Part shown: piece after piece, positions 1 to 44,917 of the stretch | How the letters are laid out: each line of letters starts with the position of its first letter | Numbering within the stretch: the stretch's first letter is position 1 | Assembly: GCA_017461225.1 (NCBI GenBank) | Contig: JAFTYV010000051.1 | Coordinates: forward strand, 1 to 44,917 | DNA from: Candidatus Methanomethylophilaceae archaeon | GTDB taxonomy: Archaea; Thermoplasmatota; Thermoplasmata; Methanomassiliicoccales; Methanomethylophilaceae | Reading direction: 5' to 3' | DNA: 44,917 nucleotides | Notes under the pieces: generated by a model | What the model was told of the DNA's origin: nothing | Seen by the model: only the letters and a program-made list of their open reading frames with translations | The model's database searches: none | Position numbers and translations under genes: made by a program

Positions 1-425
1 ACCAGGGAACCACCGTCGGTGACGGTGACGGTCCCCGAGGGCGAGACGTTTCCACCGGATGTGTGCGTGACCGTGACGGTGTGCGTCACGACCGGCGGCT
101 CCGGGACGTCGGTCTCGGAGAACACCACGTGCACGCGTATCATGTCGAAGAACAACGGGTCCGGGGACACCGTGACGGTGTCGCCGTCCACGGACACGGA
201 TCCCCCGTGGATGTGGACGTCGGAGACCTCCCATCCGTCCTCGGGGACCGCATCGAAGGTGAACGGGAACAGGACCGAGCCGGTCCCCTCGTCGGGGGTC
301 ACCGAACCGGACCCCTCGTACGACACGTCGGTCTGGTGCGGGTACAGCAGTACGAGCAGTCCCGCACCCGCGAGCAGGACGACCACAACCAGGGCCGCGA
401 TCCTGCGGCCATTTGAGACCGTCAT
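1..425 (-). CDS. Membrane-anchored surface protein with InlB-like repeat, 3' end outside window
   Basis: A reading frame opens at an ATG at 425 and stays open to the window edge (about 141 codons seen). The N-terminus has three basic/polar residues and then a hydrophobic stretch (about residues 9-27), which reads as an uncleaved signal anchor. The outside part is rich in Val, Thr, Ser and Asp. The last residues seen (SGGNVSPSGTVTV) resemble the bacterial divergent InlB B-repeat (Flg_new_2) seen in gut-microbe surface proteins. The start overlaps the TGA of the signal peptidase gene by one base (TGATG), so the two are probably translated together. Role unknown; adhesion or cell-envelope structure is a guess. 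The missing C-terminus could hold more repeats. Confidence 0.6.
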   Translation of the reverse strand, partial: MTVSNGRRIAALVVVVLLAGAGLLVLLYPHQTDVSYEGSGSVTPDEGTGSVLFPFTFDAVPEDGWEVSDVHIHGGSVSVDGDTVTVSPDPLFFDMIRVHVVFSETDVPEPPVVTHTVTVTHTSGGNVSPSGTVTVTDGGSL

Positions 426-1144
426 CATTCGAGCCTCCTGAATATGCGTTCGCTGAGGTCGCCGAAGCGGGACCCTGTGATCGTCACCGTCCCTCCCGAC
501 ACCCCGCCCGTGTCCGACACCGTCGGCACGGGATCCTCATCACCGTTCCTCACGATGCGGACTATGTTCACCGCCTCCGAGGCGATCAGCAGGATGCAGG
601 GCACCAGAACCAGCGCCACCTTGCCGGCGGTGGTCGACACGAACACCGTCAGCGCCCCCAGCAGCGGGGCCACTCCCGTGACCCTCCCGATTATGTCGCC
701 GGAGTCCGACGTCACCACCTGCACCGACCCGTTGGTGGGGTCGTCCGCGATGGAGTCGCCCTTGAGCGTGTAGGTGTACGAGGATCCCGTGGACTGTATG
801 TCCACTATCCTGTGGGTGACCACCATGTCCTCGCGGGACACGGGGTGCGTGTAGTCGAACGTCAGCACGTCCCCGACCTCCAGGGATGAGTGGAACCTGT
901 CCCTCCCCTCGGGGTCCGTCGGGACCTTCGATATGAACACCATGCTGCGGACCGGGATGGTCTCTATCTCGTACCCCTCCCTGGGCTCGCCGTCCATGGA
1001 ACCCGAGATGACTATCCTCACCTCGGTGTCCGAGAGGTCGAGGGAACCCCCGTTCCTGTCGTGCAGGTACCAGGCACCCGCTGAGACGACCACGGCGACG
1101 ACCGCCACCGCCACGAACCTCCTCTCACGGACATCATCGAACAT
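425..1144 (-). CDS. Signal peptidase I, archaeal Sec11 type (S26 family)
   Basis: 239 residues. It should cleave signal peptides on the outer face of the cytoplasmic membrane. Residues 9-27 form an N-terminal membrane anchor. The catalytic serine is in the SGSM motif (Ser49). A His in THRI (His111) replaces the bacterial lysine, as in archaeal and ER enzymes, and the GDSIADD segment near 129-135 supplies the conserved Asp. A second hydrophobic segment lies at about 175-195, then a basic tail. It is the first gene of a pair with the surface protein at 425, with a one-base overlap. A TATA-like TTATAC element lies about 50 bases upstream of the ATG. Whether it is a general signal peptidase or dedicated to its neighbour cannot be told here. 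Confidence 0.85.
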   Translation of the reverse strand: MFDDVRERRFVAVAVVAVVVSAGAWYLHDRNGGSLDLSDTEVRIVISGSMDGEPREGYEIETIPVRSMVFISKVPTDPEGRDRFHSSLEVGDVLTFDYTHPVSREDMVVTHRIVDIQSTGSSYTYTLKGDSIADDPTNGSVQVVTSDSGDIIGRVTGVAPLLGALTVFVSTTAGKVALVLVPCILLIASEAVNIVRIVRNGDEDPVPTVSDTGGVSGGTVTITGSRFGDLSERIFRRLE

Positions 1145-1294
1145 GTGATCTATCCTACGGCAACTGCCGTCACATCAACCACATGGTTTACTGTGTATAA
1201 GTATGTTGTTGATTCGTCAGAACAATGACCTGGACTCAAAGATTTGAATTTCCCACAGAAAAATGATTTTTATGGGACTGACTCATGTAGGTGC

Positions 1295-1639
1295 ATGGAC
1301 AGCACTAGCGGTTCGATCTACAACATTCCGTTCATCTTCCCGATCCTCACCCGTATCCTGAGGGAGGGGACCGTGAAGCAGTCCGATCTCGACGACATCA
1401 CCCACTACAGGAAGCAGCGCGAGTGCATCGACAGGTGCATCGAGGCGGGCATCCTCACGATGAGCCACTCCACCAGCGGCAAGCTCGTCAGGCTCTACAG
1501 CCTCACGCCCCTCGGGGTGTTCGTCGCAAGGTCCATGCTCATCGCCAACTCGGCGGTCTCCGGCAGCTTCGGGTTCGAGGGTTCCGGCATGTCCGCGGAG
1601 CTGGAGAGGGTGTTCGAGGAGAACCCGAACCTCGGATGA
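1295..1639 (+). CDS. Small winged-helix DNA-binding-like protein
   Basis: 114 residues. The chosen ATG at 1295 has an AGGTG motif just ahead of it; a longer TTG-initiated frame from 1244 is less likely. The sequence reads as a winged helix: helix with FPILTRIL, a turn with VKQSDLDDI, a recognition helix with QRECIDRCIEAGIL, then a beta wing ending in RLYSLTPLGVFVAR. TPLG near the end of the wing is common in archaeal MarR/ArsR-like one-domain regulators. It is monocistronic, divergent from the signal peptidase gene, and separated from the mevalonate operon by a terminator-like hairpin. Target unknown. Confidence 0.55.
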   Translation: MDSTSGSIYNIPFIFPILTRILREGTVKQSDLDDITHYRKQRECIDRCIEAGILTMSHSTSGKLVRLYSLTPLGVFVARSMLIANSAVSGSFGFEGSGMSAELERVFEENPNLG

Positions 1640-1764
1640 GTTCCCGGCGGTGCCGGACTGGAAACCACTTAACTTCCTTTTTCTCTCATTGATATGGATG
1701 GATCGTCGATGGACACGGCAGCGCCGCGGTTCATGAAGAATGGGATAAGGGTGTTTGTGGGAAT

Positions 1765-1784
1765 GGGTGCCCTCACGGGCACCC
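1765..1784 (-). terminator. Hairpin after the mevalonate operon
   Basis: A perfect 8-bp inverted repeat (GGGTGCCC, loop TCAC, GGGCACCC) lies 11 bases past the DUF35 stop codon, between convergent genes. There is no clear T-run, so it may act as a processing or stabilising hairpin rather than a classic terminator. Confidence 0.45.
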
Positions 1785-1795
1785 GTTTGACCCGA

Positions 1796-2200
1796 TCACT
1801 CGTCGGGGACGAACTTGTATCCGTAGCGGATGACCCCGCTGGCGCCGTCCGCGCTGAGCTTCCTGAGGACGGCCCTGACGGGCATGCCGATGGCGACCTT
1901 ATCAAGGTCCACATCGACCAGCTGTGCGGAGACCATCACACCGTCGTCGGTCTGGACCATCGCGACGACGTAGGGCTTCAGCATGTTGTTGAAGTCGGGT
2001 GCGTCGTGGACGATGGAGAAGGAGAAGACCTTCCCCCTCCTGCAGACGTCGTACCTGGAGATCTTCCCGATACCGGCCCTGCGGCACTTCGGACAGAAGT
2101 CGCGGGCGGGGAAGAATATGCTCCCGCAGTTCTCGCACTTGGTCCCCTCGAGGTTGTACCTGCCGGGGATCTCCCTCCACTCCCTTGCTACTGTGGACAT
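1796..2200 (-). CDS. DUF35 OB-fold zinc-ribbon protein of the thiolase/HMG-CoA synthase complex
   Basis: 134 residues. An N-terminal rubredoxin-like zinc ribbon with two CxxC pairs (CENC and CPKC, about residues 22-40) is followed by an OB-fold acyl-CoA-binding domain. In archaea such proteins form a complex with acetoacetyl-CoA thiolase and HMG-CoA synthase and help channel acetoacetyl-CoA between them (family knowledge). The ATG at 2200 overlaps the thiolase stop by one base (TGATG), the same coupling seen elsewhere in this operon. It is the last gene of the operon and is followed by a hairpin. The length is typical for the family. Confidence 0.88.
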   Translation of the reverse strand: MSTVAREWREIPGRYNLEGTKCENCGSIFFPARDFCPKCRRAGIGKISRYDVCRRGKVFSFSIVHDAPDFNNMLKPYVVAMVQTDDGVMVSAQLVDVDLDKVAIGMPVRAVLRKLSADGASGVIRYGYKFVPDE

Positions 2201-3369
2201 CAGATCGCCTCCATGATGCTGACGGTGACCGCGGAGCCCATTCCTCCGGAGCTCTGCGCGAGACCGTACTTCGCGTTCTCCACCTGCCTCTTGTCGGCGG
2301 ATCCCCTGAGCTGCTCCGCGATCTCCACGATCTGCGCGACACCGGTCGCACCGATGGGGTGTCCGCGGGCCTTGAGTCCTCCGGACGTGTTGACGGCGAC
2401 GGGACCGGCGCCGACCTGGCACCTTCCCTCGAGGACGGCCTTGCCGGCCTCGCCCCTCTTGTAGAACCCGAGGTCCTGGAGGGCCATGATCCCTGCGACG
2501 GTGTAGTTGTCGTGGACCTCGGCGACCTGGATGTCCTGCGCGGTGATGCCGGCCTGCTGGTACGCCCTCTGGGCGGCCGCGACGGTGGCACCGTAGGTGG
2601 TGATGTCCTCCCTCTGGGAGAGGGACAGGGTGTCGCTGGCCTGCGCGACGGCGGAGACCTTGACGTAGGAGTCCGTGTACTTCTTCGCGTCCTCGAGGGG
2701 GCAGAGCACGACGGACGCCGCTCCGTCCGAGATGGGGGCGCAGTCGAACATGCCGAGGGGCGTGGCGACGGGACCGGACCTGAGGACGGTGTCGAGCGTG
2801 ATGGCCTTCCTGAACTGCGCGTTGGGGTTCAGGGCGCCGTGGAAGTGGCTGTTGACGGCGAAGGACGCGATCTCCTCGCGGGTCGCGGTTCCGTCGTGGA
2901 TCATCCTCTGCGCGATCATCGCGTGGAGTCCGGCGAAGGTCACTCCCATGCCGGCCTCCCACTCCGCGTCCGCGGTGGAGTCCATGATGGCGTTGATGGA
3001 CGTGTCGTCCAGGTCGGTCATCTTCTCGGCTCCGCCGACGAGTACCACGTCGTTCATGCCGGATGCGACCGCCATGACCGCCTGCCTGAACGCCACTCCT
3101 CCGGATGCGTCACCGGCCTCGACCCTGGTCGCGGGCACGTGGTTGGTGGCCATACCGGAGTAGTCCGCTATGAGCGCGTCTATGTGCTGCTGGTTGATGA
3201 AGCGTCCCGCGGACATGTTGCCCACGAAGATGCCGTCGACCTCGTTACCGGAGAGGTTCGCGTCCTCCATCGCCTTCATGCCGGCCTCGATGCCGATGGC
3301 CCTGAAGGACTTGTTCCAGAGCTCACCGAACTTGGTGACTCCGACTCCTATGATTGCTACATCCCTCAT
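2200..3369 (-). CDS. Acetoacetyl-CoA thiolase (SCP-x-like), first step of the mevalonate pathway
   Basis: 389 residues. It should condense two acetyl-CoA to acetoacetyl-CoA for isoprenoid lipid synthesis, next to HMG-CoA synthase and DUF35 as in other archaea. The ATG at 3369 has a GGAG eight bases ahead; a GTG nine bases upstream has no usable spacing. The thiolase fold and the His motif GHPIGATG are clear. Odd: where archaeal thiolases usually read VEAACASGG, this protein reads VEAGDASGG, so Asp87 sits where the nucleophilic cysteine is expected, and HDCF is replaced by HDNY. Either the clade uses a different chemistry or nucleophile, or the protein mainly serves the complex structurally. 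Family assignment is firm; activity is less so. Confidence 0.82.
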   Translation of the reverse strand: MRDVAIIGVGVTKFGELWNKSFRAIGIEAGMKAMEDANLSGNEVDGIFVGNMSAGRFINQQHIDALIADYSGMATNHVPATRVEAGDASGGVAFRQAVMAVASGMNDVVLVGGAEKMTDLDDTSINAIMDSTADAEWEAGMGVTFAGLHAMIAQRMIHDGTATREEIASFAVNSHFHGALNPNAQFRKAITLDTVLRSGPVATPLGMFDCAPISDGAASVVLCPLEDAKKYTDSYVKVSAVAQASDTLSLSQREDITTYGATVAAAQRAYQQAGITAQDIQVAEVHDNYTVAGIMALQDLGFYKRGEAGKAVLEGRCQVGAGPVAVNTSGGLKARGHPIGATGVAQIVEIAEQLRGSADKRQVENAKYGLAQSSGGMGSAVTVSIMEAI

Positions 3370-3374
3370 CCTAA

Positions 3375-4427
3375 TCACTCCGACATGAGGATCTTGCCCT
3401 TGAACTTGGCATACGTTCCGTAATCGATGTACACGGGGTCCGCCATGACCTTCTCGAGGAGGGGTGCGTTGTCCCTCCTGTAGTTGAGGATCTCGTCGGT
3501 GACGGTGATGTCGAAGGCGTCGCTTCCCGCTCCGGAACCGTAGGAGGTCACGAAGACCCTGTCACCGGGCTCCGCGTGGTCCAGCACGTTGGCCAGTCCG
3601 AGGGGGACGGCCCCGCTGTAGGTGTTGCCGATGTTGGGCGTGAGCAGTCCGTACTCGATCTGCTCGGGTGTGAATCCCAGCTGGGCGGCGACCCTGGTGG
3701 GGAACTTGCCGTTGGGCTGGTGGAACACGGCGTACTTGTAGTCCGCCGCGGTGGTGCCCATGGCCTCGAACATCATCTTGGCCGCGGACGTGATATGCCT
3801 GAAGTAGGCGGGCTCACCGGTGAACCTTCCGCCGTGCAGGGGGTAGGGCTGTCCCTCCCTCCTCCAGAAGTCGGGGGTGTCGGTGGTGAAGCTGAGCGTC
3901 TTGTTGATCTTCGCGATGACCTTCTCGGAACCGATCAGGTAGGCCGCGCCCCCTGCGGATGCGGAGTACTCGAGCGCGTCGCCGGGTGCCCCCTGGGAGG
4001 TGTCGGCACCGATCGCGACGCCGTACCTGACCATTCCGGATCCGACCAGACCCATGCAGGCCTGGATGCCGGCGGTACCCGCCTTGCATGCGAACTCCAT
4101 GTCGGCGGCGGTCATGGCGGGTGTGGCCCTGATCGCCTCGGCGACGATGGTCGCGGTGGGCTTGACCGCGTAGGGGTGGGACTCGGATCCCACGTAGACG
4201 GCCCCGATGTCCTTCGGGTCCACCTCGGGCACCCTGTCCATCATGTACCTGGCGGCCTCGGTTGCGATTGTGACGACGTCCTCATCGGGCGAAGGTACGG
4301 ATTTCTGATAGATCATCAGACCCTTTCCCATCCCCTTCCCGTCTACACCCCAGATCCTCCCGATCTCCTCGGGTTTGATCCTGTATCTGGGAACATATGC
4401 TCCGTAACTTACGATTCCAACATCCAT
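3375..4427 (-). CDS. mvaS: Hydroxymethylglutaryl-CoA synthase
   Basis: 350 residues, normal for archaeal enzymes. It condenses acetyl-CoA with acetoacetyl-CoA to HMG-CoA in the mevalonate pathway to archaeal lipids. The catalytic cysteine is in EFACKAGT and the active-site His in HQPNGKFP; the N-terminus ([17 protein letters not shown]) is characteristic of the archaeal type. The start at 4427 overlaps the TAA of the upstream regulator by one base, which rules out longer in-frame extensions. The gene is followed after five bases by the thiolase gene, so regulator, synthase, thiolase and DUF35 form one operon. Confidence 0.95.
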
Positions 4428-5119
4428 TAGATTTCCTCCTTGAGGGAGTTCATCCTCGACACGATCTCCTGCACGTCCAGGTCCGTCCTGACCAGGGGTA
4501 TGCCCTCCAGGCGGGCCAGCTTTATCGCGAGCTGGTCGGTCTGCTCGGGCCTCTGGTAGACGACCATGGCGGGCGTCAGGGGGTGTGCGCGGATCGCGAT
4601 CATCGGGGAACGGCCGAGGTGGACGTTCGTGAATATGAGCGCCCTCTCTATGTTCCAACCGTAGACCTTAAGGTAGTCCTCAGAACCGAGGCTCAGGATC
4701 GCCTTCACGGAGTCCAGGACCGTGTAGCCGTGGATCGCCTTGACCGGGACCCTGTCGGGGTTCATGTTGGTGCCCCCGAGGGCCTCTATGAACCTCTCCA
4801 CGGGTATCCCCGCGGGGAACTCGTCCATGGCGAGTATGCAATCCAGCTTCACATCGGGCTTGTACCTCTGTATGACGGGTGAGCCGTTCTGAACATCGAG
4901 TTCTATGAGAGCCTCGACAAGCTTCTTGACCACTGTCACGCCGGGGGACTTCCTCCTGCCTGACTCGTAGTCGCTGACCACGGAGTGGGAGACGCCCATG
5001 GCGTCTGCGAGCTGGTGCTGCGAGAGCCCGAACTCCTCCCTCCACTTCCTGATCGTCTTGCCGGGATCAGGCGACAGCGAAATCTCGCCGGCGATCTTCT
5101 GCTTGAACTCGTCGACCAT
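4427..5119 (-). CDS. XRE-type HTH regulator of the mevalonate operon
   Basis: 230 residues. A Cro/C1-type helix-turn-helix (about residues 20-75, [25 protein letters not shown]) is followed by a roughly 150-residue domain of the kind found in archaeal regulators encoded beside HMG-CoA synthase. It is the first gene of the operon, so self-regulation is likely. The minus-strand TATA box at 5141-5148 lies about 22 bases before the ATG, giving a very short leader. It is one of only two genes in the window to end in TAA. The ligand is unknown; an isoprenoid or CoA intermediate is a guess from context. Confidence 0.85.
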
Positions 5120-5140
5120 CGGCGGTACAAACTGAAGAGC

Positions 5141-5148
5141 GTATATAA
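5141..5148 (-). promoter_or_regulatory. TATA box of the mevalonate operon
   Basis: Minus-strand TTATATAC inside an AT-rich stretch, 22-29 bases before the regulator's ATG. The spacing implies transcription starting almost at the start codon. Confidence 0.6.
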
Positions 5149-5181
5149 TATTGTCGTACTGGTGTCACGGCGATTGCCGAA

Positions 5182-6570
5182 TCACTCCAGGACGGCCTCC
5201 AGGGCCTCCACGATGGTGCGGAGCACCTTCAGGCGGCCGTGCTTCTTGTCCTCGGACTCCACCACGGTCCACGGTGCGGACGGCGTGTTGGTGGACGCGA
5301 TCATCCTGTCGATGTGTTCGCAGTACTCGTCCCACCTGGCGCGGTTGCGCCAGTCCTCGTCGGTGATCTTCCAGGACTTCAGCGGATCGTCGCGCCTCGC
5401 CTCGAACCTGCGGAGCTGCTCCTCCGGGCTGATCTCCATCCAGAACTTCAGGACGATGCCGCCGGAGTCGGTGATCGCCCTCTCGAACCCGTTGATCTCC
5501 GACGCGGAGCGGGCGTACTCGTCCGGGGTGCAGAAGCCCTCTATGGGCTCCACCATCATCCTGCCGTACCAGGACCTGTCGTATATCGTGACGTGACCGC
5601 GGGACGGGAGAGATCCCGTGAACCTCCACAGGTACGTGTGCACCCTCTCGTCGCCGACGGGTGCGGCCACCGGGATCGCCCTGTACCCGCGCGGGTTCAG
5701 CGCCCTGGTGACCCTCCTGATGGTCCCGCCCTTTCCGGCGGCGTCCCACCCCTCGAAGACCAGGACCAGGGAGCGGTCCGAGGCGGCCAGCCTCTCCTGC
5801 AGCACGTGAAGGCGACCGGACAGCCTCGCCAGCTCCGACCTGTAGCCCCTGGCGGTGAGGGTCAGGTCGGCGTGCTCGCGTGGGTTCGGGTACAGCTCGC
5901 GTATGCCTGCTCCGGACGGGGCCGGAGGGTCGTCGATCCCCACGGACACCCTGCGTAGGAGGATCCCCGCGAGTTCGGTCACCGTACCGGATATGTCGTC
6001 CGCCCCCACCACGTCCCAGGGGGCGTGGTCGGTGCCGGTGGCCTCCATGAGCCTCCTCATGAAGCGCCTGTCGAACCCCTTCCTGCCTATGTGGTCGTCG
6101 GTGAGGAACGTCCCCCCGGCGGCCGCGCCGGATCCGAACCTGCCACCGACCTCGTCGATGTCGTCCTCGTCGACGTCCAGGAACACCTTCACCAGCACGA
6201 CGCCGTTGTCCACGAGGTACCTCTCCAACGCCAGTATGTACTCGACGGAGCGGTCCGCGTCCCCTCCGCCCATGTGGGACACCATGGCCGCGGCGTACCA
6301 CGACCTGTCGTACAGCGCGATGACCCCGTCCGCGGGCTCCGCGTTCATGAACGCCATGGCGTCGCGGGGGTCCTCCGGACGGTGCGGCACGAAGTGGGTG
6401 TAGGTGGTCCCCCTGGGCTCCAGCAGGTTCATGAGCTCGTTGACCGCACGCCCTATGACCCTCCCGCTGCGCCCCTCGATCAGGAGGAGCACCTTCGCCC
6501 CGTTGTCCACCACCCTGCGCTGCAGGGCCGTGAGTCCGTCCGCCACTTCATCCGGCACAGTGTCCGCCAT
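5182..6570 (-). CDS. ppk2: Two-domain polyphosphate kinase 2 (class II PPK2, AMP-phosphorylating type)
   Basis: 462 residues made of two PPK2 domains. The C-terminal domain keeps the Walker A motif (EGWDAAGKGGT), the Walker B-like YDRSWYGRM and the basic lid, so it is the active half. The N-terminal domain keeps YDRSWY but its Walker A reads EGRSGRVIG without the lysine, so it is probably inactive and structural. Fused class II PPK2 enzymes phosphorylate AMP to ADP with polyphosphate (family knowledge). The ATG at 6570 was chosen because the residues before it look non-coding. Divergent from the metal ATPase gene. Role: recycling AMP or storing energy as polyphosphate. Confidence 0.9.
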   Translation of the reverse strand: MADTVPDEVADGLTALQRRVVDNGAKVLLLIEGRSGRVIGRAVNELMNLLEPRGTTYTHFVPHRPEDPRDAMAFMNAEPADGVIALYDRSWYAAAMVSHMGGGDADRSVEYILALERYLVDNGVVLVKVFLDVDEDDIDEVGGRFGSGAAAGGTFLTDDHIGRKGFDRRFMRRLMEATGTDHAPWDVVGADDISGTVTELAGILLRRVSVGIDDPPAPSGAGIRELYPNPREHADLTLTARGYRSELARLSGRLHVLQERLAASDRSLVLVFEGWDAAGKGGTIRRVTRALNPRGYRAIPVAAPVGDERVHTYLWRFTGSLPSRGHVTIYDRSWYGRMMVEPIEGFCTPDEYARSASEINGFERAITDSGGIVLKFWMEISPEEQLRRFEARRDDPLKSWKITDEDWRNRARWDEYCEHIDRMIASTNTPSAPWTVVESEDKKHGRLKVLRTIVEALEAVLE

Positions 6571-6650
6571 GCCGGAGGGATGGCGTCGGGGGTTGAAAGC
6601 GGTTCGCACGCACTGTCGGCGGCACAACCCGTTTATACCACCTTGAAACT

Positions 6651-6667
6651 ATACCCCCGTAGGGTAT
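6651..6667 (+). promoter_or_regulatory. CsoR-like metal operator in the ATPase promoter
   Basis: The palindrome-like ATACCCCCGTAGGGTAT overlaps the probable TATA element (GTATATC, 6664-6670) of the ATPase gene. Its reverse complement, ATACCCTACGGGGGTAT, closely matches the GC-tract operator recalled for bacterial CsoR-family copper repressors (for example upstream of B. subtilis copZA). Binding there would block the promoter. No csoR gene lies in the window. Confidence 0.6.
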
Positions 6668-6704
6668 ATCATGATCATCGGAGGACACGGGAGGTCGGCT
6701 CAGG

Positions 6705-8639
<1,935 letters not shown>

Positions 8640-8670
8640 CGATTTGAACTTGTGACACGGTCCACCCCGC

Positions 8671-9462
8671 ATGTTGGACGAGATCGAGCGCATAGTCAGG
8701 GAGTCCGGGGTCCGCGTGGCCGGGGCCAGCGGGTTCACCGTGGACAGCAAGGGCGGGAGGGAGAACATCGTCACCTCCGCCGACGTGGAGAACGAGGAGT
8801 TCCTCAGACGGGAGCTCACCGCGCTCATCCCCGGATCGACCTTCATGGGCGAGGAGGGGGAGGAGGTCCGCGTCTCCGACGAGGGGTACACCTGGATCGT
8901 GGACCCCATCGACGGGACCACCAACTTCGCCCGCGGGATACCCATGGTGGGCATCTCCGTGGCACTGTTCAGGGACGGGCAACCGTTCATCGGCGTCGTC
9001 CACAACCCGTTCACCGGGACCCTCTGGAAGGCGGAGGCCGGGAAGGGCGCGTTCAAGGACGGCGTCCGCATCCGCGTCTCCGACAGGGGACTCGGGGACG
9101 GCATCATGTGCACCGCCTGGTGCACCTACGAGAAGTCCCTCGCACCCCCGTGCTGGAGGGTCAGCGAAAGGATGCATCCCCTGTGCAACGACATCAGGCG
9201 CATCGGCACCGCCGCATGCGAGCTCTGCATGCTGGCGGAGGGCGCGGTGGACCTGTACTTCGAGATCAGGCTGAACCCGTGGGACTACGCGGCGGCGCTC
9301 GTGTGCCTGTCCGAGGCCGGAGGGTGCTACCGCGGCATAGACCGCGACGTGGACTGGAACGACCCGTCCCCGGTGATAGCGGCCAACGGCACGGACAACC
9401 TGGACGTGCTCCACGGCATCGTGTCGGAGGAGTTCGGCGGGAGGACCCCGTACGGGGAGTGA
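8671..9462 (+). CDS. Inositol monophosphatase family protein
   Basis: 263 residues. The Mg-binding motif DPIDGTTNF and the C-terminal NPWDYAAA are intact, as is the GEEG segment earlier. Archaeal members hydrolyse inositol-1-phosphate and often fructose-1,6-bisphosphate. It is the first of three closely spaced plus-strand genes: the HXXEE protein begins four bases after its stop and a PAP2 phosphatase follows, so a role in inositol or polyprenyl phosphate metabolism is possible. The start codon is ATG with little leader. Confidence 0.88.
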   Translation: MLDEIERIVRESGVRVAGASGFTVDSKGGRENIVTSADVENEEFLRRELTALIPGSTFMGEEGEEVRVSDEGYTWIVDPIDGTTNFARGIPMVGISVALFRDGQPFIGVVHNPFTGTLWKAEAGKGAFKDGVRIRVSDRGLGDGIMCTAWCTYEKSLAPPCWRVSERMHPLCNDIRRIGTAACELCMLAEGAVDLYFEIRLNPWDYAAALVCLSEAGGCYRGIDRDVDWNDPSPVIAANGTDNLDVLHGIVSEEFGGRTPYGE

Positions 9463-9466
9463 CACC

Positions 9467-10084
9467 TTGGGCAGGCCACCCATCGAATGCAACCTGGAGA
9501 TCATGACGGCCATCCTGGCCGCGGTGGTGTGCGCCGGGATCCTCCTGTGGGACGGCCTGACCCTCTCCGGGAGGGCTCTCATCGGGTTCATGGTCCTGTA
9601 CACCCTCCACGAATGGGAGGAGTCCAGGTTCCCCGGGGGATTCTACGACCTGTTCTTCGGCGGTTTCGGGGTGGACATCGACGTGAGCGAGGGGAGGATG
9701 CACCTCCCCGTGGCGGTGTACCTCCTGATCATGCTCCTGGTCCCCTTCGCCCTGCAGGATGTGACGTTCCTGGTCCTCGTCCCGCTCGGCCTGGGACTCT
9801 TCGAGGGGATCATACACGTCGCCGGAATCAGGATACACAGGCTCGAGAGACCCTACACACCCGGGATGGTCACCGGGATCGCCCTGTTCGCCTACTCGGT
9901 CCTCGTCATCTCTGCAATCGTCGGGGCGGGGGGTCTGCCCGCATGGCAGTGGGTCGCAGGGTTCGCCCTGTCGTTCATCGGGTTCGCGGTGATGGAGAGG
10001 TTCTTCCTGGGGACGGTCGGACTCACCTTCATGGAATTCAGGAGGATGGCTATGGCCCGCGTCCTGGGTGGCGGGAGAAGGTGA
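9467..10084 (+). CDS. HXXEE-domain integral membrane protein
   Basis: 205 residues starting at TTG; a GGGGAGTGA five bases upstream, overlapping the previous stop, supports this start over the internal ATG at 9503. Several hydrophobic segments (about residues 15-30, 40-50, 85-115, 130-150, 160-185). The motif HEWEE follows a membrane helix and a later His lies in EGIIHVAG, which together define the HXXEE family, thought to be metal-dependent membrane enzymes of unknown substrate. Its stop abuts the PAP2 gene, so the pair is cotranscribed. Confidence 0.7.
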   Translation: MGRPPIECNLEIMTAILAAVVCAGILLWDGLTLSGRALIGFMVLYTLHEWEESRFPGGFYDLFFGGFGVDIDVSEGRMHLPVAVYLLIMLLVPFALQDVTFLVLVPLGLGLFEGIIHVAGIRIHRLERPYTPGMVTGIALFAYSVLVISAIVGAGGLPAWQWVAGFALSFIGFAVMERFFLGTVGLTFMEFRRMAMARVLGGGRR

Positions 10085-10095
10085 CGTGCAGGGAC

Positions 10096-10641
10096 ATGAC
10101 GGCCGAACTGGAGATCCTGCACTGGATCCATTCGTTCTCATCCCCCGGCATGGATGCGCTCATGCTGGGGGTCACCACCGTATCCACCCACGCCGCGGTG
10201 TGGCTGCTGGCGGCCGCCCTCCTGATCCTGAGCAACAGGGAGCGCCGCACGGGTTGCTCGATGGTCCTGGCGGTGCTCATCGCCTTTACCATCGCAGACC
10301 TGGTGATGAAGCCGCTGTTCTGCAGGGAGAGGCCGTGCGACCTCGCCGGTTTCGAGCTGCTCGTGTCCGTACCTACCACCTACTCATTCCCATCCGGTCA
10401 CACGGCGATGGCCTTCGCCCCAGCGACCGTGCTGTTCCTGCGCGACCGCCGTGCCGGTGCCGTCGCACTCGCATTCGCCGCGCTGGTGGGGGTCTCGAGG
10501 ATGTACCTGTTCGTGCACTGGCCCACCGACGTCGTCGTCGGTGCACTGGTCGGAATCGTATCCGGATACGTCGCAGCCCTCCTCACGGAACGTGCCGCCG
10601 CCCGGTGGGGCCGCGGTCCGCCCGGAGGGGCGGAGGGATAA
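10096..10641 (+). CDS. PAP2-family membrane phosphatase
   Basis: 181 residues. The PAP2 signature is present: KPLFCRERP (motif 1), PSGHTAMAF (motif 2) and SRMYLFVHWPTDV (motif 3), set among membrane helices. Likely substrate is an isoprenoid or other lipid phosphate at the membrane. The start is uncertain: a GTG at 10081 overlaps the upstream TGA, while the ATG at 10096 has an AGGG close ahead and gives the more usual N-terminus. Ends in TAA. Third gene of the IMPase/HXXEE/PAP2 run. Confidence 0.85.
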   Translation: MTAELEILHWIHSFSSPGMDALMLGVTTVSTHAAVWLLAAALLILSNRERRTGCSMVLAVLIAFTIADLVMKPLFCRERPCDLAGFELLVSVPTTYSFPSGHTAMAFAPATVLFLRDRRAGAVALAFAALVGVSRMYLFVHWPTDVVVGALVGIVSGYVAALLTERAAARWGRGPPGGAEG

Positions 10642-10675
10642 AATCCACGGAGCGCATCGGCGCCCGTGAACAGAC

Positions 10676-11503
10676 ATGGCCGTATCACTTCTCATCATGA
10701 GGCTCACCAGGGAGATCGACGAGGGCAACCACGCCTCGTACATGAAGCTCAAGGCGCTGGCCAAGACGGACAAGGACGCCAGGCGCGTCCTGTCCACGGT
10801 CAGGGAGCCCCCGAAGCCCCCCGTCAACCCCAAAATGGTCGCTCCGCAGGTGAGGCCCGACACACCCGAGCAGACGGTGAGGAAGGCGGAGAAGGGCGAT
10901 GCGGCCGCGATAGCGCTCCTGAGGAAGAAGGCCGACTACGAGGACATCAAGGCGCAGAACGCCCTCGGGCTGATGCTCATGGACAGCGACCCCGACGAGG
11001 CCCGCAAATGGCTGATCCGCTCCGCCAAGATGCAGGAGTCCCTCGACGCCCTCGGCGTCCTGGCCTCCCGCGGCGACGAGAAGGCGCGCAAGTGGCTGGA
11101 TGACAACAGCGGGAAGTCCGCCGTGATCAAACCGAAGTGCGTCCAGGGCACCCGCGCACCGGTCAGGGACGACCTGGGGTACATCAGACCCCCGGTCAAA
11201 CACAAGGTCCCGAAGATCGGGGACGTCTTCAGGCTCAACGACGCGCTCCTGCAGACCGGGCTCAAGAACTCCGTGGTCCTGATCAAGGAGATGAGGGGCG
11301 ACTACGTCACGGTCTGGTCCGTCACCACGGACCCCCGCGGCCGCAGGTGCACCCGCCTCCTCGAACCGTCCGTCGCGGGCTTCGCATCCGGGACCGTGTA
11401 CGTGGTGACCGAGACCGAGAAGGTGTACAGGAAGGACAGCCTCCTGGAGTACCGCGGAACCCTCGGCAGGGCGGACATAGACCAGTTCAGGCTCTCCGCC
11501 TGA
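10676..11503 (+). CDS. Sel1-like repeat protein of unknown function
   Basis: 275 residues, soluble. Residues about 65-140 resemble short Sel1/TPR-type repeats (KGDAAAIALLRKKA, AQNALGLMLMD, DEARKWLIRSAK, DEKARKWLDD). The C-terminal 120 residues are rich in beta strands and lack a motif I recognise. A TATA-like ATAAAAT at 10638-10644, overlapping the PAP2 stop, lies about 30 bases ahead of the ATG, so it probably has its own promoter. An alternative start is the ATG at 10697. Followed by a GC-rich palindrome. Confidence 0.6.
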   Translation: MAVSLLIMRLTREIDEGNHASYMKLKALAKTDKDARRVLSTVREPPKPPVNPKMVAPQVRPDTPEQTVRKAEKGDAAAIALLRKKADYEDIKAQNALGLMLMDSDPDEARKWLIRSAKMQESLDALGVLASRGDEKARKWLDDNSGKSAVIKPKCVQGTRAPVRDDLGYIRPPVKHKVPKIGDVFRLNDALLQTGLKNSVVLIKEMRGDYVTVWSVTTDPRGRRCTRLLEPSVAGFASGTVYVVTETEKVYRKDSLLEYRGTLGRADIDQFRLSA

Positions 11504-11525
11504 TAACTTCTCGAATCAGAACGGT

Positions 11526-11545
11526 CCCCTCCCCGCGGGGAGGGG
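11526..11545. terminator. GC palindrome between convergent genes
   Basis: A perfect 20-base palindrome of C and G runs, each arm interrupted by one T or A, sits between the Sel1-like gene and gdhA and could end transcription from the left. Confidence 0.5.
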
Positions 11546-11562
11546 TGGTTAAGGGGTTTCGA

Positions 11563-11582
11563 CCGGTGCAGTGGGGCACCGG
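11563..11582 (-). terminator. Hairpin after gdhA
   Basis: A 7-bp stem (CCGGTGC / GCACCGG, six-base loop) lies about 11 bases past the gdhA stop codon on the minus strand. Confidence 0.45.
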
Positions 11583-11592
11583 CGGTTCATCA

Positions 11593-13093
<1,501 letters not shown>

Positions 13094-13173
13094 TGGAATC
13101 GGTTTACAGGCGATGTTCGTATATCGGGGTTGGACGTACCGACGGGTCGACGGACCCGTCGGAGCACCGTCCC

Positions 13174-13566
13174 TCAGTCGTCCCACTCGGCGAAGAGCCT
13201 CGATATGCCCTTCCTGGCGACGGACCAGCAGGGCATGCCGCCGGTGAGCACCGCGACGTTGATGGCCTCCAGGATCTCGGCCTTGGTGGCACCGTAGTTC
13301 TTGGCGACCCTGGCCTGGGCGTAGATGCAGTCCTCGCACATCCTCACGGTGACGCAGGAGAGCGCCATGAGCCTCTTGGTCTTCCTGTCCAGCGCCCCGT
13401 CCTCCACCATGATGCGGTCCATCGTGTGCAGGGTGTCCATGAAAGCGGGGTCCAGCTCGCTGATGGACTTCAGGGTGTCCGGGGCGTACCCGCCCATCTC
13501 CTGGCTCATCTGCCCGAGCTTGTTCAATCCGCAGCATCCGTTACCGGGTCCGTCTCCACATGACAT
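13174..13566 (-). CDS. AhpD-like / carboxymuconolactone decarboxylase family protein
   Basis: 130 residues, all helical. The CxxC pair of AhpD-like proteins is present (CEDC in VRMCEDCIYAQA), but the His usually four residues after the second Cys is Gln. The N-terminus has three extra cysteines in the first 14 residues (SCGDGPGNGCC). Such proteins are peroxidase-linked thiol oxidoreductases or carboxylases of unknown substrate. The ATG at 13566 lies 24 bases after a TATA element (TTTATACG, minus strand, 13590-13597), so the leader is minimal. Monocistronic upstream of gdhA. Confidence 0.75.
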   Translation of the reverse strand: MSCGDGPGNGCCGLNKLGQMSQEMGGYAPDTLKSISELDPAFMDTLHTMDRIMVEDGALDRKTKRLMALSCVTVRMCEDCIYAQARVAKNYGATKAEILEAINVAVLTGGMPCWSVARKGISRLFAEWDD

Positions 13567-13640
13567 GCCGGTACGATCGTCATCCGTGCGTATAAACGGT
13601 GTCGTGCGGACGCTCGGCCACGGTACGATCCGGGGGCCCG

Positions 13641-14429
13641 TCATGCCCGGTCGATCGCCCCCAGCAGGTCCGCCAGGGAATCCCGGGTGATCTCCAGGCT
13701 CAGTTCGACGAACCCGGTGGGATCGTGCCCTTCGAAGGGACCCTCGAGTGCCCCGTAGTAGTCGTCACGTCTCAGGAGGAACCCCCTCTCCAGGGGGACC
13801 GTGCAGAACACGGGATCGTGGTCGGACAGCACGGCGGTGTGCCACAGCCTCCCGATCCTCCCGTTCCCGTCGGGGAACGGGTGTATCTTCTCGATGTAGT
13901 AGTGCATGATCGCGGCGGACACGCACGGTCCGGGTCCCGTACCGTCGAACCATCCGAAGAGCCCCCTCATGAGTTCCGGGACGAGCTCATGGGAGGGTGC
14001 CCTGTACAGCACCCGGTCGCCCCCGTAGACACCCACACCGTGGTCCCTGAACCCCTCCCGCTCCACTAGTCCGAACATGAGGTCGTCATGGACGCTCGGG
14101 AGGTCGTCCAGGGAGTGCACGTCGACAGTCCCGATGCGGCCGTATGCGGCGACCGCGTTCCCGACCTCGACGATCTCGTCCAACGGGCCGTCGACGGGCC
14201 TCCCGTCGATGAGGTCCCCCACGGTGAGGATGTCCCGGGTGTTCCCCTCGATCGCGAGCGACGAGTGGATGCCCCCCTCCCTCGCACCCCTCTCCAGAGG
14301 TCCCCTGATCCCCTCCAAATCCCGGTCCCCGATGATCCGGAGCAGTTCGTCCACCCCTTCGGACAGCTTCGATATCCCGGGTGTGGGGGAGAACCTGGGG
14401 ATGTCCCCGGCAAACATCACGGACGTCAT
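13641..14429 (-). CDS. Fic-domain protein with N-terminal inhibitory helix
   Basis: 262 residues. The active-site loop HPFPDGNGRIGR is complete, so it should transfer a nucleotide (usually AMP) to target hydroxyl groups. An inhibitory motif (SLAIEGN, matching S/T-x-x-x-E-G/N) lies upstream within the same protein, so it is a self-inhibited, class II type Fic protein rather than a two-gene toxin/antitoxin pair. A winged-helix C-terminal segment may be present. Its ATG overlaps the stop of the gene before it by four bases (ATGA), so the two are translated together; the upstream protein could be its target or regulator. Confidence 0.88.
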   Translation of the reverse strand: MTSVMFAGDIPRFSPTPGISKLSEGVDELLRIIGDRDLEGIRGPLERGAREGGIHSSLAIEGNTRDILTVGDLIDGRPVDGPLDEIVEVGNAVAAYGRIGTVDVHSLDDLPSVHDDLMFGLVEREGFRDHGVGVYGGDRVLYRAPSHELVPELMRGLFGWFDGTGPGPCVSAAIMHYYIEKIHPFPDGNGRIGRLWHTAVLSDHDPVFCTVPLERGFLLRRDDYYGALEGPFEGHDPTGFVELSLEITRDSLADLLGAIDRA

Positions 14430-15673
14430 GCGACCCCGTCGTCCCCGTCCACCGGGTAGAACGTGTTCACATCGTACCACTCTATCCGGTCGCCGACCTT
14501 CTCGACGAGCTCGTCCGTGTAGAGGATGCAGTCCAGCACGCCGTGCCGTTCGTAGTGGTGGCTCTGGTACGCCACGGTCCCGCCCCTCGGGACGATCCCC
14601 ACCCAGTCGGTGCCGTCCAGCGACGCCAGGACCTCGGCCGCCTCGTACACGTGCAGGGGGAACCCGGCACCGTGCAGCGCCAGGGCGCTCCTGACGAACT
14701 CCGCACGCCACGTGGGTCCGCTCAGCTCCAGGTACCACCCCGTGTCGCTGTGGCACGGGTACAGGTGCATGCGGGTGAAACCCCCTCCCGGGAGCACCTC
14801 CCAGGTGTGCCCATCGTGGCTCCGGGAGGTGAAACCGCTGAACTCGTCGGGATCGTCGGGATCCAGGTCCAGCAGCCCGTCGTACCTCCCGTCCGAGTAC
14901 CTCCTGTACTGCTCGTGGACTGTCATCCCGTCGGTGTCCCTGCCCTGCGCGGTGAAGCACAGGGACGCCGCCTCCAGGAAGTGCGACAGGGTCAGCGACG
15001 GGACCGTCCCGGACGGCCCCTCGCCCAGACCCTCGGAGACGATCGCCCTGAACCCCTCCACCTCGTCATCCGTCAGACCCTCGGCGACGTCCTCCCTGGT
15101 CTGGTAGCCGCTCTCCCACAGGTCCGACCTCCTGACCACGCCCCTGCGGTATCCCAACGGCAGGTCGCGCAGGACGCGGTCGCGGTACGTCCCGTCCTCC
15201 ACGGAGTCCACAGTCCTCCTGGTGGCATCGAGGATCCAACCGAGGAGCTCGGCCCTCGTACCGAAACGACGACGGAACCTGTCACCGGGGGTCGCGCACA
15301 GCTCCAGACCGTCTATCGCCACGCCCCTGTTGCCGTGCCTGGTGTGGTACTGCGTGATCACGTACCATTCCTCCTCTTCCGGATAGTCCCAGCGGAATTC
15401 GTCGAGTATCTCCTCCTCGGTGGATTCCCAGTCGTCCCCGTGCATCGACAGGTAGTCCTCCTCGCTCCCCCTCGGGACGCTCACCCACAGGGCGCGGACC
15501 TCGCCGTTCACGCAGAACGGCAACCTGGAGAACTCGGCCTCGATCCTGTCAAACAGCTCCAGGTCCCCGGGATCCCATAGGCTCTCCTGCTCGTATCCGT
15601 GGTGACCGAATCCGATCAGTTCCCTGAGACGCGGTGCGGTCATCCCCCCATCATGGCGTTGTGTTTCGTCCAT
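14426..15673 (-). CDS. Acidic protein of unknown function, coupled to Fic
   Basis: 415 residues, strongly acidic (many DDP, EEE and DD clusters), rich in Trp, Tyr and His, with no membrane segment and no motif I recognise. It reads as a mixed alpha/beta soluble protein. The ATG at 15673 was chosen because a TATA-like TTTAAGAA lies about 25 bases ahead; an internal ATG at 15643 is possible. The last codons overlap the Fic start (ATGA). No nuclease, kinase or transport signature seen. Possible roles, from context only: target, scaffold or antagonist of the Fic enzyme. Confidence 0.6.
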   Translation of the reverse strand: MDETQRHDGGMTAPRLRELIGFGHHGYEQESLWDPGDLELFDRIEAEFSRLPFCVNGEVRALWVSVPRGSEEDYLSMHGDDWESTEEEILDEFRWDYPEEEEWYVITQYHTRHGNRGVAIDGLELCATPGDRFRRRFGTRAELLGWILDATRRTVDSVEDGTYRDRVLRDLPLGYRRGVVRRSDLWESGYQTREDVAEGLTDDEVEGFRAIVSEGLGEGPSGTVPSLTLSHFLEAASLCFTAQGRDTDGMTVHEQYRRYSDGRYDGLLDLDPDDPDEFSGFTSRSHDGHTWEVLPGGGFTRMHLYPCHSDTGWYLELSGPTWRAEFVRSALALHGAGFPLHVYEAAEVLASLDGTDWVGIVPRGGTVAYQSHHYERHGVLDCILYTDELVEKVGDRIEWYDVNTFYPVDGDDGVA

Positions 15674-15748
15674 GACACGGGCACCCCGGACATCCGTTCT
15701 TAAAGCACATGGTGCAAACCGCATCCAACGGTGCATCATGGAGCGGAT

Positions 15749-15776
15749 CGGGGCCTCCGTGTAACTACGGACCCCG
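15749..15776. other. Imperfect hairpin upstream of aconitase
   Basis: CGGGG-CC-TCCGT pairs with ACGGA-CCCCG around a six-base loop: two 5-bp stems with a CC bulge, in the gap between the divergent acidic-protein and aconitase genes. Function unknown. Confidence 0.3.
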
Positions 15777-15867
15777 GTGACGGCCGCGACCGTGGACGGG
15801 TGATCCCCCTCCCGCGCGCGCCCACCTTTCTTATAATATCTGTGTTATGGAGCCCCAGAGGAATCTC

Positions 15868-18501
15868 ATGACAGAAGTCGGAGAATGCACAAAGACAATC
15901 GAGACCGCAGAGGGTCAGATCACGCTCTACAGCCTGAGGGAGCTGGAGCAGAAGGGGATCATCGAGGACCTCTCCAAGATGCCCTACTCCATCAAGGTCA
16001 TCGTGGAGTCCATGCTCAGGCAGAGGGACGGCAGGACCATCACCGATGAGGACGTCCTCACAGCCGCGTCCTGGAACCCCGTCGAGAACACCGACCGCGA
16101 CATACCCTGGATCCCCGCCAGGGTCCTCCTCCAGGACCTGACCGGCGGTGCCGCCGTCACCGACCTGGCGTCCATGAGGAACGCCGTCGAGGCCATGGGC
16201 AAGGACCCCGAGCTCATCAACCCCCTCGTCCCCGTGGACCTGGTCATCGACCACTCCATCAACACCGACTACGCCGGTAGGGACGACGCCCTCGAGCTCA
16301 ACGAGCAGCTCGACTTCCAGAGGAACAGGGAGAGGTACGCCCTCTTCAAATGGGCGCAGAGGTCCTTCAAGAACTTCCGCGCGGTCCCCCCGGGCAACGG
16401 TATCTGCCACCAGGTCAACCTGGAGTACCTGTCCCCCCTGGTCCACGTCAAGGATGTGGACGGCAGGATGGTCGCGTACCCCGACTCCTGCTTCGGAACC
16501 GACTCCCACACCACCCAGATCGACGGACTCGGTGTCGTCGGATGGGGTGTCGGGGGAATCGAGGCGGAGGCGGTCATGGTCGGCCAGCCCAGCTACATGA
16601 AGCTCCCCGACGTCATCGGTTTCAGGCTCACCAACAGGCTCAGCCCCGGCGTCACCGCCACCGACCTCGTACTCACCGTCGTCGAGATGCTGAGGAAGAA
16701 GGGCGTCGTCGGCAAGTTCGTGGAGTTCTACGGACCCGGTTACCAGAACCTGTGCCTCGCCGACAGGTCCACCATCGCCAACATGGGACCCGAGTACGGC
16801 GCCACCATGGGATTCTGCCCCGTGGACGAGAAGACCATCGAGTACCTCAGGCTCAGCGGAAGGGACGAGGCCCACATCGACACGATCGAGAAGTACATGC
16901 GCGAGCAGACCATGTGGTACGAGGGCGAGCCCGAGTACACCGACACCCTCGAGCTGGACCTCTCCACCGTCGAGCCCTGCCTCGCCGGACACAAGAGGCC
17001 CCAGGACAGGATCCCCCTCAGGGAGATGAAGCCCAGGTTCGCGGAGTCGCTCAGAGCGCTCGGCGTGGAGGAGCAGAGGAGGCCCGTGGCCGGACAGCTC
17101 GGCGACGGATCGCTCGTCATCGCGTCCATCACATCGTGCACCAACACCGCCAACCCCTCCGTCATGATCGCGGCGGGACTCGTCGCCAAGAAGGCGGCGG
17201 AGCTCGGACTCAGGTCCTGCCCCCACGTCAAGACCTCCCTCGCCCCCGGGTCCAGGGTCGTCACCGAGTACCTCAGGAACTCGGGCCTCCTGCCCCACCT
17301 CGAGACCCTCGGCTTCCAGGTCTGCGGATACGGCTGCATGACCTGCATCGGGAACAGCGGTCCCCTCCCGGACGAGATCGGCAACTCCATCAGGGCCAAC
17401 GACCTGGTCGTGGCCGCGATCGCATCCAGCAACAGGAACTTCGAGGGGCGCATCCACCCCCTCGTCAAGGCGAACTACCTCGCATCCCCTCCCCTCGTCG
17501 TCGCATACGCCATCGCGGGACGCGTCGACATAGACATGGAGAACGAGCCCATCGGCACCGTCGACGGCAAGGACATCTTCCTCAGGGACGTCTGGCCCTC
17601 CGACGAGGAGATCCAGGAGATCACCGACAGATACGTCACCAGGGAGACGTTCATCGAGAAGTACAGGGACGTCTTCAAGGGGTCCGCCAGGTGGGACGCC
17701 GTGGAGTGCGACGACTCCCCCCTCTTCGGATGGGACGAGGCCTCCACGTACATCAGGAACCCCCCGTTCTTCGACGACATCTTCGAGGAGCCCGCCATCA
17801 GGAGCATCAGCAGGGCCAGGTGCCTCGCCAAGCTCGGCGACTCCATCACCACCGACCACATCTCCCCCGCCGGCGCCTTCGCCAAGGAGACCGACGCGGG
17901 AAGGTACCTCATGGCCAAGGGCGTCGAGCCCGCCGACTTCAACTCGTACGGCTCCAGGAGGGCCAACCACGAGGTCATGGTCCGCGGAACCTTCGCCAAC
18001 GTGAGGCTCAGGAACCAGCTCGTCCCCGGAAGCGAGGGCAGCCGCTCCGTGTACCTCCCCGACGGCACCGAGGACACCATCTTCGAGACCTCCCAGAGGT
18101 ACGAGGAGGACAGGACACCGCTCATCGTCCTCGCGGGCAAGGAGTACGGCACCGGCAGCAGCAGGGACTGGGCGGCAAAGGGACCCCTCCTCCTCGGGGT
18201 GAAGGCGGTCATCGCGGAGTCCTTCGAGAGGATCCACAGGTCCAACCTGGTAGGAATGGGCATCGTGCCCCTGCAGTTCCTCCCCGGACAGAGCTGCGAG
18301 ACACTCCAGCTGGACGGGACCGAGACCTTCGACATCGACCTGGAGGACCTGGAGCCCAAGTGCACCGTCAGGGTCACCGCCTACAAGAACGGCCAGAAGC
18401 TCGAGTTCGACACGCTCTGCAGGGTCGACGTCCCCGCCGAGATCGACTACATCGCCAACGGCGGCATCCTCCAGTACGTCCTGAGGAGGATGGCGGAGTG
18501 A
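15868..18501 (+). CDS. acnA: Aconitate hydratase A
   Basis: 877 residues. It converts citrate to isocitrate through cis-aconitate using a [4Fe-4S] cluster. The cluster ligands are Cys424 (SCTNT) and Cys490/Cys493 (GCMTCIGNSG). DSHTTQIDGLGVVGWGVGGIEAE and the C-terminal swivel-domain GSSRDWAAKGP are intact. The ATG at 15868 is favoured over the one at 15847: the TATA box TTATAATA (about 15830) would place the RNA start past 15847, and AGAGGAAT precedes 15868. In an anaerobe it most likely feeds 2-oxoglutarate synthesis, which fits the nearby gdhA. Bacterial AcnA type, so possibly acquired. Confidence 0.95.
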   Translation: MTEVGECTKTIETAEGQITLYSLRELEQKGIIEDLSKMPYSIKVIVESMLRQRDGRTITDEDVLTAASWNPVENTDRDIPWIPARVLLQDLTGGAAVTDLASMRNAVEAMGKDPELINPLVPVDLVIDHSINTDYAGRDDALELNEQLDFQRNRERYALFKWAQRSFKNFRAVPPGNGICHQVNLEYLSPLVHVKDVDGRMVAYPDSCFGTDSHTTQIDGLGVVGWGVGGIEAEAVMVGQPSYMKLPDVIGFRLTNRLSPGVTATDLVLTVVEMLRKKGVVGKFVEFYGPGYQNLCLADRSTIANMGPEYGATMGFCPVDEKTIEYLRLSGRDEAHIDTIEKYMREQTMWYEGEPEYTDTLELDLSTVEPCLAGHKRPQDRIPLREMKPRFAESLRALGVEEQRRPVAGQLGDGSLVIASITSCTNTANPSVMIAAGLVAKKAAELGLRSCPHVKTSLAPGSRVVTEYLRNSGLLPHLETLGFQVCGYGCMTCIGNSGPLPDEIGNSIRANDLVVAAIASSNRNFEGRIHPLVKANYLASPPLVVAYAIAGRVDIDMENEPIGTVDGKDIFLRDVWPSDEEIQEITDRYVTRETFIEKYRDVFKGSARWDAVECDDSPLFGWDEASTYIRNPPFFDDIFEEPAIRSISRARCLAKLGDSITTDHISPAGAFAKETDAGRYLMAKGVEPADFNSYGSRRANHEVMVRGTFANVRLRNQLVPGSEGSRSVYLPDGTEDTIFETSQRYEEDRTPLIVLAGKEYGTGSSRDWAAKGPLLLGVKAVIAESFERIHRSNLVGMGIVPLQFLPGQSCETLQLDGTETFDIDLEDLEPKCTVRVTAYKNGQKLEFDTLCRVDVPAEIDYIANGGILQYVLRRMAE

Positions 18502-18506
18502 GCCCC

Positions 18507-18537
18507 GGTCCGGAACCGCATCGGGCGGTTCCGGATC
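18507..18537 (+). terminator. Hairpin after acnA
   Basis: A perfect 11-bp stem (TCCGGAACCGC / GCGGTTCCGGA, five-base loop) starts six bases after the stop codon of acnA. Confidence 0.6.
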
Positions 18538-18749
18538 CAAACCCCTTGAACCACCGTTTTATCCCCCGCCACACATCTCATCTATAACAGTTGCTGTCGA
18601 AGCATCATCGAGGACGGTGTTACGACACGGTTACACGGATCATGGTGCATCGACATCTCCGACGGGATCGTTTTGGATCAGAAAAACTGACTTTAGTCCA
18701 AACATTTAAGATTGATGCTGTGTACGGGGGCCCTGGAAGTGTTTCCGAG

Positions 18750-20684
18750 ATGGTTATGGTTGTAGAGACATCGGCGCTGTTGACATCGTATCTTGTTGCC
18801 ATGTTCCTCCCACCGGCCCTCGGAATGATCGCAGGGAGGCTCTCATCCGGCAGGGTGTCGTACCTGCTCTGCTCCTTCTCGTGCATCGTCGGCATGATGT
18901 GCTACCCGGTGTGGAACGCGGTGCCCGGTTTCACCATGACGTTCCCGCTCGGCTCCGCCCTGGGGGATTACGCGGTCGACGTGGACATGCTCACATCCAT
19001 CTTCGTGAGCATCTCGTCGCTGGTCTTCCTGATGATCGTGGTGCACATGTCCCATTCCGGGCACGGGTACCGTCCGGCCATGGCATCCATGTCCTGCGCC
19101 CTGTTCGTCTCATGCATGCTGTGCATGATGGCCGACACGGTCGTGCTGGTCCTGGTGGCATGGGAGGTGGTCTCCCTCGTGACGTTCCTCATGGGTGACG
19201 ACGGCGGCGAGGGCGGACACAGGTGGAGGTTCCTCGTCATCACCCATGTGGGCGGGATGATGCTCATCTGCGCGTTCACGTACATGTGGCTGGTGTCCGG
19301 GAGCCAGTACCTCCACGATTGGACCGGCCTGGGGGAGAGGATGGGTGCGACCGCATCCATCGCCGTCATCCTGTGCCTGTTCATAGGCTTCGGCACGAAG
19401 CTGGGGACCCTGCCGTTCCACGTGTGGATGCCCGACATGTACTCCGGTTCGCCGACGCACACCTCCGCGTTGCTCACCACCGTGTGCTCCAATGTGGCGG
19501 TGCTCGTCCTCTTCAAAACCGTGTTCTCCTGCGTCGGGACGACGCACGACATGGTCGTTCCCGGTGTGGCCCTGTGCATCCTGTCCGCGGCGACGGCCCT
19601 GTGGGGCGCGATGGAATCGATGATCCAGAGGGAACCCAGGAGGATCCTCGCGTACTCCAGCATGGAGAACATGGCACTCGTCACCATGTGCCTGTCCCTC
19701 GGACTCGTGTTCTCCGATGCATCGGAGGGCCTCATGGCCCTCGTGCTCCTGGCGGGGCTGCTCCACGCACTCAACCACAGCGTGTTCAAGTCGCTCATGA
19801 TGCTGGTGGTCGATTCCGTGGAGGATGTGACCGGCGAGGGGAGCATCGACAGGTACGGCGGGATCGCGTGCTCCATGCCCGCGTTGTCCGCCGTCGCGCT
19901 GGTGGGCATCGCGTCACTGGCCGCCGTCCCCCCGATGAACGGGTTCGTCAGCGAGTGGCTGATGCTGCAGTCCCTCCTCGGGACCGATGTCCTGGCATCC
20001 GACATGAGGGTCCTGATGCCCCTCCTGGTGGCGATGGTCGGTGTGTGCGGGATGGTCGTGGCCACCTCCTATGCCAGGCTGTACGGGTTCACGTTCCTCG
20101 GCAGGCCGAGGTCCCCCGGTGCATCCGAACCCAGGGCCCAGAGGAGGGGGTCGCTGGTGCCCCTGGTGGTCCTCGCGGCATCCTGCGTCTGCATGGGGCT
20201 GTTCGCGACACCGCTGATGGACCGCATGTCCGCGGGGGTGACCGAGGCCGCCGGGATCCATCAGGGTTACACCGCCGCACTGTCCGGTACGATGGACCCC
20301 CTGGTGCTGGGGCTGATGATCGCCGGGACCGTGGCCGTGCTCGTGGCGGCATCCAAGGTGGTGTCGTACGGGAAGGCCGTGGACGACACCTGGGGATGCG
20401 GCGGGACACTGGATGAGAGGATGCAGTACTCCTCCGAGGGTTTCTCGCAACCGATCGTGCGCGTCTTCCACCCGTTCTACGGTGACACGTCCCGCAGGGA
20501 GGGGGACCGCTACAGCACGGGGTTCACGGAACCCTTCGTGAAGTACATATACGCGCCCGCGGGGAGGCTCGTGATGGTCCTGTCGGAACGCATCACACGC
20601 ATCCAGACGGGCAACATCCAATCTTACCTGTCGTACATCCTCGTCACGCTCGTCGTGGCACTCCTGGCGGTGAGGCTCCTATGA
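18750..20684 (+). CDS. Ehr complex antiporter-like subunit (HyfB/NuoL type)
   Basis: 644 residues with about 15 membrane helices. It belongs to the Mrp-type ion-pumping subunits: GFGTKLGTLPFHVWMPD, the lysine/histidine axis (HALNHSVFKSLMM) and the HyfB-specific C-terminus with WGCGGTLDERMQYSSEGFSQP and RIQTGNIQSYL are present. The ATG at 18750 has GGAAGTG upstream, and a TATA-like ATTTAAG at 18704-18710 sets the RNA start near 18733. First gene of the six-gene operon; its stop overlaps the next start (ATGA). It should move H+ or Na+ as the complex oxidises its electron donor. Confidence 0.88.
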   Translation: MVMVVETSALLTSYLVAMFLPPALGMIAGRLSSGRVSYLLCSFSCIVGMMCYPVWNAVPGFTMTFPLGSALGDYAVDVDMLTSIFVSISSLVFLMIVVHMSHSGHGYRPAMASMSCALFVSCMLCMMADTVVLVLVAWEVVSLVTFLMGDDGGEGGHRWRFLVITHVGGMMLICAFTYMWLVSGSQYLHDWTGLGERMGATASIAVILCLFIGFGTKLGTLPFHVWMPDMYSGSPTHTSALLTTVCSNVAVLVLFKTVFSCVGTTHDMVVPGVALCILSAATALWGAMESMIQREPRRILAYSSMENMALVTMCLSLGLVFSDASEGLMALVLLAGLLHALNHSVFKSLMMLVVDSVEDVTGEGSIDRYGGIACSMPALSAVALVGIASLAAVPPMNGFVSEWLMLQSLLGTDVLASDMRVLMPLLVAMVGVCGMVVATSYARLYGFTFLGRPRSPGASEPRAQRRGSLVPLVVLAASCVCMGLFATPLMDRMSAGVTEAAGIHQGYTAALSGTMDPLVLGLMIAGTVAVLVAASKVVSYGKAVDDTWGCGGTLDERMQYSSEGFSQPIVRVFHPFYGDTSRREGDRYSTGFTEPFVKYIYAPAGRLVMVLSERITRIQTGNIQSYLSYILVTLVVALLAVRLL

Positions 20685-21619
20685 TCCCGACGGTCATCGG
20701 GATCTTGCAGGCGGTCGCGCTGGTGCTCGTCGCACCCCTGGTATCCGGCATCGTGTCGAAGACCAAGGCCCGGATGCAGGGACGCGGGGGTGCGAGCGTG
20801 CTCCAACCGTACAGGGACATCCGCAAGCTGCTGGGGAAGGACAGCACCGTATCGGGGAGCACGTCCTGGCTGTTCCGTGCCGTACCATTCGTCTGCATGG
20901 GTTCCATGATCGTGTTGGCGATGATGACGCCGTTCATCTACACGGGGACCCTCGCGCCGTTCGGGGACCTGGTGGCCGTGGTCTACCTGTTCACGCTGTA
21001 CAGGTTCTCCATGGTACTCGGTGGACTGGAGGGGGGTTCCGCATTCGGCGGGATGGGCAGCAGCAGGGAGATGATGATGTCCGTGCTCATCGAGCCGGCG
21101 CTCCTGCTCGCGATATCCACGCTCGCCATACTGTCCGGAGCCGGGACCGACATGGGCGACATATCCGAGTCCCTGTCCGGCATGGGCCTGCTGGCGGTGG
21201 GCCCCGCACTCATCCTCGCGGGGGCGTCGTTCACGATCACGCTGCTGGCGGAGAACGCGAGGATCCCGTTCGACAACCCCTCCACGCACCTGGAACTGAC
21301 GATGGTGCACGAGGCCATGCTGCTGGAGTACTCCGGTCGCGGATTGGCCATGATGGAGCTGTCGTCCATGGTCAGGCTGACCGTGTTCATGGCCATGCTG
21401 GGGTCCATGTTCTTCCCGTGGGGCGTGGCGACCACCGCGGAACCGGTGGACATCCTGGTCTCCGTCGCGGTCACCTCGGCCAAGATGCTGCTGATGACGG
21501 TGACCCTGGCGGCTGTCGAATCGGTGCTCTGCAAGACCAGGTTGTTCAAGACCCCCAACCTGCTGACCGCGTCGTTCATGCTCTCGCTCATGGCGATGAT
21601 GTCGCTGTACATACTGTGA
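20681..21619 (+). CDS. Ehr complex membrane anchor subunit (HyfC/NuoH type)
   Basis: 312 residues, eight or so membrane helices. NuoH hallmarks: GGASVLQPYRDIRKLL near the N-terminus and ENARIPFDNPSTHLELTMVHEA in the last third, whose acidic residues line the quinone/ion coupling channel in related complexes. It anchors the large and small subunits to the membrane. Four-base overlap with the upstream antiporter gene; the next gene starts 10 bases after its stop. Confidence 0.9.
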   Translation: MIPTVIGILQAVALVLVAPLVSGIVSKTKARMQGRGGASVLQPYRDIRKLLGKDSTVSGSTSWLFRAVPFVCMGSMIVLAMMTPFIYTGTLAPFGDLVAVVYLFTLYRFSMVLGGLEGGSAFGGMGSSREMMMSVLIEPALLLAISTLAILSGAGTDMGDISESLSGMGLLAVGPALILAGASFTITLLAENARIPFDNPSTHLELTMVHEAMLLEYSGRGLAMMELSSMVRLTVFMAMLGSMFFPWGVATTAEPVDILVSVAVTSAKMLLMTVTLAAVESVLCKTRLFKTPNLLTASFMLSLMAMMSLYIL

Positions 21620-21629
21620 GGTCGATCAC

Positions 21630-22289
21630 ATGGAGAATGCCATTATCGGAAACATGATCGACCTGTGTGCGGTCATGATGCTCTTGACGACGGTCCTGGC
21701 CGTGGCCATGACCCATATGAAACCCCTGATCAGACTGTTCTCCGCGCAGTCCCTGTTCCTGGCGGTGCTGGCCCTCATCGTGGCCTACAGCTCGGGGACA
21801 TCCCACATCTACATCATGTGCGGACTCACACTCGTCCTGAAGGTCTTCGTGATGCCCAGGATGCTGTGGTACATCATGGACAGGATAAACGTCGGGAGGG
21901 AGGTGGGACTCAGCCTCGGGATCCCCGGGACCCTGCTGGCATCCGGACTCATGATGGTGCTGTCGTACTACATAACCGAGCCCCTGCTCGCCACCATGCA
22001 CACGGTCGAGAGGAACTGCCTCGCGCTGTCCGTGTCCATCCTGCTCATCGGACTTCTCATGATGTGCACCAGGAAGAACGCCATCACGGAGACCATAGGC
22101 CTCCTGATGATGGAGAACGGCCTGTTCCTGGGAGCCGTGGCGCTGTCCCACGGCATGCCCCTCATCGTGGAGATAGCCGCGTTCTTCGATGTCATGGTCG
22201 CGGTGATCATCATAGGCATCTTCGCCCACAGGATCAACAGGTCGTTCAACTCCGTGGACACCTCGTTCCTCAGGAGGTTGAGGGAATGA
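21630..22289 (+). CDS. Ehr complex membrane subunit (HyfE/NuoK type)
   Basis: 219 residues, about six membrane helices. It matches HyfE, a NuoK-like part of Hyf complexes with extra N- and C-terminal helices; MENGLFLGAVALSHGMP carries the conserved glutamate of the NuoK core. It helps form the ion path next to the antiporter subunits. Its TGA overlaps the next start by four bases. Confidence 0.85.
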   Translation: MENAIIGNMIDLCAVMMLLTTVLAVAMTHMKPLIRLFSAQSLFLAVLALIVAYSSGTSHIYIMCGLTLVLKVFVMPRMLWYIMDRINVGREVGLSLGIPGTLLASGLMMVLSYYITEPLLATMHTVERNCLALSVSILLIGLLMMCTRKNAITETIGLLMMENGLFLGAVALSHGMPLIVEIAAFFDVMVAVIIIGIFAHRINRSFNSVDTSFLRRLRE

Positions 22290-23746
22290 ACACGGCCCTG
22301 ACGTCGCTGATCTGTGCGATGGCCGCCTCCTGCGTGCTGTGCATCGCACTGAGGAACAGGCGCTGCATAGGCACCCTGATGCCCGTGTGCAGCATCGTCC
22401 TGATGGTGCTGGCACTCAACCTCTGCGTACCCGTGCTCGGAGGAGAGGTGATAGACGACGGCCCGTTCTACATGGACCCCCTGTCCGCGGTGTTCATGGT
22501 CCTGGTCGCGGTGGTCGGGTGCATGGCATCCGTGTACTCCAGGGCGTACATGGGACTCGAGAACAGGGAGGGCGTCGTCAACCACAGGGAGCTCGGACAG
22601 TACTACTCCCTCCTGATCGTCTTCGTGTCCGTGATGATGCTCACGTTCGCCGCACGCTCGATGGCCATCGTGTGGCTGGGTGTCGGTGCCACCACGCTGG
22701 TGTCGACCTTCCTGGTCGGGTTCTACTCCCGGGAGGAGTCCACCGAGGCCGCATGGAAGTACATCATCCTCTGCTCCGTAGGCATAACCATAGCCCTAGC
22801 GGGTTACACGCTGGTGTACGCGTCGACGGTCGGCGTGATCGAACACGGTGCGTTGGACTGGCCCGTGCTCATGGCACATGCTCAGGAGCTCGACCCCACC
22901 ATGATGAGGATGGCCATGGTCCTGGTGATCGTCGGTTTCGGCACGAAGGTCGGTTTCGTCCCGATGCACACGTGGTTGCCGGATGCCCACAGCCAGGCCC
23001 CCAGTCCGGTCAGCGGACTGCTGTCCGCTGTCCTGCTGAACTGCGCCATGTACGGGATCCTGAGGTTCCATGCGGTGTCGGAGATCACCGTCCCCGGGTT
23101 CTCCTCGACGATCCTGATGGCCTTCGGGCTCGTGTCCCTGGCGGTGGCCGCGTTCTTCATCGCCTCGTCGAGGGACCTGAAGAGGATGCTGGCGTACTCC
23201 AGCATAGAGAACATGGGTCTGATCGCACTGGGATTCGGGATCGGGACACCCGTCGCCGTCACCGGGGCCGTGCTGCAGATGGTCGCACACTCCGTGACCA
23301 AACCCGTGCTGTTCTTCTCCGCGGGGAACATCATACAGTCCTACGGCACCAGGGACATGTCCGCGATACGCGGTGTCGGGAGGGTCATGCCCGGGACATC
23401 CTGGCTCCTGGCCGCGGGGACGCTGGCGATAGTGGGTGCACCCCCGTTCGCCGTGTTCGTGGGCGAGCTGACGATCCTCTCCGGGATGCTGGGCGGGGGA
23501 CTGGTCTGGTTGGCGGCCGTCACGGTCGTGCTCCTGTGCGTGGTGTTCGCGGGTTTCGCGAGGAACGTGTTCCCGATGCTGTCGGGGGATCCGCCGTCGG
23601 ACGTCCCGATCGACGGGTCCTTCTGCCGCATCGCCCCGATCGCGGTGCTGATGGCGCTGTCGCTGTCCATCGGGCTCTTCATGCCCGAACAGGCGATGGA
23701 GTGGATCGGGAACGCCGTGGGGACCTTCACGGGGGTCGTGGGATGA
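22286..23746 (+). CDS. Ehr complex second antiporter-like subunit (HyfF/NuoN type)
   Basis: 486 residues, about 14 membrane helices. Key features are GFGTKVGFVPMHTWLPDAHSQAPSPVSGLLS, AYSSIENMG and AHSVTKPVLFF, the charged residues of Mrp-type pumping subunits. Two such subunits (with the one at 18750) plus HyfE give the complex at least two possible ion channels, as in Hyf rather than the simpler Ech. Overlaps both neighbours by four bases (ATGA on each side). Confidence 0.88.
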   Translation: MNTALTSLICAMAASCVLCIALRNRRCIGTLMPVCSIVLMVLALNLCVPVLGGEVIDDGPFYMDPLSAVFMVLVAVVGCMASVYSRAYMGLENREGVVNHRELGQYYSLLIVFVSVMMLTFAARSMAIVWLGVGATTLVSTFLVGFYSREESTEAAWKYIILCSVGITIALAGYTLVYASTVGVIEHGALDWPVLMAHAQELDPTMMRMAMVLVIVGFGTKVGFVPMHTWLPDAHSQAPSPVSGLLSAVLLNCAMYGILRFHAVSEITVPGFSSTILMAFGLVSLAVAAFFIASSRDLKRMLAYSSIENMGLIALGFGIGTPVAVTGAVLQMVAHSVTKPVLFFSAGNIIQSYGTRDMSAIRGVGRVMPGTSWLLAAGTLAIVGAPPFAVFVGELTILSGMLGGGLVWLAAVTVVLLCVVFAGFARNVFPMLSGDPPSDVPIDGSFCRIAPIAVLMALSLSIGLFMPEQAMEWIGNAVGTFTGVVG

Positions 23747-25188
23747 TCGTCGAGAACATCTCGTGCGGACGCGACGACGTCCTGCAGGAGACCACCGACC
23801 TGGTGGACAGGGGATACCGCCTCATGAACATGTTCGCCGACGAGGGCGGGGGACAGTGGATGAACATCCTCCTCAGGAGGAGGGACAGGGTGGTCAGGTT
23901 GAGCTACATGCCCGGGGAGCAGGCCGTACCCCTGTCGGACGACATCCCCGCCGCGATGCCGTACGAGAGGCTCGTCGCGGAGATGAGCGGGATCGCGTTC
24001 ACGGACGGGGGTCGCGAACCCCTGGTCTACAGGAGGTCGGGCGACGGGTACCCGTTGCAGAAGGGACCCTACGACGGTTCCACGGCGGTCCCCGTGCCGA
24101 TACCCCCCAACCGCTCCGTCGGTGACGACGTGTTCGAGATCCCCGTGGGTCCCGTCCACGCCGGGATCATAGAACCCGGTCATTTCAGGTTCAGCGTCGC
24201 GGGGGAGACCGTCATCGAGTTGAACCCGTGGCTCGGTTACACCCACCGCGGGGTGGAGAGGCTCATGGAGGGGCACCTCCCCTCGGACCGCATCCATCTG
24301 ATCGGCAGGGTGTCCGGCGACACATGCGTGTCCAACTCCGTGGCCTACTCGGAGATCGCCGAATCCGGATCCAAGGTACCCCACAGGGCCAGGGTGCTCA
24401 GGACGGTCCTGTTGGAGATGGAGAGGCTGTACAACCACATCGGTTCGATAGCGGGCATATGCACCGACACCGCCTTCACCGTGGCATCGTCCATGGGGAA
24501 CGGGATGCTGGAGAAGGTCCTGAGGTCGAACCGGGAACTCACCGGGCACAGGTTCCTGATGGACCATGTGGTCCCCGGGGGGATCAGGCGCGACATCGGC
24601 GACGACACCCTGAGGAGGTTGGACGACTTCCTCATCGGGCTGAAGTTCGAGGTGGAGGAGCTGTACGACCTGATGGACAACCCCGGACTCGTGGACAGGA
24701 TGGAGACCACCGGGACCCTGTCCCAGGAGAGGGCGCTCATGATAGGTGCCGTCGGCCCCGTCGCGCGTGCGAGCGGCATCCGCTCCGATGTGAGGGAGGA
24801 GGCCCCGTACGAGACCTACGGGGAGCTGGGGTTCGTGGTGCAGGTGCGGGATCCGGGTGATGTGCTCTCCAGGACCATGGTGAGGTTCGGGGAGATAACG
24901 GAATCCATCAGCATGATACACCAGTGCATACAGTCGATCCAACCCGGGGAGGTCCGTGTGAGACCGGTGGTCGACGACGGTTTCCACTGCTCCGTCGTCG
25001 AGGCCCCCCGTGGAGAGCTCGTGCATTCCGCCATCGTGAAGAACGGCCGCATCTGGAGGTACAGCATCAGGGACCCCTCGTTCCCCAACTGGTTCGGGAT
25101 GTGCCATGCGGTACCGGGCAACGTCGTCCCGGACTTCCCGCTTATAAACAAGAGCTTCAACCTCTCCTACAGTGGGAACGACCTGTGA
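23743..25188 (+). CDS. Ehr complex large subunit (fused NuoC-NuoD / HyfG type) lacking NiFe ligands
   Basis: 481 residues: a NuoC-like domain (about 1-135) followed by a NuoD/hydrogenase-large-subunit domain (about 140-481). Where active hydrogenases read RxCGxC...H, this protein reads RVSGDTCVSN (residues 189-198): both ligand cysteines are Ser191 and Thr194. At the C-terminus, where DPCxxC is expected, it reads NKSFNLSYSGNDL, with no cysteine. No Ni-Fe centre can be held by the usual ligands. This is the hallmark of Ehr complexes, whose electron acceptor is not firmly known. Its C-terminus is not extended for protease cleavage. Confidence 0.9.
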   Translation: MIVENISCGRDDVLQETTDLVDRGYRLMNMFADEGGGQWMNILLRRRDRVVRLSYMPGEQAVPLSDDIPAAMPYERLVAEMSGIAFTDGGREPLVYRRSGDGYPLQKGPYDGSTAVPVPIPPNRSVGDDVFEIPVGPVHAGIIEPGHFRFSVAGETVIELNPWLGYTHRGVERLMEGHLPSDRIHLIGRVSGDTCVSNSVAYSEIAESGSKVPHRARVLRTVLLEMERLYNHIGSIAGICTDTAFTVASSMGNGMLEKVLRSNRELTGHRFLMDHVVPGGIRRDIGDDTLRRLDDFLIGLKFEVEELYDLMDNPGLVDRMETTGTLSQERALMIGAVGPVARASGIRSDVREEAPYETYGELGFVVQVRDPGDVLSRTMVRFGEITESISMIHQCIQSIQPGEVRVRPVVDDGFHCSVVEAPRGELVHSAIVKNGRIWRYSIRDPSFPNWFGMCHAVPGNVVPDFPLINKSFNLSYSGNDL

Positions 25189-25196
25189 GGGATATG

Positions 25197-25940
25197 ATGA
25201 TAAGGACAGCGTTTCAGAACCTGGTGTCGTCCGCCAGGAACACGGAGGACCTGGGGGACATCGTGACCTCCCGCGGGACCATGCCGATGGCATCGGACGA
25301 GTGCACATCGTGCGGCGGATGCATCGGATCGTGTCCGACCGGGGCCATCATGATCACCGATGGGACCTGGAGGCTCGACCTGGGACGGTGCGTGTTCTGC
25401 ATGGACTGCATCGACGCCTGCGTCACGGGTGCGATTGGGACGGTACCGTCGCCCGACTACGCCCTCGACAGGGGGGACCTGGTCGTGGACCGCCACACCG
25501 ACATCGACGAGGTCGAGGGGGTCCTGGGCCGGGACATCAGAAGACGGCTCGGCGGATCGGTGGCCGTAAGGGAACTCGATGCGGGCTCGTGCAACGCGTG
25601 CGAGATGGAACTCAACAACCTCTCCGACCAGTTCTACGACATCCACCGCATCGGCGTGAGGTTCGTTGCCTCCCCCAGGCACGCGGACGTGCTGCTGGTC
25701 ACGGGGCCGATGACGCGCAACATGGCGGTCGCATCGGACAGGACCCGCCGGGCGGTCCCGGAACCGTCGCTGGTGATAGCGTCCGGAACATGCGCCATAT
25801 CCGGGGGCGTGTTCGTGGGAGGCGACGTGGTGGAGGGTTCGACCGGAGCGGTCATGGAGCCCGACGCGTACCTGATCGGCTGCCCGCCCCCGCCGGACAG
25901 GGTGATGAGGTCGCTGTCCAAGATGCTGGGCCTTCACTGA
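25197..25940 (+). CDS. Ehr complex ferredoxin/small subunit fusion (HyfH-HyfI type)
   Basis: 247 residues. The N-terminal half is a two-cluster ferredoxin (Cys36/39/42/46 and Cys65/68/71/75). The C-terminal half is a NuoB/HyfI-like small subunit with the proximal [4Fe-4S] ligands Cys132, Cys135, Cys199 and Cys229 (CNAC, GTC, GCPPPP). One polypeptide thus spans the chain from donor (probably ferredoxin) to the active-site subunit, normally two proteins. ATG 25197 has GAGG six bases ahead; ATG 25194 is possible. Last gene of the operon; its stop overlaps the convergent usp gene by seven bases. Confidence 0.9.
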   Translation: MIRTAFQNLVSSARNTEDLGDIVTSRGTMPMASDECTSCGGCIGSCPTGAIMITDGTWRLDLGRCVFCMDCIDACVTGAIGTVPSPDYALDRGDLVVDRHTDIDEVEGVLGRDIRRRLGGSVAVRELDAGSCNACEMELNNLSDQFYDIHRIGVRFVASPRHADVLLVTGPMTRNMAVASDRTRRAVPEPSLVIASGTCAISGGVFVGGDVVEGSTGAVMEPDAYLIGCPPPPDRVMRSLSKMLGLH

Positions 25941-26311
25941 ACCACGACGACCGTGCACTTGGCGTTGGCCACGACGTGGTTGGACACGCTGCCCATGATC
26001 ACACGGTCCAGCGAGGTCTTGCCGGACCTGCCGACGACGATGGTGCCGCATCCGAAACGTGCGGCGGCCTCGAGGATGACCCTCTCGGGTTGTCCGGATT
26101 CGACGACCTTGCGTGCATCGCACCCCTCGGAACGGGCACGTTCTACAGCGGCATCGACGAACGCGTGCACGGTGGCGGGATCGGAATCGGGGCCCTTCGG
26201 GACCACTGACACCACGTACAGGGTCTCGCCCCGCATGATGGCGCTCCCGATCGCGTGATCAAGTGCCTTCTCCGTGTTCGGCCTCCCGTCGTATGCTACC
26301 AACATGGTCAT
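25934..26311 (-). CDS. Universal stress protein (UspA family)
   Basis: 125 residues, one Usp domain: start MTMLVAYDGRPNTEKALDHA, DSDPATVHAFVDAA helix, and the ATP-binding loop GRSGKTSLDRVIMGSVSNHV near the C-terminus (G-x2-G-x9-GS type, so probably ATP-binding). The ATG at 26311 lies about 25 bases after a minus-strand TTATAAAG, giving a nearly leaderless mRNA. Convergent with, and overlapping by seven bases, the last Ehr gene. Role in stress survival, partner unknown. Confidence 0.88.
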   Translation of the reverse strand: MTMLVAYDGRPNTEKALDHAIGSAIMRGETLYVVSVVPKGPDSDPATVHAFVDAAVERARSEGCDARKVVESGQPERVILEAAARFGCGTIVVGRSGKTSLDRVIMGSVSNHVVANAKCTVVVVQ

Positions 26312-26377
26312 GGATGGTGGAGGAGGACACACGGCTTTATAACCATCCGATGGGGGACCCGGGTTGGGAAGCAAGTG

Positions 26378-26385
26378 TTTTTATG
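26378..26385 (+). promoter_or_regulatory. TATA box of the tRNA-Pro gene
   Basis: TTTTTATG, 25-32 bases before the first base of the tRNA. Confidence 0.5.
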
Positions 26386-26409
26386 TGACGACTCATTCGG
26401 GTGTTCATC

Positions 26410-26482
26410 GGGCCCGTGGGCTAGCTTGGTATACTTGTGCCTTCGGGAGGCATAGACTCCGGTTCAAATCCGGGCGGGCCCA
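26410..26482 (+). tRNA. tRNA-Pro (anticodon CGG)
   Basis: Acceptor stem GGGCCCG / CGGGCCC with discriminator A; anticodon stem GTGCC / GGCAT around the loop TTCGGGA gives anticodon CGG (codon CCG); T stem TCCGG / CCGGG with loop TTCAAAT. No intron and no encoded CCA (CACT follows). The D stem is weak: by my alignment C12 faces A23 instead of pairing. The accessory island begins directly downstream. Confidence 0.88.
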
Positions 26483-26508
26483 CTCTCATCCTGTTATGAT
26501 CCCTGTTC

Positions 26509-26826
26509 TCAAGATCCGTCATGGAGCACCTTCCCCTCTTCGATCGCATTGTGCACCACGGAATGCCGGTTCCCGGATAGTTCGGAGAACTCCCCTGGCG
26601 TGTAGACGAGGATGTCGACGGGGACACCGACCACACCTATCGCCAACCTGGCGCGGATGGCCTCCTCGACGGTGTCATCCGTCTCGGACACTATCAGCAG
26701 GTCCATGTCGCTGTCCTCGGACGCCTCCCCGCGTGCGGCGGATCCGAAGAGGATCACCTTGGCAGGGTCCATCACCGGCAGGATCCTCTGCACGGCGATA
26801 TCGATCGCACCGTAGTCGAAGGTCAT
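26509..26826 (-). CDS. Minimal nucleotidyltransferase (MNT) protein 1
   Basis: 105 residues. The core GSAARGEASEDSDMDLL has the GSxxRGxxxxxSDxDL motif of polymerase-beta-like minimal nucleotidyltransferases. In MntA antitoxins this domain modifies a HEPN toxin with AMP, but no HEPN gene is adjacent here. A minus-strand TATA-like GATATATAC lies 20-29 bases before the ATG. It is more distant from the other two MNT proteins nearby than they are from each other. Confidence 0.78.
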   Translation of the reverse strand: MTFDYGAIDIAVQRILPVMDPAKVILFGSAARGEASEDSDMDLLIVSETDDTVEEAIRARLAIGVVGVPVDILVYTPGEFSELSGNRHSVVHNAIEEGKVLHDGS

Positions 26827-26871
26827 GATGTGCAGTCGGCGGGCGTGTATATATCCGAATCGAGGGGATGA

Positions 26872-27171
26872 TCAGGCCTCGTACAGCAACCTCCCGTCCC
26901 TGAGGATCCTGCCGGCCAAGCCGGGGTCCAGGTTCCTGTCGGAGACCACGTCCACCCCGCAACCGAGCTCCTCCTCCATATCTGTGAGGAACCCGCCCAT
27001 CTCGAACACCGAGGTTCCCTCGGAAGGGGTTATGCAGAAGTCGTAGTCGCTGCCGGGACCTGAATCGCCACGGGCCCTGGAACCGAAGAGGATGACCCGA
27101 CGTATGCCGTACCTGCGTGCTATCCCGGACACCATCGCGCTGAGCTCCTCGAAACCCGGTTGTGCATCCAT
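26872..27171 (-). CDS. Minimal nucleotidyltransferase (MNT) protein 2
   Basis: 99 residues with GSRARGDSGPGSDYDF. It is a close relative of the protein at 27431: shared blocks are FEEL, GSRARGD, SDYDFC, the GGF segment and RDG.LLY. A GAGGTGG lies ahead of the ATG at 27171 and a minus-strand GTTTATAC near 27207-27214 is its likely TATA box. No HEPN partner is encoded next to it. It may be an orphan antitoxin or a nucleotide-transferring enzyme with a distant partner. Confidence 0.75.
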   Translation of the reverse strand: MDAQPGFEELSAMVSGIARRYGIRRVILFGSRARGDSGPGSDYDFCITPSEGTSVFEMGGFLTDMEEELGCGVDVVSDRNLDPGLAGRILRDGRLLYEA

Positions 27172-27430
27172 GCGACCACCTCGACGATGTCACCGGTGAG
27201 GACGGGTATAAACATGCCTTCCGGTCGCATCCTGGAGACACGGGATACGACGGGTGACGATGTCGATCCTACCGTGGTCGGATGTCACGAGTGTGGTCGA
27301 CAGGTATGCGTTCATCTGGATCGGACAGTCGCTCATGCTTTCTTGCCCGTTGTCGGCATCGGGCATGAATGTTGTATGAGAGGGGATGACGATGTTCCGA
27401 CCCCTGTTCATATAGCGCGAACGCCATCCC

Positions 27431-27742
27431 ATGATCATGGACGAAGTGAGGGAGTACACGTTCGAGGAACTCCGCAGGATAGTGAAGCCCATCGCCGAAT
27501 CCTATGGGATGAGACAGGTGTACCTCTTCGGTTCCAGGGCCCGCGGGGACAACCGTGAGGACAGCGACTACGACTTCTGTGTCGTGACATCCGATGACTG
27601 CGATCTCTTCGAGCTCGGAGGATTCTTCGCCGAACTGAGGGATGCCCTCGGTGTCGAGATCGATCTCGTATGTCAGGAATCCCTCCGTGACGATTTCAGC
27701 AGAGAGGTTGCCAGGGACGGGATGTTGCTCTATGGGGTGTGA
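27431..27742 (+). CDS. Minimal nucleotidyltransferase (MNT) protein 3
   Basis: 103 residues with GSRARGDNREDSDYDFC. Paralogue of the protein at 26872 but on the opposite strand, so the pair is an inverted, diverged duplication. Start at 27431 or the second ATG at 27437; a TATA-like CATATAG about 20 bases ahead suggests a leaderless mRNA. No HEPN gene follows; the next feature is the AT-rich gap and the restriction-locus remnants. Confidence 0.75.
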   Translation: MIMDEVREYTFEELRRIVKPIAESYGMRQVYLFGSRARGDNREDSDYDFCVVTSDDCDLFELGGFFAELRDALGVEIDLVCQESLRDDFSREVARDGMLLYGV

Positions 27743-28117
27743 CATCCCGAACCTCGACCACATCACCCGATACTGTAAGGATGGGGATGAGTCGAACGAA
27801 GGCGACCTCGTAATGAGTGCCTCTACTCGACACTCGTCTCATATGATTCACTTTAACTATTCTTAGAACCGGAGATAAGCCCTTGGAGTGTATGTAGGCT
27901 CCGCAAGATACAGTTGGGTTCCCCTGGCGTCCAACCGATGAAATCAATATTTGATTGCATTGATCACTACAATTACAATCATTACAAATTATAGTTATAA
28001 TAATATCAACACATCAGACAAATGTTTAAGGCTGATACTGCATCAAAAACCCCTGACTCAAGTTAACATACAGCGTTCATCCGAATGATACAACTGATCG
28101 AAGAAAGAGGGGCGATT
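27743..28117. other. Gene-free, AT-rich junction of the accessory island
   Basis: 375 bases without a gene. The left half has normal composition; from about 27,950 to 28,040 it turns very AT-rich (runs such as TTATAGTTATAATAATATC). A TATA-like GTTTAAG near 28024 may drive the following remnants. This marks the entry into low-GC DNA. I see no integrase, tRNA copy or clear direct repeat. Confidence 0.5.
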
Positions 28118-28339
28118 ATGGACAGCGGAAGAGAGACAGAGCGTTCCGAATTACACAGAACGATATGGGGTATCGCGAACGATCTCCGTGGCAGCGTCGA
28201 TGGGTGGAACTTCAAACAATATGTTCCTGGTATGCTGTTCTACCACCATATTTCAAAAAAACTCGCAATGTACATCGACCAGGGTGAGATGAAACTCAGG
28301 AACAAGATCGGCAAGATAATATCAGAACTGGAGGGTTGA
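28118..28339 (+). pseudogene. hsdM: hsdM remnant (type I DNA methylase N-terminus joined to C-terminus)
   Basis: 73 codons from the ATG at 28118 (AGAGGGG upstream). The first about 50 residues (ELHRTIWGIANDLRGSVDGW, FKQYVPGMLFYHHIS) match the N-terminus of HsdM methylases. The last residues (LRNKIGKIISELEG) look like the HsdM C-terminus. The catalytic domain, about 400 residues with NPPF/NPPY and the SAM site, is missing. The frame stays open across the join, which points to a large in-frame internal deletion. No methylase activity is possible. Confidence 0.75.
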
Positions 28340-28342
28340 TTG

Positions 28343-28657
28343 TTGGTTCCAGATGGCAATAAGATTATTCTTCATAGGGATGAATCCGGTGAAGCGGAAC
28401 TATCGGTCCTATTCTCCGATTCGGATGTATGGGTGACGCAGGCTCAGATGGCCGAACTCTATGGTACCTCACTACAAAACGTTTGCATGCACATCACAAA
28501 CATATTCGATGAGGGCGAATTGGACAGAAATCCAACTATTAAGGATTTCTTAATAGTTCGCCAAGAGGGCATTCCAGCAGAGATCGAAGCCCGCAATAAG
28601 CAGTATGAATTTTACAGGGACGAGCTACTGTCTTTTAAAGAGGCGGATGCATCATGA
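28343..28657 (+). pseudogene. RhuM-HsdS chimera left by deletion
   Basis: 104 codons from a TTG with GGAGGG seven bases ahead. Residues about 1-75 match the N-terminus of RhuM family proteins (VWVTQAQMAELYGTS, ITNIFDEGELD). Then, without a break, the sequence becomes the C-terminus of a type I specificity subunit (GIPAEIEARNKQYEFYRDELLSFK). A deletion joined a rhuM gene to the 3' end of hsdS in frame. It probably has no specificity function, since both DNA-recognition domains are gone. Its TGA overlaps the next start by four bases (ATGA). Confidence 0.7.
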
Positions 28658-29727
28658 ACAGAGAGGTGCATACCGGCATCACGATCCTGGATGATCCCAC
28701 CTTCTCTGATGACATCATCAATGATGCGTGCATCATCATCGACACCTGTCGGGAATCGGCATACCGTTCCGTGAACATTCAATTGATACGTCGCAACTGG
28801 CTGTTGGGAAAACGCATCGCAAACGAAGAACTCACCGGTGGCAACGAGGAGAACTACGGTAAGGCCATCGTGAAGAATCTCTCAGAAGAACTCACCTCCA
28901 GATACGGAAAAGGTTACACACAGCGCAACCTCTACAACTACATCAGATTCTACAAACTGTTCCCGGACATTTTGCACGCGGTGAGTGCAAATTCTCCTCT
29001 GTTGACATGGACTCATTATCGTGCGCTTCTCAACGTGTTTGACGACGAGGCTCGCAAATGGTATTCCCGGGAAGCGTATGATCAGAACTGGAGTGCCAGG
29101 ACATTGGAGAGGAACATCTCTACCCAGTATTACCACAGGCTCATGAGTTCCCAGAACAAAGCTCCTGTTGAGAAGGAGATGATGGAGAAGACCAAAGAAT
29201 ACCAGGGGAATGATAAACTAGAGTTCATCAAGAACCCCGTGGTCGCGGAGTTCCTTGATATATCCATTGACCAAAAGTATCGTGAATCGGATCTCGAGAC
29301 AGCGATCATAGATAATCTTCAAAAGTTCCTGTTGGAAATGGGCAAAGGGTATGCATTCGTCTCCCGTCAGAAACACATCCGCACCGAACACAGCGATTTC
29401 TTCATTGATCTGGTGTTCTACAACATCTATCTGAAATGCTACGTACTGATAGATTTGAAAACCGGCACCCTGACCCATCAGGACATCGGGCAGATGGACA
29501 TGTATGTCCGCATGTTCGATGATTTAGAACTTACCGAAGGGGACAATCCGACCATAGGGATCATCTTATGCGACGAAACTGACAGGGATGTTGTCCATTA
29601 TTCCGTGCTACGTGATAAGGAACGCCTCTTCGCGGCAAAGTACCTGACATATCTCCCCTCTGAAGATGAATTGATTAAAGAGATCGAAGCTCAGAAGGCA
29701 ATCTACTTCTCCGAGCATCCGGAATGA
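28654..29727 (+). CDS. DUF1016 / YhcG-type PD-(D/E)XK nuclease-like protein
   Basis: 357 residues, full length. The N-terminal DUF1016_N part (YRSVNIQLIRRNWLLGKRI) is followed by the C-terminal nuclease-like domain with VSRQKHI, FFIDLVFYN and VLIDLKTGTLTHQDIGQMDMY, which carries the D...DLK catalytic pattern. These genes often sit inside type I restriction-modification operons; their role there is not settled. It looks intact although hsdM, hsdS and hsdR around it are not. GC content is clearly below that of the flanking chromosome. Confidence 0.85.
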   Translation: MNREVHTGITILDDPTFSDDIINDACIIIDTCRESAYRSVNIQLIRRNWLLGKRIANEELTGGNEENYGKAIVKNLSEELTSRYGKGYTQRNLYNYIRFYKLFPDILHAVSANSPLLTWTHYRALLNVFDDEARKWYSREAYDQNWSARTLERNISTQYYHRLMSSQNKAPVEKEMMEKTKEYQGNDKLEFIKNPVVAEFLDISIDQKYRESDLETAIIDNLQKFLLEMGKGYAFVSRQKHIRTEHSDFFIDLVFYNIYLKCYVLIDLKTGTLTHQDIGQMDMYVRMFDDLELTEGDNPTIGIILCDETDRDVVHYSVLRDKERLFAAKYLTYLPSEDELIKEIEAQKAIYFSEHPE

Positions 29728-29744
29728 GAAAAAGGTGAAGAGTG

Positions 29745-30758
29745 ATGACGAATCCGATCCAACTGCTCATCTATAGTTCCGAAACTGGGGAGCATGACAT
29801 AACCGTGATCTTGAAGGATGAGACCATATGGGCAACCCAGAACAATATGGCTAATCTTTTCGGAGTAGATAGGTCGAACATATCTCACCACATTTCCAAC
29901 ATCTATTCCGAGGGTGAGCTGAGCCGCGAATCAACATGTGAAAAAATTTCACAGGTTCAATCCGAAGGAAATCGTCAGGTCAGAAGAGATTTGGACTATT
30001 ACAACCTAGATATGATAATATCTATCGGATATCGTGTCAATTCAAGAAAAGCCACAGACTTCAGAATCTGGGCGACAAATATCCTCAAAGAGTACATCAT
30101 CAAAGGGTTCGCCATGGATGATGAACGTCTCAAGAGGAACTCATCACTGTTCGATAAGGACTATTTTGATGAACTGCTCGAAAGGGTCCGCTCCATCCGT
30201 GCCAGCGAACGTCGCATATGGCAGAAGATCACGGACATATTCGCTGAATGCAGCATCGACTATGACAAAGATTCTCCCATTACCAGGGATTTCTACGCGA
30301 TGGTGCAGAATAAGTTCCACTATGCCATCACCGGGAAGACGGCTCCGGAGATAATCCATGACAAGGCGGATCACTATAGCGAGAACATGGGTCTCACAAC
30401 ATGGAAGAACGCTCCGGAAGGCAGCATCAGAAAAGCTGATGTGGTTGTTGCCAAGAACTATCTAACGGAAAAACAGATCAAACAACTCGAAAGAACTGTC
30501 ACCGGATACTTCGACTACATCGAAAACCTGTTGGAAAGGGGCAATCCGTTCACCATGGAAGAGTTCTCATCTAGTGTCGACAAGTTCCTGCAGTTCAATG
30601 AGTACGAGATACTCATCGGAAAGGGAAATGTATCCCGTGACACGGCTATTAAGAAGGCCGTAGACGAATACATGATATACAACAGGACACAGAAGTACCT
30701 CTCCGACTTCGACAAGAGCCTGAGGTCCAACACATACGATGGAGGGGATATCAAATGA
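29745..30758 (+). CDS. RhuM family protein, full length
   Basis: 337 residues. Start ATG at 29745 with GGTGA seven bases upstream. The N-terminal DNA-binding-like segment (TIWATQNNMANLFGVDRSNISHHISNI) and YNLDMIISIGYRVNSRKATDFRIWA are typical of RhuM, a family common in type I restriction loci and genomic islands. No biochemical function is established. It ends in an ATGA overlap with the hsdR remnant, the arrangement of an intact operon. Related to the RhuM part of the chimera at 28343. Confidence 0.85.
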   Translation: MTNPIQLLIYSSETGEHDITVILKDETIWATQNNMANLFGVDRSNISHHISNIYSEGELSRESTCEKISQVQSEGNRQVRRDLDYYNLDMIISIGYRVNSRKATDFRIWATNILKEYIIKGFAMDDERLKRNSSLFDKDYFDELLERVRSIRASERRIWQKITDIFAECSIDYDKDSPITRDFYAMVQNKFHYAITGKTAPEIIHDKADHYSENMGLTTWKNAPEGSIRKADVVVAKNYLTEKQIKQLERTVTGYFDYIENLLERGNPFTMEEFSSSVDKFLQFNEYEILIGKGNVSRDTAIKKAVDEYMIYNRTQKYLSDFDKSLRSNTYDGGDIK

Positions 30759-30936
30759 GTACATACAACCTCATCGCATCCGATGACCAGTGCACAGTGG
30801 TCTCAGAGTACATCCAGGAGAGCAGACGCTCCGATTCGTACTATTTCGATCCTCACCTTATAGAATCCGTGCTGCAGTGTACACCATCGATACGTGCTCA
30901 GATACTGATATTACCTCAGATGCATTTACAATCATC
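30755..30936 (+). pseudogene. hsdR: hsdR remnant (5' end only)
   Basis: The ATG at 30755 overlaps the rhuM stop. About the first 30 residues (MSTYNLIASDDQCTVVSEYI, ESRRSDSY) match the N-terminus of type I restriction subunits of the family that starts YNLIAE...TVVAEY. The similarity then ends and the next gene begins, with a rise in GC content. Nuclease and helicase domains are absent. The frame runs on to a stop at 31027 inside the following gene but has no meaning there. Confidence 0.7.
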
Positions 30937-32619
30937 ATGGACACGAGAGAGTATCCCGACGGAACGTTCGACTTCAGGGCCCTGGTCTCCGGGAACTACT
31001 ATTTCGTGGACAAGACCATGCTCATAGCCGACGTATGCGAGGCCAAGAACAGGACCTTCCTGTACACCAGGCCCAGGAGGTTCGGCAAATCGATGAACCT
31101 CTCGATGCTCGATTACTTCTTCAACCTCAGATACGGGAACGACGAGGACATCTTCAGAGGACTGAAGATAGAATCGTGTGAAAGATGCACACCGTTCAGG
31201 AACGCATACCCCGTGATAAGGATGAACTTTGGCTGTCTCGACGGCTCATCCCCCTCGTCATTCGCAGACAGTCTGAGGTCCATGATCTCCATCGTGGCGG
31301 AGGATGCGGTGTCGCTGTTGGAATCGACCGGCCACACCGACAGCATAACCGATAGGATCAGGGATGCGATCTCCCTTCGCCTCGACATCACCGAGACGAG
31401 GATGTTCGTCTCCGATCTGTGCAGGCTGTACCGCAGGGTGTTCGACAGGGACACCGTAATCCTGGTGGATGAGTACGACCGGTGCCTCCAGGGGATACGT
31501 TCCCCCAACAGGTTCGCAGAGGTCTTCGATGAACTGGTACAGTTCATGGAACAGACCTTCAGGTTCAACGGGAACATCCGGTTCGGTGTCGTCACGGGGA
31601 TCATGCCCTTGGCGAAGACCGGCATGCTCAGCAGCTTCGACAACGCCGACATATGCAGCATCCTGGATGAGAGGGGCGACGGGTTCTTCGGGTTCACCGA
31701 ATCCGAGGTCATCCAGCTCCTCGATGAGACCGGCAACCCCCTCGGCAAGATGGACGAGATAAGACGGTGGTACGACGGGTACCGCTTCGGAGGGGCCGAC
31801 ATCTACAACCCATACAGCGTGGTCCTGTACCTGCAGAACAGATGCAGGCCGGAGGCCTATTGGAACAACATGACGGGAGGCGGCATGTCGCCCGAACTCG
31901 TCGCCGGGATGAGCGCCGAGTCACTCTCCACCCTGAAGGGGCTCCGCGAGAACAGGGGCTCCTCCTTCGAATCCCCCATAGACGTCAGGATATCGTACAC
32001 CGACGTCATGTCGCCCGCGGTCGACCCGTCCGTCGTGTACTCGTACCTGGCCATGTCTGGGTACCTGAATGCGATCCGCACCGGGAGGGAGAGGGACGGG
32101 AAGCCCCTCTGCACGATCACGATGGTGAACAACGAGGTCTCCTACGCATTCGATTCACTGGTGTCCAGGGCGGACTCCCTGGCGGACTACACCCGGTCCG
32201 CGATGGATGCCGTGTACTCCAGGGACAGGATCCAGTTGAAGGAGAACCTGGAGCTGCTGCTCTCGGGACTCCAGCTGGATGACGGTTGGTTCGACGGGAT
32301 GAACGACACCGAGATGCACAACAAGTACCGCGACATCATCTACGCCTATCTGATGGACCCCTCGATGGACGGCAAGGAGGAGATGCCCTTCGGACTCGGA
32401 AGGGCGGACATAAGCTTCCATGCATCCAACGGAAGACCCCCGGTCATACTGGAGGTCAAATCCACACGGTCCGAGAGCACGGACCGCCGGCTCCTAGCAA
32501 GGGAGGGACTGGCCCAGATCGACGAGAAGGGTTACACGAAGCAACAGGACATGAGGGATGCGATCTGCGTGGGCGTGGGGATATGGCACAAGTTCGTGGA
32601 AGTGTCCTTCGGGGAATGA
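30937..32619 (+). CDS. AAA-ATPase-like / PD-(D/E)XK nuclease-superfamily protein (DUF1703 type)
   Basis: 560 residues. The N-terminal AAA-ATPase-like domain has a Walker A variant (TRPRRFGKSMNLSML, GKS at 50-52) and Walker B (VILVDEYDRCL). The C-terminal PDDEXK_9 domain has GRADI and VILEVKS. Such proteins occur in many copies in gut and rumen microbes and are thought to be mobile or defence-linked, with no proven function. The ATG at 30937 starts right after the hsdR remnant, so the gene seems to have replaced most of hsdR. Higher GC than the genes before it. A second member lies at 43758. Confidence 0.85.
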   Translation: MDTREYPDGTFDFRALVSGNYYFVDKTMLIADVCEAKNRTFLYTRPRRFGKSMNLSMLDYFFNLRYGNDEDIFRGLKIESCERCTPFRNAYPVIRMNFGCLDGSSPSSFADSLRSMISIVAEDAVSLLESTGHTDSITDRIRDAISLRLDITETRMFVSDLCRLYRRVFDRDTVILVDEYDRCLQGIRSPNRFAEVFDELVQFMEQTFRFNGNIRFGVVTGIMPLAKTGMLSSFDNADICSILDERGDGFFGFTESEVIQLLDETGNPLGKMDEIRRWYDGYRFGGADIYNPYSVVLYLQNRCRPEAYWNNMTGGGMSPELVAGMSAESLSTLKGLRENRGSSFESPIDVRISYTDVMSPAVDPSVVYSYLAMSGYLNAIRTGRERDGKPLCTITMVNNEVSYAFDSLVSRADSLADYTRSAMDAVYSRDRIQLKENLELLLSGLQLDDGWFDGMNDTEMHNKYRDIIYAYLMDPSMDGKEEMPFGLGRADISFHASNGRPPVILEVKSTRSESTDRRLLAREGLAQIDEKGYTKQQDMRDAICVGVGIWHKFVEVSFGE

Positions 32620-32720
32620 CCGCGGCGAGAGGACGCGGAACCGAATTGTGAAGAGGACTGTCACAGGGACAGGGTTTTCACCTCTACCTTGGACGGCATG
32701 AGGTCCTCACACACCCACGG

Positions 32721-34217
32721 TCACCTCCTCACGCACAGCCTCTGCTTGGGGGAGAGCGGGGACTCCGGATACAGGTACTCTATGTCCCCTCTCTCCAACA
32801 TGGAGTTGATGATCTTCCTGAAACTGTTCCCCGCAGTCTTGTATCCCAGTCTCGCGGCCAGTTCCCTGCTCGACATGCAGCCCTCCTTCGAGAGGACGTC
32901 CAGCACCATGGCCTCCAGGTCGGATGCCCTCCTCCTCGTCCCCTCCGACCGGGCTCCGGTTGATGACCTCTCCATGAACGCGGGATGTATCGGCAGCACC
33001 AGGCGCATGAAGCTCCTGTCGGCATCGGTGACGATGGTCGGATCACCCGATCCGTTCATGCGCATCTCCTTGAATATCTTCGGTATCCCGGTGTTGCGAC
33101 CCTCTGCGAGACCCAGCTCCCTCAGGAAATCTCCAAGGCGTTTGTTCCGGTAATGGGTGGATATCATCCTGTGCCCATCCAGATCCTCGTCCGAGATGCT
33201 GTGGTCGGGGCCGGGGAGGTTCTGTATCTCGATACTGTCCGGTGACACTGTGATGGTGACCGGTTCCCCTATGGCGTAGCTCCTGTGGTACACGGCGTTG
33301 ACCACTGCCTCCTCTATCGCACCGAACGGATAGCTCCATACCCTCAACGCCTCCGCCTCGCCATCCACCTTGATTATCCTCAATCTCACGGCCTGTTCCT
33401 TCAGCAACCGCAGGGAAGCCCGGATCTGTGTGTCGACCGGTCCCTCGAAGTGGTCCTCAATCGTCCCGGACCCATCCGGACCCCTCTTGAACACCACCTC
33501 TATCCTCGCGTTGGGGAAGAAATCCATGGGATGCGGATTGAACATCATCAATGCCACGTTCAGGGGCTTCCTGAACCCGTCCGGACCACGATCGAGGTCC
33601 ATCATCCTCAGGAGCTCCCCCTTCGGAACGTCCTCCCTGCGGATACCGCTCTTCACACGGGTCAGGTACTCCCTCACCAGCTCCAGATCGATGTCGTCCA
33701 TTGATGCCCCCATGTTCATCAGACTGTCGAAAGAGGGATTCTCCCTCCTGCTCAGCAGAATCAGTTCCTCCTCCGGTGTCGCCCGTACCGTGTGGGACAT
33801 CCTCCTTACGTAGCACGCGTACCCGGAACCCTCCATCCCCTCTCCGATATCGACGGGGCATTCATATGGACGGCAGAGATCCGATGATACCCGTATGACG
33901 GCCAGTCTGCGACCCCCCACGTCCTCCACCGAGAGGTGGGGTGTGAGATCGGGTGTGATGAGGTCGCATAACCTGAACAGCTACCGTTCGATCTCGGACG
34001 CCCTCTCGGGACCTATCCCGACGACCTCCGGACGTCCGTCCTCCGTCTCCGCGACGCCGATCAGCACGTACCCGCCACCGACCTCCTCCATATCGTTGGC
34101 GAAGGCGCATACGGAGTGGAGGACCTCTGTCGGATCCCATTCCTCCCGGAACTCCACACGGTCGCTCCCGATGTTGCGTCTGTTGAACAGGGATGTCACG
34201 TTGACGGGCAATGACAT
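32721..34217 (-). CDS. AlbA_2-domain ATP-binding regulator with one in-frame TAG
   Basis: 498 codons after the ATG at 34217 (GGAAGTG upstream), interrupted at codon 79 by TAG (33981-33983). Before it: the AlbA_2/Schlafen-like DNA-binding domain (VEFREEWDP, CAFAND, GGGYVLIGV). After it, in the same frame and without loss of family similarity (LFRLCDLITPDL): the rest of that domain, the ATP-binding C-terminal domain (EEAVVNAVYHRSY, NTGIPKIFKEM) and a winged helix near the end. No other gene in the window stops at TAG. Either TAG is read as pyrrolysine or by readthrough, or the gene is a fresh pseudogene making a 78-residue fragment. Confidence 0.8.
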
Positions 34218-34256
34218 TGAACCACTTCCTCGGAGTCCTTCCCACTTGTGCTTGAA

Positions 34257-34304
34257 CTTTAACTCAAGCTTTAACTCAAGCTTTAACTCAAGCTTTAACC
34301 AAAG
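34257..34304. repeat. Four tandem 12-base repeats
   Basis: Unit CTTTAACTCAAG, three perfect copies and a fourth with changes (CTTTAACCAAAG), preceded by a part copy. They lie 40-87 bases upstream of the AlbA_2 start codon. Direct spacing of about one helical turn fits iteron-like binding sites for a regulator, possibly AlbA_2 itself. Slippage expansion is the alternative. Confidence 0.7.
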
Positions 34305-34461
34305 CTTCGACTCTGACCCCTGGGGATTGAACTTGATCTCATGGAGCACGGGTCCGGACCGTCATGTTGTCCATGACCGGTACGTTTCAGAGGATGCCGG
34401 GGTTCCACCCCCGGGAAAGGGGAGCATCTTCGGATCGAGACCTTCCCGGGACCTACGTTCC

Positions 34462-34485
34462 ATGATACTGTATCATGTATGATAC
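34462..34485. promoter_or_regulatory. Triple half-site operator
   Basis: The 7-base half-site ATGATAC, its complement GTATCAT, and ATGATAC again follow each other at 34462, 34470 and 34479, giving two overlapping perfect palindromes with 1- and 2-base centres. Looks like a dimer-binding operator; no gene start lies close by. Confidence 0.5.
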
Positions 34486-34560
34486 GTCAGGATATGAATG
34501 TTCTCGATAATCATCCACTTTTGTGGTTCGGAATCGCTGCTTTCCCCAGGGACATCCGTC

Positions 34561-34594
34561 ACCGGGTGGGAGGGTCGCCCCCGCACCACCCGGT
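34561..34594 (-). terminator. Hairpin after the partner-switching operon
   Basis: A perfect 9-bp stem (ACCGGGTGG / CCACCCGGT, 16-base loop) begins six bases past the MATE-fusion stop codon. Confidence 0.5.
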
Positions 34595-34599
34595 CCCGG

Positions 34600-36309
34600 T
34601 CAGATGGCGAACCCGATGAACACGTTGTTCTGACCCACGGACCTGGCGTAGTTCAGGGTGTCGCACTGCCCCCTCACTATCGGCAGCCCGTTCCCCTCGG
34701 AATCGTACCCTATCGGGTCGAACGGTTCCCCGTCGTCGCGTATCGTCACCAGCACGCGCCCGTCGTTCACCCTCATCAGGATGTCCGCGAACCTGCTCCC
34801 ATCTCCCGAGAGCCCATGCTCCACCACGTTCAGCAGCACCTCCTCGCAGCAGAGGCGCGCACGCATGCGGACGCCCTCCGCCACGCCGCAGTCGGAGAGG
34901 AACCCGTCGACCGAGTCCAACACTTCGGCCAGATCGGAGCCGTCGCCCCTCACCGAAGCGTCCATGGTCGAGCCCTCGGGTCTCTTCAGGAGCGCCAGTC
35001 CGGAGAACTCCGGCCTCGCCCTCCTGACCGCCATCGACGACGCGAACACCGCGACGGTCACCAGCAGCTCGCCCATCGGGAAGGACATCCAGATGTAGTC
35101 GGAACCGTGCGGGGCCAGCGACACGGCGAGCATCAGCACGGCCGCGCACTCCGCGGCGGACACCGCCAGGGACGCGGGCCTGTGGCCGAAGACCTGGAAC
35201 AGGATCATGACCATGTAGTTCACCGCCTGCAGCACCAGGAACGGCGCGAACAGGCGTATGCAGTGGATCCCCTCCTCCACCATCCCGGGATCGGTGACAC
35301 CGTACACGGTCAGGAACGCCTGCGGGACCAGCAGCGCCGCGAGCATTATGGCACCGGATGCGGCGACAAGGTACCTGGCGGCGATGGACGTGACCATGCG
35401 CATACCGGTCATGTCCTCGGAACCGTAGAGCGTCCCGCCCACGGGCTGGAGCGTCTGCGATATACCGGATACGATGATGGACGACAGCATCTGTATGTTC
35501 AGGCACACGGACCTTATCGCCATGCCCTCGGAACCCATGTTGTCCATGATCACCAGGTTCTTGCCCAGCATGTTCACCATGATCAGGATCATCGCGAAAG
35601 CGGCCGGGGAGCCCATGGACAGGATCTCCGCCGTGCCCACGGTGCCGCGACCGATGCCGAGGCGGCTCCCCCCGCGGAAGTGCGTCAGGAGCACGGCGGC
35701 GCCGGCGACGTACCCGACGGCGGTGGACAGAGCGAACCCGGGGAGCCCCATGCCCATGGGGCCCATGAACACGTACGCGAGGACGACGTTCACCACGTTC
35801 GACGTCAGGAACCCGGCCGTCGCCAGACGGGGGGCGTTGTCCATCCTGACGAAGGCCCCCAGTCCGGGCATCATCACGTACAGCGGGGACATCGCGAACA
35901 CCAGGGCCCCGTACTCCCTCGCATCCGCCAGGAGGGCGTCGGTGCTGCAGAGGACGTCCACTATCGGGTCGATGAGCAGCACACCCGTCACGGCGATGGC
36001 CAGGGAGACCAGCAGGGACATGCCCATACAGCGGGTGAATATCCCGCGGATCTCGGAATCCCGTCCGCGCCCTATGCACACGGCCATCACGGTCGCCCCG
36101 CCGATGTTGATCAGGGCGTTGGTGGCCGCCAGCATCTGGATCACGGGCATCATTACATTCACGGCGCCGAGCGCGTCGGAACCGAGCACCTGCCCCACCA
36201 CGATGCTCCCGAGCATCGAGCCAAAGGACACGGCCATGGTGGACATCGCCGTGGCCACCAGGTACGACCTGAACGCCCTGTTCACCAGGAACGGGTTCCT
36301 CTCCGTCAT
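34600..36309 (-). CDS. MATE-family transporter fused to an RsbW-like HATPase domain
   Basis: 569 residues. Residues 1 to about 430 form a MATE exporter with 12 membrane helices (paired halves, start NPFLVNRAFRSYL). A cytoplasmic C-terminal domain (about 450-569) is a GHKL/anti-sigma-type ATPase: N box EEVLLNVVEHGL, DDGEPFD, and GNGLPIVRG. A transporter carrying its own RsbW-like domain suggests direct control by a STAS protein or by phosphorylation. It starts one base after the stop of the LuxC fusion and ends the operon. Substrate unknown; the neighbours suggest a fatty-acid-derived product. Confidence 0.88.
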   Translation of the reverse strand: MTERNPFLVNRAFRSYLVATAMSTMAVSFGSMLGSIVVGQVLGSDALGAVNVMMPVIQMLAATNALINIGGATVMAVCIGRGRDSEIRGIFTRCMGMSLLVSLAIAVTGVLLIDPIVDVLCSTDALLADAREYGALVFAMSPLYVMMPGLGAFVRMDNAPRLATAGFLTSNVVNVVLAYVFMGPMGMGLPGFALSTAVGYVAGAAVLLTHFRGGSRLGIGRGTVGTAEILSMGSPAAFAMILIMVNMLGKNLVIMDNMGSEGMAIRSVCLNIQMLSSIIVSGISQTLQPVGGTLYGSEDMTGMRMVTSIAARYLVAASGAIMLAALLVPQAFLTVYGVTDPGMVEEGIHCIRLFAPFLVLQAVNYMVMILFQVFGHRPASLAVSAAECAAVLMLAVSLAPHGSDYIWMSFPMGELLVTVAVFASSMAVRRARPEFSGLALLKRPEGSTMDASVRGDGSDLAEVLDSVDGFLSDCGVAEGVRMRARLCCEEVLLNVVEHGLSGDGSRFADILMRVNDGRVLVTIRDDGEPFDPIGYDSEGNGLPIVRGQCDTLNYARSVGQNNVFIGFAI

Positions 36310-36310
36310 C

Positions 36311-38761
36311 TCACCTCCTGTCCACGACGTTGCGCAGCTTGATACTGGACGTGTTCATGATGAACCCGTCATCCCCCACATCCTCCACGCGCAGGGACAT
36401 CAGGCCGTGGGGAAGGGTCTTGGCGAACGAGTCGTAGCCGTCCACCAGGATGCGGGCGACCTCCTCCGTGGTCAGCCCGGAGCCGTCGAGGCGGATGGTC
36501 ATGCGGTCGGTGAGCCCGTCCCCGTCCATCACGATCTGCATGGAGCCCCTGTACCCGAACCCGTCGGAGAGCATCGCCGCGATGCGGTGGAAGTTGAAGA
36601 ACGTCCCACCGGCGCGAACCACGTCCCCGTGGCGCCCCATGAGCTCGAACCTCGGCTCGGCGCGTCCGCAGGGGCACCTCCCGGGGACCCATCTGCCCAG
36701 GTCCCCTATGTCGTACCTCTCGGTGCGGCCGTTGACCCTGCGGTACCCTGTGAAGAGCATCCTGCCCACCTCCCCCTCGCCGACCGGCGTGTCGGAGTCG
36801 GTGGCGACGATCTCCAGATGCTGTATGTCGGAGTGCAGGTGGTACACGTTCCCCTCGCAACGGGGGCACTGGTACCCCATGGACCCGGTCTCGTTGGCGC
36901 CGTACAGTGCGGAGCGGATCACCTCCACACCCATGGACTCCAGGTACGCCCTCTGTCCGTCCGTGATCATCTCGCCACCGTAGAGCAGCTTCCGGATCCT
37001 ACCGTACTCCCTCACGGTCTCCTCGTTGTCCCTGATCATCCTCACGGCGTAGCTCGGAGCGGACAACAGCACGGTCGCACGCCCCCTGATGGCGTAGTGC
37101 AGCGCGAGGGACGTGTCCTCCAGCCCGCCTATGTTCAGGTGGGGCACGGACATCCTGTCGAACACGGATATGAACGCGTTCAGACCGCCGTACAGGTTCC
37201 CTCCCCTGAGCAGGTCGGCGACCACGTCGGTCTCCGGGTCTATGCCCCCGGCGAGGAGCGATTTGACGGACGGCCTCACTATGTAGTTCTCGAAGTCCTC
37301 CGCGGTGTAGCTGCAGTAGACCGGTTCCCCGGTAGTCCCGCCGCTCTTCATCAGGACCTTGGTGCCGTCGTCGGGCACGGGCGGGTAGTCCCCCTTGCCC
37401 TGGATCGGACCGTCGAAGGACATCTGCCCCCTGGGACGGAGCTCGTCGAAGCTCACGACCCCGGCCATGTCCAGGTCCGTCCTCAGGGAGACCCTCCTCA
37501 TGAACCTGGGGAGCGCGTAGCCCCCGTCGTGGGGCTCGCCCGTGTAGCTTACGCCCATGGATCCGACCGGCGTGACCCTGTCCACACCGGCCGCGAAGAG
37601 ACGGTCGGAGACGTCGTCCAGGTCCTCCACGGAGCATGCGACGCCGGCTGTCTGGAGGTACTGCCTCATACCCCTGAGCGCGCCGACCAGGTCGGCCCTC
37701 GGGAGCGGGGACAGCCACACCGTGCGGAACAGCGGCGAGGGTGTGAAGAGGGTACCGTAGGACACCAGGATCCTCCACATGCGGTCCGGATCCTCCAGGA
37801 CGTCGCCCGGGTTGAAGAACAGGTCGCACCTGTGGACCTGGGTGACCGCGGTCACCTCCGCCGCCTGGGCGTCGTCCGGCATGACCATGGGGTGGCGCGA
37901 CTTGGCGCGGTCCAGCGCCGCACCGAGCATCGATGCGATCCTGTCCACCTCCCCGCGGGAATCCGTGTCGACCAGGACGCACTGCGGACTGGAGCACGAC
38001 TGCTGCCCGTTCCTGCATATGTCGGCGGCCAGGTCGTCCATCAGGTCGTCGTCCGCCGCGCCCGGTTCGATGTACGCGAAGCTTATCTTGTGGCCCCACG
38101 CCACGAAGGGCACACCGCGGGGCGCCATCTTGCGCAGGGACTCTATGGCCTCCTCGCCGCCCCATGCGCTGACACAGTCGGCGCGGTCGAGTATGTGCGT
38201 GAGCGTGTCCCTGTCCGAGGACGGGAACCTTAGCATGTACACGCGTTCGGCGATGGAGGGTTCCGCACACAGGGCCTCCGCCACGGTGACGGCGAACTCC
38301 CCCGTGTCGCTCGCGACCTTCATTATGTTGATGTTGCCCGACAGGAGTCCCTCGACCAGGGCCATGGGCGCCACGATGGGCGAGTTGCCCGCGGTCACGT
38401 GGACCAGGACCCCCATCGGCTTCCACGCCTCGTACCTCTGGTGACGGTCGGACGTCCTGGACACCGCCATCGGGTCGGTGGTGCCTAGTTCCGCCACGAG
38501 CTTCTCCCTGAGCCTGTCCGGGGACAGGTTCCCCACGAGGGCGTCGATGACCGCCCCGGGATCCGGTGCCCCGTCGGCCTCCAGCGCCGCGACGTACCTT
38601 CCGCGGCCGTCCTCGGCCATGTCCCCGCACAGCCGGTCGCATGCCGCCAGGACCGTCCCGGTCCCGAGCACGGTGCCCAGCGCCGCACCTATCTCGTCGT
38701 CGAGTCCGGGAAGGAGCCCCTTGAACGACTCCACCCTCCTGCCCCTCCATATGTGGGACAT
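36311..38761 (-). CDS. LuxC-like acyl-CoA reductase fused to an adenylate-forming ligase
   Basis: 816 residues, two enzymes in one. Residues 1 to about 430 match LuxC-type fatty acyl reductases, with the catalytic cysteine in GQQSCSSPQ (Cys256); these reduce an acyl thioester to aldehyde with NADPH. Residues about 440-816 are a phenylacetate-CoA-ligase/LuxE-like adenylating domain with the phosphate-binding loop SGGTTGEP (473-480), a zinc-ribbon-like CPRC...H and a CPCG motif. The fusion could activate and reduce a carboxylic acid in one protein. It starts one base past the LuxE gene stop. Substrate unknown. Confidence 0.85.
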   Translation of the reverse strand: MSHIWRGRRVESFKGLLPGLDDEIGAALGTVLGTGTVLAACDRLCGDMAEDGRGRYVAALEADGAPDPGAVIDALVGNLSPDRLREKLVAELGTTDPMAVSRTSDRHQRYEAWKPMGVLVHVTAGNSPIVAPMALVEGLLSGNINIMKVASDTGEFAVTVAEALCAEPSIAERVYMLRFPSSDRDTLTHILDRADCVSAWGGEEAIESLRKMAPRGVPFVAWGHKISFAYIEPGAADDDLMDDLAADICRNGQQSCSSPQCVLVDTDSRGEVDRIASMLGAALDRAKSRHPMVMPDDAQAAEVTAVTQVHRCDLFFNPGDVLEDPDRMWRILVSYGTLFTPSPLFRTVWLSPLPRADLVGALRGMRQYLQTAGVACSVEDLDDVSDRLFAAGVDRVTPVGSMGVSYTGEPHDGGYALPRFMRRVSLRTDLDMAGVVSFDELRPRGQMSFDGPIQGKGDYPPVPDDGTKVLMKSGGTTGEPVYCSYTAEDFENYIVRPSVKSLLAGGIDPETDVVADLLRGGNLYGGLNAFISVFDRMSVPHLNIGGLEDTSLALHYAIRGRATVLLSAPSYAVRMIRDNEETVREYGRIRKLLYGGEMITDGQRAYLESMGVEVIRSALYGANETGSMGYQCPRCEGNVYHLHSDIQHLEIVATDSDTPVGEGEVGRMLFTGYRRVNGRTERYDIGDLGRWVPGRCPCGRAEPRFELMGRHGDVVRAGGTFFNFHRIAAMLSDGFGYRGSMQIVMDGDGLTDRMTIRLDGSGLTTEEVARILVDGYDSFAKTLPHGLMSLRVEDVGDDGFIMNTSSIKLRNVVDRR

Positions 38762-38762
38762 G

Positions 38763-39932
38763 TCAGCGCCTCCCCAGCATCTCGGATGCCGCTATGGCGC
38801 AGCTCCTGTTCCTGCTGACGCCCGCGCGCCCGACTATCTCGATCCACGGTGCGGGGTTGCCGCAAGGGCACGACCCGGGTGCGTGGAGCACCCCGAAGTC
38901 CCCCATCATCAGGCTGGTGACCGGCACGCCGGTGTTCATCGGCGACACGAAGTTGATGAAGCCCTTCTCACCGTATCCCAGGGGCTCCATCGTACGGGGG
39001 TCCCTGATCAGGATGCGGTCGTAGACGGGGACGTGGAAGTGGTGCTCCGGGCAGTCCGTGTACGCGACGCCGTGCTCCACGGCGCCGTAGGTCTCGCGGA
39101 AGCGGGTGTGGTCGAGACCGAGCATCCTCCCGGCGTACTCCCTGAACCTCTCGGGGGTCATCTGGCGGTCGGTGAATCCCTTCCACCCCCCGCCCATGCA
39201 CACCAGGGAACCGGGATGCAGCTCCAGCGGAGGGATGCCCATGGCCTCCATCCTCTCCAGCGTGAAGAACAGGAACGCCGGGAACCCGAGTATGTACACC
39301 GGGAGGCCCTGCTCCTCGAACCTCCTCAGCGCGTCTATGCACCCGAGGAGGTCGAACTCGTGACCGTTCCCCGTGTACCTCAGGGCGTACACCAGCTCGT
39401 TCTCCCTCCCGTAGCGGCGCATCATCTGCCTTGTCCTGAGGGTACCCATGTTCACACCCTCGGCTGGCTCGTAGGAGTACATCAGGAAGTTCACCGGTCC
39501 GTCGGTGATGTGCCCGTACCTCCGCATCTGCACGTCGGCGGATTTGTCGGAGGCGAAGAGGCTCCACTCGTCGAAGAACATCTGGCTCTTCTGCCCGGAC
39601 GTCCCGGAGGACGTGAGGGTCAGCAGGATGTCGTCATCATCCGCGGTCTTGACCGTGTGGGTCTTGTAGAAGTTGGCGTGGATCGGCGGGACCCTGTGGA
39701 TGTCGTCCACCGTGCGTATGTCGTCCGGCGACACGCCGTTCCTCTCCAGCCAGTCTGCGTAGAAGGGGCAGGCCGTGTGCCTCACCAGGTTCTCGCGCAC
39801 GGCACCGGCGAACAGGTCGTCCGTCCCCGGATGGTCGTACGGGTCCTCCACCGCCCACAGGGCCTGGGTGCACGGCATGCCGTCCAGGACGACGTCCGGG
39901 TCGTCCAGCCCGCGTATGTGGTAGTCGGTCAC
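38763..39932 (-). CDS. LuxE-like acyl-protein synthetase
   Basis: 389 residues. Start GTG at 39932 in a GTGA overlap with the upstream stop, with GGAGG six bases or so ahead. It has the adenylation loop TSSGTSGQKS (107-116), and near its C-terminus a CPCG motif and a cysteine in RSCAIAASEML (Cys378), at the place of the LuxE acyl-carrying cysteine. LuxE proteins activate a fatty acid with ATP and pass it to LuxC for reduction to aldehyde. No luciferase (luxAB) is present here, so the aldehyde must serve another purpose. Confidence 0.85.
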   Translation of the reverse strand: MTDYHIRGLDDPDVVLDGMPCTQALWAVEDPYDHPGTDDLFAGAVRENLVRHTACPFYADWLERNGVSPDDIRTVDDIHRVPPIHANFYKTHTVKTADDDDILLTLTSSGTSGQKSQMFFDEWSLFASDKSADVQMRRYGHITDGPVNFLMYSYEPAEGVNMGTLRTRQMMRRYGRENELVYALRYTGNGHEFDLLGCIDALRRFEEQGLPVYILGFPAFLFFTLERMEAMGIPPLELHPGSLVCMGGGWKGFTDRQMTPERFREYAGRMLGLDHTRFRETYGAVEHGVAYTDCPEHHFHVPVYDRILIRDPRTMEPLGYGEKGFINFVSPMNTGVPVTSLMMGDFGVLHAPGSCPCGNPAPWIEIVGRAGVSRNRSCAIAASEMLGRR

Positions 39933-41338
39933 AGGTCCCCCTCCGGATCGAGTGCGCGGACCGCGTCCAGGAGCTCCCGGAACCGGGGCGTGGTCTGGAA
40001 AACCGAGTAGTCTATCGTGCCGACGAGGATCCTCTGCATCACCAGGTAGTCGCACCTGTCCGATGCCGGGAGCATCCCGGTGCAGAAGTAGCCGAGCCCC
40101 TTCACCCTGTCGTAGAGCCAGGGCGCGGCGGGGTCCTGGAGGTTTATCAGTATGTCCGAGACCTCCATGCCCTCCGTCCTGAGCCTGTGGTGCTCCCTCC
40201 TCAGGACCCCGAACGTGTCCGAACCTATGGACAGCACGTATGTCTTCGACAGCGCGAGGACGCCGTTCACCTCCGTGACCACCTCCCCCTCGCCGGCGGG
40301 CGGCTCCGAACCGGGGACGTGGGAACGGTCCAGCGAGCAGTTGCGGACGACCATGTCCACGATGTGCCTGACCTCGTCGGGCGTGTGCACGTCCCTGTGG
40401 ACGTCCCGCATCATGCGTACCGCCCAGAAAAGAGGCATCCTGGCACCAGTCCCGTAGGTCGAGGCCATGTCCGAGCAGGCGTAGTTGAAGCAGACGGCGC
40501 AGGCGCCCATGGACGTGGCCTCGCATATCCTCTGGGTGTACGGGTGGTACCCGACGGGCTGGGCGTTCACAGACACCAGTCCCGACGCCTCCGCGTGGGA
40601 CAGGGCCATGTCCGTGAGCCTCGACATCAGCGACGCCTTCCTGAACCTCCTCTTCACCACACCCATCGCCAGCTCCATCGTGCCGGTCAGGTGGGGGTTG
40701 GACACCAGGGCCACGTGCGCGGCGACCTCACCGGCATCCGACACGGCGGTGAACGGCACCAGCGCACCCGTGCGGGTGGCCTCGGCCAGCCTCCCGGGGA
40801 AGTACACGATGTCGTTCACGTAGGTGTAGCCGAACTCGTCGTACAGGCACTGGGACACCTGCATGCCCTCCTCCGGGCGCATGATGTGCATGTCGAAGGT
40901 CATCCCCTCCACCGGTTCCGTGCCGGTGTCGCGGGGCGCGTCCCCCGAGCACCGTGGAATGGGGAACCCGAAGACCTGCTCGCGCCCCTCCCTGCCGTGG
41001 TTCAGCAGCTCGGGTCCGAAGTCCGTCCCCGTCAGGATGCGGGCCAGGTCGGAGTAGCCGTTGCTCCCCAGGGTCTCGTAGTCGTACGGCATCCCGCGGT
41101 CGCGTACCGACGCCATGAGCATGCCGTCCTCCGACGACAGGGTTACGCTCACCGACGCGTCGGGGTTGTTCCCGTACCCGTACTCCACGATCCCGATGAG
41201 GACCTCCTCCAGGTTCAGCCTCATCCTGAGCATGTCGTCCCCGTCCATCCCGAGCTCCGTGGCGATGCCCTCGGTGACGTCGAGGGCGTACGGTATCATG
41301 GATGCCGTGGAGCGGAGGTCCATGGTGATCAGCCTCAC
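39929..41338 (-). CDS. RsbW-like HATPase fused to a GNAT-like domain
   Basis: 469 residues. Residues 1 to about 135: serine-kinase-type GHKL ATPase, with N box LNLEEVLIGIVEYG and DRGMPYD. Residues about 150-330: a fold like GNAT acyltransferases (MRPEEGMQVSQCLYDEFG ... VVKRRFRKASLMSRLTDMALSHAE), then a second, unassigned region of about 140 residues. Start GTG at 41338 with GGGGTGAT ahead keeps the first beta strand; ATG 41323 would cut it. It follows the STAS gene by four bases. It could phosphorylate the STAS protein; whether the GNAT part is an enzyme is unknown. Confidence 0.78.
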   Translation of the reverse strand: MRLITMDLRSTASMIPYALDVTEGIATELGMDGDDMLRMRLNLEEVLIGIVEYGYGNNPDASVSVTLSSEDGMLMASVRDRGMPYDYETLGSNGYSDLARILTGTDFGPELLNHGREGREQVFGFPIPRCSGDAPRDTGTEPVEGMTFDMHIMRPEEGMQVSQCLYDEFGYTYVNDIVYFPGRLAEATRTGALVPFTAVSDAGEVAAHVALVSNPHLTGTMELAMGVVKRRFRKASLMSRLTDMALSHAEASGLVSVNAQPVGYHPYTQRICEATSMGACAVCFNYACSDMASTYGTGARMPLFWAVRMMRDVHRDVHTPDEVRHIVDMVVRNCSLDRSHVPGSEPPAGEGEVVTEVNGVLALSKTYVLSIGSDTFGVLRREHHRLRTEGMEVSDILINLQDPAAPWLYDRVKGLGYFCTGMLPASDRCDYLVMQRILVGTIDYSVFQTTPRFRELLDAVRALDPEGDL

Positions 41339-41342
41339 GGGA

Positions 41343-41624
41343 TCACCCCAGGACCTTGTCCATGCCCGAGATCTCCAGGACCTCGGCCACCAGTCCGGTG
41401 GCACCAGTCAGCCTCACACGGACCGTCCTGTCCACCAGCACCAGCGCCCTGATCCCGGCACTGGAGATGTACCTGAGTCCGGAGAGGTCCACCAGCACCT
41501 CCCCGCTGCACCTGGTCGGCACCTCGTCGCTGAACGCCTTCGCGGTGACGGAATCCAGTCTGCCCGCGAGGAGCACCCTCCTGCAGTCGTCTTCGTACGT
41601 GATTGTCAGATCTTTCTCGGACAT
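41343..41624 (-). CDS. STAS-domain anti-anti-sigma-factor-like protein
   Basis: 93 residues, a single STAS domain of SpoIIAA/RsbV type. The phosphorylation loop reads LRYISSAGIRAL, placing the acceptor at Ser55 (SpoIIAA reads DSSG). The ATG at 41624 has AGGAAGTG upstream; a GTG at 41633 overlapping the previous stop is the alternative. In bacteria such proteins bind an anti-sigma kinase when dephosphorylated. It is the only STAS gene in an operon with three RsbW-like domains. Archaea have no sigma factor, so the output must differ. Confidence 0.88.
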   Translation of the reverse strand: MSEKDLTITYEDDCRRVLLAGRLDSVTAKAFSDEVPTRCSGEVLVDLSGLRYISSAGIRALVLVDRTVRVRLTGATGLVAEVLEISGMDKVLG

Positions 41625-41629
41625 GCTGT

Positions 41630-43435
41630 TCACTTCCTCTCCTCTATCTTGACTGTGAGAACGTTCCTCCCGGAGGAACGTGTGTACGAGATGCCGTCGG
41701 ACATCCCGCGTATGAGACGGACACCGTTCCCCCCGGGGCCGTCACGTTCCGGCGGCACCCCGTCCGGTATCCCAGGGACCGATGTCGGGTCGAAGGGGGC
41801 CCCGTCGTCGACAAACGTCATGGTGACGGCATCCCCCGTCTGTATCGTGATTGTGAAGGATCCGGCGCCGGAGTGGGACGCGATGTTCATGGCGACCTCC
41901 TCGGCAACCAGCTCCATGCGCGCACCCGAGGACGGACCGAGCCCCTCGGACACGGAGCGGACCATGTCCATGCACGATGCGGCCCCGTCGGGATCCGCAC
42001 CGAAGGTCCCGCGTGTGGACGGCGTGTACGACAGGGACAGCACCGTCAGATCGTCGGTGACCGCATCGGACCTCTCCAGGACGTCCCTCCTCAGACGGTG
42101 TACCGCATCGTCCGGAGTCACACAGGTGCGGAGGACATCCGTCACGTTCCCCTGACCATAGAACCCGTCCCCCACCGGCGCCTCCGTGACGCCGTCGGTG
42201 AAGACCGTGAGGACGTCGCCGCGTCCCAGTACCGTCCTGCCGGACGTGTATCCGAACCTGCGGACACCCATGATCGGGCCGCGCGGCCCGGTCAGGACGG
42301 TCGCGTCCCCGTTGCCGTGTCTCAGTACCGGGTCGACGTGTCCCGCGTTCACGTACTCCAGGGCCCCGTCGTCCACGTCCAGGACACCGATGAACATCGT
42401 GGCGAACATGCAGGTCGGGTTGTTCTCCGACAGGGACTCGCCCACCCGGGTGGCGGCGGAACCGAGGTCGTCCGCACCGGCGAGGCATCCGCGGACGACA
42501 CCGTGCGCCCTCATCATGAACAGTGCGGCGGGCACCCCCTTGTCGGACACGTCGGCCACGACGAACGCCATCCTGTGGTCGTCCACCGGGAATGAGTCGT
42601 AGAAATCGCCGCCCACCGTCTTCGCGGGCTCCATGCAGGCCGACACGGCGACCCCGGGCATCCACGGCGGGACGTCGGAGCACAGGACGGATGCCTGGAG
42701 ATCGTGTGCGGCGCCCAGCTCGGCGTCGATGCGCGCCTTCGACGATGCCTCGTTCATAGTCATCAGCATCATGTCCATGGTCGCCAGGAACAGGACGGCC
42801 ATCATCATGGTCAGGATCGTCACCGCCCTGTTCTCGTACCCGAACTCGAACAGGCACAGGTACATGCACATGTGGACGGACACCCCCATCAGGACCGATA
42901 TGCGGGAGAACTTCCTGAGTCCGTTGCCCCCAGAGAGGCAGAACCCCGTTATCTCCGACCTCATGCGCCCCCTGAAGCACGCCACCAGGACGGTGCCTGC
43001 GACGACGGATGCGGGCAGGAGCACCATCCTGTCCGAGCCCTCGATGCCCGTGACGGCGCACGTGACGTCGGCCAAGGCTATGCACACCAGGCCGCAGACC
43101 GTGGCCGAGAGGATGTACGAGTACATCGCCGCGGACACCACGGAGCCGTTACCGCCGTCGTACAGGAGCCTTGAACCTATCAGAGGGAACAGGGGCAGGA
43201 TGAGGAGCGGTATGCCCGCACGCGGGACGGTCCTGTTCGGCCACAGGTCCGAGAAGAACGGGGGCACGTCCTGCAACAGTGCGGTTACGACCACCGGGAC
43301 CAGTATCAGCCCCGCCCATGACGCGGCGGTGACCCCTGCGGAGTACCTCCTCCCCAGGGAAAGGTCCACCAGGCACACGTTGACGCAGAGCAACACGCAG
43401 AGGTATATCAGCCAGTACAGTTCCTGCGGCCCCAT
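41630..43435 (-). CDS. Membrane SpoIIE/RsbU-type PP2C phosphatase fused to an RsbW-like HATPase
   Basis: 601 residues. Residues 1 to about 235 hold roughly seven membrane helices and no recognised sensor domain; a short coiled-coil linker (ARIDAELGAAHDLQASVL) follows. The PP2C domain (about 265-455) has the metal-binding GGDFYD, ADVSDKGVPAALFM, TDGVTEA and DDLTVL. The last about 110 residues form a GHKL ATPase (EEVAMNIASHSG, VDDGAPFD, GNGVRLIRG). One protein thus joins the phosphatase and the kinase-type domain that would act in opposition on the STAS protein. First gene of the operon and likely its membrane sensor. Confidence 0.88.
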   Translation of the reverse strand: MGPQELYWLIYLCVLLCVNVCLVDLSLGRRYSAGVTAASWAGLILVPVVVTALLQDVPPFFSDLWPNRTVPRAGIPLLILPLFPLIGSRLLYDGGNGSVVSAAMYSYILSATVCGLVCIALADVTCAVTGIEGSDRMVLLPASVVAGTVLVACFRGRMRSEITGFCLSGGNGLRKFSRISVLMGVSVHMCMYLCLFEFGYENRAVTILTMMMAVLFLATMDMMLMTMNEASSKARIDAELGAAHDLQASVLCSDVPPWMPGVAVSACMEPAKTVGGDFYDSFPVDDHRMAFVVADVSDKGVPAALFMMRAHGVVRGCLAGADDLGSAATRVGESLSENNPTCMFATMFIGVLDVDDGALEYVNAGHVDPVLRHGNGDATVLTGPRGPIMGVRRFGYTSGRTVLGRGDVLTVFTDGVTEAPVGDGFYGQGNVTDVLRTCVTPDDAVHRLRRDVLERSDAVTDDLTVLSLSYTPSTRGTFGADPDGAASCMDMVRSVSEGLGPSSGARMELVAEEVAMNIASHSGAGSFTITIQTGDAVTMTFVDDGAPFDPTSVPGIPDGVPPERDGPGGNGVRLIRGMSDGISYTRSSGRNVLTVKIEERK

Positions 43436-43443
43436 GGCACTCC

Positions 43444-43461
43444 ATCGTTTTAACGATATTT
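43444..43461 (-). promoter_or_regulatory. Promoter and inverted repeat of the partner-switching operon
   Basis: Minus-strand TATA-like TTAAATATC (about 43453-43461), 18-26 bases before the ATG of the phosphatase gene, partly overlapped by an inverted repeat ATCGTT-TT-AACGAT (43444-43457). Likely operator; short leader. Confidence 0.5.
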
Positions 43462-43633
43462 AACCTGATGTACCGTGCGGGACCCATGTAATCCGGAAGA
43501 GTGCATCACATGGCAATGAGATCGAAATCGCCTGGGACGAAATCGTCGATGATGGACATCGTAGATGGTGTTCATGAACTGTGTGATTAGAACAGATGAC
43601 GATAGTGGTATAATCCCCCGTATGTGATGGGTA

Positions 43634-43699
43634 GTGGAATACGCCGTCGTGACATCCGCCATCGCCGTGCTGCTGTTCCTGAGGCAGATGAGAAGGTGA
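43634..43699 (+). CDS. Possible 21-residue membrane peptide
   Basis: GTG start, about 23 bases past a TATA-like element, encoding MEYAVVTSAIAVLLFLRQMRR: one hydrophobic helix with a basic tail, as in type I toxin or small regulatory membrane peptides. It ends in TGA. There is no Shine-Dalgarno, so it would be leaderless. A chance frame is equally possible. Confidence 0.2.
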   Translation: MEYAVVTSAIAVLLFLRQMRR

Positions 43700-43757
43700 T
43701 GTGTTCCGACGGCCCTCCAACAACTGCATCTACTCATAACCGGTTGCAGATGACGTC

Positions 43758-44917
43758 ATGAGAAGGGCATTGCCGATATGCGTCCAGGATTTCAGGGAGG
43801 TGCGTGAAGGGAACTACCTCTATGTGGACAAGACGGACATGATACCCCGGATACTGTCCGATGGTGCGAAGGTCCACCTCTGCACCAGACCGAGGCGCTT
43901 CGGGAAGTCGCTGAACCTCAGCATGCTCGACGCGTTCCTCAACCTGGGCTACCCGCATGACAACACATGGTTCGATGGGCTCAAGGTCTCGGACTGCAGG
44001 GGATTCGACCCGCACAGGAACGCCCACCCTGTCATATACTTCGATTTCAAGGATCTCAACGCCACCTCCTATGAGGATTTCCTCCGGAAACTCGGATTGA
44101 ACCTGTCCAGACTCTACAGGAAATACGGTTACCTGGCCGACTCGGAACGGTTGGACAGGGCAGACAGGATGGACTACGAATCCATAATCACCCGTACGGC
44201 CGATTCGGCGGAGATCGAGTACTCCCTGAGAAACCTCTCTGACATGCTGTTCAAGCACCATGGGAGGAAGGTCGTGGTGCTCCTCGACGAGTACGACAGC
44301 CCCCTCCACAACGCCTACGGGACGACATTCCACGGTGATGTACTAGGCATAATGAGGGGGATGCTGTCATCCGCATTGAAGGGAAACGAGTCCCTGGCGT
44401 TCGGTGTCGTCACCGGGGTGATGCAGATCGCGAAGGAGTCCATAATCTCCGGACTGAACAACCTCGAGGTAAACAACATCTTCAACTCCGACTTCGATGA
44501 GATGTTCGGGTTCACCGACGATGAGGTCCGTGCCATCTGCGATGAGTACGGTCATCCGGATAAGTACGACGAGGCGAGGGAATGGTACGATGGGTACAGG
44601 TTCGGGAACACCGACGTCTACAATCCCTGGAGTGTCCTGAAATTCGTCAAATCGGGGTTCGTCCCACGGACGTACTGGGCCGGGACCAGCGGGAACTCCA
44701 TCATCGACACCCTCCTGGACAATGCGGACGGGAAGACCTTCGACGAGATAGGTCTCCTGGCCAGGGGAGTCCCCGCCCCCAAGACCGTCGATCCCACCGT
44801 GACGTTCGCCGATCTCAGGGGGAGGCCCGACAACATCTACTCCGTGATGGTCATGTCCGGGTACCTCAGGGCGGAACCCTCCGGGAGGAGCCACATGCTG
44901 TCCCTCCCCAACGGCGA
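43758..44917 (+). CDS. AAA-ATPase-like (DUF1703 type) protein, 3' end outside window
   Basis: 386 residues seen, open to the window edge. Start ATG at 43758 in the palindrome TGACGTCA. Walker A variant TRPRRFGKSLNLSML and Walker B VVVLLDEYDSPL are clear; WYDGYRFGNTDVYNPWSVL is diagnostic of the family. It is a diverged paralogue of the gene at 30937; the C-terminal PD-(D/E)XK domain should lie beyond the window. Function unknown. Confidence 0.85.
   Translation, partial: MRRALPICVQDFREVREGNYLYVDKTDMIPRILSDGAKVHLCTRPRRFGKSLNLSMLDAFLNLGYPHDNTWFDGLKVSDCRGFDPHRNAHPVIYFDFKDLNATSYEDFLRKLGLNLSRLYRKYGYLADSERLDRADRMDYESIITRTADSAEIEYSLRNLSDMLFKHHGRKVVVLLDEYDSPLHNAYGTTFHGDVLGIMRGMLSSALKGNESLAFGVVTGVMQIAKESIISGLNNLEVNNIFNSDFDEMFGFTDDEVRAICDEYGHPDKYDEAREWYDGYRFGNTDVYNPWSVLKFVKSGFVPRTYWAGTSGNSIIDTLLDNADGKTFDEIGLLARGVPAPKTVDPTVTFADLRGRPDNIYSVMVMSGYLRAEPSGRSHMLSLPNG

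Follow-up and report, generated by a model that had tools for sequence, protein, structure and literature searches.

A predicted partner switch encoded with LuxC/LuxE-type acyl-reduction enzymes and a MATE exporter in an archaeon

Within the window, the whole 44,917-nucleotide stretch of DNA analyzed here, from a gut-type methanogenic archaeon, one compact operon encodes the parts of a partner switch side by side with LuxC/LuxE-type enzymes and a MATE transporter (Table 1). The best-known role of such protein-phosphorylation switches is the control of gene expression in bacteria. On balance, we favor the reading that these genes form a self-contained post-translational partner switch governing both a small-molecule pathway and the exporter for its product. 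We propose more tentatively that enzyme and transporter activity are themselves the outputs: the exporter and the sensor phosphatase would carry the kinases as covalent parts, and the circuit would gate the making and the export of a small molecule of the aldehyde type, in archaea as well as bacteria, without any step of transcription. In support of the switch, the data show which genes are present, that their motifs are intact, that they are linked, naturally fused in one relative and under selection, and that the switch parts occur nowhere else in the genome; the signal, the phosphorylation events, the docking, the sequence of chemical steps and the product are inferred. An earlier interpretation of this DNA (the original prediction) was, taken as a whole, partly supported.

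Table 1. Features of the operon. All listed Pfam matches score over the curated cut-offs.
Feature	Coordinates	Strand	Evidence
Candidate archaeal TATA-like element TTAAATAT	43456..43463	-	by eye
Membrane SpoIIE-type PP2C-HATPase	41630..43435	-	Pfam SpoIIE 5.5e-41 + HATPase_c_2 1.2e-11
Single-domain STAS protein, anti-sigma-antagonist type	41343..41633	-	Pfam STAS_2 6.7e-10
HATPase-GNAT protein	39929..41338	-	Pfam HATPase_c_2 5.8e-8
LuxE-like acyl-protein synthetase	38763..39932	-	Pfam LuxE 3.6e-29
LuxC-PaaK fusion	36311..38761	-	Pfam LuxC 2.7e-84
MATE-HATPase transporter	34600..36309	-	Pfam MatE 4.9e-21 + HATPase_c_2 2.6e-9

The original prediction of six near-contiguous minus-strand genes was borne out when coordinates and strand were verified across 34600-43435, the junctions measuring -4, +4, -4, +1 and +1 nt. 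The TATA-like candidate lies 21-28 nt upstream of the first start codon, a position compatible with a leaderless transcript. Compared with the nearest relative, purifying selection acts on every one of the six genes (dN/dS 0.07-0.32). The operon occurs in 6 of the 147 genomes of the order, and there the STAS, GNAT, LuxE, LuxC and MATE genes stay linked in the same order rather than scattered, which supports the original prediction. Named relatives (Methanomethylophilaceae/Methanomassiliicoccaceae) back the assignment to archaea. The six archaeal loci occupy unrelated sites and share essentially no flanking genes. Kept gene order with differing flanks rules out chance adjacency and, together with the selection on all six genes, confirms the cluster as a real arrangement. 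In one relative (G100, L033:6735-8507), STAS, HATPase and GNAT domains are naturally fused into one protein, so that switch and enzyme are physically joined. No PP2C adjoins the G100 operon, the SpoIIE of that genome being located elsewhere, and the PP2C of another relative (G074) has no HATPase; the wiring therefore varies.

The membrane phosphatase begins with about 6-7 predicted transmembrane helices (residues 1-230), followed by the SpoIIE-type PP2C domain (PF07228; residues 285-469) and a C-terminal RsbW-like HATPase (residues 480-596). The PP2C motifs GGDFYD, ADVS.KG and DD.T are kept in the phosphatase alignment, and the top PDB match of the phosphatase model is the RsbU-RsbW part of Rv1364c (3ke6, E 1.1e-17), with SiaA-PP2C (6k4e) also among the structural matches. 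Its HATPase retains an intact ATP site (N-box EEVAMNIASHS, G1 DDGAPFDP, G2 GGNGVRLIR), as does the C-terminal HATPase of the MATE transporter (N-box EEVLLNVVEHG, G1 DDGEPFDP, G2 EGNGLPIVRG). By contrast, the GNAT protein has a degenerate RsbW-like HATPase at its N-terminus, with Gly in place of the N-box Asn and no G2 box. Judged by these motifs, just two HATPases resemble kinases, and the third is rejected as an active one, so the earlier picture of one STAS protein facing three HATPase domains stands in number, but there are probably not three kinases. The STAS protein carries a serine in YISSAG that appears to be of the phospho-acceptor type and is kept in 8 of 8 STAS sequences compared, within SSAG or, in Sulfurimonas, SSSG. 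This residue is Ser58 from the GTG start and Ser55 from an internal ATG, apparently the start on which the earlier numbering was based. The operon hence holds a STAS serine, RsbW/SpoIIAB-type HATPases with N, G1 and G2 boxes, and a SpoIIE/RsbU-type PP2C; in place of the released sigma factor, we propose a non-sigma partner, as in SiaABCD.

In the mechanism that we envisage, a signal would act on the membrane PP2C (41630-43435), which would dephosphorylate the STAS protein at the serine of its SSAG motif. Unphosphorylated STAS would then dock on the HATPases of the MATE transporter and of the HATPase-GNAT protein and alter their activity, until the intact-site HATPases, on the transporter and on the phosphatase, rephosphorylate it and reset the switch. 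The GNAT-protein HATPase would serve as a docking or sensing domain for STAS rather than as a kinase. The STAS-HATPase-GNAT fusion in G100 fits an enzyme or transporter as output, as had been suggested. A trio of STAS, MATE-HATPase and PP2C-HATPase that stands alone in G042 (L161) also speaks for the switch. Possibly, a single protein of the operon is its target.

We think it rather unlikely that the exporter alone answers to the switch, with the LuxC, LuxE and GNAT proteins forming the pathway that makes the exported product and the GNAT HATPase being vestigial. The motif loss in that HATPase would suit such an arrangement, as would the occurrence of the G042 trio (L161) without the enzymes and the related MATE-HATPase of G043. 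Other switches in these archaea adjoin ABC transporters (L151, L158), which likewise points toward transport. However, STAS in G100 is fused to HATPase-GNAT and not to MATE, bacterial HATPase-GNAT proteins lie beside SpoIIE without a MATE-HATPase, and the GNAT protein keeps its HATPase in all six archaeal clusters.

The host genome contains one SpoIIE, one STAS and three HATPase_c_2 domains in total. The operon contains every one of them, and a search of the genome for sigma-70 region 2 (Sigma70_r2) gave no match. Together, these results indicate a closed circuit and uphold the earlier view of a partner switch that lacks a sigma factor; an output through such a factor is unsupported. To our knowledge, archaea have no sigma factors. 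A conventional switch, in which an archaeal transcription factor from another locus would be sequestered by one of the HATPases, appears improbable. Most described partner switches do end in transcription, with a sigma factor as the last component, and in Azonexus an ECF-type sigma factor (L046:15417-16004) is encoded just downstream of HATPase-GNAT. Yet the six archaeal clusters encode no transcription factor, and of the three HATPases two belong covalently to other proteins, a transporter and an enzyme.

A conserved C-terminal cysteine of the LuxE-like protein (C379; alignment A2, row 1) aligns with Cys364 of Photobacterium LuxE (7xc6_E), and its adenylation motif SSGTSG is present. Likewise, catalytic-type Cys256 in the QQSC of the LuxC half aligns with the QQAC of 7xc6_A. 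The adenylate-forming ligase fused to LuxC falls under the Pfam AMP-binding cut-off and matches PaaK/DVU1553 models (3e-18) and PaaK structures (5.6e-24). As predicted, there is no luciferase (LuxA or LuxB) among the six operon genes by Pfam; the operon contains no LuxD either. Against the NCBIfam equivalog cut-offs, LuxC reaches 71 of 750 bits and LuxE 85 of 550, so that at the sequence level the two proteins are family relatives and not equivalogs.

These scores bear on the alternative of a long-chain pathway, in which acyl groups reduced by LuxC and LuxE would go into an envelope lipid or serve protein acylation; we give it little credence. In luminous bacteria, both enzymes do work on long-chain fatty acids, and the nearest solved structure for both is the Photobacterium LuxC-LuxE complex (7xc6). 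But the scores lie far under the cut-offs, the accompanying ligases are of the PaaK/DVU1553 kind, bacterial versions come with amino-acid permeases (a Trp/Tyr permease in L058, an AA permease in L111), and archaeal membranes are isoprenoid. Given the resemblance of the ligases to acyl/aryl ligases of the PaaK type, we do not favor a lipid or a fatty aldehyde as the product, which the original prediction had entertained.

The GNAT domain gave no Pfam match in the operon's own HATPase-GNAT protein; the assignment comes from Pfam matches in its bacterial homologues. In addition, the predicted fold of the G100 homologue has GNAT enzymes as its best PDB matches (probability 1.00), in a fusion model whose input alignment held no separate STAS proteins and in which most of the STAS part, with pLDDT about 50 or below, is unreliable. 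Tandem GNAT-like domains make up the C-terminus. The acetyl-CoA loop (Q/RxxGxG/A) has its canonical form, RGQG, in the Azonexus, Dokdonella and Sulfurimonas proteins, reads RGQGV in several bacteria, and is altered in all archaeal GNATs (RKASL, RKGSV, RGGSV or RNYS), which makes acyltransfer itself uncertain. The transporter matches PF01554 in two stretches and has 11 hydrophobic segments. Possibly in this order, LuxE would adenylate a carboxylic acid and hold it as a thioester on its own cysteine, LuxC would reduce the LuxE-bound acyl group to an aldehyde, the fused PaaK-like ligase would activate a second (or the same) carboxylate, GNAT would acylate an amine, and MATE would export the presumed product.

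Close versions with the same enzymes occur on Bacteroidales and Eubacteriales MAG contigs with bacterial neighbors (L164, L165), which rules out an archaea-specific invention. The peculiarity to archaea that was first supposed also gives way to Proteobacteria and a Campylobacterota MAG that link the enzymes to SpoIIE/HATPase parts: LuxE/LuxC-PaaK genes lie beside HATPase-GNAT in Azonexus, Dokdonella, Contendobacter and Sulfurimonas (the Campylobacterota MAG), most of these loci also encode a dCache-HAMP-SpoIIE phosphatase, and that of Sulfurimonas has STAS and RsbW as well. This repeated association also counts in favor of the proposed switch. The fusion is rare in even samples, the starting genome standing alone among 369 genomes from the class of Contendobacter, 249 from the Sulfurimonas phylum and 101 from the family to which the Eubacteriales MAG belongs. 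A LuxE, LuxC-ligase and GNAT core without any switch is found in Streptomyces (L065), Corynebacterium, Bacteriovorax and a Salmonella plasmid (L117). Although each half can thus be found alone (L161 for the switch), an accidental adjacency of a transport switch and an acyl-reduction operon is largely refuted, and in our view highly improbable, given the same order at six differently flanked archaeal loci, the MATE-HATPase directly after LuxC in L165 (Bacteroidales-type neighbors), HATPase-GNAT fusions in several phyla, and the fusion of STAS to HATPase-GNAT.

Since this operon combines its genome's only STAS, SpoIIE and three RsbW-like domains with the candidate outputs, a single transcription unit suffices for testing what partner switches do in archaea. 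The distribution also indicates a mobile carboxylic-acid-reducing pathway of LuxE, LuxC-PaaK, GNAT and exporter in archaea, Actinobacteria, Proteobacteria and others, for which we found no product in the literature searched.

Nor did that literature yield a paper describing the switch operon or its product, in agreement with the earlier statement that no described system has this make-up. Rv1364c of Mycobacterium tuberculosis, RsbU/RsbV/RsbW and SpoIIE/SpoIIAA/SpoIIAB resemble it in having PP2C and an RsbW-like HATPase on one chain and an SSAG/DSSG-type STAS serine. They end in a sigma factor, whereas the operon has none and fuses its HATPases to a transporter and an acyltransferase. In SiaABCD of Pseudomonas aeruginosa, a membrane PP2C (SiaA), a kinase (SiaB) and a STAS-like protein (SiaC) are linked to the diguanylate cyclase SiaD (PMC7647112). 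This partner switch, too, is tied to an enzyme and not to a sigma factor; there, however, the kinase is a separate protein, the enzyme makes a second messenger, and neither a biosynthetic pathway nor an exporter is described, both of which the operon has. The LuxCE(D) fatty acid reductase (7xc6) shares the LuxE adenylating/acyl-Cys ligase and the LuxC reductase, with aligned catalytic-type cysteines; the operon differs in its fusion of LuxC to a second, PaaK-like ligase, in having no LuxAB or LuxD, and in the presence of the switch. GriC/GriD of grixazone biosynthesis, a carboxylic acid reductase consisting of an AMP-binding protein and a reductase that yield an aryl aldehyde (PMC10179220), is alike in two-protein carboxylate reduction, compared by description only; no switch, STAS or MATE is described for it, and the operon has all three. 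The actinobacterial PaaK-MFS-GNAT-LuxE-LuxC-ligase operons (L065 and L119 among them), for which the literature searched gave no product, have an MFS rather than a MATE exporter, an extra PaaK and no HATPase, STAS or SpoIIE, and they share with the archaeal operon LuxE, GNAT, an exporter and a LuxC-ligase that is 37-41% identical.

The window is one contig of an archaeal genome of 1.52 Mb that is 97% complete. In line with the original prediction, gene calls and domain searches recovered six minus-strand genes, and with refined starts their junctions measure -4, +4, -4, +1 and +1 nt, spacings that read as typical of a single transcription unit. Genome-wide searches placed the only SpoIIE (PP2C-type phosphatase) domain, the only STAS and all three HATPase_c_2 (RsbW-like) domains inside this operon, so that within the assembly no further RsbW-like protein of these families is available as a partner for the lone STAS. 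The same approach gave no Sigma70_r2 match in the host genome; the family was detected in 10 of 14 control genomes. AAA-ATPase_like genes flank the operon region on both sides, and the neighboring AlbA_2 and HATPase_c_4 frames look like one gene broken in two.

Coordinates of the operon, its neighbors and features at related loci
Feature	Position	Strand	Remark
AAA-ATPase_like gene	30937-32619	+	PDDEXK_9 nuclease domain
AlbA_2 + HATPase_c_4	32721-34349	-	putative single broken gene
HATPase_c_4 frame	32721-33929	-
AlbA_2 (Schlafen-type) frame	33981-34349	-
12-base tandem repeat	34257-34307		start of AlbA_2 frame; codes KLELKLEL
MATE-HATPase	34600-36309	-
LuxC-ligase	36311-38761	-
LuxE-like	38763-39932	-
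HATPase-GNAT	39929-41338	-
STAS	41343-41633	-
PP2C-HATPase	41630-43435	-
Candidate TATA-like element TTAAATAT	21-28 nt 5' of first operon start codon		by eye only
AAA-ATPase_like gene	43758-44917	+	interrupted by contig end
Apparent break in G094 HATPase-GNAT	L032:10850-10930		two overlapping frames
G099 switch locus	L158:1788-7749
Azonexus sigma-70 family (ECF-type) factor	L046:15417-16004		immediately after HATPase-GNAT
Sulfurimonas BLUF blue-light sensor gene	L058:14071-14502		immediately after SpoIIE gene of cluster
Salmonella LuxE, LuxC-ligase, PaaK, GNAT operon	L117:7743-13501		between recombinase and toxin-antitoxin genes

The phosphatase begins with about 6-7 predicted membrane helices, and alignment revealed conserved PP2C motifs and intact motifs in its C-terminal HATPase; in structure comparisons it most resembles the RsbU-RsbW part of Rv1364c. 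The STAS serine is conserved in all eight sequences compared, and the MATE HATPase retains its N, G1 and G2 boxes in six of six archaea. The original prediction that one STAS faces three HATPases holds for the domain count, but the motifs of the GNAT-protein HATPase are degenerate: because its N-box asparagine is replaced by Gly, Ser or Gln in 4/6 archaea and a canonical G2 box is missing from the alignment, it is probably a docking domain. In the carrier G100, STAS and HATPase-GNAT form one 590-residue protein, a fusion that argues strongly for their acting together.

Among the enzymes, LuxE keeps a cysteine near its C-terminus at the alignment position of Cys364 in the Photobacterium enzyme, the residue that carries the acyl group there. 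The LuxC part aligns with its QQ-C catalytic motif retained, and the second half of that protein is PaaK/DVU1553-like with an SGGTTG motif. LuxE and the LuxC part are both remote relatives, scoring far under the LuxC/LuxE equivalog cut-offs. The GNAT part comprises tandem GNAT-like domains whose predicted fold matches amine and amino-acid acetyltransferases. Azonexus, Dokdonella and Sulfurimonas retain a canonical acetyl-CoA loop in this part, but the loop is altered in archaea, which makes acyltransfer by the archaeal proteins uncertain.

Full-length LuxC-ligase orthologues occur in 6/147 genomes of the order (G000, G094, G100, G074, G031, plus G016 from another family), and a sample of 390 genomes of the phylum returned the identical six; SpoIIE is commoner (37/147). 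Among named relatives, the cluster is shared by MAGs assigned to Candidatus Methanomethylophilaceae and to Methanomassiliicoccaceae/Methanomassiliicoccus. Rather than being scattered or unlinked in relatives, the genes from STAS through HATPase-GNAT, LuxE and LuxC-ligase to MATE-HATPase keep their order in all six carriers. The PP2C gene lies upstream in four, sits at the far end on the opposite strand in G031, and was not found in the cluster neighborhood of G100. Because the flanking genes are essentially unshared, the cluster behaves like a unit that has moved. Against the nearest relative, G094, in which HATPase-GNAT reads as two overlapping frames (a real break or a sequencing error), dN/dS is 0.07-0.32 across all six genes, lowest for LuxE, values that are approximate as dS is 1.1-1.8.

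The cluster is no archaeal peculiarity: archaeal-type genes (54% identity) also lie on Eubacteriales and Bacteroidales MAG contigs, running on into LysR and rhodanese genes in the former and into MATE-HATPase, then LolA and an FtsK-like frame (called by reading the sequence, not by family search) in the latter. Since these contigs are short, a slight chance that they are chimaeras persists; in trees their sequences group with the archaeal ones (support 100/100 for LuxC, 92/96 for LuxE). The LuxC-ligase fusion itself is widespread (260 confirmed stretches, 80 retained). HATPase-GNAT accompanies LuxE, LuxC-ligase and PaaK in Azonexus, Dokdonella, Contendobacter and Sulfurimonas, but the LuxE and LuxC-ligase core also exists without the switch, with GNAT, MFS and PaaK in Streptomyces, Corynebacterium oculi and Bacteriovorax. 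dCache-HAMP-SpoIIE lies near the cluster in Azonexus, Dokdonella and Sulfurimonas, the last additionally encoding STAS and a separate RsbW alongside HATPase-GNAT, and amino-acid permeases adjoin the Sulfurimonas and Contendobacter clusters. The Salmonella enterica operon, which belongs with the switch-free versions, is carried by a conjugative IncF plasmid (CP054717.1).

Comparable switch loci in the same archaea suggest that linkage of a switch, an acyl-activating enzyme and an exporter may recur. The G042 locus combines STAS with MATE-HATPase and PP2C-HATPase but lacks the enzymes. In G099, SpoIIE adjoins a run of genes for two ABC transporters, STAS, a GH3-type acyl ligase and HATPase. A PP2C-HATPase-STAS operon also recurs (L153, L154, L155, L157); the product of its last gene is about 530-565 aa long and has a metallo-beta-lactamase fold in L154, the sole one tested.

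For the proposed mechanism we infer the signal, phosphotransfer, docking and product. Two papers offer precedents, SiaABCD for a non-sigma output of a partner switch (PMC7647112) and GriC/GriD for a pair of proteins that reduces a carboxylic acid to the aldehyde (PMC10179220). Our search of open-licence papers found no described system with the same combination, which agrees with the original prediction that none was known. Each component is already of a known kind; the new element is the proposed wiring of the switch to enzyme and exporter through covalent HATPase domains.
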